Shown here in pieces: positions 1 to 64,000 of a stretch of 64,000 bases of DNA. A program made the position numbers and the translations under genes. The notes under the pieces were generated by a model. The model saw only the letters and a program-made list of their open reading frames with translations, searched no databases and had not been told where the DNA came from. How positions within the stretch are numbered: position 1 is the stretch's first letter; each line of letters opens with the position of its first letter. The DNA lies in assembly GCF_001553625.1 (NCBI RefSeq), contig NZ_CP014230.1:1922001-1986000 (forward strand), given 5' to 3'. The DNA is from Desulfomicrobium orale DSM 12838. GTDB taxonomy: Bacteria > Desulfobacterota > Desulfovibrionia > Desulfovibrionales > Desulfomicrobiaceae.

Positions 1-69
1 TTTATACTCAGAGAATACAGGAGAAATGTCAAAGATGTTTAGCTCGGAGAGACCAAGGAGAGCCACTTG

Positions 70-456
70 ATGAAAGATTTTCCCCCTCATTCCCGGAGTT
101 ATGGTCGATCGGTTTCGGACATGCATGCAGCATTGCTCAGCCGTCTGGCTGAAATGCACATACCCGTTTTCTGTACGATAGATCACGCTGAGAACGCACG
201 CGGCGCAGGTCTTGAAATGCCGGAGACGCGCGTCGTCATTTTGGGTAATCCCGTTGTCGGCACGCCGCTCATGCAGGCGGCCCCGGACATCGCCCTGGAT
301 TTACCGTTGAGGATACTCATTCGCGAAACGTCTTCCGGGTGCGAGCTGCTCTATACTCCGTCCGCCGCCCTGGCTGACCGGTATCATCTGGACCCGTCGC
401 GGCCGGAGCTGCTGAAAATTTCTGCATTTCTTGAAAATCTGTGCGGAAGCCTTTGA
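70..456 (+). CDS. DUF302 family protein
   Basis: A 128-residue cytoplasmic protein without signal peptide or membrane segment. The sequence matches the small alpha/beta DUF302 domain: a central stretch around residues 55-75 (TRVVILGNP, then LMQAAPDIALDLPLRILI) and a tail with LYTPSAALADRYHL are typical. The family has no firmly established biochemical role; some members bind ligands or act in stress responses. The ATG at 70 is preferred over the TTG one codon earlier, since AGGAGAG lies about 9 bases upstream. The gene ends 76 bases before the membrane glycosyltransferase start, so co-transcription is possible. Family assignment is fairly sure; function is unknown. Confidence 0.75.
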   Translation: MKDFPPHSRSYGRSVSDMHAALLSRLAEMHIPVFCTIDHAENARGAGLEMPETRVVILGNPVVGTPLMQAAPDIALDLPLRILIRETSSGCELLYTPSAALADRYHLDPSRPELLKISAFLENLCGSL

Positions 457-532
457 TCCTTCCGAAATATCCTTTTCCTGCGGCAAATATGCTTTCCAGC
501 TGATTTCTTGTGCTGATTTCATTGTTTCTCCG

Positions 533-2092
533 ATGAAAAACATGTCGTGTGATCAGGTGGAAATGAGGCCGGCAGGGTTTCTGTTCCTCCATCGTCCCAT
601 CTTGTGGTTTCTGGCCGCTTTTCTGGCAGTATGCGCCGCCTTCGTGGGTAATGCGAGTCGGGGGCTGATGGAGACCACGGAAGGACGCTATGCCGAATGC
701 GCCCGGGAGATGGTCGAAACGGGAAACTATCTGGAGCCGACCCTCAATTACGTTCCACATTGGACCAAGCCGCCCATGGCCTACTGGTCCACGGCTGCGG
801 GGATCAAAATACTCGGCAACACAGAAGTCGGAGTCCGCCTGGCCAGCGGGCTGGCCTTTCTGGGGACTGTCGTGCTGACCGCCATGATGGCCTGGAGGCT
901 CTGGGGAGAACGGGCTGCGTTTTTGGCGTTTGTCGTGTACATCTCTTCGGTATTGCCTGTGCTTGGCGCTACCATGTTGAGTACGGACATGCTGCTGACC
1001 TGGTGGGAGACTCTTGCCGTTGCGCTGTATCTTTTCTGGGCTTTTCCCGGCGTGCCCCTGCGCTCGGACGGACAGGATCATTCCGAGCCGCTTGCGGACT
1101 GGCGCATCCATCTCTGCTGGGCGGCCTTCGGGCTGGCCTTCCTGACCAAAGGGCCGCCGGCTCTTCTCCCTTTACTCTGTCTGCTTCTCTGGCATTGGTG
1201 GCGGTTCAGGAGTCTGCGTATCTTTTCTCTGCCCGGTCTGATTCTTTTTTCCGTGTGCGCTTTTTCCTGGTTTGGTCTCATGACTTGGAAGCATCCCGGC
1301 CTGTTGAGCTATTATTTGCTGGAGGAAATTGCGGGTCGGGTGGCTACGGATGTTTTTGACCGCAATCCAGAGTGGTACAGTCCCTTCATTATTTACGCTC
1401 CGCTTCTTATCCTGGGACAGGCGCACTGGCTCTGGATTCTCTGGCAAAGACGGGCCCGCTGGCATGGGTTGGGCTTTATGGAGCGGTCCATACGGATTTT
1501 TCTCCTGCTTTGGTTCTTTTTACCGCTCCTTGTGTTCTGTCTGTCCAAGAGCCGTTTGCCGTTGTATATTTTACCCCTTTCCGTGCCTCTTGTACTTTTT
1601 CTGACCTTTTTTCTGAACTGCAGCATCGGGGCGCACATGCGGTCCGTGCTTTTCACATGCGCCACTGCGGTGTTTGTCCTGTGCGTCATGCGATGGATTT
1701 CGGGTGTACTGCCTCTGCCGGAGAACATGCGCCATCTGGCTGAAATCGTGCGTCAGGAAGAGGCGGTCCGCCCGGCCCCTTTGACAGGGCTGTTGACCAC
1801 TCCGGCATATGGCCTTCAGTTCTACATGCGAAAAGAAATGAACTGGCTTGAAGATCGGGGCGGAAAGGAAGAGACACTGCGGGGCTATCTTGCCGGGTTG
1901 AAGACACCTGAGCGTCTGGTGATCAAGGAAAAGTACACGGCGCTGGTACATCTCCTATGCGCCCGGGCGCGAGTCCGGGTGACGGAACGCCTGGCCGGAG
2001 AGTACGGCATTTTCTATCTGGAGCCTGAAGTAGCGCGATCCTCTGTCGGTGAAGGAGGCACCGGAGTTCCGGAAGCCTCCACGGTTCATTGA
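533..2092 (+). CDS. ArnT-like membrane glycosyltransferase (PMT/GT83 family)
   Basis: A 519-residue polytopic inner-membrane protein with roughly twelve hydrophobic segments. It resembles the ArnT/dolichyl-phosphate-mannose transferases, which move a sugar from a polyprenyl-phosphate carrier onto lipid A or a protein on the periplasmic face. The first periplasmic loop has the family signature TTEGRYAECAREM followed by HWTKPPMAYW, matching the catalytic-acid and KPP region of ArnT. The frame is open back to a TTG at 431, but the first 34 residues are not family-like. ATG at 533 is chosen, although its Shine-Dalgarno is weak and ATG 542 or 563 are possible. The acceptor and the sugar cannot be told from sequence. 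Confidence 0.8.
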   Translation: MKNMSCDQVEMRPAGFLFLHRPILWFLAAFLAVCAAFVGNASRGLMETTEGRYAECAREMVETGNYLEPTLNYVPHWTKPPMAYWSTAAGIKILGNTEVGVRLASGLAFLGTVVLTAMMAWRLWGERAAFLAFVVYISSVLPVLGATMLSTDMLLTWWETLAVALYLFWAFPGVPLRSDGQDHSEPLADWRIHLCWAAFGLAFLTKGPPALLPLLCLLLWHWWRFRSLRIFSLPGLILFSVCAFSWFGLMTWKHPGLLSYYLLEEIAGRVATDVFDRNPEWYSPFIIYAPLLILGQAHWLWILWQRRARWHGLGFMERSIRIFLLLWFFLPLLVFCLSKSRLPLYILPLSVPLVLFLTFFLNCSIGAHMRSVLFTCATAVFVLCVMRWISGVLPLPENMRHLAEIVRQEEAVRPAPLTGLLTTPAYGLQFYMRKEMNWLEDRGGKEETLRGYLAGLKTPERLVIKEKYTALVHLLCARARVRVTERLAGEYGIFYLEPEVARSSVGEGGTGVPEASTVH

Positions 2093-2192
2093 CGCCGCTG
2101 GAGCCCGACCCCCCGGGGAAAAGTGTTCCTGCCTTTTTCTTGACCTGCCCGCCAAGAGACGTAAAAAAGCGCTCACACAAAAAGGAAGTACT

Positions 2193-2765
2193 ATGTCCCG
2201 TTCCCTCATGAAGCGTGAAGTTATCGAAGAGGCGGCCATCCGTCTGTTTTCCACCAAGGGGTTGACCCGCACTACCGTCAAGGACATTGCCGCCGCCGCG
2301 GGAGTGACGGAAGGTGTTCTGTACCGGCACTACGAAGGTAAGGAGGAGATGGCCTGGAAGCTCTTCAACAGGGAGCTGGACCAGTTCATCCATCTGGTTT
2401 CGGAAGTTCTCTTCGACAACCGCCTGCCTTTTGCCCAGCGCTTCAGCTTGGCTATCCAGACCATCTACGACTACTACGTCTACAACAGTGATCAGTTCGC
2501 CTTCATCTTGCTGACTCAGCACGGCTTTCCGGAAGAACGTCTGGTGTCCCGGAAGAGCGATCCCATGGACGTCACCTCCCGCTTCATCGGGCAGGGGATC
2601 GGCGATGGGGATATTCCGCCCTGCGATGCGGAGCTTTGTGCGGGCCTTATCATGGGCGCCATCCTGCAGCCACTCGTATTGCACCGCTACGGCAGACTGG
2701 AGCTTGAGCCCTCCACCCATCTTCACGTCACCGAAGCCTGTATGCGTATTCTGGGTGCGGCCTGA
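2193..2765 (+). CDS. TetR family transcriptional regulator
   Basis: A 190-residue one-component regulator. The N-terminal 50 residues form a TetR helix-turn-helix: EEAAIRLFSTKGLTRTTVKDIAAAAGV, then GVLYRHYEGKEE. The remaining helical part would bind a small ligand. The start at ATG 2193 is supported by AAAGGAAG about 5 bases upstream; the longer open frame from 2049 has no family similarity. Only 4 bases separate its stop from the start of the MFS-acyltransferase fusion, so the two form an operon. The regulator probably controls that membrane-lipid gene in response to a fatty-acyl or lipid signal; this is inference from position. Confidence 0.88.
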   Translation: MSRSLMKREVIEEAAIRLFSTKGLTRTTVKDIAAAAGVTEGVLYRHYEGKEEMAWKLFNRELDQFIHLVSEVLFDNRLPFAQRFSLAIQTIYDYYVYNSDQFAFILLTQHGFPEERLVSRKSDPMDVTSRFIGQGIGDGDIPPCDAELCAGLIMGAILQPLVLHRYGRLELEPSTHLHVTEACMRILGAA

Positions 2766-2769
2766 GCAC

Positions 2770-5700
2770 ATGAAGAAAATACTCCGGCGCGACCCGGCGC
2801 ATCCCCGCAGAACCGGGCCATGGGGTTTCATCCCTTACCTCGCCGTGGTCCTGATCAACGCCATGATTGATCTGGGGCACAAGATCGTCATCCAGAACAC
2901 GATTTTCAAATGCTACGATGGCTCCACCCAGATCGGGCTGACGGCTCTCGTCAACGCCTGCATTTTGCTGCCGTTCATCCTTTTTTTCACTCCGGCCGGG
3001 TTCCTGGCCGACCGTTTTCCCAAGCATCTGGTTATGCGCTGGACAGCGGCCTTCGCTCTGCCCCTGACGGTGCTCATCACCGTGGCCTACGTCACGGGCC
3101 GGTTTGAGACAGCCTTTATTTTGACTCTCATCCTGGCCGCCCAGTCGGCCTTCTATTCTCCGGCCAAATACGGCTATATCCGGGAAATGGCGGGAAAGGA
3201 CAATCTGGGCATGGCCAATGGCGTGGTCCAGGCCGTGACCATCGTGGCCATCCTGCTCGGCGGCGTGCTTTTTTCCCAGCTCTTCGAGACGCTCATCGGT
3301 CAGGCCCGGAGCAGGGAAGAGATCCTCATGGCCGTCGCGCCATGCGGCTTTCTGCTGATGGCCGGAGCCCTGGCCCAGACCATTGTGGCCTGGCGCATTC
3401 CCGCCTACCGGAGCGGCGACGCGGACCTGCATCTGAATATGCGCTCCTATGTCCGCGGAACATATCTGAAGACGAATCTCGGCAACCTCTGGCGCGATCC
3501 TTCCATCCGCATGTCCGTGCTGGGGCTGTCTCTGTTCTGGGCCGTGAATCAGGTGCTTCTGGCCGCCTTCGGCGCGCATCTGAAGGAAATGGCCGGGGAG
3601 ACCTCGACAGTGGTGGCCCAGGGACTTCTGGCCATCGGCGGGGTGGGTATTATCGCCGGTTCCGTGACCGCCGGGCGGCTGTCCAGAAACCATATCGAAA
3701 CGGGTCTCGTTCCGCTGGCTGCCATCGGCATGACCGTGTGCATGGGGGCTATCCCCTTCATGAGCGATACCTTCGTTCTGGGAACGCTGCTGGCCGTGTA
3801 CGGCTTTTTTGGCGGGCTGTTCGTGGTGCCTCTGAACGCCCTCATCCAGTTCAACGCCCCGGAGTCGGAATCGGGAGCCATTCTGGCCGGAAACAATTTC
3901 GTTCAGAACGTATTCATGTTGTCCTTTCTGGGGGCCACGGTGCTGATGTCCATGACCGACCTGGGCAGCGCGCCTTTCATCCTGGGTCTGGCTGGAATCA
4001 TGGCCCTGGGGGCGGTCTTTTCCCTGAGCTTCATGCTCCGGCCGTTTCTGTGTCTGGTGCTGCGTTTTATTTTCGGTCTGCGCTACCGGCTGACCGTTTC
4101 CGGCCTGGAGCATTTCCCGGCCAAAGGCGGTGTGCTGCTGCTTGGCAACCACACGAGCTGGATCGACTGGGCCATGCTGTATCTGGCGGCCCCTCGGCCC
4201 ATGCGTTTTGTCATGTCCAGCGCCTATTACAACCGCCGGGGCATACGCTGGTTTTTTGATTTGTACCGGGCCATTCCCATTTCTCCCACGGCCAACAGGG
4301 CCGCCCTGCGTAAGATAGCCGATGCCCTCAAGAGCGGGGATTGCGTGGCGCTTTTTCCGGAGGGAGCCATCAGCCGCAATGGCCAGCTGGGCGAATTCCG
4401 GCGAGGTTTTTCCATACCCGCCGTGCAGTCGGGGTGTCCGATCATTCCCTTTTATCTGAACGGCCTTTGGGGCAGCCGGTGGTCCGCCGTTACCCGGCAT
4501 TTCCGGCGCAACTCCGGTCTGAAGCGGGTGCGGGATGTTCATGTCGGTTTCGGACCGCCCCTGCCTTCCACAGCCGTGGTTTCAGAAGTCAAGAACGCCG
4601 TCAGGCTGCTTTCCGTCGCCGTCTGGAGCGATTTTTCCCGCAGCCGGAAGTCCATCCCGGAAAACTGGCTGCGCGTGGCCGCCCGTGCCCCGCGCCGTCC
4701 GGCTGTGGCTGACTCCTCCGGCCGGCGGTTGTCCGTATTGAAGCTCTTTCATGCCGCCCTTCAGCTTTCGCGGACGCTCCACCGCATGCCCGCGAAAAGT
4801 CTGGGTGTCATGCTGCCCCCGGGAGCATCGGGCCTTCTGGCCAATCTGGCCGTGCTGATGGCGGGTAAAACCGCCGTCAACCTCGACCCTTCGCTGGATG
4901 GTCAGGCTTTAGCCCGCTGCCGGGAGCAGGCCGGGATACGCACGGTCCTGACATCCTCCTCCCAATGGGACAATCTGGAGGCGGCTTTCGATCTGGAACC
5001 TTTTTTCGTGGAGATACCAAAATCCACTGTGACACAGCTGTGTGCGACACGGATCATCCTTGCCCTGCCTTTTTTTCTGGCCCGATTCTTCCTGCCGGTC
5101 TGCCTGGATCCGCATGGCGAAGCGGCTGTCTTCGTGGACCGGGACGGCGTGGTCAGCGCGTGTCTGAGCCATGCGGACATCATCACCTTCGTCCGGCAGA
5201 TGGCCTCCCTTTTCCCGCCCGAAGCCGAGGATACGATGCTGAGCGCCGAGCCCCTGCACCGGTCATGGGGTTTGACCATCGGCGCGTTCATGCCGCTTCT
5301 GGAATCCGTACCTCTTGTCTGTCACCACGACCCGCTGGATGTCCGGGGCGTGGGCCGGCTGTGCGTCAGACACAGAGCCTCGGTGTTGTGCTCGGGGCCA
5401 GAGGCCCTGTGCGACTATGTCCAGAATGAAGCCATGCCCGCCCTCATGCTGGATTCCGTGCGTCTGGTTCTCTCGGCAGGCGGCGAGCTGCCCGGCCGGT
5501 ACGCGCGGGGCTTTCGCGAGAAATTCGGCCTTGCCGTCCACCACGGCTATGGTCTCGGCGATGCCATGCCCGTTGTGGCCGTCAACGCCCGCGACATCCT
5601 GAATCCGGCGGACATGAGCATCCAGTACGGTTGGAAGTCCGGTTCGGCGGGGCTGCCGTTGCCCGGTTCCGCCGTGCGTGTTGTCCGTCCGGGCAGCCGG

Positions 5701-5862
5701 CCCCTTGAAGACGCGCCCCAGGGAGAACGGGGCCTGATTTTCGTCTGCGGGGTCCGGAGTGCGGACAGCGAGAGAGATTCCGTCGAACAGGACGGCCTTT
5801 TCTGGCATCCGACCGGTGATACGGGATATCTGGATGAGGACGGATTTCTCGTGCTGGGCTGA
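2770..5862 (+). CDS. LplT-Aas-like fusion: MFS lysophospholipid transporter, PlsC acyltransferase, degenerate AMP-binding domain
   Basis: A 1,030-residue inner-membrane protein with three modules. Residues 1 to about 430 form a 12-segment MFS unit like the lysophospholipid flippase LplT. Residues about 440-630 are a PlsC-type acyltransferase with NHTSWID near 458 and FPEGAISR near 529. Residues about 640-1030 resemble the acyl-ACP synthetase half of Aas. In characterised fusions the system imports lysophospholipids and re-acylates them. Here the third module looks dead: the usual SGSEGxPKG loop is replaced by FVDRDGVVSACLSH, YGxTE by YGLGDAM, and the protein stops right after TGDTGYLDEDGFLVLG, so the C-terminal subdomain and its catalytic lysine are absent. 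The transporter and PlsC motifs look intact. Confidence 0.85.
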   Translation: MKKILRRDPAHPRRTGPWGFIPYLAVVLINAMIDLGHKIVIQNTIFKCYDGSTQIGLTALVNACILLPFILFFTPAGFLADRFPKHLVMRWTAAFALPLTVLITVAYVTGRFETAFILTLILAAQSAFYSPAKYGYIREMAGKDNLGMANGVVQAVTIVAILLGGVLFSQLFETLIGQARSREEILMAVAPCGFLLMAGALAQTIVAWRIPAYRSGDADLHLNMRSYVRGTYLKTNLGNLWRDPSIRMSVLGLSLFWAVNQVLLAAFGAHLKEMAGETSTVVAQGLLAIGGVGIIAGSVTAGRLSRNHIETGLVPLAAIGMTVCMGAIPFMSDTFVLGTLLAVYGFFGGLFVVPLNALIQFNAPESESGAILAGNNFVQNVFMLSFLGATVLMSMTDLGSAPFILGLAGIMALGAVFSLSFMLRPFLCLVLRFIFGLRYRLTVSGLEHFPAKGGVLLLGNHTSWIDWAMLYLAAPRPMRFVMSSAYYNRRGIRWFFDLYRAIPISPTANRAALRKIADALKSGDCVALFPEGAISRNGQLGEFRRGFSIPAVQSGCPIIPFYLNGLWGSRWSAVTRHFRRNSGLKRVRDVHVGFGPPLPSTAVVSEVKNAVRLLSVAVWSDFSRSRKSIPENWLRVAARAPRRPAVADSSGRRLSVLKLFHAALQLSRTLHRMPAKSLGVMLPPGASGLLANLAVLMAGKTAVNLDPSLDGQALARCREQAGIRTVLTSSSQWDNLEAAFDLEPFFVEIPKSTVTQLCATRIILALPFFLARFFLPVCLDPHGEAAVFVDRDGVVSACLSHADIITFVRQMASLFPPEAEDTMLSAEPLHRSWGLTIGAFMPLLESVPLVCHHDPLDVRGVGRLCVRHRASVLCSGPEALCDYVQNEAMPALMLDSVRLVLSAGGELPGRYARGFREKFGLAVHHGYGLGDAMPVVAVNARDILNPADMSIQYGWKSGSAGLPLPGSAVRVVRPGSRPLEDAPQGERGLIFVCGVRSADSERDSVEQDGLFWHPTGDTGYLDEDGFLVLG

Positions 5863-5919
5863 CCCGGTCTTTCGTCGACTGAAGCGGCGTTTTCGCAATT
5901 ACCATCCTTCCGGAGAGCA

Positions 5920-6117
5920 ATGATCACCGTACGTCTTGAGCCCGAAAACCGGGAAGTCATCGTGGACCGTGCCAGGACCGTCTTACAGCTGCTGCGGCAG
6001 GTGGGCCGGAAACCCGGCCGGGTTCTGGTCATCCGGGACGGCCAGCTGCTCACGCCGGACCTGAACCTGCGCGACGGGGACATCGTGACCGTCCGGGACG
6101 CTGGGTCCAGAGGATAG
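5920..6117 (+). CDS. ThiS/MoaD-like sulfur-carrier (ubiquitin-fold) protein
   Basis: A 65-residue beta-grasp protein. The pattern ITVRLEPENREVIV, VLQLLRQVGRKPG, VLVIRDGQLLTPD and LRDGDIVTVRD is that of ThiS, MoaD, Urm1 and TtuB. Such proteins carry sulfur as a C-terminal thiocarboxylate made by an E1-like enzyme. The C-terminus here is GSRG, a single terminal glycine rather than the usual Gly-Gly. The gene ends 3 bases before a TtuA-like tRNA thiolase, which suggests it is the sulfur donor for that enzyme, as TtuB is for TtuA in Thermus. No E1 activator is seen nearby. Start is ATG 5920 with GGAGAG upstream. Confidence 0.8.
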   Translation: MITVRLEPENREVIVDRARTVLQLLRQVGRKPGRVLVIRDGQLLTPDLNLRDGDIVTVRDAGSRG

Positions 6118-6120
6118 AAT

Positions 6121-7017
6121 ATGAAATGCAAGCGCTGTCAGGTTCCCGCCGTCGTGGCTTTGCCCAGTCACCACGCCGCGTTCTGCCGGAATTGCTATCT
6201 GCTGTTCGCCCGCAGACTGGTGGAGCGGGCCATCAAGGAGCACGACATGTGCACGCCGGAGGACAATATTCTGGTGGCCATCTCCGGCGGCAAGGATTCT
6301 CTGGCTCTGTCCTGGCAGTTGCGGGAGCTGGGCTACAAGGTCACGGGCCTGCACATCGATCTGGGCATCGCCGGCTCGTCGTCCGTGGCCCGCGCGCATA
6401 CCGAGCGTTTTTGCGCCGCCCACGGCATCCCCCTGCATGTGCTGGAAATGGCCTCCATGGGGCTGTCCATGGACGAGGTGAAGCGCCGCATCAAGCGGCC
6501 CATCTGTTCGGTCTGCGGCCAGACCAAGCGCTATTTCTTCAACAGATTCGCTCTGGAAAACGGATTCAACGTCTTGGCCACCGGCCACAATCTGGATGAC
6601 GAAACCTCCCGCCTGTTCGCCAACATCATGCGCTGGGACGTGGAATATCTGAGCGATCAGGGGCCGGTCATGCCTGCGGGCAACGGCTTCGCCAAGAAGA
6701 TCAAGCCGCTTTTCCGCATGTCCGAATTCGAGACGGCCAATCTGTGCTTTCTGGCCGGAATCGATTACGGTTACGCGCCTTGTCCGTACAGCTCCAAAGC
6801 CAGCTTTCCTGTTTACAAGAATCTGCTGGCCGATCTGGAAGACATTCAGCCCGGGCGGAAGATTCATTTTTATGATGGATTTCTGAAGCGCGGCCGGGCG
6901 GGATTCGCCAGCCGGACCCAGGAAGAGGTCAGGCCCTGCAATGCCTGCGGCTACCCGACTTCGGCGGGGGAGTGCGGCGTGTGCCGTCTGAAGGAAATGA
7001 TGCGCGGAAAGGAGTAG
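6121..7017 (+). CDS. TtuA/Ncs6-like tRNA 2-thiolation enzyme (PP-loop ATPase)
   Basis: A 298-residue cytoplasmic enzyme of the TtuA/TtcA/Ncs6 family, which adenylates a tRNA uridine and replaces the C2 oxygen with sulfur. An N-terminal CKRC...CRNC zinc site occupies residues 3-26, the PP-loop SGGKDS lies near 55-60, the core Fe-S cysteines appear in CSVCG and in APCPYSS, GHNLDDE contains the conserved acidic patch, and a second zinc ribbon CNACG...CGVC closes the protein. This arrangement fits TtuA/Ncs6 rather than TilS. It is translationally linked to the ThiS-like gene 3 bases upstream. A rho-independent terminator follows. Confidence 0.85.
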   Translation: MKCKRCQVPAVVALPSHHAAFCRNCYLLFARRLVERAIKEHDMCTPEDNILVAISGGKDSLALSWQLRELGYKVTGLHIDLGIAGSSSVARAHTERFCAAHGIPLHVLEMASMGLSMDEVKRRIKRPICSVCGQTKRYFFNRFALENGFNVLATGHNLDDETSRLFANIMRWDVEYLSDQGPVMPAGNGFAKKIKPLFRMSEFETANLCFLAGIDYGYAPCPYSSKASFPVYKNLLADLEDIQPGRKIHFYDGFLKRGRAGFASRTQEEVRPCNACGYPTSAGECGVCRLKEMMRGKE

Positions 7018-7060
7018 GGTAGCCGCAACCTGAACCTCAGGACCGTTTTCACGAAAATCA

Positions 7061-7095
7061 AAGCCGTGCGGACCGGGTGGCCTGCACGGCTTTTT
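7061..7095 (+). terminator. Rho-independent terminator after ttuA-like gene
   Basis: AAGCCGTGC and its complement GCACGGCTT form a stem around a 14-base loop, ending in a run of T. It lies 44 bases after the ttuA-like stop and between two convergent genes, so it may also serve the diguanylate cyclase on the other strand. Confidence 0.8.
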
Positions 7096-7112
7096 CACGG
7101 CAAGGAAGCGGT

Positions 7113-8570
7113 TCAGATCTGGGCCACGTTGTCTTCGATGGCCGACGCGCAGACCATGTTCCGGCCGTTGGCCTTGGCTCTGTACAGAGCCTTGTCGGCA
7201 CTGTGTACCAGGGCTTCCGGGGGCTCCAGGGCGCCGGGGACGAGGCTTGCGATGCCGATGGAGGCCGTGACCCGGAAACTCTTCTGCTGGAAGCGGAACG
7301 TGGTTTTTCCGATGATCGCCCGCAGGCGTTCCGCCAGCATCCAAGCCTGTTCCTCCCGCGTCTGCGGCAGGATGATCACGAATTCCTCACCGCCGTATCT
7401 GGCGGGGAAATCCGATTCCCGCAGGGTCTTGCGCAGGATCTTTCCGACTTCCCGCAGCACGGCGTCCCCAGCCTGATGGCCGTATGTGTCGTTGACGGAC
7501 TTGAAATAATCCAGATCGATCATGAGCAGGCTCAGTTCCTGCTGATGCCTCTGGTGGCGTTTCATTTCTTCCCGGAGTCTGGTGTCAAAATTATGTCTAT
7601 TGGCGACATGCGTCAGGCCGTCCCTGTTCGCATGTGCCCTGATCTTGCGAAATTCCAGGCTGTTACGCATGGCCAGAGCCAGATGGTTGGCTGCCGCGCG
7701 CAGGGTGAGGGTGCGGTCCCGCCCCAGAGACTGCGCTTCGTCCGAGCCGATGACCAGCGCCCCGAAGACCGTTCCGTCCGTACTGAGGGGCTGGGTGATG
7801 AGCTGCTCCAGCTCGGGAGGCGTTTCCGGGTTTTCCCGGCGGGCCATGAAACTGACCTGATAGCCGCGCACATCCCCGGCGTTGTACCGTCTGGCGACGC
7901 TCAGAAGATGGTTGATCCACCGTTCCTGGAGGCCACCCGTGATATTCTCGGGCAAAAAGAGCTCCGCTTCCATCTGGCCGTCATGTTCCGCCCAGAATAC
8001 GCCCATAAGGTGAGTGACGTTGAAAAGCAGATTCAGGTCCCCGGCACAGTTGGAAAGAACCACTGCGGGATCCAGACTCTGACTGGCTCTGGTCAGGAGC
8101 TGGTTCAGGAATGCCAGCTGTTCGTTCTTGCGGGTCAGAAGTTCCCGCTCCAGCGTGATTTCGCGGGCCATCATGCGGATATCCCGGTACAGGTCGGAGA
8201 TTTCTTCCGCCTGGGCCAGGGCGCGGGAAATTTTTTCCTTGCTTACGGGGCAGGTGACGAGGGTCAGAAAATCCCCCTTGGCCATGAAGTCCAGCACCTC
8301 CGGGGTCTCGCTGTCGGCAATGAGCAGCCACTGCCAGGACGGCCGGGCCAGAAAGGCCTGCCGTTCGCGGGGGCCGAGGCCGGACCAGACAGAAGAGGGG
8401 ACAAAGGCCAGTCCTTCCTGATTTCCGGCTTCCACTTCCGCCATATACTCCTTGGCCGAAGGCAGGTCGCAGCACTCCAGAACATGGTGTTCCGGCAGGG
8501 CCGAAAGCAGCTGTTCCGCGAGTTCGGGAGAGAGGCCCAGACCAAGGCAGAACCGTCGGGGTGTATGCAT
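7113..8570 (-). CDS. Diguanylate cyclase with receiver-like and GAF-like sensory regions
   Basis: A 485-residue soluble signalling protein that would make cyclic di-GMP from two GTP. The C-terminal GGDEF domain (about residues 320-475) has the active loop GGEEF near 391, and RESD five residues before it is an intact inhibitory I-site. Residues 160-310 look like a GAF sensor, 115-155 like a coiled-coil linker, and the first 110 like a degenerate receiver fold, with DSETPEVLDFM in place of a clean phospho-acceptor site. ATG 8570 is chosen because GGAGGA sits 5 bases upstream; the frame extends further without homology. It is divergent from the glycosyltransferase. The signal it senses is unknown. 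Confidence 0.87.
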   Translation of the reverse strand: MHTPRRFCLGLGLSPELAEQLLSALPEHHVLECCDLPSAKEYMAEVEAGNQEGLAFVPSSVWSGLGPRERQAFLARPSWQWLLIADSETPEVLDFMAKGDFLTLVTCPVSKEKISRALAQAEEISDLYRDIRMMAREITLERELLTRKNEQLAFLNQLLTRASQSLDPAVVLSNCAGDLNLLFNVTHLMGVFWAEHDGQMEAELFLPENITGGLQERWINHLLSVARRYNAGDVRGYQVSFMARRENPETPPELEQLITQPLSTDGTVFGALVIGSDEAQSLGRDRTLTLRAAANHLALAMRNSLEFRKIRAHANRDGLTHVANRHNFDTRLREEMKRHQRHQQELSLLMIDLDYFKSVNDTYGHQAGDAVLREVGKILRKTLRESDFPARYGGEEFVIILPQTREEQAWMLAERLRAIIGKTTFRFQQKSFRVTASIGIASLVPGALEPPEALVHSADKALYRAKANGRNMVCASAIEDNVAQI

Positions 8571-8751
8571 GAATGTCCTCCACAGCGTGGAAAAATTGAT
8601 ATTGTGCAGGACTAAGCAAATTTTCTGCCAATAACTAAAACCGGTCTCTTCAACCAGTGGAGGCAAGCGCCTGCCGGACATGTTACCGGGGAAAGGCGGA
8701 TGAGAATCCCGCGGCAGCGTCAACGGGTCCGGATATTGCTTTTATCAGGGT

Positions 8752-10398
8752 ATGCGACATGTACCCGCCATCTGGGGAACCCTCGACCCTTTTGTGGAGT
8801 TGGGCCCCGTCATCGGCCGCAAGGTGGCCAACGCCGGATTTCTGGAAGCCCTGCTGCGGGCCGATCCATTCGATCAGTATCACTTTTTTCCGCCGGACGG
8901 GCAGAGTGCCGAAGAGCTGCAAGCCTGTCTCCGCCAGAGTTTTCCGGGGCTGGGGCAAAAGATCCGTCTGTTTCCGCGCGCGGCCCTGCCCGCTCTGCTG
9001 CGGGACACGGTTTATCGCGCCTTTCATCTGTCCGACTGTCTGACCTCTCAAGGGTGGCTGACGGCCTTGCGGAACAGGCTGGCCGGAAATGTTTTTCCCA
9101 TCACCGGCGTGACCCATTCCCTTTCCTACGCCAGATACGGCCAGGCTTTCGCCCAGCATGTCTGGGCCGGAGTCACCGCGCGGGACTGCATCGTGGCTAC
9201 GTCCCGGGCGGGGCAGGAGGCCGTGCGGCGTATTCTTGACGCCTGCCGGGAGCATTGCGGCGGGGGGGCCGTGCCGGAAGTGGCGCGCATTCCTCTGGGC
9301 GTCTGGTGCTCCGATTTCACGGAATCGCCGGACCAGGACATGTGTGAAGCTCTGGGCGTCGGGCCGTCCCGGACTGTTTTTCTGGTGCCGGGACGGATCA
9401 GCCCGTACTCCAAGATGGATCTGCTCCCGCTTCTGCGCGCTTTCCAGCGGCTGCAAAAGGATGGCACGGACCTGCGGGACCTGTGTGTGGTGCTGGCCGG
9501 AGGAGCCGATGAAAGCGAGACTCTGCCCGATATACTGGTCAATCTGGCGGCGAATATCGGCCTGGAGCTTCTGGCGGTCCGCCATCCGGACGAGCGGACC
9601 AAGAAAATCCTGCTGGCTCGCAGCGACGCAGTGATTTCCCTGGCCGACAATCCGCAGGAAACATTCGGTCTGACCCTGCTGGAAGCGGCGGCGGCCGGAA
9701 AGCCGGTCATCGCCTCGGACTATGACGGGTACCGGGATCTGGTGGTTCACGGCGAGACTGGCCTGCTCGTGCCGACCCTCGACCGTGGCGCGGAGGACGT
9801 GTCTCTGATGGCTCCGCTGCTGTACGACTCCGCCTACCACATGTGGCTGGCCCAGGATGTGGCCGTGTCCGTGGAAGAACTGGCCAATCATCTGCGCCGG
9901 ATGCTTTCCCCGGACCTTCGGGAACGCTTGGGCCGGGCGGCACGTGAATACGCGTCCCGCTTCGACTGGTCCAGAATCATCGGCCAATATGTGGATTTGT
10001 GGGAAAGGCTCGCGGCCGCTCCCGCACCCGAACCTGGGCGGGGTGTGTACAGGCATCCGCTGGCGCTGGACTACGCCCGCGTGTTCGAGAGCTATTCCTC
10101 GGCGCGTCTGGGCGGCGCCTGCCTTCTGGAATGCACGGAACTGGGCCGGGCCGTATACCGGGGCCGGGACTATCCGGTGGTGTACGCGGGGCTGGAAGGC
10201 CGCGTCGATCTGGAGCTGATGCGGCGGATTCTGGTCTGGACCCGTCAGCCGCTGTCCTGGTTAGGCCTGCGCGAAAAGGCCGGGGCGGACGAACGCCTCG
10301 GCCCTACGGTCATGTGGATGCTCAAAGGGGATCTGCTGCGGGTGAATGCCGGGTTGTCCGGCCGCGAGATCTCATTTCATAATCAGTCTGAGGAATAA
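8752..10398 (+). CDS. GT4-family glycosyltransferase
   Basis: A 548-residue cytoplasmic GT-B glycosyltransferase. Near residue 205 VPGRISPYSKMDLL marks the start of the nucleotide-sugar donor domain. The family E-x7-E signature appears in ETFGLTLLEAAAAGKPV near 302, followed by SDYDGYRDLVVHGETGLLVP. The last 130 residues extend beyond the usual GT4 core and are not recognised. ATG 8752 follows a weak AGGG. The gene stands alone, divergent from the diguanylate cyclase, with the insertion-sequence island about 50 bases downstream. Substrate and product polymer are unknown. Confidence 0.82.
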   Translation: MRHVPAIWGTLDPFVELGPVIGRKVANAGFLEALLRADPFDQYHFFPPDGQSAEELQACLRQSFPGLGQKIRLFPRAALPALLRDTVYRAFHLSDCLTSQGWLTALRNRLAGNVFPITGVTHSLSYARYGQAFAQHVWAGVTARDCIVATSRAGQEAVRRILDACREHCGGGAVPEVARIPLGVWCSDFTESPDQDMCEALGVGPSRTVFLVPGRISPYSKMDLLPLLRAFQRLQKDGTDLRDLCVVLAGGADESETLPDILVNLAANIGLELLAVRHPDERTKKILLARSDAVISLADNPQETFGLTLLEAAAAGKPVIASDYDGYRDLVVHGETGLLVPTLDRGAEDVSLMAPLLYDSAYHMWLAQDVAVSVEELANHLRRMLSPDLRERLGRAAREYASRFDWSRIIGQYVDLWERLAAAPAPEPGRGVYRHPLALDYARVFESYSSARLGGACLLECTELGRAVYRGRDYPVVYAGLEGRVDLELMRRILVWTRQPLSWLGLREKAGADERLGPTVMWMLKGDLLRVNAGLSGREISFHNQSEE

Positions 10399-10450
10399 TG
10401 CTGCATCCCGATTGTGCCACGGCAAAAAAGTTTTCAGCATAATTCTATAA

Positions 10451-10627
10451 GGGTCCAGACCTCCAGGGTATCGTCTGATAGACTAGAAAAATGTTTGAAA
10501 ACAGTAGGTTAAGTAGATATGAAGTCAGCAAAATTATTGAATGTTTTTGCATCGACATTGACGCTACCAAAACCGCTCTACTCCTAAAGTTGAACAGAAA
10601 GACCGTGAACAGATATTTTCTGGCCTC
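10451..10627 (+). pseudogene. IS1595-family transposase relic, 5' part
   Basis: This segment is clearly related to the left end and first 46 codons of the complete IS1595-type element at 55092-55800. It includes a diverged terminal repeat, the TAGAAAA leader and an ATG at 10491 coding MFENSRLSRYEVSKIIECFCIDID. Homology stops at TTCTGGCCT, where the IS5-family block begins. About 135 bases of the central transposase are missing; the 3' part resumes at 13158. The relic has no functional product. Confidence 0.85.
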
Positions 10628-10629
10628 TA

Positions 10630-11473
10630 GGCTCAGTCCTCATTAATTGAGATAGAAAATGATGGAAGCCGCGAGGCACAGAGCTGAAAAGAAGGTATGC
10701 GCGCAGCGGTCATAACGCATGGCAATTCTGCGCCAGTCCTTGATCCTGCCAAACATGATCTCGATCTTGTGCCGCTGTTTATACAGATCTTTATCGTACG
10801 GGCAGGCTCTCTTTCGGCTCCTTCTGGGCGGGATGCAGGGCGTAATGCCTCTGGCGTGCAGGGCATCACGGAACCAGTCGGCGTCATAACCACGGTCCGC
10901 CAGCAGCTCCCTGGCCTCGGGCAAAGCATCTATGGCATCCATAAGCAGGGCGGCTCCTTTGTAGTCGCTCACCTGGCCTTCTGTGAGCGTCATGGCCAGG
11001 GGCCTGCCGTGGCCGTCGCAAAGGGCATGGAGTTTGGAGTTCAGACCGCCCTTTGTGCGTCCGATGCAGCGGGAAAGAGCCCTTTTTTGAGCAAACTGGC
11101 GGCGGTTCGATGCGCCTTGAGGTGGGTTGCATCGATCATCACCTGGCCATCCTGTCCCGCTGTTTTTGCCAATTCGGTAAAAATATTGTTGAAGACGCCC
11201 ATTTGGCTCCAGCGCAAAAAACGATTGTAGAGCGTCTTGTACGGGCCATACTCACGCGGCGCGTCTTTCCACTGCAGGCCATGTTTGATGACATACATGA
11301 TGCCGCTGACGACTTTCCGGTCATCGACCCGCGGAATACCATGTGAACGTGGAAAGAAGGGCTTGATACGTTCGAGTTGTTCGGCAGAAAGGTAGAAAAG
11401 TTGGCTCATGGCGTCCTCCTTGAACACAACTAGGCTCAGTCCTCATTAATTGCCAAAAAGCAGAAAATCTGGT
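10630..11473 (-). mobile_element. IS5-family (IS427-like) element, copy A, with rearranged end
   Basis: First of three related elements of about 840 bp. Its low-coordinate end GGCTCAGTCCTCATTAATTG abuts TA at 10628-10629, the presumed target dinucleotide. The transposase reads leftward. The high-coordinate end is abnormal: after the leader (to 11430) and a TA, the terminal 41 bases (11433-11473) lie in the opposite orientation to that expected, so the element has two same-facing ends and probably cannot transpose by itself. Assignment to IS5/IS427 rests on transposase sequence, frameshifted ORFs and TA target. Confidence 0.85.
10643..11409 (-). CDS. IS5-family transposase, copy A (two frames joined by -1 frameshift)
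   Basis: The first frame (start ATG 11409, ending at 11041) has the helix-turn-helix region and first catalytic aspartate in MIDATHLKAH. The second frame to 10643 has ADRGYDADWF and the glutamate in YKQRHKIEIMFGR. They overlap at a CAAAAAAGGG run, where a -1 slip gives a fused 255-residue DDE transposase. This layout is normal for the IS427 group. GGAGGA precedes the start. Confidence 0.85.
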
Positions 11474-11475
11474 TA

Positions 11476-12318
11476 GGCTCAGGCCTCATTAATTGTAAAA
11501 ATCAGGAAAGTTGGTTAGTTGTGCTCAGGGAGGACGCCATGAGCCAACTTTTCTACCTTTCTGCCGAACAACTGGAGCGTATCAAGCCCTTCTTTCCACG
11601 TTCACATGGTATTCCGCGGGTCGATGACCGGAAAGTCATAAGCGGCATCATTTATGTCATCAAACATGGCCTGCAGTGGAAAGACGCGCCGCGCGAGTAT
11701 GGCCCGTACAAGACGCTGTACAATCGTTTTTTGCGTTGGAGCCGGATGGGCGTCTTCAACAATATTTTTACCGAATTGGCAAAAACAGCGGGAAAAGATG
11801 GACGATTGATGATCGATGCAACCCACCTCAAGGCGCATCGAACCGCCGCCAGTTTGCTCAAAAAGGGGCTCTTTCCCGCTGCATCGGACGCACAAAGGGC
11901 GGTCTGAACTCCAAACTCCATGCCCTTTGCGACGGCCACGGCAGGCCTCTGGCCATGACGCTCACAGAAGGCCAGGTGAGCGACTACAAAGGAGCCGCCC
12001 TGCTTATGGATGCCATAGATGCTTTGCCCGAGGCCAGGGAGCTGCTGGCGGACCGTGGTTATGACGCCGACTGGTTCCGTGATGCCCTGCACGCCAGAGG
12101 CATTACGCCCTGCATCCCGCCCAGAAGGAGCCGAAAGAGAGCCTGCCCGTACGATAAAGATCTGTATAAACAGCGGCACAAGATCGAGATCATGTTTGGC
12201 AGGATCAAGGACTGGCGCAGAATTGCCATGCGTTATGACCGCTGCGCGCATACCTTCTTTTCAGCTCTGTGCCTCGCGGCTTCCATCATTTTCTATCTCA
12301 ATTAATGAGGACTGAGCC
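11476..12318 (+). mobile_element. IS5-family (IS427-like) element, copy B
   Basis: A complete element of 843 bp with ends GGCTCAGGCCTCATTAATTG and CAATTAATGAGGACTGAGCC. It is preceded by TA (11474-11475) and followed by TA (12319-12320), which it shares with copy C. Copy B points opposite to copy A. The sequence is very close to copy A, indicating recent spread. Confidence 0.88.
11539..12305 (+). CDS. IS5-family transposase, copy B (two frames joined by -1 frameshift)
   Basis: Frame one starts at ATG 11539 (GGGAGGA upstream) and would stop at 11907 after 122 residues. The downstream frame continues to 12305. At 11860-11868 the run CAAAAAGGGG allows a -1 slip that joins LLKK to GALSRCIGRTKGG, giving a 255-residue transposase. 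Catalytic residues are in MIDATHLKAH, ADRGYDADWF and KIEIMFGR. It appears intact. Confidence 0.88.
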
Positions 12319-12320
12319 TA

Positions 12321-13155
12321 GGCTCAGGCCTCATTAATTGTAAAAATCAGGAAAGTTGGTTAGTTGTGCTCAGAGGAGGATGCCATGAGCCAACTTTTCT
12401 ATCTTTCTGCCGAACAACTCGAGCGTATCAAGCCTTTCTTTCCACTTTCACACGGTATTCCACGCGTCGATGACCTGAAAGTCATCAGCGGCATCATTTA
12501 TGTCATCAAATATGGCCTGCAATGGAAAGATGCACCGCGTGAGTATGGTCCGTATAAAACGCTGTACAATCGTTTTCTGCGCTGGAGCCGGATGGGCGTC
12601 TTCAACAATATTTTTACCGAGCTGGCAAAAACAGCGGGAAAAGATGGACGATTGATGATCGATGCGACCCACCTCAAAGCCCATCGTACCGCCGCCAGTT
12701 TGCTCAAAAAAGGGCTCTTTTCCGCTGCATCGGACGCACAAAGGGCGGGCTGAACTCCAAACTCCATGCTGTTTGCGACGGTCACGGCAGGCCTCTGGCC
12801 ATGACGCTCACAGAAGGCCAGGTGAGCGACTACAAGGGAGCCGCCTTGCTTATGGATGCTTTGCCTGAGGCCAGGGAGCTGCTGGCGGACCGTGGTAATG
12901 ACGCCGACTGGTTCCATGATGCCCTGCACGCCAGAGGCATTACGCCCTGCATCCCGCCCAGAAGGAGCCGGAAGAGACCCATCTCTTACGATAAAAATCT
13001 GTATAAACAGCGGCACAAGATCGAGATCATGTTTGGCAGGATCAAGGACTGGCGCAGAATTGCCATGCGTTATGACCGCTGCGCGCATACCTTCTTTTCA
13101 GCTTTATGCCTCGCGGCTTCCGTCATATTCTATCTCAATTAATGAGGCCTGAGCC
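12321..13155 (+). mobile_element. IS5-family (IS427-like) element, copy C
   Basis: An 835-bp element directly abutting copy B with one TA between them and followed by TA at 13156-13157, after which the IS1595 relic resumes. Its ends are GGCTCAGGCCTCATTAATTG and CAATTAATGAGGCCTGAGCC. It is more diverged than A and B and carries a 9-base in-frame deletion in the transposase. Confidence 0.85.
12385..13142 (+). CDS. IS5-family transposase, copy C (diverged)
   Basis: Two frames overlap at a CAAAAAAGGG slip site; fused length is 252 residues. Compared with copy B, three residues are missing in the stretch LLMDAIDALPEA (here LLMDALPEA) and ADRGYDADWF is changed to ADRGNDADWF. The aspartates and glutamate of the DDE site remain. 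Whether it is still active cannot be judged. Confidence 0.82.
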
Positions 13156-13157
13156 TA

Positions 13158-13350
13158 AACAGCCGGTCTTCGGCATCTATGAGTGTGATGGAGCCGTTTA
13201 CAGAGCTGGTCACGGACTGCTCGGCCAAAACGCTTCAAGCCATCATCAGGGGCAAGGTTTCGCCTGAGAGCATTATCCATTTCGACTGCTGGAAAGACTA
13301 TGGCGGACTGGTGGACGTTGGGTACGACAAACATTTCCGCATCAACAAAT
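13158..13350 (+). pseudogene. IS1595-family transposase relic, 3' part
   Basis: Resumes homology with the complete IS1595 element (around 55403-55598), from the codons for QPVFGIC through DKHFRINK. Relative to the intact copy there is a 2-base deletion near 13196 that shifts the frame. Homology ends abruptly at ATCAACAAA, so the right end of the element is lost. The relic marks the left border of an AT-rich segment. Confidence 0.8.
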
Positions 13351-13410
13351 TTTATGAGGCAGGAATAATCAACATAACCGTCAATCAGAATTTTTATTTA
13401 TAATCATTAT
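13351..13410 (+). other. AT-rich stub upstream of the ABC genes, ending in IS4 target duplication
   Basis: Sixty AT-rich bases lie between the IS1595 relic and the IS4 element. One frame is open to a TAA at 13401-13403 (ending ITVNQNFYL) and could be the last codons of a lost gene. If IS4 and one target copy are removed, that stop falls 5 bases before the ABC gene ATG, the spacing of an operon. Positions 13402-13410 (AATCATTAT) are the left target duplication of IS4. Confidence 0.45.
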
Positions 13411-14670
13411 CATTGCTGTCCGGCTAAGCGATGCAATCTAACAGTGTGAAGTTATATGAATTATCGAATTTTCGTCGTCTGGGATTCAGGAGTTCATCCA
13501 AGGAGGCCTCGCCGAGCAGGTTGAGTTGAATGAGCTGGAAGAGTTGCTGTACGGAGAGTCCGAGACGGCTGAGGAATTTCTGGTACGCGAGGAGCAGGTA
13601 AACCGTCAGGGCCGTGTAAATCTGGATCAGAACCGCATTTTCCGAGTTGCCGACGAAGGTCTTTATGCGCAAATTTTGTTTGATTTCCTTGAAGAAGAGC
13701 TCGATTTGCCAGCGGTCTTTATAGATGTCGGCGATGGTTTTCGCCGAAAGCCGGAAATGGTTGGTCAAAAATTCGTAGTGTTTCCCGGTTTCCTGGTCAC
13801 GATAGCCGATACGGCGCAAGCGTAAGGATTTTCCCCGGCTGGAGACTTCAATGATGTGATCGGAAGTAACGCCGGTCTTGCGATTCACGAGGCGGCGCTC
13901 CAGGAGTTTGAAAACGGCGTTGCGCTTGAGCCGGGTCACAAAAAAGACACCCTTTGCCCCGAGGATCCGAAACCAGGGATAGCTGATGAAGCCCTTGTCA
14001 AAGACCACGATGGAGCCCCTGGGCAACTCCATAGCCTGAGCTATGCGGCTTTCATGGGTTTTGGCGTCGGTGACGGTTGCGAAAGCCGGGATATGGCCAT
14101 CGTGATCCAGCAAGGTATGTACTTTGACGCCGCCCTTGGCCTGCCGAAACGAGGCCCAGGGAAAAAGCGACAGGCAAAGCTTTATGGTGGTGGCGTCCAG
14201 ACTGAACAATTTGGATTTGAAACGGAATTTGTGCTTCGGGGCTTTTGCGGCGCACAGGCCGTACATCTCGGCGAACAGATCCTTGAAAAAGCCTACGGGG
14301 CGAGAATTGTTCGCGTCAGCAAAGGTCGAGCGGGCCACGTTTTTCAGTCCCCAGTGATACAGGCGGTTTCCCGCAGCCTCAAGGCAGCGCAGGCCATCGC
14401 GCATGGAACGTCTTGCGGCAAGCTGGATGAAGGCCATGACCGTGAACTGCTCCTTGAAACCGAATTGACGCGACGAGCGCCCGGTTTTGTGCCGTCTTTC
14501 GAGTTTCTGAAAAACATGTCTGGGAATCAGAGATAGCGTCTGGGAGAATAGTGTATTATGGTGACTCAAGTCCAGAATCTCCTTGTGTGGCAAGATGTTG
14601 TGGTGATTTCTTTTACCACACATCGCTGAGATTTTGGACTCTTTTCTTATCCCTTAGCCGGACAGCAATG
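13411..14670 (-). mobile_element. IS4-family element, copy 1
   Basis: A complete 1,260-bp element bounded by perfect 18-base inverted repeats, CATTGCTGTCCGGCTAAG and its complement. It is flanked by a perfect 9-bp target duplication AATCATTAT at 13402-13410 and 14671-14679. A nearly identical copy of the same length lies at 45555-46814. The right duplication contains the first bases of the ABC transporter start codon. Confidence 0.95.
13424..14623 (-). CDS. IS4-family transposase, copy 1
   Basis: A 399-residue DDE transposase. The first aspartate lies in FSLDATTIKL, the second in VVFDKGFISY, and the IS4 signature Y-(2)-R-(3)-E-(6)-K is seen as YKDRWQIELFFKEIK. The protein differs from copy 2 only near the C-terminus (FTLLDCIA against FKLLDYIA). 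It appears intact. Confidence 0.95.
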   Translation of the reverse strand: MCGKRNHHNILPHKEILDLSHHNTLFSQTLSLIPRHVFQKLERRHKTGRSSRQFGFKEQFTVMAFIQLAARRSMRDGLRCLEAAGNRLYHWGLKNVARSTFADANNSRPVGFFKDLFAEMYGLCAAKAPKHKFRFKSKLFSLDATTIKLCLSLFPWASFRQAKGGVKVHTLLDHDGHIPAFATVTDAKTHESRIAQAMELPRGSIVVFDKGFISYPWFRILGAKGVFFVTRLKRNAVFKLLERRLVNRKTGVTSDHIIEVSSRGKSLRLRRIGYRDQETGKHYEFLTNHFRLSAKTIADIYKDRWQIELFFKEIKQNLRIKTFVGNSENAVLIQIYTALTVYLLLAYQKFLSRLGLSVQQLFQLIQLNLLGEASLDELLNPRRRKFDNSYNFTLLDCIA

Positions 14671-14677
14671 AATCATT

Positions 14678-16414
14678 ATGAGAAATTTTTTTATCACAAT
14701 AAAAAGAGCTAAACAAATATTTCTATTTTCGACTTGTATTATTCTTATTGTGTCGACAACACTATTGAGTATATTATTGGCTGACGCATTGAGCCCGATT
14801 ATCAACGCGGCAATGAATGGGGCGTGGATTTTGAGGAATATCTTGGTATATTCGGGGATATGCTTGGCTTTGATTATATTTTCTATGTTACGTCAATATA
14901 GTATTGGTTTATTTTCCGCAAACATAGAAAAAAACATGTATAATTTAGCTATTAAAATGATAAATGATAAAAAAATTTATTATGTTATAACAAAAAACAC
15001 AGGATTCTTTGCATCAATTATTCATAATGATCTGAAGCAAGTATGTCGGTTTTTAAGTAATGAATTTTACTTATTAATTTATCAACCGATATTGATTATC
15101 GGGTCAACTATTTTTTTGTATGTGAAAAATGCATCACTAACAATAATTCTTATTTTAATTGTTTTATTGAGTATGTTCATTGGATATTTTAAAGGTAAGA
15201 ATATAAAAAAATATAGTTTTTTAGTACAGAAATCACAGGAAAAAATGATGTCATTTCATAAAGAAGTTTTTTCCTGTGCAGAAGAGATCGGTATGTTAAG
15301 CTGTTTTAATTATGTTGCCAATAGATATGAATATCTGAATGAAAATTTAATGCGAAATGAAATACAACGTGATCGTATAATTGCGTTTTACTCAATACCA
15401 TCTATGGTGAATGAATATTTCCCATTAGTCATGACAATAATATTAGGAGGGTATTATGTTTATGAAAATAGGTTAAGCTATGGTGATTTTGCTGTTTTTA
15501 TACAAATATTAACTTATTTAAGTCTTCCTTCGAGTAAATATGCCTCTGCATTGATTTCCTTTAGGTCTACACAGGTTTCTTTGGATCGTTTTTTGTCCCT
15601 TGATGATCAATCCGAAAAAGATTTTGACGTTGATGATGTGGGTAAAAAGGAAAATAATATTCCTGACTTACAAAAAAATTCTTCTCTTTTATTTGAAAAC
15701 GTCAGTTTTTCTTATGATGGTTCTAATCCTGTGTTAAACGATATATCTTTTGAGCTTAAGACGGGTGAGAAGGCTGTGATTGTTGGCCCATCTGGTTGTG
15801 GGAAAAGCACACTGCTCCGACTCGCTATGGGCTTTTATCCAGATTATTCTGGGATTATCCAGATCGGAGGGTGTAATTTTAAAGAATTTAACCTTGCAAC
15901 TATGCGCAAAAATATAGCTTTTGTGGATCAGAATTTTTATATACTGCCCGGTACTGTTAGCTTTAATATCACTGCCGGGCAATTTTCTGATATAAATCAA
16001 AATTATGAAGCCATCATCAAATGTGCTAAAGATGTAGGTTTGGATCAATTTATACAAAATGAACTATCCAATGGATATAATGAGATACTCTATCAGAAAG
16101 GTGTAAATTTGTCAGGAGGGCAAAAAGCAAAGCTTTCTATTGCCAGAGCTTTATATAGAAATACGCCTATTATTTTTTTTGATGAAATAACTTCCTCTTT
16201 GGATGCTGAAAGCGAAAAGATTATCAATGATCTTATTAGTACTTATGAAAATAAGACTATTTTAGCTATATCTCATCGCGTATCGACGATTTCAGCCTAT
16301 GACAAAATCCTTGTCCTTAATGAAAAAGGTCAGCTTTGTGAGAGTGGATCGTTTGATGAATTGTTGAGAGAGGGGATAGTGTTCAAAAAGATTTATTTTG
16401 ATATGCAGGCCTAG
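14678..16414 (+). CDS. ABC exporter half-transporter 1 (TMD-NBD), AT-rich
   Basis: A 578-residue inner-membrane protein with about six membrane segments in the first 310 residues and a C-terminal ATPase. Walker A GPSGCGKST is near 370, the signature LSGGQKAKL near 478, Walker B IIFFDEITSSLD near 499 and the switch histidine in ISHR, all canonical. It belongs to the exporter-type superfamily that includes peptide, lipid and YbtP/Q-like metallophore transporters. The partner starts 6 bases after its stop, so they form a heterodimer. Base composition is far more AT-rich than the surroundings, implying transfer. The start ATG overlaps the IS4 target duplication and no Shine-Dalgarno is left upstream. 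Substrate is unknown. Confidence 0.87.
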   Translation: MRNFFITIKRAKQIFLFSTCIILIVSTTLLSILLADALSPIINAAMNGAWILRNILVYSGICLALIIFSMLRQYSIGLFSANIEKNMYNLAIKMINDKKIYYVITKNTGFFASIIHNDLKQVCRFLSNEFYLLIYQPILIIGSTIFLYVKNASLTIILILIVLLSMFIGYFKGKNIKKYSFLVQKSQEKMMSFHKEVFSCAEEIGMLSCFNYVANRYEYLNENLMRNEIQRDRIIAFYSIPSMVNEYFPLVMTIILGGYYVYENRLSYGDFAVFIQILTYLSLPSSKYASALISFRSTQVSLDRFLSLDDQSEKDFDVDDVGKKENNIPDLQKNSSLLFENVSFSYDGSNPVLNDISFELKTGEKAVIVGPSGCGKSTLLRLAMGFYPDYSGIIQIGGCNFKEFNLATMRKNIAFVDQNFYILPGTVSFNITAGQFSDINQNYEAIIKCAKDVGLDQFIQNELSNGYNEILYQKGVNLSGGQKAKLSIARALYRNTPIIFFDEITSSLDAESEKIINDLISTYENKTILAISHRVSTISAYDKILVLNEKGQLCESGSFDELLREGIVFKKIYFDMQA

Positions 16415-16420
16415 AGTGCA

Positions 16421-18079
16421 ATGTTGATGGAAAAGAAAAGAGGTTTTTTTTCATTTCTTTTTGCTATAACTAAAGAAAAATTAGGTTTATGGCTGGTTGC
16501 TGCTATTCTTAATTCTCTACAGACATTTTTAGTGACTGTTTTTTATGGGTTTGCACTAAAATATACTCTTGATGGAATAAGTAGTGGTAATGAGACTGAG
16601 TTTAAAATTGGCGTAATAATTATGCTGATAGGCTCATGCTATTTTATTTTTGGACTTCCATTCTTTAGCTATCTTTTGTACAAAAGTATGAGTATGGTCA
16701 AGAGTAAAATACGGCAAAATATTTTTAAAAGAATAGTTACATTTAAATACTCTGATATAGAATATACTCATTCTGGTAAATATTTATCGATTATGCATAA
16801 TGATATAGATAGAATAATGAATCTTTTTGACTGGTCATTTATAGGCATGCTGCAAGCGATTATATCTGGGATATTTTCTATATTTATAATATTTTATTAT
16901 AGTAAAATAATAGTATTTGTATCTTTAATTTCTGGAATTATACTTTTATACTTAAGTTTTATTAATTTGAAAATAAATAAACACCTTAATGAACAACTTT
17001 ATGAGCATTTTTCAGAACGTATGAAGCTCACAGCTGATTTTGTTGATAATTTTATTCTTATAAAAATATACGATATTGTAAGTGTAATAACTTCTTCTAT
17101 ATATGATTTATGTCAGAGTATATATCATTGCCAGGTATCAATTAATAAATTTGGGGTTGTTTTAAATTCCTTAAAGTCGGTTATAACAGAATTGATATTG
17201 TTTGGTGTCGTAATTTTTATTGGTAGCTATCAGATAGCTCAAGGTGATCTCACTTTTGGTGAGCTTATGCTTATTCTGCAACTCGGAGTAGGAATTGTTT
17301 TTTTCTTTAATTCAATAGGTAACTATTTTATATCGACCCAATATTCATTTCTCTGCTTGGAGCGGGTGTATAATGAATGTATGCGCGTGGTGGTTGAAGA
17401 AAAGCACGCTATTTTAACTAAAAAAACACAAGCAAGTCTGGAGTTTGAGCAAGTGACTTTTGGGTATGACAGCCGAGGGCAAAAAGTTTTGGATAATATC
17501 TCATTTTGCCTCGAAGGACCGGCAATCGTCAATCTTACAGGGAAAAATGGCACGGGTAAGAGCACAATTTTTAAATTAATTATGAAACTTTATTCTCCTC
17601 AAAGCGGGACAATAAAAATAAATGGAGTTGATATACAAAATGTCTCCCAAGAAAATATTTCAAAAATTGTGGCTTGTGTTCCACAGAAAATTATCTTCTT
17701 TGAAGATACGATTTATAATAATCTAACTTATGGTTTATCTATAAGTGAATTAGAATTGGAGAGTATTGCTGAATCAGTAGGTATATTAGAACTTATTGAT
17801 AGTTTTCCAAATAGATTTGAAGAAATTCTTTTTGAGGGTGGATATGAACTTTCCGGAGGAGAAAAACAGAGATTGGCATTGGTGAGAGCCTTGGCGCAGC
17901 ATCCAGATATTCTATTACTCGATGAGTTTGATTCAAATATGGATCCCTTATCCGCTCAAAAAATATATAATTATTTAAATAGTAATAATATATTGGCAGT
18001 TATTGTGACGCATAATATGGAAAATATTCTAAAGTCCAGTATTGTTTCGGGGAAAAAATATACTGAAATTTCTCTGTAG
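16421..18079 (+). CDS. ABC exporter half-transporter 2 (TMD-NBD), AT-rich
   Basis: A 552-residue partner of the preceding protein, with about six membrane segments and an ATPase domain. Walker A GKNGTGKST is near 373, signature LSGGEKQRL near 477, Walker B ILLLDEFDSNMD near 498 and the switch histidine in VTHN. Both ATP sites of the pair look competent, unlike many heterodimeric exporters with one degenerate site. ATG 16421 or 16427 could be the start. No peptidase domain, precursor peptide, or TonB receptor is seen nearby, so the cargo cannot be inferred. dsbD converges on it 48 bases downstream. Confidence 0.86.
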   Translation: MLMEKKRGFFSFLFAITKEKLGLWLVAAILNSLQTFLVTVFYGFALKYTLDGISSGNETEFKIGVIIMLIGSCYFIFGLPFFSYLLYKSMSMVKSKIRQNIFKRIVTFKYSDIEYTHSGKYLSIMHNDIDRIMNLFDWSFIGMLQAIISGIFSIFIIFYYSKIIVFVSLISGIILLYLSFINLKINKHLNEQLYEHFSERMKLTADFVDNFILIKIYDIVSVITSSIYDLCQSIYHCQVSINKFGVVLNSLKSVITELILFGVVIFIGSYQIAQGDLTFGELMLILQLGVGIVFFFNSIGNYFISTQYSFLCLERVYNECMRVVVEEKHAILTKKTQASLEFEQVTFGYDSRGQKVLDNISFCLEGPAIVNLTGKNGTGKSTIFKLIMKLYSPQSGTIKINGVDIQNVSQENISKIVACVPQKIIFFEDTIYNNLTYGLSISELELESIAESVGILELIDSFPNRFEEILFEGGYELSGGEKQRLALVRALAQHPDILLLDEFDSNMDPLSAQKIYNYLNSNNILAVIVTHNMENILKSSIVSGKKYTEISL

Positions 18080-18127
18080 AGTGCTTCAAATGTTGAATGC
18101 CCTATTGTTGACGGTAGTATACAAATA

Positions 18128-19948
18128 TCATTTCCGTCCTTCCAATTCTTCCTCCAGCGCTTCCTCCAACTGGCCGCCGGTAAACAGATCGCGCAGTACC
18201 AGCGGGCTTTTCGGGTCTTCCCGCGAGAAAATAGCCAGCACGGGAATGGACTGAGAGCCCAGACTGGTAAGCAGCTTCATGAGTTCCGGATCGTGCCGGG
18301 TCAGGTCCACCCGCAGCAGGTCGGCATCGAACCGTTTGGCCAGAGCCGTGCTTTTTTCCGGAGTGAGCACTGTCTTTTCCAGAAATTTGCAGTTGGGGCA
18401 CCAGTCCGCCGTGAAATCCAGAACCATGTTTTTCCGGCCAAGATCGCTTTCAAAGCGGCTCAGCTCAAAGGGCTGCCATGGATCGACGTGGATTTCCGGG
18501 CGGAACAGGACAAAGGCCATGAGGGCCACCAGGGCCATACCTGCGCCCCGGATGGACCAGCGTCGGCCGGAACTCTGATTGAGGTTCGTCCACTGGCCCC
18601 AGACCCAGGCCGCCAGACCGATGGTCCACAGCAGGATGAGTGTGTTCAGGTATTGCGAGGCGGGCAGCAGGCCCATCAGGTACACGCAGGTTCCGGCCAG
18701 CAGAAAGCCCAGAATCCGCTCCAGGTGGATGGTCCACGCTCCGGGCCGGGGCAGCAGCCGGTACATGCGCGGAAAGACGGCCATGACCAGATATGGCGAA
18801 GCCATGCCGAGTCCGATGCAGGACAGCACCAGAGCGATGATCTCCGGGGGCTGGATCAGCGCCCAGGCCAGCACGCCGCCCAGAAAGGGGCCGCTGCACG
18901 GCGTGGCCAGAATGGTGGCCAGGATGCCGGTAATGAAAGACTCCAGACGGGGATGATGGGTCACCCCCCGGGCCTTTCCCTTGAGATCGATGAGGGGCAG
19001 GTCATAGACGCCGAAAAGGCTCAGGGACAGGGCGAAGACCAGGGCCGTAAGGGAGATGATGGCCGCGGGCTGCTGGAAAATCTGCCCCCAGACGATGCCC
19101 GTGGCCGCAATGATCACGGACAGCACCAGAAAATAGAGCACGATGCCCAGAGCGAAAAAGAGGTTGTGCGCACGGAACGCCCGCCGCTGATTCTGGGATA
19201 CGCTGTCCGCCACGGGGATGAAGGAGCGCAGTTTCAGTGTAATGACGGGCAGCACGCAGGGCATGAAATTGAGCACCAGCCCGGCCAGAAAAGCCAGCAC
19301 GGCTGCCTTGGACAGGGTGCGGACTTCCAGTTCCGGGGCGAAATAGCGGGGAGTGAAGGACCATTCGGCGGTCGGGGTATCCGGCTCCGGCACCGCGGAG
19401 TCCGTTTGGGCCGGGATTCCCGGCTTGGCCTGGGCAAATCCGGACCACCACTCCTGATCTTCGGCCAGGGGAAGCTCCGCTTCGGCGGGAACGTCCAGAG
19501 TCAGCGTTTCCTGAAGGGGGCGGCAGGACGCATCCGAGCAGAGCAGGGCGCTGAACTGCACGGACAGGTGCAGTGCTTCGCCGGAAGCGGCGGGAACCGG
19601 CAGGTAAAAAAGTGTCCGGCCCGCGTACTGCTCGGTCACAAGTCCCGGCTCCAGAGAGTCCGGAGCGGACATGGGCGGCGGGTAAAGGGCTTCCAGCTCT
19701 TCTGCGGCGTACTGGCCGGTGACGGCCGTGGGAAATCCCGAAGGGCCGGGAGTATTACCGTAAATGTGCGAACCCTCGGGGGCGGTGAAAAAAAGTACCG
19801 CCAGCACCGGCGAAGGGCCGGATGCAGTACGGAACGCTTTCAGGGAAAGCTCGGGGGCAGATGTCTGCGCCAGGGCGCAGACCGGTAAGAAAAGGAAGAG
19901 AAAGAGGATGGCGCGGAGTGTTTTGCCCGCATTCCGGCATGTAATCAT
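18128..19948 (-). CDS. dsbD: Thiol:disulfide interchange protein DsbD
   Basis: A 606-residue inner-membrane protein that passes electrons from cytoplasmic thioredoxin to periplasmic thiols. A signal peptide (residues 1-22, ending CALAQ) precedes the periplasmic alpha domain with the redox pair in CSDASC near 136. The membrane domain has the two buried cysteines in MPCVLPV and TPCSGPF. The C-terminal thioredoxin domain contains WCPNCK near 514. All three cysteine pairs are therefore present. ATG 19948 is chosen since AAGGA lies about 7 bases upstream and the signal peptide begins there. In this kind of organism it would support c-type cytochrome maturation and isomerase reduction. Confidence 0.93.
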   Translation of the reverse strand: MITCRNAGKTLRAILFLFLFLPVCALAQTSAPELSLKAFRTASGPSPVLAVLFFTAPEGSHIYGNTPGPSGFPTAVTGQYAAEELEALYPPPMSAPDSLEPGLVTEQYAGRTLFYLPVPAASGEALHLSVQFSALLCSDASCRPLQETLTLDVPAEAELPLAEDQEWWSGFAQAKPGIPAQTDSAVPEPDTPTAEWSFTPRYFAPELEVRTLSKAAVLAFLAGLVLNFMPCVLPVITLKLRSFIPVADSVSQNQRRAFRAHNLFFALGIVLYFLVLSVIIAATGIVWGQIFQQPAAIISLTALVFALSLSLFGVYDLPLIDLKGKARGVTHHPRLESFITGILATILATPCSGPFLGGVLAWALIQPPEIIALVLSCIGLGMASPYLVMAVFPRMYRLLPRPGAWTIHLERILGFLLAGTCVYLMGLLPASQYLNTLILLWTIGLAAWVWGQWTNLNQSSGRRWSIRGAGMALVALMAFVLFRPEIHVDPWQPFELSRFESDLGRKNMVLDFTADWCPNCKFLEKTVLTPEKSTALAKRFDADLLRVDLTRHDPELMKLLTSLGSQSIPVLAIFSREDPKSPLVLRDLFTGGQLEEALEEELEGRK

Positions 19949-20231
19949 AGAGATGTCCTTAAGATTGGAAGGTATTTGCAGTGGGCGTTTCCCATCGGTG
20001 TGCCGTCGCCGGAGCGGACCTTCATGAAAGGCAGGGGAGCGCCGGAGTTGAAGAAAATTTACGGACAGAAGTTCTCTTCGGTTTTGTGTTGCACCGGCCG
20101 GGAGAACGTTGTCTTCTCCGCTCTTCCACCCGGCAGTATTTTTCGAAGGCGGCTGCTGATGATCGGAAAGACACGAGGCATAAGCGGCCCGGCGTCGCGG
20201 ATAGCGGATTTTCCGTGAGTCTCCTGGGAAG

Positions 20232-21539
20232 TTACACGATTTCGTCCTGAATCCTGCTGTCAAAGATGCGCTGGCTCTTGCGCTCCGAGCGCGGCAGGGT
20301 GCCGTAGCCGGTCAGTTCCAGATCCGCCGTGACCAGAAGCTGTTTTTTGATCTGGTAGCCGGCTTCGCGGATCAGGCCGGGCGAGAGGTCGCCGCCAACT
20401 CCTTCAGCCCGCTCCACCACCAGACGCATAAAGTCGCGGCCCGCGCAGTCTCTGGTCAGATGGATCTGATACTCGGAGCCGAGGCCGGGAATGGCCGACA
20501 GGATGGAATCAATGCCGCTGGGGTAGATGTTCACTCCCCGGAATTTGATGGTGTCGTCGGAGCGTCCCCTGATGCGCGAGTGGCGGGGCATGACGCTGCC
20601 GCAGGTGCAGGGGCCGGGAATGATGCGGGTGATGTCCCGGGTGCGGTAGCGGATCAGCGGCGCGGCTTCCTTGCACAGGGTGGTCACGACCATCTCTCCC
20701 CATTCGCCGTCGGGCAGCGGCTCCAGAGTTTCGGGATCGACGATTTCAAGCAGGTAGTAGTCTCCCCAGTAGTGGATGCAGTCGTGATCGGTGCATTCGA
20801 TGCCCGCGCCGGGGCCGTAAAGCTCGGTCAGGCCGGTGATGTCGAACAGCTCGGCCCCGCCGAAAAGATCGGAAATTTTCTTGCGCATGGACCGGCTGGA
20901 GCGTTCGGAACCGTAGATGACCTTCCGCACGGCAACCTCTCCGGTCAGGCCGCGCCTGTTGATTTCTTCGGCCATCAGCAGGGCCATGGACGCCGTGGAG
21001 CAAAACACCGTGGACTGAAAATCCAGCAGGAACTGAATCTGCATGTCGATGTTGCCCGGTCCCACGGGTACGGCCAGAGCCCTGGCCTTTTCACATCCGA
21101 GCTGGAAGCCCGTGCCCGCCGTCCATACTCCGTAGCCCACGGCGATCTGCACCCGGTCCTCGGGCGTCACGCCGATGGTCTGGTAACAGCGGGCGAACAT
21201 GTCGGTCCAGTCGTCCAGGTCCTTCTGGGTATAGCAGAGCACCTTGCGTTTCCCCGTGGTGCCGGAGCTGGCGTGAACGCGGACGATCCGCTCGAAGGGT
21301 ACGCTCCGCAGGGGAAACGGGTAGCCGTCGCGCAGGTCCTCGGTGGTGGTGAAGGGCAGGCGGCGCAGATCGTCCAGACTTTGGATGGAGCCGGGCGTGG
21401 CTCCGGCTGCTTCCAGCCTGGCCCGGTACATCGGTGAGCCCTCGAAGGCATGGCGTACGGTCCATTGCAGGCCGCGCAGCTGGTGGTCGCGTAACTCCCG
21501 GACGGAGGAAAAGGACGGCAGGAAATTTTTGCTGTGCAT
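20232..21539 (-). CDS. Phenylacetate-CoA ligase family protein (PaaK-like)
   Basis: A 435-residue cytoplasmic adenylate-forming enzyme, the usual length for PaaK. It would activate an aromatic or other carboxylate to its CoA thioester via an acyl-AMP. The ATP loop SSGTTGKRK is near residue 90, YGSERSS follows, DITGLTELYGPG gives the A5 motif, and YRTRDITRI carries the late conserved aspartate. It lies 71 bases after lutBA on the same strand and is probably the last gene of that operon. In anaerobes such ligases often act in indole-acetate, phenylacetate or aryl-pyruvate metabolism, so the true substrate is open. The start at 21539 has no clear Shine-Dalgarno. Confidence 0.87.
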   Translation of the reverse strand: MHSKNFLPSFSSVRELRDHQLRGLQWTVRHAFEGSPMYRARLEAAGATPGSIQSLDDLRRLPFTTTEDLRDGYPFPLRSVPFERIVRVHASSGTTGKRKVLCYTQKDLDDWTDMFARCYQTIGVTPEDRVQIAVGYGVWTAGTGFQLGCEKARALAVPVGPGNIDMQIQFLLDFQSTVFCSTASMALLMAEEINRRGLTGEVAVRKVIYGSERSSRSMRKKISDLFGGAELFDITGLTELYGPGAGIECTDHDCIHYWGDYYLLEIVDPETLEPLPDGEWGEMVVTTLCKEAAPLIRYRTRDITRIIPGPCTCGSVMPRHSRIRGRSDDTIKFRGVNIYPSGIDSILSAIPGLGSEYQIHLTRDCAGRDFMRLVVERAEGVGGDLSPGLIREAGYQIKKQLLVTADLELTGYGTLPRSERKSQRIFDSRIQDEIV

Positions 21540-21610
21540 GGGGGCGGTTCTGTATGGTGAACGGGGAGGCCCCCGCCGCGGAAAACGGCGAGGGCTTCCC
21601 CCACGAGGGA

Positions 21611-23752
21611 TTATTTCTTCAGATGATCGGCCAATACCTCGGACATGTGGCGCACGGCAAAGCCGGACTTGTTCTTCTCGGCTCCGCCGCGCAGCTGCAT
21701 GACGCAGCCCGGGCATTCCGTGACCAGCACTTCGGCCCCGGTCCGCGCGGCGTCGGTCAGCTTGTTCTTGAGGATCTGTTCGGACACGCCGGGGAATTTG
21801 GCGGAATAGGATCCGCCGAAGCCGCAGCAGACCTGCTCCTGATCGGCCTGGGCGTATTCGTAACCGCCCAGGGCCAGGAGCTGCCTGGGCTGTTCTGTCA
21901 TGCCCATGCCGCGGCAGAGGTGGCAGGGCGCGTGCAGGGTGGCCCGCTGCTTGGTCTGGTTGAATTTGTCGGGGGTCACCTTCAGCACGTCGGTCATGAA
22001 GGCGGAGAAGGGAATGACCTTGTCCGCGAACTTCTTGGCCTCGGCGTCGTTCCCGCCCAGCAGGAAGGGGTAGTTGTGCTTCAGATGCGAGGCGCAGGAC
22101 GCGCACAGCGTGACGATATAGTCAAAGGAGCCGTTCATGGCCTCGATGTTCTGCCGGGCCACGTCGATGGCGGTCTTCTTTTCGCCCATCATCTGCAGCG
22201 GCAGACCGCAGCAGGACTGTTCCAGAGGGAATTCCACAGCCACGTCGTGGGCGCTGAAGACTTCCATGGCCGCTTCCAGCTGTTCCGGATAGATGAAGTC
22301 CTGAGCGCATCCGGCGAACAGGGCGATCCGCGCCTTGGGGTTCGGCACGTTTTGTCTGATTTCCTCGAAGCGGTCCCGGAAAGGCTTGGCCGCGATGGCG
22401 GGCAAGGCCTTGAAGCCGTGATCCTTGGCGAAGATCTGGGGCAGATGCCGGATGTAGCTGGTGCCGCCGGTCAGGGGCCGCTGGGCGGTCTTGGCCATGC
22501 GCAGGAAGGAATGGAAGAGCTTGCGGTTCTGCATCAGCTTGGCCAGCAGGATGGAGGAAATGGGGTGTCCGTCCTCATCCAGAATGCGGGCGTGGATTTC
22601 CTTGATCAGCCGGGGCAGATCGATACCCGCGGCGCAGATATGCTTGCAGGCCTCGCAGTTGATGCAGTTCTGGACCAGATTCTTGGCCTTGTCCCGGCCG
22701 TGGAAGAAGAAGGTCAGGATGAGGCCGATGGCGCCGATGTAAATGTGCCCCATCTGATGGCCGCCGACCATGCGGTACACGGGGCAGACGTTGGCGCAGG
22801 CACCGCAGCGCACGCAGCGGAGCACCTGGGAGAAGAGCGGGTCCTTGGCCATTTCCCGGCGGCCGTTGTCCAGAAAGACGATGTGCATTTCCTTCTTGTC
22901 GCCGGGGGCGGCCAGACACTCGTTGGCGCCGCTGATCCAGGTGACGTAGGAGGTGATGGCCTGTCCCGTGGCGTTCTTGGGCAGGATGCGCAGCACCTTG
23001 AGGGCGTCCTCCAGAGTGAAACAGAGCTTGTCCAGGCCGGTCAGGGCCACATGCACGCGGGGTAGAGTGGTGACCAGACGGGCGTTGCCCTCATTGGTGA
23101 CAATGCCGATGGTACCGGTTTCGGCGATGGCGAAGTTGGCGCCGCTGATGCCCATGTCCGCTTCCGCATACTTCTGGCGCAGTTCGCGGCGGGCCACTTT
23201 GACCAGACGCTGGATGTCCGTGGACTGGTCTTCCCGGGTGACCTGGGAGAAAAGCTCGGCCACCTGGTACCGGGACAGGTGAATGGCCGGCATGACCATG
23301 TGACTGGGACCTTCCTTGCGCAGCTGGATGATCCACTCGCCCAGGTCCGTCTCGGTCACTTCCAGGCCGTCTTTTTCCAGACGGTGGTTGAGGAGGGTCT
23401 CCTCGGCCGTCATGGACTTGGACTTGACGATCTTTTTACAGTTCGCGTCCTTGGCGATGCGGGCGATGATCTCGTTGGCTTCGGCGGCGTCCTTGGCCAG
23501 ATGCACCTTGACGCCCTTGGCTTCGGCCGCGGCCTTGAAGTCGGCGTAAAGCTGGTCCAGACAGCCGAGCCCTGCATTCTTGGTGTTGACCACCTCGGCG
23601 ATGAGCGCGTTCACGTCGTAATCGCGCAAAGCGTTGGCCCGGCCCACGGGATAGGCGGTGGCGAATTTTTCCATGGCCCCGCGCAGAAAGGTGTTGTCCA
23701 GAGCCTCGCGCAGTTCCTTGTTGTATTCGGAGAGGTTTTTGGCCTGCTGCAT
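21611..23752 (-). CDS. Fused LutB-LutA lactate-utilisation iron-sulfur protein
   Basis: A 713-residue protein joining LutB and LutA, which are separate in Bacillus subtilis. Residues about 60-290 form a LUD domain (ISGANFAIAETGTIG). Two 4Fe-4S sites follow, CVRCGACANVCP near 312 and CINCEACKHIC near 361. Two CCG domains close the protein, SCCGLPLQ near 515 and VCCGFGG near 640; these bind a non-cubane cluster as in heterodisulfide reductase. With LutC it should oxidise L-lactate to pyruvate in the cytoplasm. Its ATG overlaps the stop of lutC by one base, implying translational coupling. No transmembrane anchor is present. Confidence 0.88.
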   Translation of the reverse strand: MQQAKNLSEYNKELREALDNTFLRGAMEKFATAYPVGRANALRDYDVNALIAEVVNTKNAGLGCLDQLYADFKAAAEAKGVKVHLAKDAAEANEIIARIAKDANCKKIVKSKSMTAEETLLNHRLEKDGLEVTETDLGEWIIQLRKEGPSHMVMPAIHLSRYQVAELFSQVTREDQSTDIQRLVKVARRELRQKYAEADMGISGANFAIAETGTIGIVTNEGNARLVTTLPRVHVALTGLDKLCFTLEDALKVLRILPKNATGQAITSYVTWISGANECLAAPGDKKEMHIVFLDNGRREMAKDPLFSQVLRCVRCGACANVCPVYRMVGGHQMGHIYIGAIGLILTFFFHGRDKAKNLVQNCINCEACKHICAAGIDLPRLIKEIHARILDEDGHPISSILLAKLMQNRKLFHSFLRMAKTAQRPLTGGTSYIRHLPQIFAKDHGFKALPAIAAKPFRDRFEEIRQNVPNPKARIALFAGCAQDFIYPEQLEAAMEVFSAHDVAVEFPLEQSCCGLPLQMMGEKKTAIDVARQNIEAMNGSFDYIVTLCASCASHLKHNYPFLLGGNDAEAKKFADKVIPFSAFMTDVLKVTPDKFNQTKQRATLHAPCHLCRGMGMTEQPRQLLALGGYEYAQADQEQVCCGFGGSYSAKFPGVSEQILKNKLTDAARTGAEVLVTECPGCVMQLRGGAEKNKSGFAVRHMSEVLADHLKK

Positions 23753-24384
23753 TATTTGTCCTCCAGAATCAGGATGTGCAGTTCCAGGGGGCCATGCACG
23801 CCCAGCGCCAGAACGCGTTCGATGTCGGCGGTGCGGCTCGCGCCGGTGATGAAGGCCAGATAGTCGGGGTTTTGGTTCATGAGCCCTTTGAGTTCGGCGT
23901 AGATGTCCTCGGCCGTGGCCCGGATGCGGGATTTGGGGAGGACCGCCACATGGATCTCGGCGAGCATGGTGGCCAGGCGCAGTTCCTCGCTGGAGGATTC
24001 GATGGCCAGGGTGCCCGTCTCGGCGATGCCGTAGTCGGCCATGGTGAGGGCGATGTCCACGCCCGCCAGATGGCGGCGCATGCCGTCCTTGATGACGGAA
24101 ATCTCGCGTGCCGACGCCTGTTTGACCAGCTCGGCCTGGTCGGCTTCGTTCAGGAGCGGAGCAACGATGATCTTGCCCCACTCCTTCAGCCCGCACAAAT
24201 CCTTGCCCTTTTCCGACAAGGATTCCTCACACCCGCTCAGAAGCAGCTGACAGGCTTCCTTCTGGGCGCACAGATCCACGGTGTAGGCCACGGCCTGAGC
24301 CATGGAATCCACCTCCGAGACAATGGCCGAGGCGGCTTCCGCTTTTTTCCGGAATTTTTCCAAAATTTCAGGGCTTGGTTCCAT
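23752..24384 (-). CDS. lutC: LutC/YkgG family lactate-utilisation protein (LUD domain)
   Basis: A 210-residue LUD-domain protein, the third component of the LutABC lactate oxidation complex. The hallmark YGIAETGTLAIESSSEELRL is present near residue 115, and VLALGVHGPLELHILIL lies at the C-terminus. An excellent AGGAGG sits 4 bases before ATG 24384. It is the first gene of the operon with lutBA and paaK. The 169 bases upstream, before mltG, are AT-rich and must hold the promoter. Confidence 0.88.
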   Translation of the reverse strand: MEPSPEILEKFRKKAEAASAIVSEVDSMAQAVAYTVDLCAQKEACQLLLSGCEESLSEKGKDLCGLKEWGKIIVAPLLNEADQAELVKQASAREISVIKDGMRRHLAGVDIALTMADYGIAETGTLAIESSSEELRLATMLAEIHVAVLPKSRIRATAEDIYAELKGLMNQNPDYLAFITGASRTADIERVLALGVHGPLELHILILEDK

Positions 24385-24553
24385 ACGTCCTCCTGAGTGA
24401 ATTCATTTTGCACGTTAAAGCAAAAACCATGCTGGCTCTGCTTTCATTTCATTTTTCTATAATTCAATATGGTTAGGATATTTTTTCGGCCGTCCTTTCC
24501 GTCTCATGGTGAAAATATGGGCGGGTGCGCTCAACAGGGGTGAGGGAATTTTC

Positions 24554-25591
24554 TCAACTTTCCGGCCCTCTGGATTTGGGAAAGGGGCGGCCGCCGCGCT
24601 GGTATTTGATGACGGCGTTGTTGTGCTCGCTCAGGCTGCGGCTGAAATGATGGGAACCGTCGGGCCGGGCCACGAAATAGAGAAATTCGTGTTCCGCCGG
24701 TCCGGCGGCGGCCATGAGGGCCGCTTTGCCCGGAGAACAGATGGGCCCCGGAGGCAGGCCGGGGTGTACATAGGTGTTGTAGGGATTGCCCGCGTCCTGG
24801 AGGTGGGAGCGGCGCAGATTGCCCGTGAACATTTCCCCCAGGCCGTAGATGATGGTGGGATCGCATTGCAGAAGCATGCCCAGTTGCAGGCGCTTGGCGT
24901 ATACGCCCGCCACCAGCTCCCGTTCCGCGGGGATGGCCGTTTCCTTTTCCACCAGCGAGGCCAGAATGACCATGGCATGCAGTTCCTCGGGATTTCCGGC
25001 CTGGGGCAGGTCCCGTACGGTGCCCTTGAAACGGTCCAGCAGTGCCTTCAGGATCGGATAGGGCGACTGGCCGGGGATGCGCGGAAAAAAGTAGGTTTCC
25101 GGGAACAGATAGCCTTCGGCGTTTTCTGCCGGGATGCCGTTTTTCCGCAGAAAATCCCTGTCGTTACAGGCCGCGAGAAAGCGCTCCGCCGTGGTCAGGC
25201 CGGTGGCGTTCACGGCCAGAGCCACCTCGCGCATGGTCAGCCCTTCGGCGAAATGCAGACGGTGCAGCATGGGCTGCCCGAAGGCCAGGGTTTCCAGAAT
25301 GCGGCGCGGGCTCCAGGCCGCTGAAAGCTCGAATTCTCCGGCCTGAAGCGGAACTTTGCGCAGCCGGGCATAGGTTCTGAAGCTCTCGCTCCAGCGGATC
25401 AGGCCGTTTTTTTCCAGCCGCCCGGCCACCGACGCCAGACTTTCACCCGATTCCACGGTGAAGACCACGGTGGCGTTGTCCGCCGGGCGAAGCGGGGTCT
25501 CCACGAAATACCAGGCTCCGCCGGCCAGCCCGCCTATCGTGAGGAGCATGAGCGCCAGTCCGCCCGGAAGCCATTTCCACCATTGTCGCAT
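24554..25591 (-). CDS. mltG: Endolytic murein transglycosylase MltG
   Basis: A 345-residue inner-membrane protein with one N-terminal membrane segment (about residues 8-30) and a periplasmic YceG domain. It cleaves nascent glycan strands and so sets chain length. The catalytic glutamate is in LVEKET near 220. EGYLFPETY, CDPTIIYGLG and NTYVHPGLPPGPICSPG are all family motifs. It is followed downstream by lutC on the same strand and preceded by ruvX; linkage of mltG and ruvX is seen in many bacteria. Confidence 0.92.
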   Translation of the reverse strand: MRQWWKWLPGGLALMLLTIGGLAGGAWYFVETPLRPADNATVVFTVESGESLASVAGRLEKNGLIRWSESFRTYARLRKVPLQAGEFELSAAWSPRRILETLAFGQPMLHRLHFAEGLTMREVALAVNATGLTTAERFLAACNDRDFLRKNGIPAENAEGYLFPETYFFPRIPGQSPYPILKALLDRFKGTVRDLPQAGNPEELHAMVILASLVEKETAIPAERELVAGVYAKRLQLGMLLQCDPTIIYGLGEMFTGNLRRSHLQDAGNPYNTYVHPGLPPGPICSPGKAALMAAAGPAEHEFLYFVARPDGSHHFSRSLSEHNNAVIKYQRGGRPFPKSRGPES

Positions 25592-25732
25592 GAGTTTTCC
25601 CTATGGCTTGGTAGCGGGGAGAAGAATACCCCGGCCGGGGGACAGTCATCCGGTGTCCCTTTTTTCCGGCTCCGGTTCGGACAATCTTTCGAACCGGAGC
25701 CGCTAAGCTGGTCCGGGTCCGCAAACTCCGGC

Positions 25733-26140
25733 TTATGTTTCCCGCTCCCGCAGAAAGGTTTCCAGAATGCACACTGCGGCCATCTGATCCAGAAGACCGT
25801 CACTCTTGCGGGTGGAAACACCCGCCTCGCGCAGCCGGTTCCGCGCCTCGGAAGAGGTCAGGACTTCATTGACCAGATGAATGGGCAGGGCGGTTCTGCG
25901 GGCCAGACTGTCCCGGAAATTTCTGACCTGCCGGGTGGTCAGGCTGTCCTGGCCGTCCGTGAGCAGAGGCAGACCCAGCACAATGCCCGTCACGTTTTCC
26001 CTGGCACAGATGTCCAGCAGCTCGGCGAAGAGCTTATCACTCGTGGTTCTGGCCAGCGTCCGGTAGGGAAAAGCCAGGGACCCGCCGGACATGGCCAGTC
26101 CCACGCGCTTCTGGCCGTAGTCGATGCCCAGAAGCTTCAT
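25733..26140 (-). CDS. ruvX: RuvX/YqgF family Holliday-junction-resolvase-like nuclease
   Basis: A 135-residue RNase H-fold protein of the YqgF family, implicated in 16S rRNA 5'-end maturation and in resolving recombination intermediates. The first motif is GIDYGQKRVGLAM and the last is LLDQMAAVCIL. The middle motif, usually DE, reads VNEVLTSSEA, so its aspartate is replaced by asparagine while the glutamate stays. Its ATG overlaps the stop of the upstream FAD/Fe-S gene (ATGA). Confidence 0.9.
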   Translation of the reverse strand: MKLLGIDYGQKRVGLAMSGGSLAFPYRTLARTTSDKLFAELLDICARENVTGIVLGLPLLTDGQDSLTTRQVRNFRDSLARRTALPIHLVNEVLTSSEARNRLREAGVSTRKSDGLLDQMAAVCILETFLRERET

Positions 26141-29100
26141 GTCAGCGTCTGCACGCCGTTTCGGGCTTCGGTCTGGGCCAGCAGGCGGCTGAAATCCTCC
26201 ATCCATGCCTTGCCATGGCGCAGTCCGGCCAGAAATTCCAGAGTGTGCAGCACCTCGCGGCTGGCGTCCATTTCCAGCAGGGACCGGCTCACGCCGATCT
26301 TGCAGGAGGGGCAGCCCACCACGATGGGTGCCTCTGGTGCGTATCCGTCCAGGTCGCGGGTGAGCTGCTCCTTTTTGCGCTGGCGCAGCCGGTTGTAGAT
26401 TTTGGGAGAGGTCATGGCTCCGAGCCCCGATTCGCCGCAGCAGTGGGGCGAGATGGTCACCGTGGACGAGGTCATCCGGCCCAGTTCCCGGGCATAGATA
26501 CCGGCGGCCTTGAGGGGCGGCACGCCGGACCATTCGTGGTGGCAGGCCGCGTGGTAGAGCAGGCGTTCCGGTCCGGCCGGAAAGGAGCCGCCCTGCTGCA
26601 TGATGAACTGCGTCACGTCCAGAAATTCCACCTGCTTGGTTTCCAGGGACTTAAGCTTGTACCCGCGGATGCCTTCCCTGCAGGTGCCGCAGGCCGTGAG
26701 CACGGATTTGATGACAAAGCCCGCATCCTCGGTCTGGCGGATGAGCCGGGTCAGGGCGGTCTGGTTGTTTTCGGCCACGCGTTCGGCCCGGTCCCGGCAT
26801 CCGGAAACCAGCAGCGGGTAGCCGCAGCACAGGTGGTCCGGCGGCAGCACCACGTTCACGCCCGCGTCCAGCAGCAGGCGCACGGCGGCCAGACCGATGG
26901 AACGGTAGAAAAGGCCCGCACCGCAACCGGGAAAATAGATTACGGCCCGTTTGCTCCGGGTGGAGGACAGGGTGAAGATGTTGCCCTTGGTCAGGTGCAG
27001 GGCTTCCTTCAGGTTGGAGAACTGGGTGCTCGGCCCTTTGCCCCGCAGCAGGGGGCTGTCCAGACGCTGCCGCCAGCTCTGGGGCAGCAGGCTCACGGCG
27101 TGATTGCCCACTTCCTGGCCGATGCCCGCGAGCTTGGCCACGCGCGGCAGGGTGGACTGCGGGTCCTGACTCAGCAGATGCAGAATCCGGTTCTTGAGCG
27201 GATGCCCGCCCGCGCCCTTTTCCTCCAGATAGGCCCTGGTGTGCAGGGTCACATCCTGAGTCCGGATCTTGACCGGGCAGATGGCATAGCATTTGCCGCA
27301 GGCCGTACAGTGTTCAAGAATCTTCTGTAGTTCGCGCAGCAGTCCGGAGTCCGGCTCGCCGCGCTGCAGCTGCGAGTAGTAGATGGCCTCCACCAGCGCG
27401 CCCAGAGTGATGTTCTTGTTCCGCGGATGAAAGAGCAGTCCCCGCTGGGGCAGGTACATGGGGCAGACCTGCTTGCATTTGCCGCAGCGGGTGCAGGTCT
27501 GCACGTTCAGCAGCAGGTCGATCAGGTTTTCCTTGCCCGGCAGGGCCGTTTTGTTGATGTCCTTGATCAGGCGGTTGAAGGAGAAGGTGTAGGGCACCAC
27601 CACCAGATCGCGCTGGGTCAGTTTGCCGGGGTTGAAGATGTTGTTGGGATCGATCTTTTTCTTGTAGGCGCGCAGGGCCGCGATTTTTTCCTCGGCCAGA
27701 AAGCCGATCTTGGTGATGCCGATGCCGTGCTCGCCCGAAACCTGGCCCTTGAGTTCCAGAACGCGGGTGAAGATTTTTTCCACGGCCTCCTCGGCCAGGC
27801 TCAGCATGCGCGGGTCGTTGGAGTTGACGGGCAGATTGACGTGGCAGTTGCCGTCTCCGGCGTGCATGTGGTTGGCGATGACGATGCGCGTGTCCTGCAT
27901 GTGCTCGAAAATCCGGGTCAGATCCTCGCTGCGCTTGGGATACTTGGATTTCAGATGCTGGAAGAAAAACGAGGTCTGAAGCTGGAATTCCTGTTCGGGC
28001 AGTTCTTCCTTGGTGGTCTTGCCGGTGATGACGGACGTGGACACATCCATTTCCATGCGTACGAATTCGTCGTCCACGTCGATGCCGGGAAGCTGCTGCA
28101 CCTGTTGCAGGGCCTCGCGGTAGGCGATGGCCAGATAGTACAGGTTCTGTTCTTCCAGAAAGTCCGCGAATTCGGGGATGACTCCCAGCGGAATGACGAT
28201 GTCTTCGTTCAGCTTGAAGCCGCTGGTGCGCTTGGCGATGGCCGAGAGCTGGTGCCGGTCGTGCCAGAAGACCTCGGCTTCGGCCGCGTCGGAGGCCACG
28301 AAGCTGTCCACGTTGTCGTAGGCCGAGCAGATATCCACAATGCGGCAGACGGCGGTGAACAGGGCGTCCTCGTCGGCGGAATCGAGCTGCACGATGAGCA
28401 CCGAGATGGGAATACCGTCGAATTTGTGGGATTTCTTGGAGTATCCGATGGCCTGCACATACTTGATGCCGAATTCCTCCAGGGCCGAGAGCTTGACCAG
28501 ATCGCCCTGGGTGCGGATTTCGTCGCGCAGGACCACGATGTCGCGGATGACGTACATGGCGTTGCGCATGGAATTGCCGAAAAATTCAAGGCACAGGACC
28601 CGGCTGTGGGGCAGGGAAGAGTACACGGTGAAGGTGGCGTCGGCCACGATGCCGTCCACGCCCTCCTTCTGCACGCCGGGCAGGCCGCCCAGAAATTTGT
28701 TGGTCACGTCCTTGCCCAGGCCCGTGCCGCGAATCTCGTTTCCTTTCAGCCGGAGGGTCTCCAGAACGGCTCCGGACTCGTCCAGCACCTCGAACACGGC
28801 CGTTTCGTCCGGCATGATCTTGTGCCGGGGATGATCCACCCGCCGGACCTCGATCAGTTCGCCCGTGGGCAGGACCATGCGGTAGGAAAGCAGGTTGTCC
28901 AGAGTGGTGCCGTACTCGAAGGCGAAGGGGCCGCCCGCGTTTTCAGAGATGTTACCGCCGATGGACGACGCGGCCTTGGAGGCCGGGTCCACGGTGAAGA
29001 GCAATCCCTTGTCCGCCGCGGCCTGGATGGCGGTCAGGGTGATGACTCCGGCCTGCACCGAGATGGTCAGATTTTCCGCGTCGATGTCCGTTATTTCCTT

Positions 29101-29676
29101 CAGACGGCTCAGGCTCAGCACCACCGTGCGCGGCTTGGCCGGCACGGCTCCGCCGGTCAGCCCCGAGCCGCCGCCTCTGGGAACGACGGGAAAGCCCATT
29201 TCGTTGGCCAGGCGGATGATGCCCTGAATCTGCCGGACGTTTTCCGGGAATACCACCAGAGCGGGCAGTTCCATGCGCAGATCCGTGGCGTCGGTGGAGC
29301 ACTCGATCAGGTTGTTGGCCGTGGAAACGATCTGCTCCTTGTCCAGGATGGAACTCAGGCGGGCAATGAGCGCGGCCTTGAATTTTTCGTCGGCCTCGTA
29401 ACTTTGCCAGAAGTGATCCAGGCATCTGGACAGCTCCCGGAAATAGGCCGGAGACAGCGCGCCCCGTTCGGCCTGGAGGCGGGAGCTGACGCTCCTGCGT
29501 ACGGTTTTGGCCGGGATGAAGGGGTTGTAGCGGATGATGAACAGCTCTTCGGCCAGACGCAGGGCCAGCTGCTGCAGGTACTCGGGCCAGGTCTGGAATT
29601 CTTCCAGAGGCAGGCCCAGCACGCGCTTGACCAGACGTTCGGGAGCCAGGGAAATATGTGGTCCTTTATGGGGCAT
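26137..29676 (-). CDS. FAD/iron-sulfur oxidoreductase (GlcD/Dld-type dehydrogenase fused to 2x4Fe-4S and CCG domains)
   Basis: A 1,179-residue cytoplasmic enzyme. Residues about 140-320 form a PCMH FAD-binding domain (PRGGGSGLTGGAVP), followed by the GlcD-type C-terminal domain with HAGDGNCHVN near 610. Ferredoxin-like sites CTRCGKCKQVCP near 724 and CTACGKCYAICP near 787 come next, then two CCG modules with LCCGYPLL near 950 and HCCGESG near 1078. This unites in one chain what GlcD and GlcF do separately: oxidise a 2-hydroxy acid, probably D-lactate or glycolate, and pass electrons to a quinone or heterodisulfide-like acceptor. I recall similar long proteins annotated in Desulfovibrio. The substrate is inferred. 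Confidence 0.87.
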   Translation of the reverse strand: MPHKGPHISLAPERLVKRVLGLPLEEFQTWPEYLQQLALRLAEELFIIRYNPFIPAKTVRRSVSSRLQAERGALSPAYFRELSRCLDHFWQSYEADEKFKAALIARLSSILDKEQIVSTANNLIECSTDATDLRMELPALVVFPENVRQIQGIIRLANEMGFPVVPRGGGSGLTGGAVPAKPRTVVLSLSRLKEITDIDAENLTISVQAGVITLTAIQAAADKGLLFTVDPASKAASSIGGNISENAGGPFAFEYGTTLDNLLSYRMVLPTGELIEVRRVDHPRHKIMPDETAVFEVLDESGAVLETLRLKGNEIRGTGLGKDVTNKFLGGLPGVQKEGVDGIVADATFTVYSSLPHSRVLCLEFFGNSMRNAMYVIRDIVVLRDEIRTQGDLVKLSALEEFGIKYVQAIGYSKKSHKFDGIPISVLIVQLDSADEDALFTAVCRIVDICSAYDNVDSFVASDAAEAEVFWHDRHQLSAIAKRTSGFKLNEDIVIPLGVIPEFADFLEEQNLYYLAIAYREALQQVQQLPGIDVDDEFVRMEMDVSTSVITGKTTKEELPEQEFQLQTSFFFQHLKSKYPKRSEDLTRIFEHMQDTRIVIANHMHAGDGNCHVNLPVNSNDPRMLSLAEEAVEKIFTRVLELKGQVSGEHGIGITKIGFLAEEKIAALRAYKKKIDPNNIFNPGKLTQRDLVVVPYTFSFNRLIKDINKTALPGKENLIDLLLNVQTCTRCGKCKQVCPMYLPQRGLLFHPRNKNITLGALVEAIYYSQLQRGEPDSGLLRELQKILEHCTACGKCYAICPVKIRTQDVTLHTRAYLEEKGAGGHPLKNRILHLLSQDPQSTLPRVAKLAGIGQEVGNHAVSLLPQSWRQRLDSPLLRGKGPSTQFSNLKEALHLTKGNIFTLSSTRSKRAVIYFPGCGAGLFYRSIGLAAVRLLLDAGVNVVLPPDHLCCGYPLLVSGCRDRAERVAENNQTALTRLIRQTEDAGFVIKSVLTACGTCREGIRGYKLKSLETKQVEFLDVTQFIMQQGGSFPAGPERLLYHAACHHEWSGVPPLKAAGIYARELGRMTSSTVTISPHCCGESGLGAMTSPKIYNRLRQRKKEQLTRDLDGYAPEAPIVVGCPSCKIGVSRSLLEMDASREVLHTLEFLAGLRHGKAWMEDFSRLLAQTEARNGVQTLT

Positions 29677-29888
29677 GACAGATACCGGATGAACCGTTTT
29701 TTTCGTGTATTTCCGGGCCGCAATGTCCGGTGTGGACGGGCGGCCGGGGAAAGGTCGTTTTTGGGAGGGATTTTTCTAGACCCAAGCCCGGTACTTGGCA
29801 AGGCGCAAACGGCTAGGCCGCATAGTCTGGCGAAAATGCCGGGAGTTTTTGGGGAAGTGCGCGGCGGATATTTGGAAGAAATACAGTT

Positions 29889-29920
29889 AAAAAAGGCCCG
29901 AATATCTATCCAGGCCTTTT
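29889..29920 (-). terminator. Rho-independent terminator after tRNA-Ala
   Basis: AAAAGGCC and GGCCTTTT pair across a 14-base loop; on the minus strand the stem is followed by a run of T. It lies 9 bases after the tRNA 3' end. The symmetrical sequence could also act on the plus strand. Confidence 0.8.
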
Positions 29921-29928
29921 ATCTTTCT

Positions 29929-30004
<76 letters not shown>

Positions 30005-30071
30005 GGCGTGGGAAGGCTGATAGAGAGTCCGGGGTTTCATGTCAACAGATTTGGCCGGGAAAATGCCCGGA

Positions 30072-30776
30072 TCATGCCGGAGGGGGCGGGCATACGTACC
30101 AGCACCGGCGGCCGCCCCGGACCCGCCCCGCCGGGAGGCTCCTGTCCCCGGAGCGGATGCGGCGGAGAGGTTCGTGTTTATCCGCTCCCAGCACCAGAAA
30201 GAGGACGTTTGCGGCCGCGTCGAGCACGGGCCCGGTCAGGGTCAGCCGGGCGGAAACAGTTGCTCCGGGCGCGGTGGCCGGACTGACGGGCTGGTTGCCG
30301 TCTTGAAGGGAACAGCCGGGAAAAATGGACGCCGTATGCCCGTCCGCACCCATGCCCAGCACCAGCAGGTCGAAAACGGGCGGGCGGCATCCGAAAAATC
30401 CGTCGAGGGTTTCGGTATAGGCTGCGGCCGCAGCGGCCTGCGGCAGTTCTCCGGGCATGCGGTGAATGTTTTCCTCCGGCACGGGAACGCGGTCCAGAAG
30501 ATGCCTTCTGGCCGAACCGAAATTGGAATCCGCATGATCCGGCGGGACCATCCGTTCATCCACGAAAAAGATGTGAGTCCGCGTCCACATCTCCGGCGCG
30601 AAAAGATCGGCATCGGCCAGATGCCGGAAAAAGGGCAGGGGGCCGCGTCCTCCGCTCAGGGCCAGAGTGAAATGCGGATGCTTCTCTAGAACCGCACGGG
30701 CCAGCCGTCCGGCATGGCTGGCGGCCGCCTGGCCGAACTGTTCTTCGTCGGGGAAGAAAAGCCAGGAAGCGCTCAT
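30072..30776 (-). CDS. pgl: 6-phosphogluconolactonase
   Basis: A 234-residue cytoplasmic enzyme that hydrolyses 6-phosphogluconolactone to 6-phosphogluconate. [18 protein letters not shown] and [14 protein letters not shown] are the DevB-type family motifs, the last holding the catalytic histidine. The start ATG at 30776 overlaps the zwf stop as ATGA, so the two steps of the oxidative pentose phosphate path are translationally coupled. No gnd is seen in the window. Confidence 0.92.
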
Positions 30777-32233
30777 GGCCGCATCTCCAGCACTCTGGCC
30801 GGGCCGTCGCTTCCGGCGGGGTAGGGATGCAGGGACGGCGATCCTTCCGGGCAGTCGCACACGTTCAGCACAGGTGTCAGGAATTCCCAGCACAGTTCCA
30901 CCGCGTCCTGCCGCCAGAAAAGGGTCTGATCGCCGTTCACGCAGTCCAGCAGGACCTTGGCGTAGTCGTCCACCCGATCCTGCCCGGCGCTGCCGTAGGC
31001 GAATTCCAGATGGCGGGACTCCAGGCAGAGGCTCGGCCCCTGGCTTTTGGTCTGGACTTCCAGCCGGACCACTTCTTCCGGGTGGATGCCCAGCACCAGA
31101 CGGTTGGGCATGACCGGCCCGCTGCCGCGAAACATGGACACGGGCACGTCGCGGAACTGGACCTCGATTTTCGTGTGCTTGGTCCGCAGCCGCTTTCCCG
31201 AACACAGATAGAAGGGCACGCCCTGCCAGCGCCAGTTGTCCAGAAAGATTTTCATCCAGGCGTAGGTGGGCATGAGGGAACCGGCCCGTACGCCGGGTTC
31301 TTCCAGATATCCGGGCACGGGCTGGCCGTCGATCACGCCCGGCCCGTACTGGCCCAGCACCAGACTGTCTTCCAGGGCGTCGGGGTCCAAGGGGCGCAGG
31401 GCCCGGAAAACCTTGGCCCGTTCGTCGCGCACCCGCTCGGCTTCGAACACGGACGGCGGCTCCATGGCGCACAGGGCCAGAAGCATCATCATATGGTTCT
31501 GGAACATGTCCCGCAGCACGCCCGCCTGATCGTAAAATCCGCTGCGGTGGCCGATGCCCAGGGATTCGGCGGCGGTGATGCGGATGTGGTCGATGTAGCG
31601 GCGGTTCCAGACCGGCTCGAACAGGGCGTTGGCAAAGCGCAGCAACAGGATGTTCTGCACGGTTTCCTTGGCCATGTAATGGTCGATGCGGAAAATCCGC
31701 CGCTCTGCGAAAAAGCGGTGCAGAACCCTGTCCAGCTCGCGGGCCGTGGACAGGTCGCGGCCGAAGGGCTTTTCCACGACGATGCGCGCGGAACGTCCGC
31801 CGCTTTCCCGGGCGAGTCCGGCCTCGCCCAGCAGGGTGACCAGCGGAATATAGGCCGCCGGGGGCACGGACAGATAGAACAGGCGGTTTCTGGGGCGGTC
31901 CGCATCCATTTCATCGAGCAGGGCGGCGAGTCTGCCGCCGGATTCGGGGCATTGCGGGTCGATGCGGGCGTAGCTCACGCGGGATACGAGCTCGTCCAAG
32001 GCGGGGGGCTTGAGCGCGCCGGAGAGCTTTTCTCTCACGAGGCGCTGATACTTTTCCGGACTCATGTCCGTGCGGCCCGAGGCCACGATGCGGGAGTCCG
32101 GGCTGAGCAGGCCGCTTTGGAACAGTACAGACAGGGCCGGGTAGATTTTGCGCATGGCCAGATCGCCGGTGCCGCCGAAGATGACCAGATTGACGGGATC
32201 GGCTGTGGGCGTGATGGGACAGGATGGGCTCAT
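30773..32233 (-). CDS. zwf: Glucose-6-phosphate 1-dehydrogenase
   Basis: A 486-residue enzyme oxidising glucose 6-phosphate with NAD(P)+. FGGTGDLAMRKIYPAL is the dinucleotide-binding start, VEKPFGRDL follows, and the active-site motif RIDHYMAKETVQN is near residue 185, with methionine-alanine where RIDHYLGKE is usual. ATG 32233 has AGGAGCG upstream. It leads the zwf-pgl pair; the DMT exporter upstream ends 62 bases away. Confidence 0.93.
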   Translation of the reverse strand: MSPSCPITPTADPVNLVIFGGTGDLAMRKIYPALSVLFQSGLLSPDSRIVASGRTDMSPEKYQRLVREKLSGALKPPALDELVSRVSYARIDPQCPESGGRLAALLDEMDADRPRNRLFYLSVPPAAYIPLVTLLGEAGLARESGGRSARIVVEKPFGRDLSTARELDRVLHRFFAERRIFRIDHYMAKETVQNILLLRFANALFEPVWNRRYIDHIRITAAESLGIGHRSGFYDQAGVLRDMFQNHMMMLLALCAMEPPSVFEAERVRDERAKVFRALRPLDPDALEDSLVLGQYGPGVIDGQPVPGYLEEPGVRAGSLMPTYAWMKIFLDNWRWQGVPFYLCSGKRLRTKHTKIEVQFRDVPVSMFRGSGPVMPNRLVLGIHPEEVVRLEVQTKSQGPSLCLESRHLEFAYGSAGQDRVDDYAKVLLDCVNGDQTLFWRQDAVELCWEFLTPVLNVCDCPEGSPSLHPYPAGSDGPARVLEMRP

Positions 32234-32295
32234 GGACGCTCCTGAGGCTTGCGTTTTGATAGTCCGGCGGCCTTCCGAAGCCGCCGCGATATCCG

Positions 32296-33195
32296 CTACC
32301 AGCCCGGCTGGCGGAAGAAAAGGGCGATGCCCGCTAGGGCGGCGATGGAGCCTGTCAGGCTGCGCCGGGAGATTTTCTGGCCCCCGAGCCGGGCCAGCCC
32401 CAGGGCGAAGAGCGGGCTGACGGAGACAAGCGTCTGGGCGATGGCCGCGCTGGTCAGCTTGAGGGCCGTCTGTTGCAGCCAGATGCCCAGAAATGTGCCC
32501 AGGAACACGGCCACGGCGAAAAGCGCCCAGGTCCCCGCTGCTCCCATGCCGCGCCAGACCTCGCGGCGGAGTATGTCCGGCCGGACCAGGGGCAGAAATA
32601 CCCACAGGGCCAGCGTGGCCGATGCCAGCCGGACCAGGGCGGCCCAGAGGGATGTGATGGGCGTATTGATCATGACCTCCCTGGACATGACCATGCCCGC
32701 AGCCTGGCACAGGGCGGCCAGCGCGGCGAATCCCAGACCGGGCAGATGGATGCGTTCCTTGGGGCGATGTTCCGTCACCACCCACAGAATGCCGCCCATG
32801 GTCAGGAAGACGCCCGTCCAGGCCCAGGGGCCGATGCTTTCATGCAGAAAGAAAAAGGCCAGCAGGCCGGTCAGCGGCGGGGCGATGGATTCCACCAGCA
32901 GGGTCTGGGCCGGGCCGATGCGCCGGATGGAGGCGAAATAGGCGCTGTCGCCGATGCTGATCCCCACCAGACCGCTTCCGGCGAGCCACAGCCAGTGCCG
33001 GGTTTCGAGTTCCGGCGGAGCGTCGCCCAGTATGAGCACGGTCAGGACCAGAAAGCCCACGGCCACGCTGCCCTTGATCAGGTTCAGGAGCATGGCGGGC
33101 ATCCGGCCGCCCGTGCGGGCGTAGATCATGGTGGAAATGGCCCAGATGAAGGCGGCGGTCAGCGCGGCCAGCTCTCCGGCAAAAGAAAGCGTCAC
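32296..33195 (-). CDS. DMT superfamily transporter (two EamA domains)
   Basis: A 299-residue inner-membrane protein with about ten membrane segments in two repeated EamA halves (AALTAAFIWAISTMIYAR at the start; AALCQAAGMVMSREVM at the middle). Such proteins export amino acids, nucleotide sugars or other metabolites. The conserved EamA proline/glycine helices are present, but nothing identifies the substrate. It lies upstream of zwf on the same strand. Confidence 0.85.
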   Translation of the reverse strand: MTLSFAGELAALTAAFIWAISTMIYARTGGRMPAMLLNLIKGSVAVGFLVLTVLILGDAPPELETRHWLWLAGSGLVGISIGDSAYFASIRRIGPAQTLLVESIAPPLTGLLAFFFLHESIGPWAWTGVFLTMGGILWVVTEHRPKERIHLPGLGFAALAALCQAAGMVMSREVMINTPITSLWAALVRLASATLALWVFLPLVRPDILRREVWRGMGAAGTWALFAVAVFLGTFLGIWLQQTALKLTSAAIAQTLVSVSPLFALGLARLGGQKISRRSLTGSIAALAGIALFFRQPGW

Positions 33196-33330
33196 GGGTG
33201 GACCTCGGTGTCGCGGAGGGCGGGACGGCCTGCCCGCGCTGGTGTCAGGAGATGCGTCATGCTGTCAGGGAAAAATGTTTCGGGATGGCGTTTCGTACGG
33301 ACTCTGGCGCTTCCCGTAAAGCTTCGGCGG

Positions 33331-33362
33331 TCTTGCCAGGGGCCGGGCGGAACGGTACCGCC
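33331..33362. repeat. 32-bp repeat, copy 1
   Basis: Matches 33999-34030 at 29 of 32 positions. It contains GGGCGG-aacggta-CCGCCC, able to form a short hairpin. It lies in the 291-base gene-free stretch between the DMT exporter and the first small membrane protein. No T-run follows, so it is not an obvious terminator. Confidence 0.6.
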
Positions 33363-33486
33363 CGATGTGATGCGCCGGGAATATCCGCCGTGCACTGTGG
33401 AGCCAAATGCACGCGGAGCAGCTCAAAAGCATCCAGATTTTTGTTCGTGGTGGAAAATCTGTATCCAATTGTAAAAAGGGGCACCG

Positions 33487-33888
33487 ATGAAGGGCAATCT
33501 GCGTTCGATCCTTTCCAGAAAACTTTCCTGGCTGCTGGCCGCATCTTCCGCAATTATGGGCCTGGGGCTCTGCCTCAACATGTACGAGTCCCGGATCGCG
33601 GTCTGGCCGAACGCGGTCTTCGCGTCACTCTCACTTCTTTGCGCCTATCTTCTGGGCATCGGATGGCGGCCTCTGAAACGGGCGTTGGCCCTTTTTATGG
33701 TGCTAGCGGCGGTCCTTCTGTTTGCCGGGGCGGTCATCGGCATATTGCCGGGCATGGACGCCGGAATCGTGGAGTACCAGCTGGCGGCGGTTTTCCCGGT
33801 GGGGATGTTTCTTCTCGCGGCGGCGTATCTGCTCGACTACAGGAAGAAAGACGGCACGGAAAAGGCGGACGGCGGAGACCACGGCTGA
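33487..33888 (+). CDS. Small four-helix membrane protein, paralogue 1
   Basis: A 133-residue protein with four hydrophobic segments (about 13-31, 40-57, 64-86, 97-115) and a charged C-terminal tail ending KKDGTEKADGGDHG. It is clearly paralogous to the 134-residue protein at 34434-34838: the N-terminus, the LAYLL(G/C)I-W-PLKR segment, the AAYLL(D/N)YR end and the tail align. AAAAAGGGG precedes the ATG. No family is recognised. Confidence 0.8.
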   Translation: MKGNLRSILSRKLSWLLAASSAIMGLGLCLNMYESRIAVWPNAVFASLSLLCAYLLGIGWRPLKRALALFMVLAAVLLFAGAVIGILPGMDAGIVEYQLAAVFPVGMFLLAAAYLLDYRKKDGTEKADGGDHG

Positions 33889-33998
33889 AGTCTGCGCCGG
33901 CGCGGCCGGCGTTTCCTCCTCTGCCTCATTGTCCGGAATACAGGGCACGGCCGGTGGAAATGCTTCGTCATGCCCTCCATAATCCCTCGCTCCGCCAA

Positions 33999-34030
33999 TC
34001 TTGCCAAGGGCCGGGCGGAACGATACTGCC
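33999..34030. repeat. 32-bp repeat, copy 2
   Basis: Second copy of the repeat at 33331-33362, with three changes that weaken the hairpin. It ends 30 bases before the parvulin start codon. Confidence 0.6.
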
Positions 34031-34060
34031 TCCGGAAAAAACGCATCAAGGAGATGAGTC

Positions 34061-34339
34061 ATGCCCAAAGCCAGAGCGCGCCACATTCTGGTGGCCACTG
34101 AAGACGTTTGCCAGAGCCTGAAGGAAAAAATCGAGGGCGGTGCCGATTTCGCCGAACTCGCCAAGGAATACTCCCAGTGCCCGTCGGGCCGCCGCGGCGG
34201 CGATCTGGGCTCTTTCGGTCCCGGCCAGATGGTCCCGGAATTCGACCGTGTGTGCTTCAACGAGGCCGTGGGCGTGGTGCACGGCCCGGTCAAGACGCAG
34301 TTCGGCTACCATCTGGTGGAAGTGACCGAGCGCTCGTAA
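34061..34339 (+). CDS. Parvulin-type peptidyl-prolyl cis-trans isomerase (PpiC-like)
   Basis: A 92-residue single-domain rotamase that would isomerise peptidyl-proline bonds in the cytoplasm, since no signal peptide is present. The N-terminal ARHILV motif, FAELAKEYSQCPSG, GGDLGSFGPGQMVPEF and the C-terminal TQFGYHLVEVTER are classical parvulin features. AAGGAGATGAGTC precedes the ATG. It sits between two paralogous membrane protein genes and is followed by a terminator. Confidence 0.92.
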   Translation: MPKARARHILVATEDVCQSLKEKIEGGADFAELAKEYSQCPSGRRGGDLGSFGPGQMVPEFDRVCFNEAVGVVHGPVKTQFGYHLVEVTERS

Positions 34340-34358
34340 CGCGCCGGATTTCGTCCGC

Positions 34359-34388
34359 AAGCCGAATCCACAGCGGTTCGGCTTTTTT
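34359..34388 (+). terminator. Rho-independent terminator after ppiC
   Basis: AAGCCGAA and TTCGGCTT pair over a 10-base loop, followed by T6. It begins 19 bases after the parvulin stop and ends the transcript before the second membrane protein gene. Confidence 0.88.
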
Positions 34389-34433
34389 GTTGGTGAAGAG
34401 AAGCCCGTACCAGGGTATGAAACGGAAAGACCA

Positions 34434-34838
34434 ATGAAGAAGAATCTGCGCACCCTTCTTTCCACGTTCATCGCCTGGCTGCTGTCCGGCCTGGCGGGGC
34501 TCGTGGGGGTGGTGTTCTGTCTGGGCGTGTTCAATGCCGAACTTGGGAAGGAGATGAGCATGGTCTGCGCGGCCCTTTCTTTTCTCCTCGCATATCTTCT
34601 GTGCATCGAGTGGCTCCCGCTGAAGCGGATGCTGGCGTTTCTGCTGGTGCTGGCAGCATTTCTTCTGCTCGCCTTCACGGCCGAACTGGGGCTGCTTCTG
34701 GAGATGGAGAGCCGGGTCGAGGACTATGGGGTGATGGATATTTTGCTGGCGGAAGCGTCTCTTCTCGTGGCGGCATATCTGCTCAATTACCGGAGAAAAA
34801 ACGAAGCGCCGGAAGGCGAAGACGGGAACAACGGCTGA
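34434..34838 (+). CDS. Small four-helix membrane protein, paralogue 2
   Basis: A 134-residue paralogue of the protein at 33487-33888, with four hydrophobic segments and an acidic tail [17 protein letters not shown] precedes the ATG. The parvulin gene and its terminator lie between the two paralogues, so they are likely on separate transcripts. mtnA follows 43 bases later. Function is unknown. Confidence 0.8.
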
Positions 34839-34881
34839 AGGCCGTGCCCCGCGCACGGTTTTCCCGCCATACGAGGAAAGC

Positions 34882-35919
34882 ATGGACGGCCATATTCGCT
34901 TTGACACGAAGGATTGCGCGCTGCTCTTGCTGGACCAGCGCAGGCTGCCGCTGGCGGAGGAAACATTCGCCTGCCGCACGGTGGACGATGTGGTTTATGC
35001 CCTGCGGACCATGGTCGTGCGCGGGGCCCCGGCCATCGGCGTAAGCGCCGCCTATGCCTGCCGCATCGCCCTGAAGGAGGCGCTCGCGGCCGGTTCCGAC
35101 TGGGCAGAAGCGCTGCATTCGCTGCTTGACCGTCTGGTCCGGGCCCGTCCCACGGCGGTCAATCTGGCCTGGGCCGTGAACCGGATGCGCGCGGCCTGGA
35201 AACCAGGGTGCGATCCCCGGGACCTGGCGCGGACATGGGAAGCTCTGGCCCTTGAGATTCACGCCGAGGACGTGGCCATGAACCGGGCCATGGGCCGCTT
35301 CGGCGCGGAACTGCTGGACGACGGTGACACGGTCATGACCCACTGCAACGCGGGGGCCCTGGCCACGGGCGGGCACGGCACGGCTTTGGGGGTGATCCGG
35401 AGCGCGGTGGAGGCGGGCAAGAAGATTTCGGTCATCGCCAACGAAACCCGCCCCTTTCTGCAGGGCGCGCGGCTGACGGCCTATGAGCTGCACAGGGACG
35501 GCATTCCCGTGACCGTGGCCTGCGACAACGCCTGTTCCCAGCTCATGAAGACGGGCCGGGTGCAGAAGGTGGTGGTGGGCGCCGACCGCATCGCGGCCAA
35601 CGGCGACACGGCCAACAAGATCGGGACATCCGGCGTGGCCCTGCTGGCCCGGCATTACGGCATTCCGTTCTATGTGGCCGCGCCGGGTTCCACTTTTGAT
35701 CTGTCCATCCCCGACGGCTCGCATATACCCATCGAGGAGCGCACGCCCGAGGAAGTGACCCACGCCGGCGGAACGCGCGTCGTGCCCGAGGGCGTGGCCG
35801 TGGTGAATGAAGCCTTCGACGTGACCGAAAGCGGCCTCATCACCGGCATCGTGACCGAAAAGGGTGTCATCCGCCCGGACCGGGAAAGCATTCTGCGGGC
35901 CATGGGAGGCGCTCCATGA
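34882..35919 (+). CDS. mtnA: S-methyl-5-thioribose-1-phosphate isomerase
   Basis: A 345-residue enzyme of the methionine salvage pathway, converting methylthioribose 1-phosphate to methylthioribulose 1-phosphate. [15 protein letters not shown] is the substrate-binding start; the catalytic cysteine is in [12 protein letters not shown] and the catalytic aspartate in [12 protein letters not shown], followed by NKIGT. GAGGAAAGC precedes the ATG. Its stop overlaps the start of der by four bases. No other salvage gene is seen here. Confidence 0.93.
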
Positions 35920-37247
35920 ACCAACTGCCTCTGGTGGCCCTCATCGGCCGTCCCAACGTGGGCAAATCCACGCTGTTCAACCGCCTGGTCGGCAGGCACA
36001 TATCCATCACCCACGACCTGCCCGGCGTGACCCGGGACAGCATTTTTCACGACGTTTCCGGCCAGGAGCGGCCCTACACGCTGGTGGACACGGGCGGCAT
36101 CGTGCCGGATTCCGGCGACGAGATGGAACTGGGCATTTTCGCCCAGGCGCGGGAGGCCATGGCCGAGGCCGACCTCATTCTGTTCGTGGTGGACGGCCGG
36201 GAGGGCCTGCATCCCCAGGACGAGGAAGTGGCCCGGTATCTGCGGCAGTCCGGCCGGGAAGCGCGGGTGGTGGTGAACAAGGTGGACGGCGCGGAACAGG
36301 AGGAATCCCTGTCCGCTGATTTCTTCGCGCTCGGGTTTCCCATGACTTGCGTGTCCGCCGCCCACGGGTTCGGCATGGGCGAACTGCGCGAGGCCATCAA
36401 GGCCGGCCTGCCGCCGGGGGAGCATCCGGACGGTGCGGCCGGGGACGATTCCGCCGGTCTGCGGGTGGCTTTGCTGGGCCGTCCCAACGCGGGCAAATCT
36501 TCCACTATCAACGCCCTGCTGGGCAGGGACCGTCTTCTGGTCAGCGCCGACGCGGGCACCACGCGGGACTGTGTGGACGTGCGTGTGGAGATCGGCGGCC
36601 GGACATACACCTTTGTGGACACGGCCGGAGTGCGCCGCAAGTCCAGAGTGACCGAATCCCTGGAATATTTCAGCGTGGTCCGGGCCATGCGGGCCGCCCG
36701 CCGGGCCGATGTGGTGGTGCTGGCCATGGACGCGGCGGCCGGGGTGGTGGGGCAGGACAAGCGGCTTCTGTCCTTTCTGGACACGGAGAAGGTGCCCTTT
36801 GTCATTCTGCTGAACAAGATCGACCTGCTGACCAGGGCGCAGCTGGCGGCGGCGAAGAAGGACATCGTCCGGGAATTCGCCTTTTGCGCCCATGTGCCGG
36901 TGGTGTTCGCCTCCGCCGCGACGGGAGCCGGCCTGAAAAGTCTGCCGCCTCTGCTGGATGCTCTCTGGGCGCAGTGTGCCCGCCGCGTGTCTACGGGAGA
37001 GCTGAACCGTCTGGTGAAACTGGTCATGGAGCGGCACCAGCCGCCCGTGGTGGGCGGCCGCCGGGGAAAAATCTACTACATGACCCAGGCCGACGCCAAA
37101 CCTCCGACCTTCGTTTTCTTCGTCAACGACGAAAAGCTCTTCGGCGGCAGCTACGTGCGGTATCTGGAAAACCAGCTGCGCAAGGTCTTCGCCCTGGACA
37201 AGACTCCCGTACGCATGGTCTTCCGGTCCAGCCACGAGAAGAAGTAG
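35916..37247 (+). CDS. der: Ribosome-assembly GTPase Der (EngA)
   Basis: A 443-residue essential GTPase with two tandem G domains and a C-terminal KH-like domain, needed for 50S subunit maturation. The first G domain has GRPNVGKST and NKVD, the second GRPNAGKSS and NKID. The C-terminal part ends with [25 protein letters not shown]. The start overlaps mtnA as ATGA. Length and motif order are normal. Confidence 0.96.
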
Positions 37248-37401
37248 TCTTTTCCCGGTCCGTTCCTTTCGGGGAACCGCCTGGAATCATGATATTTCAA
37301 GAAGTCGCCCGTAGCCACGCTCCTTGACCGGAACCGGGGCTTGGCCTAGTGTTCCCGACGCCATCCGGTCATGTATCACGCCCAATTTTCTGGAGGATTC
37401 C

Positions 37402-38322
37402 ATGCAGAAGACGGAAAAAATCTGGTTCGACGGTAAATTCGTGCCCTGGGACGAAGCCCAGGTGCATGTGCTCACCCACACCCTGCACTACGGCGTGGGC
37501 GTGTTCGAGGGCATCCGCTGTTACACCTGTGCGGACAGCCAGTCCGCCGTGTTCCGCCTGGCGGAGCACGTGGAGCGTCTTTTTCTGTCGGCCAGAATCA
37601 ACGAGATGGTCATTCCCCATTCACAGGAAGCCATCTGTCAGGCCATCGTCGAGACTCTGAAAGTCAACAGACTGGCCGAGGGCTATATCCGTCCTCTGAC
37701 CTTCATCGGCGCGGGCGTCATGGGTGTCAATCCCGCGGACAATCCCATCCAGACCATCATCGCGGCCTGGCCCTGGGGCGCGTATCTGGGGGCCGAGGCC
37801 CTGGAAAAGGGCATCCGGGTCAAGACCTCGACCTTCACCCGGCACCACGTCAACGTCATGATGACCAAGGCCAAGACCTGCGGCAACTACGTCAACTCCG
37901 TGCTGGCCAAGCGCGAGGCTCTGGCCGACGGCTACAATGAGGCCCTTATGCTCGACGCCGAGGGCTATGTGTCCGAGGCCACGGGCGAGAACGTGTTCAT
38001 TGTCCGAAACGGCGTCATCAAGACCCCGCCTCTGGGGTCCATTCTGGCGGGCATCACCCGCGAAGCGATCATGATTCTGGCCGGGGACCTGGGATACGAA
38101 GTGGTGGAAGAGCGTTTCACCAGAGACGAATTGTACTGCGCCGACGAGGCCTTCTTCAGCGGCACGGCGGCCGAGGTCACGCCCATCCGCGAAGTGGACC
38201 GCCGGGCCATCGGTCAGGGCTCCCGCGGGCCGGTGACCAAGGCCGTGCAGGAAGCCTATTTCAAGGTGCTGCGCGGAGAAAATCCGAAATACGGCAAGTG
38301 GCTGACCCGGTACAGCATCTGA
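37402..38322 (+). CDS. ilvE: Branched-chain amino acid aminotransferase
   Basis: A 306-residue class IV PLP-dependent transaminase for leucine, isoleucine and valine. [13 protein letters not shown] and [13 protein letters not shown] open the protein, the PLP lysine is in [14 protein letters not shown] near 155, and [15 protein letters not shown] follows. ATG 37402 is fixed by TGGAGG 6 bases upstream, so the open frame back to 37324 is not used. A terminator follows. Confidence 0.94.
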
Positions 38323-38360
38323 ACCGCGCGGCATGAGCACGGCGGAGTCTCTGTGCCGCG

Positions 38361-38402
38361 AAAATCCAGGCTTCGGACACAAAGGTTCCGGGCCTGGATT
38401 TT
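38361..38402. terminator. Rho-independent terminator after ilvE
   Basis: AAAATCCAGGC and GCCTGGATTTT form an 11-base stem around a 20-base loop, ending in T on either strand. It lies 38 bases after the ilvE stop. Confidence 0.85.
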
Positions 38403-38482
38403 CCGCTGGACGGGCCACCCGGAAATGCCCGCATGATTCTCGCCCGAGTGGACTCCGTCCCCGGTTTTCAGGAGAGGACAGC

Positions 38483-38953
38483 GTGAATTTTCCGTTGAAA
38501 GTGGTTGTTCTGTCCGTTCTGGGCTGCATGCTCGCCACTTTGGTGTGGGCCGGAACATTCGACTGGAGCGGCGTCTATCAGTGGGAAGAAGCCGGAGGCC
38601 CCCGGGTGAACGGCCTGCACAGCACCGTCACTTATACTCTGACGGTCGAGCCGCGGGATGGAGCCCTGGCGGCTGTTCTCGATGCAACGGGCTTTCAGAC
38701 TTATGAATCGATGCTGTGCGAAGTCGTGGGCGATGAGGACTCCTTGGCGGTATTTTTCCGCAGTTACGCGGACGGGAAGATGGAAAATTCCTATGGCGTG
38801 AAAATATATGATGCGGGTGAATGCCTGTTTACGCTGAAGCGGGCCGGGCATGGATCTCAGGACTCTCTGCTGACCTATTGGGGCAGCCTCGGGAAAAATA
38901 CGCAGATCTTTGACGGAAAGGTCTGCTTCAGGAAGATGCCGCATCCACTGTAA
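38483..38953 (+). CDS. Small secreted protein of unknown function
   Basis: A 156-residue protein starting at GTG 38483, chosen because AGGAGAGGA lies 5 bases upstream and a signal peptide begins there (cleavage near ATLVWA-GTFDW). The mature part is beta-rich with FDWSGVYQWEEA and YTLTVEPRDGALAAVLDATGF. Two cysteines remain after cleavage apart from the signal. It resembles small periplasmic DUF5991-type proteins as far as I can recall, but this is not certain. It lies between the ilvE terminator and dnaX. Confidence 0.72.
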   Translation: MNFPLKVVVLSVLGCMLATLVWAGTFDWSGVYQWEEAGGPRVNGLHSTVTYTLTVEPRDGALAAVLDATGFQTYESMLCEVVGDEDSLAVFFRSYADGKMENSYGVKIYDAGECLFTLKRAGHGSQDSLLTYWGSLGKNTQIFDGKVCFRKMPHPL

Positions 38954-39020
38954 GACCGGTGCAGTGGAGTGCGCCACGCTCCACGATGCGGCCGGTCCGT
39001 TCCCCGGGAATTTTCTCATT

Positions 39021-40802
39021 ATGAATCAGGAAAGCCTCGCAGCCCGTTATCGCCCCCAGACCTTCGCCGAAGTGGCCGGACAGGAGTCGATCAAGCGGAT
39101 TCTGTCCCGTGCTTCGGCAACGGGACGGGTCGCTCCGGCTTATCTGTTCAGCGGCACCAGGGGCGTGGGCAAGACCACACTGGCCCGGATTTTCGCCAAG
39201 GCCCTGAATTGCCGTCAGGGTCCCGCCGAAGAGCCCTGCAACCAGTGTCCGGTCTGCCGCCAGATCACCCAGGGCGCGGCCGTGGACGTGGTGGAGATAG
39301 ACGGCGCGTCCAACAACGGCGTGGACCATGTGCGCCGCCTGAAAGAGGATGTGGGCTACGCCCCGCTGGAATGCCGCTACAAGGTCATCATCATCGACGA
39401 AGCCCACATGCTGTCCAGAGGGGCCTTCAACGCTCTGCTGAAAACTCTGGAAGAGCCGCCGGGGCACGTGACCTTCATCATGGCCACCACGGAGCCGGAG
39501 AAATTTCCGCAGACCATTGTCAGCCGTTGCCAGCATTTTGTTTTCAAACGTCTGGGCCTGACCGAACTGACCGCGCACCTGCGCGGGATTCTGGAGCGCG
39601 AGAATATCGCGGCCGAACCGGCGGCCATACAGCTTCTGGCCCGGCGTGGGGCCGGTTCGGTCCGGGACAGCATGTCGCTTTTGTCTCAGGTGCTGGCGTT
39701 GGGCGCGGGCGAGCTGAACATGGCTGGCGTGCGCGAGGTGCTGGGTCTGGCCGGAAGCGAGATTTTCATGCGTCTCATGGAATGCGTGCGCGACAAGGAC
39801 CTGGCGGGACTGCACGGGCTTCTCGGGGAGATACTGGATCAGGGTGCGGATCTGGGTTTTTTCCTGCGAGAGCTGGCCGTGTGCTGGCGCAATCTTTTTC
39901 TGCTGCGCCAGATGGGTGACGGCGGCCGGGCCCTCATGGACCTGCCCGCCGAGGAAGTGGAACTCTGGGCGGCCATGGCTCCGGGTTTTGATCCGGCCCA
40001 TCTGCACGCGGGCTGGCAGATGACGCTGGAGAGCCAGCGCCGGGTGTTGTCCAGCATGGAGCCGCCTCTGGCACTAGAGCTTTTGCTGCTCAATCTGGCC
40101 TATCTGCCGGAGCTTCTGTTACCCGGCGTATCCCGGCCCGTAGCTTCCGGTACGCCGGCGCGGAATCAGACCATTCCGGGTGCCGGGCGGGAAGTGCCTG
40201 CCGCACCAGTCAGACCAGCCCCTTCCGCCGGGCAGATGTATTCCCCCCGCCAGCGTCCGGCACCTGCCGGGAACGTCCCGCCAGCCCGGCCTGATTCCGG
40301 GAGGATGGAAGAACTGACGCCGTCCGCCGGGGAAAAGCCGGACGGAAAATCCAGATCTTCCGCCGGACCCGCGCGTTTTGACGAGGCGGCCCGTCCGCCC
40401 GCTTCCGAAGCCGCACCCGTCCAGCCGCAGCCATCCGGCCCGCGTACCTGGGACGGGTTCGCCGCTTTCTGCCAGGCTGAAGGGGGCAGACCCATCCCAG
40501 GCCTGGACCGGGTCAGGGGCGAAGTGGAGGGCGCAGAGCTGGTGCTGCGGACACAGCACGCCTACCTGCGGGAGCGTCTGGAGGCTTCCCTGTCCCGGCT
40601 GGCGGAACTGGCCCGGAGATATTACGGCGAATCCCTGACCGTACGGGTGGACGCGCCCACGGCCCAGACGCGCAAGACCAAGGCCGAACTCAAGAGCATG
40701 GCCGACGCCGATCCCGTGGTGCGGGAAGCGCAGGAAATTTTTCAGGCCCGGATCATGGATGTCCGGGCCGCCAACGGTAATTCCAAGGAGAACGGCACAT
40801 GA
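39021..40802 (+). CDS. dnaX: DNA polymerase III subunits gamma/tau
   Basis: A 593-residue clamp-loader ATPase. Walker A GTRGVGKTT is near residue 45, a zinc site CRQGPAEEPCNQCPVC lies at about 65-80, Walker B IIIDEAHML near 125 and the sensor VSRCQHF near 165. A proline-rich linker (about 370-480) leads to the C-terminal tau region. ATG 39021 is the family start; the frame is open further upstream without similarity. No obvious A-rich slippery site for a short gamma form is seen. The stop overlaps ybaB as ATGA. Confidence 0.95.
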   Translation: MNQESLAARYRPQTFAEVAGQESIKRILSRASATGRVAPAYLFSGTRGVGKTTLARIFAKALNCRQGPAEEPCNQCPVCRQITQGAAVDVVEIDGASNNGVDHVRRLKEDVGYAPLECRYKVIIIDEAHMLSRGAFNALLKTLEEPPGHVTFIMATTEPEKFPQTIVSRCQHFVFKRLGLTELTAHLRGILERENIAAEPAAIQLLARRGAGSVRDSMSLLSQVLALGAGELNMAGVREVLGLAGSEIFMRLMECVRDKDLAGLHGLLGEILDQGADLGFFLRELAVCWRNLFLLRQMGDGGRALMDLPAEEVELWAAMAPGFDPAHLHAGWQMTLESQRRVLSSMEPPLALELLLLNLAYLPELLLPGVSRPVASGTPARNQTIPGAGREVPAAPVRPAPSAGQMYSPRQRPAPAGNVPPARPDSGRMEELTPSAGEKPDGKSRSSAGPARFDEAARPPASEAAPVQPQPSGPRTWDGFAAFCQAEGGRPIPGLDRVRGEVEGAELVLRTQHAYLRERLEASLSRLAELARRYYGESLTVRVDAPTAQTRKTKAELKSMADADPVVREAQEIFQARIMDVRAANGNSKENGT

Positions 40803-41095
40803 ACGAACTGATCAGACAGGCCCAGATGATGCAGAAAAAGATGCTCAAAACCCAGGAGGAAATGGCCAAAAAGGAAGTGGAAACCAGCGTGGGGGGAGGT
40901 ATGGTCACGGTCCGGGCCAACTGCGCCGGAGAAATCCTGTCCGTGAAGATCGATCCGGTGGTGCTGGAAGATGTGGACATGCTGCAGGATCTGGTTCTCT
41001 CCGCAGTGAACGAGGTTATTAAAAAGGGAAAGGACCTCATGCAGGGCGAAATGGCGCAGATCACCGGCGGCATGAAAATTCCGGGACTGTTCTAG
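40799..41095 (+). CDS. YbaB/EbfC family nucleoid-associated protein
   Basis: A 98-residue DNA-binding protein of the YbaB/EbfC family. MNELIRQAQMMQKKMLKTQEE forms the N-terminal helix and VKIDPVVLEDVDMLQDLV is the conserved core. The order dnaX-ybaB-recR is one of the most conserved bacterial gene strings. AAGGAG precedes the ATG, which overlaps the dnaX stop. Confidence 0.95.
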   Translation: MNELIRQAQMMQKKMLKTQEEMAKKEVETSVGGGMVTVRANCAGEILSVKIDPVVLEDVDMLQDLVLSAVNEVIKKGKDLMQGEMAQITGGMKIPGLF

Positions 41096-41105
41096 GAGTA
41101 TTCGA

Positions 41106-41711
41106 GTGCAGCGGCTCCCGGCTCCCTTGCAAAAGATTGTGGATCAGTTTTCGGCGCTGCCCGGAGTGGGCCCCAAAAGCGCCCTGCGCATGGCCCTGAC
41201 CCTGCTCAAGTGGCCCGAGGAAACCGTGCGGGCTCTGGGCCGGGATATCGGAGGGCTGCGCGACGCCCTGCATATCTGCTCCCGCTGCCGGAGCCTTGCC
41301 GACTCTGATCCCTGCCACATCTGCACGGATCCCAAGCGCAACGCCGAGCAACTCTGTCTTGTGTCGGAGTGGGACAGCCTCATGGTCATGGAAGAAGCGG
41401 GCGTATACCAGGGGCGCTATTTCATTCTGGGCGGGCTGCTTTCGCCTCTGGACGGGGTGGACGCCCGGAATCTGGAAATTTCCCTGCTGGAAAACCTGCT
41501 CCGGCAGGGTGAAGTGCGGGAAGTCGTGCTGGCCCTGGGTTCCACCATGGAGGCCGAGGCCACCAGTTCCTACGTGCATGCTCTTCTCGGCCGCAATTTT
41601 TCTGGCATTTCCGTGACCCGCCTGGCTCAGGGCATCCCTCTGGGCACGGAAATCAAATATGTGGACCGGGAAACTTTAAGACAATCCCTCAAATACCGGC
41701 AAACGCTCTGA
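41106..41711 (+). CDS. recR: Recombination mediator RecR
   Basis: A 201-residue protein of the RecFOR pathway. A helix-hairpin-helix (FSALPGVGPKSALRMA) is followed by the zinc finger CSRCRSLADSDPCHIC and a Toprim domain with VVLALGSTMEAEATSSYV. The start is GTG 41106 with AGGAG 7 bases upstream. It is followed by recD2 after 2 bases, so the cluster is one operon. Confidence 0.95.
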   Translation: MQRLPAPLQKIVDQFSALPGVGPKSALRMALTLLKWPEETVRALGRDIGGLRDALHICSRCRSLADSDPCHICTDPKRNAEQLCLVSEWDSLMVMEEAGVYQGRYFILGGLLSPLDGVDARNLEISLLENLLRQGEVREVVLALGSTMEAEATSSYVHALLGRNFSGISVTRLAQGIPLGTEIKYVDRETLRQSLKYRQTL

Positions 41712-41713
41712 TC

Positions 41714-43897
41714 ATGGACTCCTTCCTCTCCATTCAGGGGGAAGTGGTCAGTGTGGTCTACGAGAACCCCGAAAACGGCTACGTCATCGCCCGGCTGCTG
41801 GTACCCTCGGAGCCCGGCCAGACCACGGTCGTCGGCGTATTGGGTTCCGTGGCTCCCGGAGAATCCCTGCGTCTTACCGGCGAATGGACCGAACATCCGA
41901 AGTTCGGCCGGCAGTTCAAGGCCGAAACCTGCGAGCATGTGCTGCCCGCGTCCCTGAACGGCATCCGCCGTTTTCTGGAGTCCGGCGCGGTGAAGGGCAT
42001 AGGCGGGAAAATCGCCGAGCGTCTGGTCAGCCGCTTCGGCAGCCAGGTGCTGGATATTCTGGATACGGACCCGGACCGTCTGCTGGAAGTGGACGGCATC
42101 GGCCCGTCCAAGCTGAAGACCATCCTGACCTCCTGGCGGGAAAAGCGGGAAGTGCGCGGGCTCATGCTCTTTCTGCAGACCCACGGGGTGGCCACCACCT
42201 TCGCTCATCGGATTTTCCGCCAATACGGCGTGAATGCCGTGCAGCGCCTGCGCGCCAATCCGTATGATCTGGCCTACGACATCCATGGCATAGGTTTTCG
42301 CACCGCCGACGACATGGCCCTCAAGCTCGGTTTCGCCGAGGACGCGCCCCAGCGGCTGGAAGCGGGGGTGGAGTATTGTCTGCGCCAGACCGCCGAAAGC
42401 GCCGGGCACATGTTTCTGCCCCGTCCCATGCTGGCCGAGGAGGCGGCCCGGCTGCTCGGATGCCATGACCTGGAACTTGTGGAAGAGCGGATTGACGCCC
42501 TGGTGGAGCGCAAGCGTCTGGTGGCGGAGCCTGCCGACGGCGGGGAAAACGTGTTTCTGATATATTTCTGGCGGACCGAGCGGGAAATTGCCTCCCGGCT
42601 GCACGCTCTGCGCGAGCACGCAAGCCGGCTCGCTCCGGACAGGATTGCCGCCGCCGTGGAGCGGGAGGAAGAGCGGCTTGCCCTCAGCCTGTCGGCCGAA
42701 CAGCGGCAGGCCGTGGAGTCGGCCTGCGGGGAAAAGGTGGCCATCATCACCGGCGGACCCGGCACGGGCAAGACCACCATCACCCGCGTGGTGGTTCGCG
42801 CCCTGAAGGCTCTGGGCCTGCGCATCGGCCTGGCCGCGCCCACGGGCCGGGCGGCCAAGCGTCTGTCCGAGGCCACGGGGTTCACGGCCGTCACCCTGCA
42901 CCGGCTGCTGCGTTTCCAGCCGGGCACGGGCTTCGAGTTCGGCGAGGAAAAAAAACTCTCGCTGGACGCTCTGGTGGTGGACGAGGTTTCCATGCTGGAC
43001 AGCGGCCTGTGTCTGGCGCTGCTGCGGGCTCTGCCCCTGACCTGCCGCCTTGTTTTTGTGGGCGATGAAAATCAGCTGCCGTCCGTGGGTGCGGGAAACA
43101 TTCTGGGGGACATGCTGGAGAGCGGAAGCATTCCGGCCGTGCGCCTGACTCATATCTACCGTCAGGCCAGGGAAAGCATGATCGTGCTCAACGCCCACCG
43201 CATCAATCAGGGCGAATTTCCGCAGGGCAGCCCCCATGCTCCGCCCAGGGCCGATTTTTTCTGGGTGGAAAAGGAACACCTGGGCGAGTTGCAGAGCCTC
43301 ATCCTGCGCATGGTCTGCGAGCGCATCCCCGAAGCCTACGGACTTGATCCCATGACGGATGTGCAGGTGCTCACGCCCATGCACAGGGGCGAGGTCGGCA
43401 CCATTGCCCTGAACCGGCTTTTGCAGGAGCACCTCAACCCCGAGGGCCGGGAACTGACGCGCGGCCAGCGCGCCTACCGGATCGGGGACCGCGTGCTGCA
43501 ACTGCGTAACAACTACGACAAGGATGTCTTCAACGGCGACCTGGGCCGCATCGTGGGGTTCGACACGCAGGACGAAACCTTGACCGCCGAATTCGACGGC
43601 CGCGAGATAGAGTACGCCTTCGACGAACTGGACGAGATCGGGTTGGCCTACGCCATCAGCGTGCATAAGAGCCAGGGCAGCGAATACCCGGCCGTGGTCA
43701 TGCCCGTGGTCACGCAGCATTACATGCTGCTTCAGCGGAATCTCATCTACACCGGACTGACCAGAGCCAGAAAGCTGGCCGTGCTGCTGGGGTCACGCCG
43801 GGCCATGCATATGGGATTGGGAAACGAGCGCGGCCGGCGGCGTTATACCACTTTGGCCGCGCGGCTGAGAGAGTCGGATTTTATAGAAAATATATAG
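41714..43897 (+). CDS. recD2: RecD2-type ATP-dependent DNA helicase
   Basis: A 727-residue SF1B 5'-3' helicase of the RecD2 group, acting without RecBC in repair. The N-terminal OB-like and helix-hairpin-helix region (about 1-150) includes GIGGKIAERLVSRFG, Walker A GGPGTGKTT is near 347, VVDEVSMLD is Walker B, and AISVHKSQGSEYPAVV with LIYTGLTRARK close the motor. Length is normal. Start ATG 41714 follows the recR stop by two bases. Confidence 0.93.
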   Translation: MDSFLSIQGEVVSVVYENPENGYVIARLLVPSEPGQTTVVGVLGSVAPGESLRLTGEWTEHPKFGRQFKAETCEHVLPASLNGIRRFLESGAVKGIGGKIAERLVSRFGSQVLDILDTDPDRLLEVDGIGPSKLKTILTSWREKREVRGLMLFLQTHGVATTFAHRIFRQYGVNAVQRLRANPYDLAYDIHGIGFRTADDMALKLGFAEDAPQRLEAGVEYCLRQTAESAGHMFLPRPMLAEEAARLLGCHDLELVEERIDALVERKRLVAEPADGGENVFLIYFWRTEREIASRLHALREHASRLAPDRIAAAVEREEERLALSLSAEQRQAVESACGEKVAIITGGPGTGKTTITRVVVRALKALGLRIGLAAPTGRAAKRLSEATGFTAVTLHRLLRFQPGTGFEFGEEKKLSLDALVVDEVSMLDSGLCLALLRALPLTCRLVFVGDENQLPSVGAGNILGDMLESGSIPAVRLTHIYRQARESMIVLNAHRINQGEFPQGSPHAPPRADFFWVEKEHLGELQSLILRMVCERIPEAYGLDPMTDVQVLTPMHRGEVGTIALNRLLQEHLNPEGRELTRGQRAYRIGDRVLQLRNNYDKDVFNGDLGRIVGFDTQDETLTAEFDGREIEYAFDELDEIGLAYAISVHKSQGSEYPAVVMPVVTQHYMLLQRNLIYTGLTRARKLAVLLGSRRAMHMGLGNERGRRRYTTLAARLRESDFIENI

Positions 43898-44131
43898 GAG
43901 TCCTGCGCTGCGGAAGAAAAAGATAGAAAGCGCCGTAATTCTGGGGCAAAATATGGTGAATCCCAGCATGCAGGGAAGCGGCAGAGGTATCCGTTTTTTC
44001 TTTGTCTCCGGGGTGGCCGTGCATGGGGCGATATCCTGAAGTAAGTATCAGATGAATTGTGGAGGAATTTTTGTGTCGTGCATGTAATCAAAGATATTTT
44101 TACTGATCATAAATCAAGACTTCCTATTTCC

Positions 44132-44824
44132 TATGGCATAAGTATTGACGTATATACATTCCAATCACTTGACCATTTACAGCAACTTTCTCTGGATAAA
44201 TTAAAACGTCGGAAATTTGGATCGCCATTATCAGAAAGCCATGGCCATCCTGTTGAGTATTCTTTAATAATAATAAGATCTTCATTATTTTTTACATCTC
44301 TATATATATATCTTCACTGACCATCCTAAAGTATATATCTCTATAATAATTATAACAATGTATAAACTTATTTCCATATATATATAATTTATATTTATGT
44401 CCATTATATTCAATATTTTCACGAATAGACTCTTTATATTGTATTGACTTGATATAAGTTTTATTTTTTGACTGAAGTGCTTCATATATATCCGGATTTT
44501 CTCTTTTCCATTCTTCGAGAGGCTTGAGTATTTTTCCGCCAGATTCGAATTGGCAATAATAAGTATAAATTATCTGGGCAGGAATATATTCCCAGAAGGC
44601 GAGAGCGAAAAATGCAAAAAAGACAGCAAATCCGGACCAGAATGCCTGTCTCTTTGTATACCCTTTTCTGATCATTCTTCTATACGTGTATCGCGTACAG
44701 AAACGCCATATATAGAAGTATATCACACAGAACATCATTAAGGACAGACCAAGCATAATTTACTCTTTCTGTTTGATGTTAATCATTCATAGACAAGTTA
44801 ATCATTGGCAGAATAACTTTTGTT
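44132..44824. repeat. Tandem duplication, unit 1 (about 690 bp)
   Basis: From TATGGCATAAGTATTGAC to GGCAGAATAACTT the sequence recurs at 44904-45554 continued at 46824-46868 after the IS4 element. Each unit holds one small minus-strand membrane protein gene plus a conserved tail. Similarity is near-complete except in the part coding the last 50 residues of each protein. The unit is AT-rich relative to the genome. The 234 bases between recD2 and the unit hold no supported gene. Confidence 0.85.
44292..44756 (-). CDS. Small membrane protein of duplicated cassette, copy 1
   Basis: A 154-residue protein with two hydrophobic segments (about 2-20 and 38-66) and a C-terminal soluble region from residue 70. 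The N-terminal 105 residues are almost identical to those of the copy at 45058-45531, while the last 50 diverge (SIQYKESIRENIEYNGHKYKLYIYGNKF here). The shared frame EYNG-KY--I-GNKFI is kept, so both are real genes under divergence. No family is recognised; a role as immunity or accessory protein is only a guess. Confidence 0.65.
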   Translation of the reverse strand: MLGLSLMMFCVIYFYIWRFCTRYTYRRMIRKGYTKRQAFWSGFAVFFAFFALAFWEYIPAQIIYTYYCQFESGGKILKPLEEWKRENPDIYEALQSKNKTYIKSIQYKESIRENIEYNGHKYKLYIYGNKFIHCYNYYRDIYFRMVSEDIYIEM

Positions 44825-44903
44825 ATGGTATTATGAATTATTAAAAATTATTTTCTACATAACTTTACAGTCTTTGAGATAGAGAACATAAAACATATGT
44901 TAT

Positions 44904-45554
44904 TTATGGCATAAGTATTGACCTATATGCATTCCAATCACTTGACCATTTACAGCAACTTTCTCTGGATAAATTAAAATACCGGAAATTTGGATCGCCA
45001 TTATCAGAAAGCCATGGCCATCCTGTTGAATATTCTTTAATAATAAGAAGATCGTTATTATTTTTTACATCTTTGTATATATATATACTCCTTAATCATT
45101 TTAAAATATATATTTCTATAATAGCTGTATCTATTAATAAATTTATTCCCTGAAATAGATAAATGATATTTCTTTCCATTATATTCAATTAGTCCAAAAC
45201 GATATGGCTTGACCTTTATCGATTCGATATAAGTTTTATTTTTTGATTGAAGTGCTTCATATATATCCGGATTTTCTCTTTTCCATTCTTCGAGAGGTTT
45301 GAGTATTTTTCCGCCAGATTCGAATTGGCAATAATAAGTATAAATTATCTGGGCAGGAATATATTCCCAGAAGGCGAGAGCGAAAAATGCAAAAAAGACA
45401 GCAAATCCGGACCAGAATGCCTGTCTCTTTGTATACCCTTTTCTGATCATTCTTCTATACATGTATCGCGTACAGAAACGCCATATATAGAAGTATATTA
45501 TACAGAATGCCATTAAAGCCAGACCAAGCATAATTTACTCTTTCTGTTTGATGT
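44904..45554. repeat. Tandem duplication, unit 2 (interrupted by IS4)
   Basis: Second copy of unit 1. It is split at 45554 by the IS4 element; the rest of the unit continues at 46824-46868 after one copy of the 9-bp target GTTTGATGT. The duplication thus predates the insertion. Confidence 0.85.
45058..45531 (-). CDS. Small membrane protein of duplicated cassette, copy 2
   Basis: A 157-residue paralogue of the preceding protein, with the same two hydrophobic segments and charged motif YRRMIRKGYTKRQAFWSGF. Its C-terminal part (SIKVKPYRFGLIEYNGKKYHLSISGNKF) differs and ends IYIQRCKK. The IS4 element begins 24 bases upstream of its ATG, which removes its native promoter, so expression now depends on a shifted or IS-borne promoter. 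Confidence 0.65.
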   Translation of the reverse strand: MLGLALMAFCIIYFYIWRFCTRYMYRRMIRKGYTKRQAFWSGFAVFFAFFALAFWEYIPAQIIYTYYCQFESGGKILKPLEEWKRENPDIYEALQSKNKTYIESIKVKPYRFGLIEYNGKKYHLSISGNKFINRYSYYRNIYFKMIKEYIYIQRCKK

Positions 45555-46814
45555 CATTGCTGTCCGGCTAAGGGATAAGAAAAGAGTCCAAAATCTCAGC
45601 GATGTGTGGTAAAAGAAATCACCACAACATCTTGCCACACAAGGAGATTCTGGACTTGAGTCACCATAATACACTATTCTCCCAGACGCTATCTCTGATT
45701 CCCAGACATGTTTTTCAGAAACTCGAAAGACGGCACAAAACCGGGCGCTCGTCGCGTCAATTCGGTTTCAAGGAGCAGTTCACGGTCATGGCCTTCATCC
45801 AGCTTGCCGCAAGACGTTCCATGCGCGATGGCCTGCGCTGCCTTGAGGCTGCGGGAAACCGCCTGTATCACTGGGGACTGAAAAACGTGGCCCGCTCGAC
45901 CTTTGCTGACGCGAACAATTCTCGCCCCGTAGGCTTTTTCAAGGATCTGTTCGCCGAGATGTACGGCCTGTGCGCCGCAAAAGCCCCGAAGCACAAATTC
46001 CGTTTCAAATCCAAATTGTTCAGTCTGGACGCCACCACCATAAAGCTTTGCCTGTCGCTTTTTCCCTGGGCCTCGTTTCGGCAGGCCAAGGGCGGCGTCA
46101 AAGTACATACCTTGCTGGATCACGATGGCCATATCCCGGCTTTCGCAACCGTCACCGACGCCAAAACCCATGAAAGCCGCATAGCTCAGGCTATGGAGTT
46201 GCCCAGGGGCTCCATCGTGGTCTTTGACAAGGGCTTCATCAGCTATCCCTGGTTTCGGATCCTCGGGGCAAAGGGTGTCTTTTTTGTGACCCGGCTCAAG
46301 CGCAACGCCGTTTTCAAACTCCTGGAGCGCCGCCTCGTGAATCGCAAGACCGGCGTTACTTCCGATCACATCATTGAAGTCTCCAGCCGGGGAAAATCCT
46401 TACGCTTGCGCCGTATCGGCTATCGTGACCAGGAAACCGGGAAACACTACGAATTTTTGACCAACCATTTCCGGCTTTCGGCGAAAACCATCGCCGACAT
46501 CTATAAAGACCGCTGGCAAATCGAGCTCTTCTTCAAGGAAATCAAACAAAATTTGCGCATAAAGACCTTCGTCGGCAACTCGGAAAACGCTGTCCTGATC
46601 CAGATTTACACGGCCCTGACGGTTTACCTGCTCCTCGCGTACCAGAAATTCCTCAGCCGTCTCGGACTCTCCGTACAGCAACTCTTCCAGCTCATTCAAC
46701 TCAACCTGCTCGGCGAGGCCTCCTTGGATGAACTCCTGAATCCCAGACGACGAAAATTCGATAATTCATATAACTTCAAACTGTTAGATTACATCGCTTA
46801 GCCGGACAGCAATG
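45555..46814 (+). mobile_element. IS4-family element, copy 2
   Basis: A complete 1,260-bp element with perfect 18-base inverted repeats, flanked by a perfect 9-bp target duplication GTTTGATGT (45546-45554 and 46815-46823). It is inserted into the upstream region of the second duplicated membrane protein gene. It is almost identical to copy 1 at 13411-14670, with a small cluster of synonymous changes near 46585-46595. Confidence 0.95.
45602..46801 (+). CDS. IS4-family transposase, copy 2
   Basis: A 399-residue DDE transposase with the YKDRWQIELFFKEIK signature and aspartates in FSLDATTIKL and VVFDKGFISY. It differs from copy 1 at only a few C-terminal residues and appears intact. Confidence 0.95.
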   Translation: MCGKRNHHNILPHKEILDLSHHNTLFSQTLSLIPRHVFQKLERRHKTGRSSRQFGFKEQFTVMAFIQLAARRSMRDGLRCLEAAGNRLYHWGLKNVARSTFADANNSRPVGFFKDLFAEMYGLCAAKAPKHKFRFKSKLFSLDATTIKLCLSLFPWASFRQAKGGVKVHTLLDHDGHIPAFATVTDAKTHESRIAQAMELPRGSIVVFDKGFISYPWFRILGAKGVFFVTRLKRNAVFKLLERRLVNRKTGVTSDHIIEVSSRGKSLRLRRIGYRDQETGKHYEFLTNHFRLSAKTIADIYKDRWQIELFFKEIKQNLRIKTFVGNSENAVLIQIYTALTVYLLLAYQKFLSRLGLSVQQLFQLIQLNLLGEASLDELLNPRRRKFDNSYNFKLLDYIA

Positions 46815-47053
46815 GTTTGATGTTAATCATTCATAGACAATTTAATCATTGGCAGAATAACTTCTGTTGCTGATTCTGGGTATTGTGACTTAACAACATA
46901 CCCATACTTCGGCTTTCGTCTGAATGGCGAATATTTCTTCGGAGGTATCCGATAAGTCTTGCCAAGGAAATAGCCGGATTACATCCCTTAGGGATTTCGC
47001 ATCTCTTGGCTGGCGGCAGAAGTGGAGGGACAGGCTCTTCCGGAGCCGCCCTT

Positions 47054-47821
47054 TCAGTACAGGTTTTCCAGGTCTTCCGGGCGGATCGTGCCGCCTTTTG
47101 AAATGTCCTCCCGCCGGATGCGGTCGTGTATCCGGCCCTCCCGCAGAACCAGAACGCTGTCGGCCAGCCGGGCCGCAAAAGCCATTTCGTGGGAAACCAC
47201 GACCAGCGTGTACCTGTCTTTGAGTCCGGCCAGAAGCTCTTCGATGCCTCTGGCCGCCTTGTGATCCAGCGATGATGTGGGCTCGTCCAGAAGCAGGATT
47301 TCCGGCCGCATGGCCAGAGTCCGCGCCAGGCACAGACGCTGCTGCTGGCCGCCGGACAGAGTGCGGGCATCGGCGTCGAGGTGGTCGCCCACTTCCGTCC
47401 AGAGGCGGGCTTCTTCCAGGGCGGTCCGGGTCGCCTCCAGGGCCTGTTTGCGCTTCAAGCCGAGAACGGCCGTCAGCGGCATGGCGATATTGTCCGCGAT
47501 GCTCATGGGCAGCACATTGGGGTGCTGAAAAACCATGCCGGTCATCCTGCGCAGTTCCGGCAGGGATATTTCGCCGGCATAGGGGCGGATGGGGCCGCGC
47601 TCCAGATGCATGATTACTTCGCCGGAGGTTTTACAACCCGGAAAGCACTCGTTCAGGCGGTTCAGCACGCGCAGCAGGGTCGTCTTGCCGGCCCCCGAAC
47701 GGCCCACGATGAAGGTGGCGCAGCCTTTGGCGATGTCCGGGTCGATGCCGTCGAGAACGCGCCGTCCGTCCATGGACACGCTCACGCCGCGCAGAGTGAA
47801 GACCGGAGTCAGCGTTTCCAT
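47054..47821 (-). CDS. pstB: Phosphate ABC transporter ATP-binding protein (PstB-like)
   Basis: A 255-residue cytoplasmic ATPase. Walker A is GRSGAGKTT near 41, the Q-loop lies in TGMVFQHPNVLPMSIADNI, the signature is LSGGQQQRLCLARTLA and Walker B LLLDEPTSSLD. It is the last gene of pstS-pstCA-pstB, overlapping the permease by 13 bases. Sequence is somewhat apart from typical PstB, but the operon makes the role clear. No phoU follows; instead 185 bases lead into the AT-rich island. Confidence 0.85.
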   Translation of the reverse strand: METLTPVFTLRGVSVSMDGRRVLDGIDPDIAKGCATFIVGRSGAGKTTLLRVLNRLNECFPGCKTSGEVIMHLERGPIRPYAGEISLPELRRMTGMVFQHPNVLPMSIADNIAMPLTAVLGLKRKQALEATRTALEEARLWTEVGDHLDADARTLSGGQQQRLCLARTLAMRPEILLLDEPTSSLDHKAARGIEELLAGLKDRYTLVVVSHEMAFAARLADSVLVLREGRIHDRIRREDISKGGTIRPEDLENLY

Positions 47822-49620
47822 TGTCTCTCCATGCGGATTTGCAGGGCCCGTGCGGCGAGAAAGAGGACAACGGCCAGCGCGAGCAGGGTCAGGGCCGCGC
47901 CGAAGCCCCGGTTCAGATCGTGAACGCTCTGGTGCTGGGCGGCCAGATAGTAGATGGTGAAGGGCAGGGCTTCGAATTTGTCCTGCAGGCTTCCGGGCAG
48001 GCCGCCGTAGGCCACGGCTCCGGTCAGCAGAATGACGGCCGTGTCTTCGGCCGCCCGGCCCATGGACAGAAAGACACCGCCCAGAATGCCCCGGCTGGCG
48101 GCGGGAAGCAGAATGCGCCGCAGGCTCTGCCAGGATGTCATGCCCAGGCTCGGCCCCAGCAGGCGCAGTTCCTCGGGCAGGGAGGCCAGGGAAAGCGCGG
48201 TGGCGTTGATGGTGAAGGGCAGCACCAGAAGGGCGATGCACAGGGCGGCGAGGAGCAGACCGGTATTGGCCTCGGGCGCGACGGTGCGGCGCAGGAAGAT
48301 GATCAGGGAAAAGCCGAAAAGGCCCATGACGATGGACGGCACTCCGGCCAGGGTATTGGCCGAAAAGCGCAGGGCTCTGGCCCAGAATGAGCCCAGATAT
48401 TGCGATATGGCCACGCCTCCGGCCACGCCCAGCGGAATGGCCATGCAGGAGGACAGAACAACCAGCGCCACGGTGCCGGCACAGGCGGCGAAAATGCCGT
48501 CCCAGACCGGTTCCCACCCGAGGATGGCGGCCGTAACGGGCGTGCCGCCGAAGAACAGGCGCTGGTTCAGAACGGGCAGGGCGTACACCAGCAGAAAGAC
48601 GATCAGACCACCCACGGCGGTCAGCGTCAGGGCGGCGGACAGGGCGGACCAGATTGCCGTGAGAGCCCGGCATGGAGAATGTGCGGCCAGAAACGCCAGT
48701 ATCCGCAGACGCCATCCGGAGAGGGGCCGGAAGAGTTTGTCTCTCGGCCGGATGGCCGCCTGCACGGCGAGGTTCACGCCGAAAAGCAGCAGGCCGCAGG
48801 CAAAGAGGGAGTGAAAGGCCGGAGAGCTGTTATCCGTGGCCACCACCAGGGCGATATGGGCTGTCAGGGTACGTACGGAGTCGAACAGGGAATCCGGAAA
48901 CTGGGGCGCGTTTCCGGCCAGCATGAGCGGGATGAGCGTGTCGCTCAGAGCCCGGCAGTAGCCCATGACGGCGGCCGTGCGCAGACCGGATGCCGATCCG
49001 GGCAGCACCACCAGAAGCAGGGCCTGAAGGGGTGTGAGGCCGAGACTGGCGCTGGCCAGGCGGGTCCGCTTTTCGGTCTCGCACATGGTTCCGTGCAGGA
49101 ACAGGACGATGGTCGGCAGGATGAGCAGGGCCAGCGTCAGGGCGGCGGCGAGGAGAGTCGGACCGCTACCGCCGGAGGGCCTTTTCAGGAGGGGCGTCAG
49201 CAGAAAGACGGCCACGAAGCCGTACACCACTGTGGGGATGGCCGTCATGAAGGTCACCACGGCCAGGGCCGCCCGGCGCGGAAAGCCGTTCCGCCCTCCG
49301 AGGATGAAGAGGCAAAGGCCCACTCCCGCAGGGTAGGCCAGAGTGAAGGCCGAGACGCTCAGGACCAGAGAACCGGCGATCATGGGCAGGATGCCGTACT
49401 GTCCCTGAAAGGGCCGCCAGACTGTGGAGAGAACGGCATCCCACTGTCCGGCGGTGAAAAGGGGAAGGCTCAGCGCCGCGAGAAAAAGGAGAATGGCGGC
49501 GAGCGTCGCCAGGGAGACGAAGCCCGCTCCCCGGCAGAGAGCCGTGACGGCCCGGTCGAGAAAGATCTGCCGGCAAAGCCGGTTATGGTTTTGCCGGCCG
49601 GAAGAGACCTGTCCTTCCAT
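47809..49620 (-). CDS. Phosphate ABC transporter permease, PstC-PstA fusion
   Basis: A 603-residue inner-membrane protein containing two complete permease halves. Residues 1-300 have the PstC-like loop ASLGLTPLQALLLVVLPGSASGL and residues 320-603 the PstA-like loop PSLGMTSWQSLRRILLPAASRG, each the EAA-type contact with the ATPase. About twelve hydrophobic segments are visible. PstC and PstA are normally two proteins, so this is a natural fusion forming the channel in one chain. Its ATG directly follows the pstS stop. Confidence 0.88.
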   Translation of the reverse strand: MEGQVSSGRQNHNRLCRQIFLDRAVTALCRGAGFVSLATLAAILLFLAALSLPLFTAGQWDAVLSTVWRPFQGQYGILPMIAGSLVLSVSAFTLAYPAGVGLCLFILGGRNGFPRRAALAVVTFMTAIPTVVYGFVAVFLLTPLLKRPSGGSGPTLLAAALTLALLILPTIVLFLHGTMCETEKRTRLASASLGLTPLQALLLVVLPGSASGLRTAAVMGYCRALSDTLIPLMLAGNAPQFPDSLFDSVRTLTAHIALVVATDNSSPAFHSLFACGLLLFGVNLAVQAAIRPRDKLFRPLSGWRLRILAFLAAHSPCRALTAIWSALSAALTLTAVGGLIVFLLVYALPVLNQRLFFGGTPVTAAILGWEPVWDGIFAACAGTVALVVLSSCMAIPLGVAGGVAISQYLGSFWARALRFSANTLAGVPSIVMGLFGFSLIIFLRRTVAPEANTGLLLAALCIALLVLPFTINATALSLASLPEELRLLGPSLGMTSWQSLRRILLPAASRGILGGVFLSMGRAAEDTAVILLTGAVAYGGLPGSLQDKFEALPFTIYYLAAQHQSVHDLNRGFGAALTLLALAVVLFLAARALQIRMERQWKR

Positions 49621-50439
49621 CTAGTTGAGCGGGATGTATCCGGCCTCGGCGATGATGTCGGCGCATTCCGGGCTGGTTACGTAGTCGATGAAAAGCCTGG
49701 TCAGCCCCTGAGGTTCGCCTTTGGTGTTCATGTACAGCTTCCGCGCGACCTTGTAGACGCCGGTTCTGGCGTTGCCCTGGGAGGGTTCCACCCCATCGAG
49801 CAGCGGAGCTTTGACGGTTTCGTCCACAAAACCGATGCTCATGTAGCCGATGCCGTTTTTATCCTGGGCCACGGCCACCTTCATGGCTCCGTTGGAAGCG
49901 ACCACGTTGGCCTTGTCGGCCACAAGACCTTTTTCCAGCATCTTGCTCCAGAACACTTCGCGGGTGCCGCTGGCTTCGTCGCGGGTGTAGAGGGTGATGG
50001 CCGCGTCGGGGCCGCCGACATCCTTCCAGTTGACCACCCGCCCCGCGAAAATGTCCCGGACCTGAGCGGCGGTCAGCTCCGTCACCGGACTGGCGGGATT
50101 CAGGACCACGGTCACGCCGTCAACGGCGAAGGGAAAGGAAACCAGCCCGTACTTGGTCTTTTCGTCCTCGGACAGGGCGCGGCCGGTATTGCCGATGTCC
50201 GCCAGACCCTCTCCGGCCTTCTGCACGCCGACGCCGGTGCCGCCGCCTTCCACGGTGATGCGGATGCCGGGATTGGCGGTCATGATTCTTTTGGCCGCTG
50301 CGTTCATGACCGGAATGTGGGCCGTGCCGCCAGCAATGCCGATGCTTCCCTTCTGGCCCGCGAACTGCTGCAGCATGCCGGCTCCGGCTGTCGTGCACAG
50401 GAAAAGAAACACCGCGGAAAAACAGATCAAACGCTTCAT
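49621..50439 (-). CDS. pstS: Periplasmic phosphate-binding protein PstS
   Basis: A 272-residue periplasmic protein with a signal peptide (residues 1-20, ending TAGA-G). The phosphate-binding signature is seen in VEGGGTGVG, IGNTGRALS and TRDEASGTREVFW. AAAAGGAGGCATCA precedes the ATG. It starts the operon and is divergent from the Rrf2 regulator; the 269 bases between them must hold both promoters, but I see no convincing Pho box. Confidence 0.9.
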   Translation of the reverse strand: MKRLICFSAVFLFLCTTAGAGMLQQFAGQKGSIGIAGGTAHIPVMNAAAKRIMTANPGIRITVEGGGTGVGVQKAGEGLADIGNTGRALSEDEKTKYGLVSFPFAVDGVTVVLNPASPVTELTAAQVRDIFAGRVVNWKDVGGPDAAITLYTRDEASGTREVFWSKMLEKGLVADKANVVASNGAMKVAVAQDKNGIGYMSIGFVDETVKAPLLDGVEPSQGNARTGVYKVARKLYMNTKGEPQGLTRLFIDYVTSPECADIIAEAGYIPLN

Positions 50440-50708
50440 TGATGCCTCCTTTTTTGTCCGCGCAAGCTAGCCCAAATGAACGGGCGGGAACAAATAGATT
50501 GGACAAATGGCTGTGGCGGGGCTGTATCGCGAAAGGCTATGCATGGGCGCATTCGTCTTGCGCCGGGTCCGTTTTAAACGGCGGGTCTTTCCGGCCGTCC
50601 GGTTGACGCGGCCGATTTGGTGCATAACAGCGGGTGGCCGGTTTTTTCCGTCTGAAGGCGCATGTTGTCCGGCCGGGAGCTGATCTTTCGGATTTTTGAG
50701 GACGCCGT

Positions 50709-51161
50709 ATGAAACTTTCTGCCCGCGCCCGCTATGCGGTGCGCATTTTGCTTGATCTGGCCGTGCACGAGGAGGAAACTCCCGTGAGCACGGTCGTACT
50801 TTCCGAACGGACCGGCATCACCCTGCCGTTCGTGGAACAGCTGCTCAAACCGCTGAAACGCTCCGGTCTGGTGGCGAGCAAACGCGGAGCGGTGGGCGGT
50901 TACCGGCTGAACCGCGCCGCGTCGGAAATATCCCTGGGAGAGGTCATCCGGATCATGGACGGCTCTCTTAGCCTGACTAACTGCTGCGAGGACGAAACAT
51001 ACTGTTTCCGTTCGGGAGACTGTCCCACCCGGGAAACCTGGAAGCGTCTGAATGCCGTCATTGTCGGGGCTTTCGACGCCATAAGACTGTCCGACGTGAT
51101 CGCCGGCGTTCCCGTTTTTTCCGCAGGCGGGCCGGACTTGAGGGACATCGGTCCTCTGTGA
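50709..51161 (+). CDS. Rrf2 family transcriptional regulator (IscR-like)
   Basis: A 150-residue regulator with an N-terminal winged helix (KLSARARYAVRILLDLAVH, SKRGAVGGYRL) and four cysteines in CCEDETYCFRSGDC near 91-104, three of them in the usual spacing for an Fe-S cluster. It likely senses iron-sulfur, redox or nitrosative status. It is divergent from pstS and upstream of the clpS group; its targets are unknown. GAGGACGCC precedes the ATG. Confidence 0.9.
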   Translation: MKLSARARYAVRILLDLAVHEEETPVSTVVLSERTGITLPFVEQLLKPLKRSGLVASKRGAVGGYRLNRAASEISLGEVIRIMDGSLSLTNCCEDETYCFRSGDCPTRETWKRLNAVIVGAFDAIRLSDVIAGVPVFSAGGPDLRDIGPL

Positions 51162-51253
51162 CATGATCATGCGGAAGAGGAAGACCGGGCGGACCGGCAA
51201 AGGACTTCGCCGGAATTTTTGCGCCTTTGAAGAAACATCATAACGGAGTACGC

Positions 51254-51556
51254 ATGGCTGAAACCATCGATGGCATTTCCATAGACTGGACGGACGAGGA
51301 CGGCGTCCAGAAAGTGCGGGAGCTGAAAAAAGAGGTACTGACCCGCGGCGCCTGGGCCACGGTCATGTTTGCCTATCAGGAGGCGGGCCGGGGAGAAGAG
51401 GACTTCGGGCCCGTGAAATTCCGGGTGGGCCGCTATCAGAAGCGGAACGGCCGTTTCCAGCCTCATTCCAAGTTCAACATTTCCTCGGCCAAGCAGGCCC
51501 GGCAGATTGTGGACATCCTCCAGGGCTGGATCAGCGAATACGGCGAGGAAGAGTAG
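51254..51556 (+). CDS. Conserved small protein upstream of clpS
   Basis: A 100-residue cytoplasmic protein with no signal or membrane segment. Features include MAETIDGISIDW, LKKEVLTRGAWATVMFAYQE and FNISSAKQARQIVDILQGWI. I recall a similar gene directly before clpS in Desulfovibrio, but no function is known. ATG 51254 is chosen because CGGAG lies 6 bases upstream; the earlier in-frame start at 51227 lacks one. It is separated from clpS by 11 bases. Confidence 0.82.
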   Translation: MAETIDGISIDWTDEDGVQKVRELKKEVLTRGAWATVMFAYQEAGRGEEDFGPVKFRVGRYQKRNGRFQPHSKFNISSAKQARQIVDILQGWISEYGEEE

Positions 51557-51567
51557 AGGGAAAACGC

Positions 51568-51882
51568 ATGGGCGAGCCGTTTGAAGTTCCGGGATCTGAT
51601 CCGGGGACGGTGCTTGAGGAACAGCTTCAGGAACCGCGCCAGTACAAGGTGCTGCTGCATAACGACGATTATACCTCCATGGAATTCGTGGTGGAGGTGT
51701 TGATGGACGTGTTCGGCAAGACGGAAACCGAGGCGATGGCCATTATGATGAGCGTGCACGAGAAAGGAGTGGGCCTGTGCGGCATCTATACCGCCGAAGT
51801 GGCCGAGACCAAGGTGCATCTGGTGCACCAGATGGCCCGGAAACAGTCCTTTCCCCTGCGCTGCTCCATGGAAGAGGTGTGA
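51568..51882 (+). CDS. clpS: ATP-dependent Clp protease adaptor ClpS
   Basis: A 104-residue adaptor that binds N-degron substrates and delivers them to ClpA. YKVLLHNDDYTSMEFVV and VHEKGVGLCGIYTAEVAETKV are the hallmark segments; the N-degron pocket residues around HNDDYT are present. It lies 2 bases before clpA. Confidence 0.95.
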   Translation: MGEPFEVPGSDPGTVLEEQLQEPRQYKVLLHNDDYTSMEFVVEVLMDVFGKTETEAMAIMMSVHEKGVGLCGIYTAEVAETKVHLVHQMARKQSFPLRCSMEEV

Positions 51883-51884
51883 TT

Positions 51885-54110
51885 ATGCTGAGCAAGGAAC
51901 TGGAAAGAATCATCGGCGGCGCGGTGCAGGAAGTGAAGATGCGCCAGCATGAGTTTCTGACTCTGGAGCATCTGCTGTACAGCTACACCATCGACGCTCA
52001 CGGCCAGAGTCTGCTTCGCGGCTGCGGGGTGGATGTGGAACGGCTGCGCAGGCAGCTGACCCAGTTTTTCACCGACCATCTGACCGTGATCGTACGGCCG
52101 GAGCACGAGATCGTGCAGACCGTCAGCGTGCAGCGGGCCATGCAGCGGGCCATTTTGCACATGCAGTCCGCGGGCAAGTCCCTGGTTCAGGCCGGAGATT
52201 TTCTGGCGGCCATGCTGGAGGAGGAAGAGGCTTTCGCCGTCTATTATCTGAAGGCTCAAGGCTTGACCCGGCTGACGGTGCTGGAGTTCATCTCCCACCA
52301 GGCTCCGGATGGAGGTGCGGCGGAAGGGGAAGAAAAAGAGGCCGGTCAGGGCGTGCTGGAGAAGTACACCGTGGATCTCGTGGCCAAGGCCCGCGCGGGG
52401 CGCATCGACCCGCTGGTGGGCCGCGAGGAGGAACTCAAGCGCACCCTGCAGGTTCTTTCCCGGCGCAAGAAGAACAATCCCGTGTTCGTCGGCGACCCCG
52501 GCGTGGGCAAGACCGCCGTGGCGGAGGGCTTGGCGCTCATGATCGCCCAGGGCAAGGCCCCGGAACAGTTTGCCGAGGCCCGCGTGTTCGCCCTGGACAT
52601 GGGCAGCCTGCTGGCCGGAACCAAATACCGGGGGGATTTCGAGGCCCGGCTGAAGGGCGTCATCGCCGAGCTCGGAGCCATTCCCGGAGCCATCTTGAGC
52701 ATCGACGAGATCCACACCATCATCGGCGCGGGCTCCACCAGCGGCGGGTCCATGGATGCGTCCAACATTCTGAAGCCCGTGCTGGCTTCCGGCGAGCTGC
52801 GCTGCATCGGCTCCACCACCTACGAGGAATACAAGAATCATTTCGAGAAGGACCGGGCCCTGTCCCGACGCTTCCAGAAAATAGACATCGTGGAGCCTAC
52901 CGTGGCCGAAAGCGAGCGAATTCTCATGGGGCTCAAGCCCTACTACGAGAAATTCCACGGGGTGAAATATCAGCCTTCGGCTATCACTGCGGCCGTGGAG
53001 CTTTCGGCCCGGCACATCACCGACCGGTGCCTGCCGGACAAAGCCATCGACGTCATCGACGAGGCCGGAGCCATTTTCGTCCTGTCCGGCGACAAGCGCC
53101 GCAAGTCCGTCACCCGCCGGGACATCGAGGAAGTGGTCGCGCGCATGGCCCGTATCCCCAGTTCGCGGGTGACTTCGTCGGACCGGGACCGGCTGGCCCG
53201 CCTGGAAACGGAGCTGGGCGGGCAGGTTTTCGGTCAGGACGAGGCCGTGCAGATGCTGGCCAAGGCCATCAAGCGCGCCAGAGCGGGGCTGGGCAACATG
53301 GAGCGCCCGGTGGGCTCCTTTCTGCTGACCGGCCCCACGGGCGTGGGCAAAACCGAGGTGGCCAAGCGTCTGGCCGAATGCCTGAGCGTGAACTTCGTGC
53401 GCTTCGACATGAGCGAGTACATGGAAAAGCACGCCGTGGCCCGGCTCATCGGCGCGCCTCCGGGCTATGTCGGCTTCGAGCAGGGCGGCCTGCTCACCGA
53501 CGCCGTGCGCAAGACTCCGCACTGTGTGCTGCTGCTGGACGAAATCGAAAAGGCCCACATGGACATGTTCGCCATCCTGCTCCAGGTCATGGATCACGCC
53601 ACGCTGACGGACAATAACGGCCGCCAGGCGGATTTCCGCAACGTGATCCTGCTTATGACCTCCAACGCCGGAGCCAGGGAGATGAGCGCCAACGCCATCG
53701 GCTTCAGGGCCGGAGCCGAGGACGACCGCGCCTCGCGGGGCATGGCCGCCATCGAGAAGCTGTTCAGCCCGGAGTTCAGGAACCGGCTGGACGCCATCAT
53801 TCCCTTCCGCTCCCTGACTCAGGAGATCATGGAAAAGATCGTGGACAAGTTCATGGCCGAGCTGGGCGATCAGCTCGCGGCCAGAAACGTGAGTCTGGTG
53901 CTCGATCCCGAGGCCAGGGCCTGGCTGGCGAAAGAAGGTTTCAACCCGGCCTTCGGAGCCCGGCCGCTGGGCCGCCTCATCCAGAAGGAAGTCAAGGACG
54001 TGCTGGCGGACAAGCTGCTCTTCGGCGAACTGGCCTCGGGCGGCTCGGCGCGTATCGGTCTGAAGGACGGGGCGCTTGATTTCACCTTCATGGAGCGCGG
54101 CAAGCCGTGA
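51885..54110 (+). CDS. clpA: ATP-dependent Clp protease ATP-binding subunit ClpA
   Basis: A 741-residue AAA+ unfoldase. The N-domain (1-145) precedes two ATPase modules with Walker A GDPGVGKT near 203 and GPTGVGKT near 483. ClpA-type features SIDEIHTIIGAG and LLLDEIEKAH are visible, as is an IGF-like loop (NAIGFRAGAE) for ClpP docking. ATG 51885 has AAGAGGTG upstream. It overlaps aat by four bases (GTGA). Confidence 0.95.
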   Translation: MLSKELERIIGGAVQEVKMRQHEFLTLEHLLYSYTIDAHGQSLLRGCGVDVERLRRQLTQFFTDHLTVIVRPEHEIVQTVSVQRAMQRAILHMQSAGKSLVQAGDFLAAMLEEEEAFAVYYLKAQGLTRLTVLEFISHQAPDGGAAEGEEKEAGQGVLEKYTVDLVAKARAGRIDPLVGREEELKRTLQVLSRRKKNNPVFVGDPGVGKTAVAEGLALMIAQGKAPEQFAEARVFALDMGSLLAGTKYRGDFEARLKGVIAELGAIPGAILSIDEIHTIIGAGSTSGGSMDASNILKPVLASGELRCIGSTTYEEYKNHFEKDRALSRRFQKIDIVEPTVAESERILMGLKPYYEKFHGVKYQPSAITAAVELSARHITDRCLPDKAIDVIDEAGAIFVLSGDKRRKSVTRRDIEEVVARMARIPSSRVTSSDRDRLARLETELGGQVFGQDEAVQMLAKAIKRARAGLGNMERPVGSFLLTGPTGVGKTEVAKRLAECLSVNFVRFDMSEYMEKHAVARLIGAPPGYVGFEQGGLLTDAVRKTPHCVLLLDEIEKAHMDMFAILLQVMDHATLTDNNGRQADFRNVILLMTSNAGAREMSANAIGFRAGAEDDRASRGMAAIEKLFSPEFRNRLDAIIPFRSLTQEIMEKIVDKFMAELGDQLAARNVSLVLDPEARAWLAKEGFNPAFGARPLGRLIQKEVKDVLADKLLFGELASGGSARIGLKDGALDFTFMERGKP

Positions 54111-54789
54111 GCGTCTTCCCGCTGCGTCAGGAGCCCGTTTTTCCGTCTCCGGCTCTGGCCGGAGAGGACGGGCTTTTGGCCGTGGGGGGGACCTTTCGCC
54201 GGAGCGTCTGCTTACGGCCTACGCGCAGGGCATTTTCCCCTGGTATTCGGAGAACATGCCCATCCTGTGGTGGAGTCCCGACCCCCGTCTCATTCTCGAG
54301 CCCGGGCGCCTGCATGTTCCGGCCCGGCTGGAGCGCATTCTGCGCCGGGGCCGGTTTTCCTTTTCTCTGGACACGGCTTTCGAGCGGGTCATTTCCTCCT
54401 GTGCTGACGTACCCCGGCCCGGTGCCTCCGGCACCTGGATCGTCCCGGAGATGATCGCGGCGTACTGCAATCTGCACCGGCTGGGCTTTGCCCACAGCAT
54501 GGAGGTCTGGGAAGAGGGCGAGTTGGTCGGCGGGGTGTACGGTCTGGCTCTGGGGCGGGCCTTTTTCGGAGAATCCATGTTTTTTCTCAGACCGGAGGCT
54601 TCCAAGGCCGGGCTGGTCACACTGGTGCGGGCCCTGGAGCGGTCCGGTTTTTCACTGATCGACTGCCAGCAGACCACCGCACACATGACCCGTTTCGGCG
54701 GGTTTGAAGTCAGCAGACAGGAGTTTCTGCGGCGGCTGGACGAGGCTCTGGCCGGCTCCTCTCTGCGGGGGCCGTGGACGCTGGAATAA
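54107..54789 (+). pseudogene. aat: Leucyl/phenylalanyl-tRNA-protein transferase, frame broken at a G7 tract
   Basis: Aat adds Leu or Phe to proteins with N-terminal Lys or Arg, making them ClpS/ClpA substrates. A GTG at 54107 opens FPLRQEPVFPSPALAGEDGLLAVGG. At the G7 run 54184-54190 the family sequence continues in the next frame: DLSPERLLTAYAQGIFPWYSE, then PILWWSPDPR, SGTWIVPEMI and DCQQTTAHMTRFGG, to the stop at 54789. One more G would restore a normal protein of about 227 residues. Alternatives are a sequencing error, a true mutation, or a -1 slip on GGGGGGG. All later motifs are intact, so loss, if real, is recent. Confidence 0.85.
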
Positions 54790-55091
54790 TTTCTGTGGCG
54801 CCTTGCTGATCCGGCCCTGTTTTATATGATGCCGCCCAGAGAGGCCGTCTTTCCCCACAAGACAAAGATGGAAAAAATTTTCAAACACGTTTTACAAAAG
54901 ATGCACTACTCGAATATGGATCCTGTAAAACTTTGTATAATTGCCTTGTACGCTGGAGCCACATGGGCATCCTCTGAGGACTTGATATTTCCACCCTCCG
55001 CGGTCCAGCCTTGGGCAGGAGCCCCTGGATTTATGCGGTAGGAGTAAATCGATATTCCGGAATGTTGTCCGCACCACTTTGGAATATTGTT
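54790..55091. other. Gene-poor stretch between aat and IS1595
   Basis: About 300 bases without a supported gene. A 71-codon frame at 54826-55041 exists but shows no family features. The right end (TATTGTT, 55085-55091) is the left direct repeat of the IS1595 element. Confidence 0.5.
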
Positions 55092-55800
55092 GGCTCTAGA
55101 CCATCAGGCCAGTGTCTGACAGGCTAGAAAAATGTTTAAAAACAGCAAGTTGAGTTGGTACAAGGCTGGAAAAATTATTGAATGCTTTTGCATCGACATT
55201 GACGCTACCAGAACCGCTCTGCTCCTGAAGCTGAACAGAAAGACCGTGAACAGGTATTTTCTGGCCTTCAGGCGGTTGATTTATCTCCACCAGGTATCAC
55301 AAAAAGAACAAATACTTGGTGTGGTTGAGGTTGATGAAAGTTTCTTTGGCCCCACTCGGATTCGTGGACGGCCCGGTCCTCGAAAAAGAGGCCGGGACAC
55401 GCTCAAGCAGCCAGTCTTCGGCATCTGTGAGCGTGAGGGAGCGGTTTGCACAGAGCTGGTCACCGACTGCCCGGCCAGAACGCTTCAGGCCATCATCAGG
55501 GGCAAGGTTTCGCCTGAGAGTATTATCCATTCCGACTGCTGGAAAGGCTATGACGGACTGGTGGACGTTGGGTCCGACAAACATTTCCGCATCAACAAAT
55601 CCAGACACTTTGCGGAAAAATCGGTCCACATCAACGGCATCGAAGCATTCTGGAGCTTTACAAAACGCCGCCTGGCAAAGTTTAACGGTGTGAAGCAGAA
55701 TTTCGAGCTCCACCTCAAGGAGTGTGAATGGCGCTACCTCAACTTCTCGCCAGTCTCAAACTTTTGGTGGCAAAGAACAAAGACCTGATGGTCTAGAGCC
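55092..55800 (+). mobile_element. IS1595-family (IS1016-like) element, complete
   Basis: A 709-bp element with 17-base inverted ends GGCTCTAGACCATCAGG and its complement. The flanks share the direct repeat TATTGTT (55085-55091 and 55801-55807). One transposase gene fills it. It is inserted just upstream of the DsrE-like gene. A diverged relic of the same family is at 10451-10627 and 13158-13350. Confidence 0.9.
55132..55788 (+). CDS. IS1595-family transposase
   Basis: A 218-residue transposase. Catalytic residues are in VEVDESFFG (first Asp), HSDCWKGYD (second Asp) and HINGIEAFWSFTKRRL (Asn/Glu motif of IS1595). The N-terminus LLLKLNRKTVNRYF is a helix-turn-helix. It appears intact and is the reference for recognising the relic in the first IS island. 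Confidence 0.92.
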   Translation: MFKNSKLSWYKAGKIIECFCIDIDATRTALLLKLNRKTVNRYFLAFRRLIYLHQVSQKEQILGVVEVDESFFGPTRIRGRPGPRKRGRDTLKQPVFGICEREGAVCTELVTDCPARTLQAIIRGKVSPESIIHSDCWKGYDGLVDVGSDKHFRINKSRHFAEKSVHINGIEAFWSFTKRRLAKFNGVKQNFELHLKECEWRYLNFSPVSNFWWQRTKT

Positions 55801-55846
55801 TATTGTTTACCCAGACTGGAAACGTCATTTTAATCAGGAGAGAGTC

Positions 55847-56203
55847 ATGAAAATTCTGATCATTTTCAACCGCGAACCCTATGACAATACGGACGTAACC
55901 TGGAACGGTCTGCGCCTTGCCGGAAAACTATTGGAAGCCGGGCAGACCGTGCGGATTTTCCTTATGAATGACGCCGTGGATATGGCAAGGGATGTCTGCA
56001 GGCCACCAGAAGGTTACGATCAGGACCTTTCACAGATGCTGAAAGACCTTATTGCCGAGGGGGTAACCGTAAAAGTTTGCGGCACCTGCATGGCCCGTTG
56101 CGGAATCTACAAAAACCATCCGTATTTTGAAGGGGCGGAGCACTCCACGATGGTCGCACTTGCCGAATGGGTGATGGACAGCGACAAAGTGCTCACTTTT
56201 TGA
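55847..56203 (+). CDS. DsrE/TusD family sulfur-relay-like protein
   Basis: A 118-residue cytoplasmic protein of the DsrE/F fold (ILIIFNREPYDNTDVTWNGLRLAGKLLEAG; VRIFLMNDAV). A conserved cysteine lies in VKVCGTCMARCGI near residues 78-85, as in DsrE-like proteins that pass persulfide sulfur. CAGGAGAGAG precedes the ATG. The IS1595 element ends 47 bases upstream, so the native promoter is probably displaced. It may take part in sulfur trafficking in this sulfate reducer, but the partner is not known. Confidence 0.85.
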   Translation: MKILIIFNREPYDNTDVTWNGLRLAGKLLEAGQTVRIFLMNDAVDMARDVCRPPEGYDQDLSQMLKDLIAEGVTVKVCGTCMARCGIYKNHPYFEGAEHSTMVALAEWVMDSDKVLTF

Positions 56204-56227
56204 GTTCCTGTCCGATCGGAAATACCG

Positions 56228-56401
56228 GTGCGGATAGAGATTGTGGACGCAAACAATCGTTCCGAATGGATGGAGTTGCTGTGCGTATTGGATTATCTGA
56301 GCGAATACACGTACACACTGACCGACAAGGACCATGATATAGTCTCTTGGCCCTTGATCAGACCGGGATCGGGAAGATGCGACTGGGGATTCTTTCCATA
56401 G
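56228..56401 (+). CDS. Possible small protein after dsrE-like gene
   Basis: A frame of 57 codons opening with GTG at 56228 gives VRIEIVDANNRSEWMELL, then DYLSEYTYTLTDKDHD and ends RCDWGFFP. Composition looks protein-like. It is 24 bases after the DsrE-like stop and could be a small gene or the rest of a broken one. The Shine-Dalgarno is weak. The following 186 bases up to the J-domain gene hold nothing recognised. Confidence 0.35.
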   Translation: MRIEIVDANNRSEWMELLCVLDYLSEYTYTLTDKDHDIVSWPLIRPGSGRCDWGFFP

Positions 56402-56587
56402 AAGCTTTATAGGGTGATGCCTGCCCAAACCGGACTTGTTTTGTTTAAAATCGTCTACTGAAGTTGTCTTTCGTCCTGATAATCAAAGGATGAATGTCTT
56501 CGCTCCGGCGGTTGAAGGTAAAGATGGAAAAGCTTTTGTTCGATGCCGCCGATGTGATTGCGGCCCGCGGGCCCCGCCTTTCTCCCT

Positions 56588-57553
56588 CTATTCCGGCTTG
56601 GTGGCGACGATGCGTCTGTAGGCGTCCAGCAGAAGCACGAAATGTTCGTGATCCCCGCCTTTGTCCGGATGGGCCGACATGGCCTTCTGCCGAAAAAGGC
56701 GGGCGAATTCCTTTCTCGGCATGCGGCGGATATCCGCCATGTCCAGACCGAACAGTTCCCTGACCATATCCGGCGAAGGCGCGGGCCGGGCCTTCCGGAG
56801 CCGCCTGAAGTCATTCATGAATTCATGGAAGATGCGACCGAAATCATCGTCCGGGGCAAAGTCGAAGTCAAAATGCATGCAGGCGTAGCGGCGCAGGCTT
56901 TCGCGGGCCTCACCGTGAGGGTCGAAGATTCTGTCCTCCCATAACAGGCAGAATTCATGCAGAAAGACTTCATCCAGCCGCGCCGGATCGAGGCTTTCGG
57001 GCATGTTCCGGGCGGCGCGGTCCATGAAGTGCCGTTGCAGATTGAAAACGGCGTATATGTAGCGGCGGATTTCCCGCCGGGGCAGCTCGGCCTCCATACG
57101 CCGGAACATGTGTTCCCGCTCGTCCCGGCATTGGTGGGGCAACCGGCGGAAAAGCCGGGGGTTGACCTCGTCGATGCGGCTCAGATTGACTTCTCCCGAG
57201 CGCAGATAGGCCACGCGCCTGCGGTCGAAGGCGGGCACGGCGCGGATGGCGTCTTTCTCCGTTTCGGTCAGGACCGTTCGCTTCCAGACCTTTCTGCTGG
57301 GAGGCGGGGTGAAGCCCTGAGGCGCAAAGATGGAAAAGGCCTGATCGAGCGCGTCCAGGTCCACGTCGAACCCGGCCAGCCCTTCCTGAACTTCCGGAGC
57401 GTAGATGATGCCCGCTCTCTCGAAACGGACCAGTCCGGCCGGATTTTTTCCCAGATCGAGCAGCCGTTCGGCGGCCAGTCCATGAGGCCCTTTTACGGTG
57501 CGGCGCAGTTCGTAGCGTCTGCCCGTGCCGTTGCCGGCCACTGCTATGTACAT
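56588..57553 (-). CDS. J-domain (DnaJ-type) protein with unrecognised N-terminal region
   Basis: A 321-residue cytoplasmic protein. The last 65 residues form a J-domain-like region with HPDKGGDHEHFVLLLDAYRRI, so it should recruit an Hsp70. The first 250 residues (FERAGIIYAPEVQEGL, LSRIDEVNPRLFRRLPHQCRDEREHMF) do not match a domain I know. ATG 57553 is chosen for GGAAGGTGG upstream; it overlaps the end of pyrC by 10 bases, so it is translated from the same transcript. A placement at the C-terminus is opposite to classical DnaJ. Confidence 0.75.
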   Translation of the reverse strand: MYIAVAGNGTGRRYELRRTVKGPHGLAAERLLDLGKNPAGLVRFERAGIIYAPEVQEGLAGFDVDLDALDQAFSIFAPQGFTPPPSRKVWKRTVLTETEKDAIRAVPAFDRRRVAYLRSGEVNLSRIDEVNPRLFRRLPHQCRDEREHMFRRMEAELPRREIRRYIYAVFNLQRHFMDRAARNMPESLDPARLDEVFLHEFCLLWEDRIFDPHGEARESLRRYACMHFDFDFAPDDDFGRIFHEFMNDFRRLRKARPAPSPDMVRELFGLDMADIRRMPRKEFARLFRQKAMSAHPDKGGDHEHFVLLLDAYRRIVATKPE

Positions 57554-58533
57554 GCCGCCACCTTCCAGCCAAGAGTCTCCCCGGCCAGAAAGGGGACCAC
57601 GTCGCCCAACCGGGCCGGCACGGTCCATGGCTTTCGCCGCAAGGTCACGGTTTTTTGCGGCGGTATGATCCCGTAGGCGGCCCTGGCCCGGTCCGAGACA
57701 AAAGCCTGCAAATTTTCCAGACAATTCATTTCCTCGAAACACGCGGCCAGGGCGGGCAGGGCCACCGGCGCGGAGAAGATTCCGGCGGCGCAGCCCGGAG
57801 CTTCCTTGGCATGTACGGGGTGGGGGGCCGTGTCGCTGCCGAAAAACACCTTGGGATGACGGGAGGCCGCCTCCCGCAGGGCCTCGCGGTCTTCCGGGCG
57901 TTTGGCCACGGGCTTGCAGAAAAGATGCGGGCGCATGAGCCCGCCCAGTACGTCGTCCAGAGTGATGAGCAGGTGATGCAGGGTTACGGTGGCGAACAGG
58001 TTTTCGTGCCTGTCCAGAAGAGCCATGGCCTCGCGGGTGGTGACGTGCTCCAGAACGATGTGCAGCCTCGGATGTTCCCGCGCCCATCCGTCCACCACGG
58101 GCAGAAAGAGATTTTCGCGATCCAGCACGAAACCGCGGCTTTCGCCGTGTATCAGAAGAGGTATGTCCAGCTCGGCCATGTGGCCAAGCATTCGTCCGGC
58201 CAGAACCGGATCGGCCAGCCCGGCCTCGGAGTTGGTGGTCATGCCCGCCGGATAGAGCTTGATGCCGATGATGTGCGGCCGGGCCGCTTCCAGCTCCGCC
58301 AGAGAGTAGTCGCGGAAAAACAGGGTCATGAGAGGCTCGAAGGGATGCCCGGCGGCATGGAGAATGGCCTGCCGGTAGTCCAGAAGCTGCTCCAGGGTCG
58401 TTACGGGCGGCTGAAGATTGGGCATGATCACGGCGGCGGCGAAATCGCGGGCCGTGTACGGCGCCGTGAATCGGAGCATGGCGTCCTGACGCAGGTGGAC
58501 GTGCATGTCCAGAGGGGAAGAAAGGGTCAGCAT
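57544..58533 (-). CDS. pyrC: Dihydroorotase
   Basis: A 329-residue zinc amidohydrolase of pyrimidine synthesis, converting carbamoyl-aspartate to dihydroorotate. The metal site DMHVHLRQD is at the N-terminus; PNLQPPV, GIKLYPAG with the bridging lysine, LIHGES, LEHVTT and GSDTAPHP supply the rest. It is the E. coli PyrC type. ATG 58533 has GGAGG 5 bases upstream and is preferred to the start at 58551. Confidence 0.94.
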   Translation of the reverse strand: MLTLSSPLDMHVHLRQDAMLRFTAPYTARDFAAAVIMPNLQPPVTTLEQLLDYRQAILHAAGHPFEPLMTLFFRDYSLAELEAARPHIIGIKLYPAGMTTNSEAGLADPVLAGRMLGHMAELDIPLLIHGESRGFVLDRENLFLPVVDGWAREHPRLHIVLEHVTTREAMALLDRHENLFATVTLHHLLITLDDVLGGLMRPHLFCKPVAKRPEDREALREAASRHPKVFFGSDTAPHPVHAKEAPGCAAGIFSAPVALPALAACFEEMNCLENLQAFVSDRARAAYGIIPPQKTVTLRRKPWTVPARLGDVVPFLAGETLGWKVAACT

Positions 58534-58632
58534 GAAACCTCCGTCGGGCAAGAAGGAAGGCCATGGCGGCGTATCGGACGGATTGCCCCGGAACCGCCGG
58601 CGGCGGGAACCGGCAAAGTATGCCGGGAGGAG

Positions 58633-59052
58633 TTAAATCACTCTTGGGATCTGCGAGGAATGGTGGTGCAGCACCGGATGTTCCAGCGACATATCCGCAA
58701 AAAAGCTGAATCTGGCCTCAAAGCTCAGCAATTCCTCTTCCACGATGAATCTCCAGCAATAAATGCCGCAGAGAGCGAATTTATCGCCGTCCAGACGCTG
58801 GATGGAGAGCGTCTTTTCATGCAGGGCGACGCTCAGCTCGTTATATGCTCTGAGACGCTCGAAATAATCCCTGATTTTTGCGTGATTGTTGAGCATTCTG
58901 TTGGAGAAGGTTGGTATCAGAATGGCGTTTTCGTTATAGAGATGCAAAACGCCTTCGGTATCCGCCGTATTTATGGAATCCATCCATTTCTTGAGAATAT
59001 CTTTGGGTTCGGTCATTACGTCTGCCTTTTTCATTTTTTTATCGGAGCGCAT
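58633..59052 (-). CDS. NTF2/SnoaL-like fold protein (CaMKII-association-domain type)
   Basis: A 139-residue small protein with EPKDILKKWMDSINTADTEGVLHLYNENAILIPTFSN, matching NTF2-like proteins of the SgcJ/CaMKII-AD type. Such folds bind small molecules or serve as assembly platforms; some are enzymes. No signal peptide. Starts at 59052, 59034 or 59016 are possible; AAGAAAG before 59052 is the best ribosome site seen. It lies between pyrC and the Dus gene, on the same strand as both. Confidence 0.75.
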   Translation of the reverse strand: MRSDKKMKKADVMTEPKDILKKWMDSINTADTEGVLHLYNENAILIPTFSNRMLNNHAKIRDYFERLRAYNELSVALHEKTLSIQRLDGDKFALCGIYCWRFIVEEELLSFEARFSFFADMSLEHPVLHHHSSQIPRVI

Positions 59053-59102
59053 ATCTTTCTTGGTAATTGCGGCGGCCGTTCTTCAGAGCCCGACGGTCAT
59101 GT

Positions 59103-60128
59103 TCACGCCGTAAACAGAAATGAATTGGGCGTCGCGGCTACCTGCGGCCGTTTTTCCAGCACCCGCCGGGCGTTTTGTTCCATTTCCTCCCGCGTCTGGC
59201 CCCGGACCAGTTCCGGCCACAGGGCATGGCCGTATACGAAATTGGCCGCCAGATAGATCGCGTACTTCTTGTACATGCGGATGGCCCGGGCCGCGTCGAA
59301 GTGCCTCCATATGCTTTCGATCATGGACAGGGCCGTGTGCAGAAAGACATCCGGGCCGGGGATGAGACCGCTGGTCAGTTCCGCGAACAGCCATGGCCGG
59401 GCGATGCCCATGCGGCCGATGGCCACGCCCGCGCAGCCGGTTTCTTCCAGCATGCGGCGGCAGTCTTCGGCGGAAAACACGTTGCCGTTGCCGAACACCG
59501 GAATGGATACGGCCCGGACCACGGCCCGCAGATGCTCCGGTCTGGGCGGGCGGGATCTGCGGTCAGGAGCCACGCGGGGGTGGAAGGTCAGCAGGTCGGC
59601 TCCGGCGTCCTCGAAGCGGCGGGCCAGCGTCACGGCCAAGTCAGGGGAATTTTCCCAGCCGCTGCGGTATTTGACCATGACCGGGCAGCTGACGGCCTGG
59701 CGCACGGCGCGGACCACGGTTTCGGCCCGGTCCGGGTCTTTCAGCAGGGCCGCCCCGTATCCTTTCTTGCAGATGGCGGCCACGGAGCAGCCCATGTTGA
59801 TGTCCACGCCCAGAAAGCCTTCGGCCTCGATACGGCGGGCCGCCCGGGCCATGACATCCGGCTCGTTGCCGAAGATCTGGCAGACCAGACGCGGAGCCTC
59901 TTCGTCGCGCCAGCGGAAAACCGGGGAATGATGGCGGCTTTCGGCGGGAACGGCCCGGGCGTTGCACATCTCCGTGACCATGAAGGCGTATCCGCCGAAC
60001 CGGGCCAGAACTTCCCGGTAGGCCACATGTCCAAGCCCGGCCATGGGAGCTAGGGACAGGCGGGAATCCAGAACGGCCCGGCGGAGTTGTAACGGCTCGC
60101 GCAAGGCGGACAATACGGGAGACGGCAT
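59103..60128 (-). CDS. tRNA-dihydrouridine synthase
   Basis: A 341-residue FMN enzyme reducing uridines in the tRNA D-loop. LSLAPMAGLGHVAYREV opens the barrel, VDINMGCSVAAICKKGYGAALL has the conserved cysteine (GCS instead of the usual GCP), VMVKYRSGW and NGNVFSAEDCRRML bind FMN, and GVAIGRMGIARPWLF completes the family. It cannot be placed in DusA, B or C with confidence. ATG 60128 has no strong Shine-Dalgarno. Confidence 0.92.
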   Translation of the reverse strand: MPSPVLSALREPLQLRRAVLDSRLSLAPMAGLGHVAYREVLARFGGYAFMVTEMCNARAVPAESRHHSPVFRWRDEEAPRLVCQIFGNEPDVMARAARRIEAEGFLGVDINMGCSVAAICKKGYGAALLKDPDRAETVVRAVRQAVSCPVMVKYRSGWENSPDLAVTLARRFEDAGADLLTFHPRVAPDRRSRPPRPEHLRAVVRAVSIPVFGNGNVFSAEDCRRMLEETGCAGVAIGRMGIARPWLFAELTSGLIPGPDVFLHTALSMIESIWRHFDAARAIRMYKKYAIYLAANFVYGHALWPELVRGQTREEMEQNARRVLEKRPQVAATPNSFLFTA

Positions 60129-60209
60129 GGGCGGAATCTACACAAGGTGCGGGCCGGGCTCAAGAATGGTCCGGCAGGACGAGTCTGGACGCTTGGGAGC
60201 GACCAGACC

Positions 60210-60971
60210 TCAGATATCCCGCTGGGCGGCCTGGAAAAGGGGATTCAGAATGTCCTGGGCGGACTTGCCGGCGCGCTGGGCCGCATAATCGACCACGTGC
60301 AGCACCCGGCCGCCGCCGAAGGCGATCAGGGACTGGGCGAAGTGGTCGATGTCTTCCAGATCGTGGCTGACCAGGACGGTGGGGATGTCAAAGCGTTCCA
60401 GAATGCGGAAAACTTCCTGACGCATGCGCTGCCGCAGAGGCTGGTCCAGCGCGGTGAAAGGTTCGTCCAGCAGGAGCAGTTCCGGGCCGGGAGCCAGGGC
60501 TCTGGCCAGGGCCGTGCGCTGCCGCTGTCCGCCGGAGATCTGGTGCGGACGCAGTCCGGCCAGAGGCGTCAGGCCGCAGAGGTCCAGTAGTTCGTCCACC
60601 CGTTTCTTGCTGTGGGTTGGAAGGGGGCTGAATATGGGTCTCAAGCCGAAGGCGACGTTGTCGCGCACGTTCAGGTGCGGGAACAGGGCGTAATCCTGAA
60701 AGAGAAAACCGGTTTTGCGTTTTCTGGCCGGAACGTTGATTCTGCTTTCACTGTTGAAAAACGTCTTTCCGCGGACTTCGATCTTTCCCTGTCGGGGCGT
60801 GAGCAGACCGGCCAGAGCCATGAGCGTCAGGCTCTTGCCCGAACCCGACGGGCCGAAAAAAGCCGCCCGCTGCGAGCAGATGGAGAAGTCCACGTCCAGC
60901 TGGAAGCTCACGCCGGGGCCGCTGACGGCGGCGGCAAAAGAGCAGGAAATGGTGGGAATGGAGCAGGACAT
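60210..60971 (-). CDS. modC: Molybdate-type ABC transporter ATP-binding protein (ModC-like)
   Basis: A 253-residue ATPase. Walker A is GPSGSGKSLTLMALAGLL, signature ISGGQRQRTALARAL and Walker B LLLLDEPFTALD. The C-terminal MOP/TOBE domain of longer ModC proteins is absent, so it is the short form and may lack molybdate feedback. It starts 4 bases after modB. Confidence 0.87.
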   Translation of the reverse strand: MSCSIPTISCSFAAAVSGPGVSFQLDVDFSICSQRAAFFGPSGSGKSLTLMALAGLLTPRQGKIEVRGKTFFNSESRINVPARKRKTGFLFQDYALFPHLNVRDNVAFGLRPIFSPLPTHSKKRVDELLDLCGLTPLAGLRPHQISGGQRQRTALARALAPGPELLLLDEPFTALDQPLRQRMRQEVFRILERFDIPTVLVSHDLEDIDHFAQSLIAFGGGRVLHVVDYAAQRAGKSAQDILNPLFQAAQRDI

Positions 60972-60975
60972 GGGC

Positions 60976-61647
60976 TCAGGCCTGCCATTTCGGGGTCAGC
61001 AGCCGTCCGGATATCCACAGGATGGCCGTGCACAGAATGGAAATGAGCAGCACCAGTTGCGCGGCCAGACTGTCCTGTCCGGCCTGGGTGGCGCTGTACA
61101 CGGCCAGAGACAGAGTCTGGGTACGGCCTGGCAGGTTGCCCGCGATCATCAGGGTCGCGCCGAATTCGCCCATGGCCCGGGCAAAGGCGAGCATGGTCCC
61201 GGCCAGGATGCCGCGCCCGGCCAGAGGCAGACAGACTCGCCAGAAGACCAGCCATTCCGGACAGCCAAGGGTTCTGGCCGCGTTTTCATAGCGGCTGCCC
61301 ACGCCGTCCAGAGCCGCCCGGGCGGATTTGAATATCAGGGGAAAGGACACGGCGGCCGCGGCCACCACGGCTCCCTGCCAAGTGAAGATAAGGGTCACGC
61401 CGAAGGTCGTTTCCAGCCAGCGTCCCAGAGGGCCGTTTTTGCCGAGCAGCACGATGAGGTAGTAGCCCATGACCGTGGGCGGCAGGACCATGGGCAGGCT
61501 GCACACGGCATCCAGAAGCTCCCGGCCCGGAAAGCGGAAGCGGTGGAATATCCAGGCCAGTCCGGTACCCAGAATCAGGGCCGTGACGGTGGCCAGGGCG
61601 GCCACGCGCAGGCTCAGCTGCACAGGGAAAAAGAAGGTCTGATCCAT
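60976..61647 (-). CDS. modB: Molybdate ABC transporter permease ModB
   Basis: A 223-residue inner-membrane permease with five membrane segments and the EAA loop AARTLGCPEWLVFWRVCLPLAGRG. ModB-specific SLPMVLPPTVMGYYLIVLLG and RAMGEFGATLMIAGNLPGRTQTLSLAVY are present. ATG 61647 follows AGGAT. No modA is next to it, so the binding protein must be encoded elsewhere. Tungstate cannot be excluded as substrate. Confidence 0.9.
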   Translation of the reverse strand: MDQTFFFPVQLSLRVAALATVTALILGTGLAWIFHRFRFPGRELLDAVCSLPMVLPPTVMGYYLIVLLGKNGPLGRWLETTFGVTLIFTWQGAVVAAAAVSFPLIFKSARAALDGVGSRYENAARTLGCPEWLVFWRVCLPLAGRGILAGTMLAFARAMGEFGATLMIAGNLPGRTQTLSLAVYSATQAGQDSLAAQLVLLISILCTAILWISGRLLTPKWQA

Positions 61648-61773
61648 GCGTATCCTGCCGGGAAGGCAAAACTTTGGTGAAACGGGTGGCGGAAAAATAT
61701 ACGTCATGCGCCGGGAAGAGAAGGCTGTCACGGTGTTGGCGCAAATCGTGACCGTCGGCACTTCAGGCAAAAG

Positions 61774-61799
61774 AAAAGCCCCTTTTTGCGGGGCTTTTT
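61774..61799 (-). terminator. Rho-independent terminator after cytochrome c3
   Basis: AAAAGCCCC and GGGGCTTTT pair over a 7-8 base loop, with T-runs on both strands. It lies 62 bases after the cytochrome c3 stop and before modB, separating the two transcripts. Confidence 0.87.
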
Positions 61800-61860
61800 C
61801 CGAGGGCCGACGCGGGCCGCTTTGTTCAGGAAGAGCGAACCCTGACGGTTTCCGGCCGGG

Positions 61861-62271
61861 CTACTGGACGTGGCAGCTGTTGCAGGTCAGCGGCGCATCG
61901 CTTTCGCCCTTGCGCTTCAGATCCCGGTGGCAGCCCACACAGCTTTTCTTGGTGTCCTTGGTGGTGTGAAACGCTCTGTAGATGGAGGACGGCTCGGCCC
62001 GGTTGGCCACGCTGTCGTGACAGCCTTCGGACATACAGCCCTGGATGGTGTAGGTATCGGCCACGGTATGATGGCAGTCCTGACAGGCGATACCCATGTG
62101 CGAGGCATGGTTGAAAGTGACGTCTCCCTTTTTGGGAGTGTAGCCTTCAAAGCCCTTGGCGCTCATGGTCACGCTTTCGGGGATTTCCATTTCCGCTTCC
62201 GCGGCCACGGCCGTCAGGGCGCAACCCGCCGCTATGAATCCAGACAGGATAAAAAGACCGATGCGTTTCAT
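61861..62271 (-). CDS. Periplasmic tetraheme cytochrome c3 (class III)
   Basis: A 136-residue precursor with a signal peptide (about residues 1-24, ending AVAA-E). The mature protein holds four heme sites in order CQDCH, CMSEGCH, CVGCH and CNSCH, and exactly eight histidines, four proximal plus four (in FNHASH, CHH and AFH) that can give bis-histidine ligation to all four hemes. Type I cytochrome c3 shuttles electrons between periplasmic hydrogenases and membrane complexes in sulfate reducers. The fourth site is CxxCH, where the classical protein often has Cx4CH. AAGGAGG precedes ATG 62271. A terminator follows. Confidence 0.94.
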   Translation of the reverse strand: MKRIGLFILSGFIAAGCALTAVAAEAEMEIPESVTMSAKGFEGYTPKKGDVTFNHASHMGIACQDCHHTVADTYTIQGCMSEGCHDSVANRAEPSSIYRAFHTTKDTKKSCVGCHRDLKRKGESDAPLTCNSCHVQ

Positions 62272-62472
62272 CACATTCCTCCTTAAAAATGTTCAAATTC
62301 CCTCACCGTGCTGTCCGGAAACGGTGCGCCTCCGACACCTCCGGGCCTTACCGTCTTCCCGGAAGAAGGGCAAGACGGGAGGCGTGAACTTTATCACGAG
62401 ATGGACGATTGTGTTGTAATCGTCCATGGTGCCGCAGCTTATTTTGAACGATGACGATATCAGAGGAGAATT

Positions 62473-62898
62473 ATGAAACGCGTTTCATACATGTGGTTGT
62501 GCTGCATAGTGATGTGCCTGATGTTTCCCCTGGCCTGCCAGAGCCGGAACACGGTTTTGCTCGATCCTGCGGAAGCCGCGGCTTTTATGGAGAGGCATGA
62601 GGGCCGGGAGGATTTTCTTGTCCTGGATGTGCGCACGGCCGAAGAGTTCCGGCAGGGGCATATCGGGGGTGCGCGCTGGCTTGACTATTATGCGCCCGAT
62701 TTCGCGGAGCGTTTTGCCAGGTTGGACCGCAACGCGACCATTCTGCTGTATTGCCGCAGCGGAAACCGTACATCCAGAGTCTCCGATCTGGCCCAGCGTC
62801 TGGGATTCACCCGGATATTCGATCTTCGCGGGGGCATCCTGGCCTGGTCCCGGGCGGGCCTGCCCCTGACTGCCGGGAAAGAGCCGAAAGCGCCGTAA
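62473..62898 (+). CDS. Rhodanese-like lipoprotein
   Basis: A 141-residue protein with a lipoprotein signal: the lipobox FPLAC puts the modified cysteine near residue 22, so it should be membrane-anchored in the periplasm. The rhodanese domain has VLDVRTAEEFRQGHI and the active cysteine in YCRSGNRTS near 104. It would carry persulfide sulfur. GAGGAGAATT precedes the ATG. It is divergent from cytochrome c3 and convergent with yedF. Confidence 0.9.
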   Translation: MKRVSYMWLCCIVMCLMFPLACQSRNTVLLDPAEAAAFMERHEGREDFLVLDVRTAEEFRQGHIGGARWLDYYAPDFAERFARLDRNATILLYCRSGNRTSRVSDLAQRLGFTRIFDLRGGILAWSRAGLPLTAGKEPKAP

Positions 62899-62901
62899 AA
62901 G

Positions 62902-62943
62902 GCGCCCGGCCAGGAGGACGAAACCTTCTCCTGGCCGGGCGCG
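62902..62943 (-). terminator. Strong GC hairpin between convergent genes; terminator for yedF
   Basis: GCGCCCGGCCAGGAG and its complement make a 15-base stem. On the minus strand it is followed by TTTT, so it can end the yedF transcript; on the plus strand no T-run is seen, so its role for the rhodanese gene is uncertain. Confidence 0.7.
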
Positions 62944-62971
62944 TTGTCCACTCCGGAGAGCATCCGGAGTG

Positions 62972-63586
62972 TCAGATGGTGATGACCTTATCCGCCATCT
63001 GTTGGCTGGTGACCACATCCAGCATGTTGGTGACCTGCCCGACGCTTTTTTTGTCCATCAGGCCGAAGAATTCCAGGCAGGTGCCGCAGACCAGGATGGA
63101 AACGCCCGCCGCTTCCAGGGCTTGGAGCAGGGGCAGGGCGGGGTGTCCGCTTGCGGCCAGCCGGACCGCGCCGTTGACCATGACGATCCGCCACAGGCTG
63201 TCGCCCAGTTCCGGCAGGGTCCGCAGAAAGTTTTCCATGAGCCGCTGTCCCAGCGTGGCGTCCCCCTGTCCGATGGCGTCGGTGGTCAGAAACACCAGGG
63301 TCCTGCCGCCGGTCGCGAGGTCGCATCCGGGCCGTGCCGACGGTTCCGGTTGCAGTGCTGGCGCGCCGTCCTGACTGACGGCAAAAATACTCCACAGACT
63401 GTTTTCATGTACGGTTTTTTCGATGCGCATGCCCCTGCTGAGCAGGAAACGGCTCACATTTTCCCTGGCCGCGTCGTTGTCCACGATCACCTGCAGGGAC
63501 GGAACCGGCTGGCTGTCCAGCAGGGCCTTGCAACGGAGCACCGGATTGGGGCATGCTTCGCCCTCGCAATTCAAAAGTACGGACAT
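62972..63586 (-). CDS. yedF: YedF-type sulfurtransferase-like protein (TusA plus DsrE-like domains)
   Basis: A 204-residue cytoplasmic protein. Residues 1-75 are a TusA domain with the sulfur-carrying CPNPVLRCK; residues 90-204 are a DsrE-like domain with ILVCGTCLEFFGL. YedF proteins are linked to selenium or sulfur trafficking, and this two-domain form is typical in anaerobes. GGGAGG precedes the ATG. The second cysteine motif resembles that of the DsrE-like protein at 55847. Confidence 0.87.
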   Translation of the reverse strand: MSVLLNCEGEACPNPVLRCKALLDSQPVPSLQVIVDNDAARENVSRFLLSRGMRIEKTVHENSLWSIFAVSQDGAPALQPEPSARPGCDLATGGRTLVFLTTDAIGQGDATLGQRLMENFLRTLPELGDSLWRIVMVNGAVRLAASGHPALPLLQALEAAGVSILVCGTCLEFFGLMDKKSVGQVTNMLDVVTSQQMADKVITI

Positions 63587-63742
63587 ATGAACCTCCCTGA
63601 TCGTCCTGTACCGGGCCGGAGAGGACGGTCAAATTGTTTTGCCTGATACATGTGGAACAGGTCCATTGAATAACCGGATGGATTTTTTCCGGCTCCGCGC
63701 TGAAAGATGCGCGGCCTTATGTTTCCCATCGGGAGAGAGCGT

Positions 63743-64000
63743 GTGAATCTGCGGGTTTCTCCAAAATTTCTCGGCGCGGTCCTGTCCGGGCTGCTCCGCC
63801 TCTGGGGCCGGACCCTGCGGATCAGGCGCGTGAACGGAGAGGAGTTCGACCGGTTGATTCGGACCAGCCGTCCGGTGGTCATGCTCTGGCACGACGAAAT
63901 TTTTCCGCTCATTCCTTCCCATGAGAATGTGGGACTGGTCTGCGTGGTCAGCCAGAGCCGGGACGGTGAACTGCTGACGCAGGTACTGTGGCGCTTTGGT
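63743..64000 (+). CDS. DUF374/LPLAT-like acyltransferase, 5' part (runs off the window)
   Basis: The first 86 codons of a gene starting at GTG 63743 with GGGAGAGAG upstream. VVMLWHDEIFPLIPS and VVSQSRDGELLTQVLWRFG match the DUF374 lysophospholipid-acyltransferase-like family, in which the HDE and SQSxDGE motifs are conserved. Such proteins often lie near lipid A genes. The rest is outside the window. Confidence 0.8.
   Translation, partial: MNLRVSPKFLGAVLSGLLRLWGRTLRIRRVNGEEFDRLIRTSRPVVMLWHDEIFPLIPSHENVGLVCVVSQSRDGELLTQVLWRFG

What the first reader, a model, noticed from the sequence alone, without database searches (positions are those of the whole stretch)
44132..46868. Tandem mosaic cassettes: constant membrane part, variable C-terminal part
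Two AT-rich units of about 690 bp encode membrane proteins with almost identical first 105 residues and flanks, but different last 50 residues. Similarity is high on both sides of the variable part, which fits local recombination or diversifying selection, as in immunity, defence or receptor genes. No family was recognised. This is the best candidate for an undescribed system in the window.
Basis: partly seen in the sequence, partly recalled or inferred. Interest (0 to 1): 0.58.

Follow-up and report, generated by a model that had tools for sequence, protein, structure and literature searches.

The report
Broken immunity genes against RTX lipases
Two damaged look-alike genes in a Desulfovibrio-type bacterium belong to an undescribed family of membrane proteins that probably protect bacteria from their own secreted fat-cutting toxins, and in relatives the matching specificity parts of protector and toxin appear to be swapped together as one piece of DNA.

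Summary
Two ~690-bp AT-rich units (32% GC) encode two-helix membrane proteins whose DNA is 94% identical outside, but 66% inside, a 140-nt block (permutation p 0.0005). Missed: a 1.26-kb IS with a 9-bp target duplication splits the second unit, and both ORFs (154/157 aa) stop early relative to a ~200-aa family, next to a TA tract, in different frames. They are probably relics of orphan copies.

The family has no Pfam, NCBIfam, PHROGs, PADLOC or PDB match. One scan gave 28 loci, mostly proteobacterial and desulfuromonad MAGs; in 22 the gene sits directly before a lipase (GHSLG, lipase-class-3 fold), long ones carrying RTX repeats; 3 more keep only the toxin's start. In the window's own genome a 236-aa paralog overlaps such a lipase gene, broken by IS copies.

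In three independent pairs one ~450-480-nt variable block runs from immunity residue 86-95 across the gene border to toxin residue 46-49, both sides conserved. Immunity C-halves co-vary with toxin residues 19-49, not with the lipase body. Best reading: membrane immunity proteins against type-I-secreted lipases, with a two-gene specificity cassette. Function is inferred, not shown.

The parts
44292..44756 (-). unit 1 ORF (154 aa): two-helix membrane N-part plus the first part of the C-terminal domain; truncated relative to the ~200-aa family
   Evidence: matches profile positions 1-129 of ~197
45058..45531 (-). unit 2 ORF (157 aa), same family; N-part near-identical to unit 1
   Evidence: profile positions 1-130; tblastn to the 236-aa paralog E 1e-11
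44312..44451 (-). variable block of unit 1
   Evidence: 66% identity inside vs 94% outside, permutation p 0.0005
45085..45226 (-). variable block of unit 2
44301..44311 (-). TA tract (11 nt) in unit 1 at the break between ORF and conserved tail
45076..45087 (-). TA tract (12 nt) in unit 2 at the same break, in a different phase
44131..44298 (-). conserved tail of unit 1: 55-codon frame, probably the former C-terminus (weak profile support)
   Evidence: profile score above all 200 shuffles
44904..45071 (-). conserved tail of unit 2, same 55-codon frame
   Evidence: beaten by 4 of 200 shuffles, so weak
44771..44824 (-). 54-nt upstream repeat of unit 1
   Evidence: family D4, 96%
46815..46868 (-). 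54-nt upstream repeat of unit 2, cut off from its gene by the IS
45555..46814 (+). IS4-type insertion sequence (transposase 45602-46801) with terminal inverted repeats and 9-bp target duplication gtttgatgt
   Evidence: 30 matches of at least 96% over the whole query in the own genome
43876..43993 (-). relic of the 5' end of a gene like the 236-aa paralog, just after the recD-like gene's stop
   Evidence: 118 nt at 82% identity, E 2e-31; tblastn 68% over 44 aa, E 3e-13

Best explanation
The two genes are decayed, probably orphan copies of a family of inner-membrane immunity proteins that guard against antibacterial lipases exported by type I secretion. In intact family members two N-terminal helices anchor the protein and the C-terminal half (about residues 88-200, beta-rich, with a conserved Cys before it and one near its end) would lie in the periplasm and neutralise the cognate lipase by binding at or near its N-terminal ~50 residues. 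The immunity gene lies directly upstream of the lipase gene, so its variable 3' half touches the toxin's variable 5' end. Recombination between the conserved immunity motif (YKTPEQWKxENPG, ~74-86) and the conserved toxin motif (FSxxQAxxFVxxW, ~47-59) then replaces both partners' specificity regions at once. Shown: the family, the gene order, the lipase motif and modelled lipase fold, the RTX repeats of long members, the two-sided variable block, the co-variation, the truncation of the window copies. Inferred: export of each lipase, toxicity to bacteria, neutralisation, periplasmic side, binding site, orphan status.
For: 28 loci from one scan of the species-genome collection. In 22 of 28 a lipase profile match of at least 88 positions follows directly; 3 of 28 (L024, L025, L044) keep only 23-36 positions of the toxin start (L044 at a contig end); 3 of 28 have none (L019 at a contig end, L030, L037). 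Spacing is -4 nt in 15 of 28. GHSLG in 17 of the 20 toxin ORFs examined, the other three being short. Long toxins carry RTX repeats. Exporter genes tested upstream: ABC exporter in L025 and L032, HlyD in L032. Toxin model: lipase/phospholipase A1 fold, Z about 15, rmsd 3-4, ~210-230 aligned; nearest by Foldseek is a T6SS lipase effector in complex with its immunity protein, 9cys, E 3e-5; the profile also hits that effector by sequence, E 2e-4. Two-sided block: L034a/b immunity aa 86 to toxin aa 47 (45% inside, 84% outside), L021a/L020 aa 95 to 49 (45/89), L027/L029 aa 88 to 46 (45/77). Immunity C-half vs toxin aa 19-49: partial Mantel rho 0.31, p 0.001 (21 gene pairs), 0.37, p 0.0005 (17 pairs after dropping four close ones); immunity C-half vs lipase body -0.06 and -0.04. 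First Cys (C65) invariant and second (C178) at least 90% conserved in the 30 rows. Immunity ORFs without a full toxin stay open: L024, L025, L030, and L037 as far as its contig shows.
Against: No experiment, and no toxicity or protection data for any member. Co-variation can come from physical linkage alone, without binding; the immunity N-half also correlates with toxin aa 19-49 (rho 0.40; 0.26 in the reduced set). The window copies have no toxin and their tail matches the family's C-terminus only weakly (unit 1 beats 200 of 200 shuffles, unit 2 only 196 of 200), so the short ORFs could be complete. Classical RTX lipases (Serratia LipA, Pseudomonas MIS38) share the fold (Z about 14) and are not known to me as antibacterial. 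The own genome has no RTX match, and its one HlyD-type gene over the cut-off sits beside an adhesin-like ORF.
Confidence: 0.7

Rival explanations
1. The membrane protein is a lipase-specific chaperone, foldase or secretion helper, translationally coupled to the lipase, and not an immunity protein.
For: Strict upstream position with -4 spacing in 15 of 28 loci; membrane anchoring as in Lif foldases (recalled); an immunity protein that also activates its lipase is reported for E. cloacae Tli/Tle (PMC10294624 abstract start in a listing; PMC11470151 passages).
Against: Open copies are kept without a toxin (L030, L037) or with only its start (L024, L025); tandem copies; a highly variable half is odd for a helper of conserved lipases; type-I substrates fold after export (established knowledge, recalled).
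Confidence: 0.15
2. The two window genes are simply dead duplicates in an IS-rich AT island; the mosaic is a by-product of decay plus gene conversion and has no function now.
For: Both ORFs truncated, IS in front of one, relic of a third gene beside them; tail changes 2 synonymous to 10 non-synonymous; toxin gene elsewhere in the genome broken by IS copies.
Against: N-parts still show dN/dS about 0.25 (6.2 synonymous, 6.8 non-synonymous changes; few events). This rival concerns the window copies only and is compatible with the best explanation for the family; I think it likely for the copies themselves.
Confidence: 0.6
3. The TA tracts are phase-variation switches that turn the C-terminal half on and off.
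For: Both copies break at a TA tract and are in different phases.
Against: The DNA is AT-rich with many TA runs (6 tracts of 6 nt or more in unit 1 and 5 in unit 2 up to the break); a further frame break in a relative (L038) lies in the same region without a TA tract; no strain comparison or reads available.
Confidence: 0.12
4. The pairs are surface or nutritional lipases with an accessory membrane anchor, varied by phage or host pressure and not by toxin-immunity matching.
For: Fold shared with secreted RTX lipases; cadherin and Ig-like repeats in long members.
Against: The variable region of the secreted protein is a short N-terminal stretch that tracks the membrane partner and not the lipase body; repeated immunity-toxin units with truncated toxins.
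Confidence: 0.12

Closest known systems
FrpD/FrpC of Neisseria meningitidis and Smlt3025/Smlt3024 of Stenotrophomonas
   Same: frpDC operon; a membrane (lipo)protein binds the N-terminal domain of a type-I-secreted RTX protein (Kd ~0.2 nM; PMC5233953 abstract and start of the introduction); FrpC/FrpD was proposed as an antibacterial effector-immunity pair (PMC6759196 passages)
   Different: FrpD is an outer-membrane lipoprotein; FrpC's N-domain is not described as a lipase in what I read; no two-gene variable block was described in the passages I read; no FrpD match appeared in my fold rows, which does not exclude one
T6SS lipase effector Tle and immunity Tli of Enterobacter cloacae (9cys, 7ubz)
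   Same: phospholipase of the same general fold (Foldseek E 3e-5; sequence profile E 2e-4), immunity lipoprotein in the periplasm
   Different: delivered by T6SS; no RTX repeats (recalled); Tli is a lipoprotein, not a two-helix membrane protein
CDI (CdiA-CT/CdiI), Rhs and other polymorphic toxin systems
   Same: variable toxin-immunity cassettes behind conserved parts, stand-alone copies (PMC3482391 abstract start, and passages; PMC4927057 and PMC11630599 abstract starts; the comparison of cassettes partly recalled)
   Different: there the variable toxin part is C-terminal and the immunity gene follows (recalled for the gene order); here the immunity gene comes first and the variable toxin part is N-terminal
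Caulobacter Cdz (type-I-exported, contact-dependent bacteriocin with immunity)
   Same: type I secretion used against bacteria, with an immunity protein (PMC5380434, abstract start in listings; the rest recalled)
   Different: glycine-zipper proteins, not lipases
Family I.3 RTX lipases (Serratia LipA 2qua, Pseudomonas MIS38 2zvd)
   Same: fold; Z about 14; RTX repeats (recalled)
   Different: ~615 aa, no such upstream membrane partner (recalled)

Membership tests
Window genes: members of the ~200-aa membrane family found here | profile similarity over the two-helix N-part and FW(D/E)xIP...YYC...EWKxEN motif | tested here: met
   profile positions 1-129/130, E about 1e-40; the profile included both window rows. 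Independent: tblastn of the paralog E 1e-11
Window genes: members of the ~200-aa membrane family found here | complete C-terminal half with second conserved Cys | tested here: not met
   ORFs end at profile position ~130; tail is in another frame; tail homology weak
Polymorphic toxin-immunity systems | immunity gene adjacent to toxin gene | tested here: met
   22 of 28 relative loci plus the own-genome paralog; not met for the two window copies
Polymorphic toxin-immunity systems | variable toxin/immunity parts behind conserved parts, by recombination | tested here: met
   three pairs with sharp two-sided blocks
Polymorphic toxin-immunity systems | toxin kills, immunity protects only against its own toxin | not testable with these tools
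   needs experiment
Type I secreted RTX proteins | RTX repeats in the long toxins | tested here: met
   PF00353 in L017, L021, L018a, L033, L034, L022; L018b lacks it within its ORF
Type I secreted RTX proteins | neighbouring ABC exporter and HlyD | tested here: met
   only L025 (ABC) and L032 (ABC, HlyD) of 28 loci tested by profile
Lipase class 3 / fungal-type lipase fold | GxSxG nucleophile elbow and alpha/beta-hydrolase fold | tested here: met
   GHSLGGHL invariant in the 20 aligned rows; Z 13-15 to lipases
FrpD-like immunity fold | structural similarity to FrpD or Smlt3025 | tested here: inconclusive
   no Foldseek match below E 0.2 for the immunity model and neither protein in the rows shown
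T6SS Tle/Tli | T6SS delivery | not tested
   long toxins have RTX repeats instead; T6SS genes were not looked for
Anti-phage defence | match to a defence profile | tested here: not met
   no PADLOC match at E 0.01 for window unit 2, a relative and its lipase

The most novel reading that the evidence does not exclude
A two-gene specificity cassette: a ~450-480-nt stretch made of the 3' half of an immunity gene and the first ~47 codons of the adjoining type-I-exported lipase toxin is exchanged as one unit between conserved anchors, so a single recombination tract installs a new matched toxin-immunity specificity without touching the catalytic domain, the RTX export domain or the membrane anchor. 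If so, immunity acts by gripping a non-catalytic N-terminal specificity segment of the lipase.
Probability: 0.6. Interest if true: 0.78.

Novelty: new variant of a known kind. Interest (0 to 1): 0.62.

Why it matters
How toxin-immunity pairs change specificity without a suicidal mismatched intermediate is a standing problem. Here gene order offers a simple solution that can be tested directly: the two specificity parts abut, so one recombination event can replace both. It would also strengthen the case that type I secretion delivers antibacterial enzymes, so far proposed for FrpC (PMC6759196, passages) and described for a Caulobacter bacteriocin of glycine-zipper proteins (PMC5380434, listing). 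Finally it gives a place to a family that four profile libraries and PDB do not recognise.

Tried and rejected
Known families: Pfam, NCBIfam, PHROGs and PADLOC gave nothing above cut-offs for the membrane proteins tested. A weak Pfam hit for the 44124-44285 frame (YPEB, E 2e-4, below its cut-off) lies in a frame that unit 1 enters only after its stop; set aside as chance.

Phage or plasmid origin: tblastn of the 236-aa paralog gave no match in plasmids or phages; two viral-contig scans gave no relative. Absence holds for those collections only.

Close relatives: 2 of 22 family-level genomes and 2 of 348 class-level genomes match, the own genome being one of them both times, so strain-level comparison of the variable part was impossible.

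Positive selection in the variable block: rejected as the main cause (dS 1.8, dN 0.34), with the caution that dS is near saturation.

Fold of the membrane protein: pLDDT 90, but no PDB chain at Foldseek E <= 0.001; one VIA row at Z 5.2 (51 aligned, rmsd 4.2, helices only), then 4.1. Absence of a match does not show a new fold. The model was built from a relative (L018), not from the window proteins.

Programmed frameshift or phase variation: kept as a minor rival; L038 also breaks in the same region without a TA tract.

Selections: in the Mantel tests I used 21 immunity-toxin pairs of those found; partial, contig-cut or toxin-less members were left out, and a second run dropped L034b, L018a, L020 and L029. 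The three block pairs were chosen for high N-half identity; other pairs examined: L021a/L021b, L021b/L020, L040a/b and L018a/b show a better conserved N-half or central motif but no sharp boundary, and L017/L018 is milder. The L027/L029 toxins also vary elsewhere. L033's toxin start is uncertain. The family alignment for the profile left out L019, L037 and L038.

Literature: ten searches. None listed a paper that I could recognise as describing this pair of families, judging by listings only; 'not in print' is limited to these searches of an open-access library. Papers opened: PMC6759196 (passages), PMC5233953 (outline with abstract and start of introduction), PMC11470151 (passages), PMC3482391 (passages). 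All other papers named were seen in listings only.
Full report
What is in the window. Two minus-strand units lie between a recD-like helicase gene (ends at 43897) and a phosphate-type transporter cluster (the labels of these two neighbours are my reading of the ORFs, not a profile result). They sit in a 32-33% GC island in a region of about 62% GC. The ORFs are 154 and 157 aa. Their DNA is 94% identical outside and 66% inside one 140-nt block, a contrast that no permutation of 2000 reached.

Two corrections matter. First, the right half of the interval is an insertion sequence: transposase 45602-46801 with DDE_Tnp_1 and DUF4372 domains, inverted ends and a 9-bp direct repeat. The search with this element returned 33 matches in the own genome, 30 of them at 96% or more over the whole query. 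It lies about 23 bp before the start codon of unit 2. Second, both proteins end early. They match only positions 1-130 of a ~197-position family profile. The conserved DNA behind the stops holds a 55-codon frame shared by both copies, but unit 1 and unit 2 arrive at it in two different wrong frames, at TA tracts of 11 and 12 nt. The tail resembles the family C-terminus only weakly: the unit 1 piece scores above all 200 shuffles of itself, while the unit 2 piece is beaten by 4 of those 200. I therefore call the truncation likely rather than proven.

Rates. N-part (codons 1-105): dS 0.11, dN 0.03. Variable part (codons 106-147): dS 1.8, dN 0.34. Tail in its 55-codon frame: 2 synonymous and 10 non-synonymous changes. 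The variable block is thus old or imported sequence between recently shared or homogenised flanks; it is not a hot spot of amino-acid-changing mutations. The tail no longer looks constrained, which fits decay.

The clue to function lies elsewhere in the same genome. A 236-aa paralog (39% identity) ends over the start codon of an ORF that begins like a lipase and is broken off. The rest of that lipase, with GHSLGGH, follows after a copy of the same IS, and another copy follows it. A piece of the lipase's later part lies at 761 kb, again beside the IS. No RTX match remains in the genome. One HlyD-type gene over its family cut-off exists at 711 kb, next to an ABC transporter and not far from a repeat-rich, adhesin-like ORF (the adhesin label is my reading). 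In the window itself, a 118-nt stretch at 82% identity to the paralog's 5' end survives close behind the helicase stop codon. No toxin profile match occurs in the window. The bacterium is unnamed; a genome of the same genus (G010) carries the same 165-aa relative as a contig titled Desulfovibrionales bacterium.

The family. A single scan of species genomes gave 28 loci, chiefly Betaproteobacteria, Gammaproteobacteria and Desulfuromonadales/Desulfovibrionales metagenome assemblies by record title. Because the scan used short peptide patterns, 28 is a lower bound. Members are about 190-219 aa: helix 2-30, helices 35-50 and 54-67, then a beta-rich C-half (model pLDDT 90). The K/R-rich stretch between the first two helices suggests that both ends face the periplasm (inference). 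One Cys just after the membrane part is invariant and one near the C-terminus is at least 90% conserved in the 30 aligned rows, as expected for a periplasmic disulfide (inference).

Neighbours. 22 of 28 loci have a lipase profile match of at least 88 positions directly downstream, 3 have only the toxin's first 23-36 profile positions, 3 have none, one of them at a contig end. The spacing is -4 nt in 15 of 28. GHSLG occurs in 17 of 20 toxin ORFs examined; the three without it are short. Long toxins have RTX repeats and sometimes cadherin- or Ig-like repeats. Upstream exporters were confirmed by profile in the two loci tested. The toxin model (pLDDT 85) has the fungal-lipase/phospholipase A1 fold (Z 13-15), and its best Foldseek hit is a T6SS lipase effector solved with its immunity protein (9cys, E 3e-5).

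The mosaic is a family trait. In L034 (one contig), L020/L021 (one Gallionellaceae assembly) and L027/L029 (two Burkholderiales assemblies), the immunity N-half is 85-95% identical and the C-half 27-43%. Reading on across the gene border, the difference continues into the toxin and stops at residue 46-49, after which the toxins are again similar: 93% in L034 and 91% in L020/L021, 73% in L027/L029. A block search on DNA put the edges at immunity residue 86, 95 and 88 and toxin residue 47, 49 and 46. In L034 the toxin DNA right after the block is 95-100% identical for some 600 nt, so relaxed selection cannot explain the 45% inside the block; replacement can. Across 21 immunity-toxin pairs, similarity of the immunity C-half follows similarity of toxin residues 19-49 even after controlling for both conserved parts (rho 0.31, p 0.001; 0.37, p 0.0005 in 17 pairs), but does not follow the lipase body. 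L028 and L039, from different taxa, share more in the immunity C-half (65%) than in the N-half (55%) or lipase body (44%), as expected if C-halves move between backgrounds.

Mechanism. Best reading: immunity against a type-I-exported antibacterial lipase, with specificity in a two-gene cassette. Linkage alone could give the co-variation, so binding is inferred. The main rival is a helper or activator role; the Tli/Tle case shows that one protein can do both. Immunity ORFs that remain open without a toxin or with only its start (L024, L025, L030, L037) favour immunity. For the window copies themselves, decay is likely: they are relics of orphan copies. In them the variable block lies inside the same C-terminal domain, though its edges (about residues 102-148) are not those of the full cassette.

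Relation to known systems. The nearest functional analogue is FrpD/FrpC: a membrane lipoprotein that binds the N-terminal domain of a type-I-secreted RTX protein, proposed as immunity and effector by the Stenotrophomonas study. The nearest toxin structure by Foldseek is the T6SS lipase Tle. The general class is polymorphic toxin systems, in which the classical variable part is the toxin's C-terminus (abstract start; passages); here it is the N-terminus and the immunity gene comes first. I rate this a new variant of a known kind.

Noticed in passing
window 13424-18079: A second AT-rich island (30% GC) holds two adjacent ABC exporter-like genes (578 and 552 aa) with a further copy of the same insertion sequence directly before them; it looks like acquired DNA, perhaps a peptide exporter. 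Labels are by eye and from an exporter tblastn match.
   Followed up: partly
G000:C1:759-763 kb (L057:7746-9441): Next to a fragment 92% identical to the lipase's later part lies a 251-aa ORF with an N-terminal hydrophobic stretch and no Pfam match; possibly another immunity-like gene.
   Followed up: partly
L018:5421-7980: A second, much diverged immunity-lipase pair stands directly before the first; the two lipases are 22-52% identical over their first ~350 residues but up to 88% in a later stretch, which suggests recombination there too.
   Followed up: partly
L020:9448-12189, L022:802-2225, L038:9848-11298: Other membrane proteins of about 190 aa precede more distant lipases of the same profile, which points to a wider set of immunity families for these toxins.
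   Followed up: no
L038:7986-8581: The immunity gene of this Thiodiazotropha contig is also split by a frameshift at about profile position 121-124, close to where the window copies break, without a TA tract.
   Followed up: partly
G000 whole genome: About 30 near-identical full copies of one IS4-type element in a 2.78-Mb genome; several sit in or beside the lipase and immunity loci.
   Followed up: no
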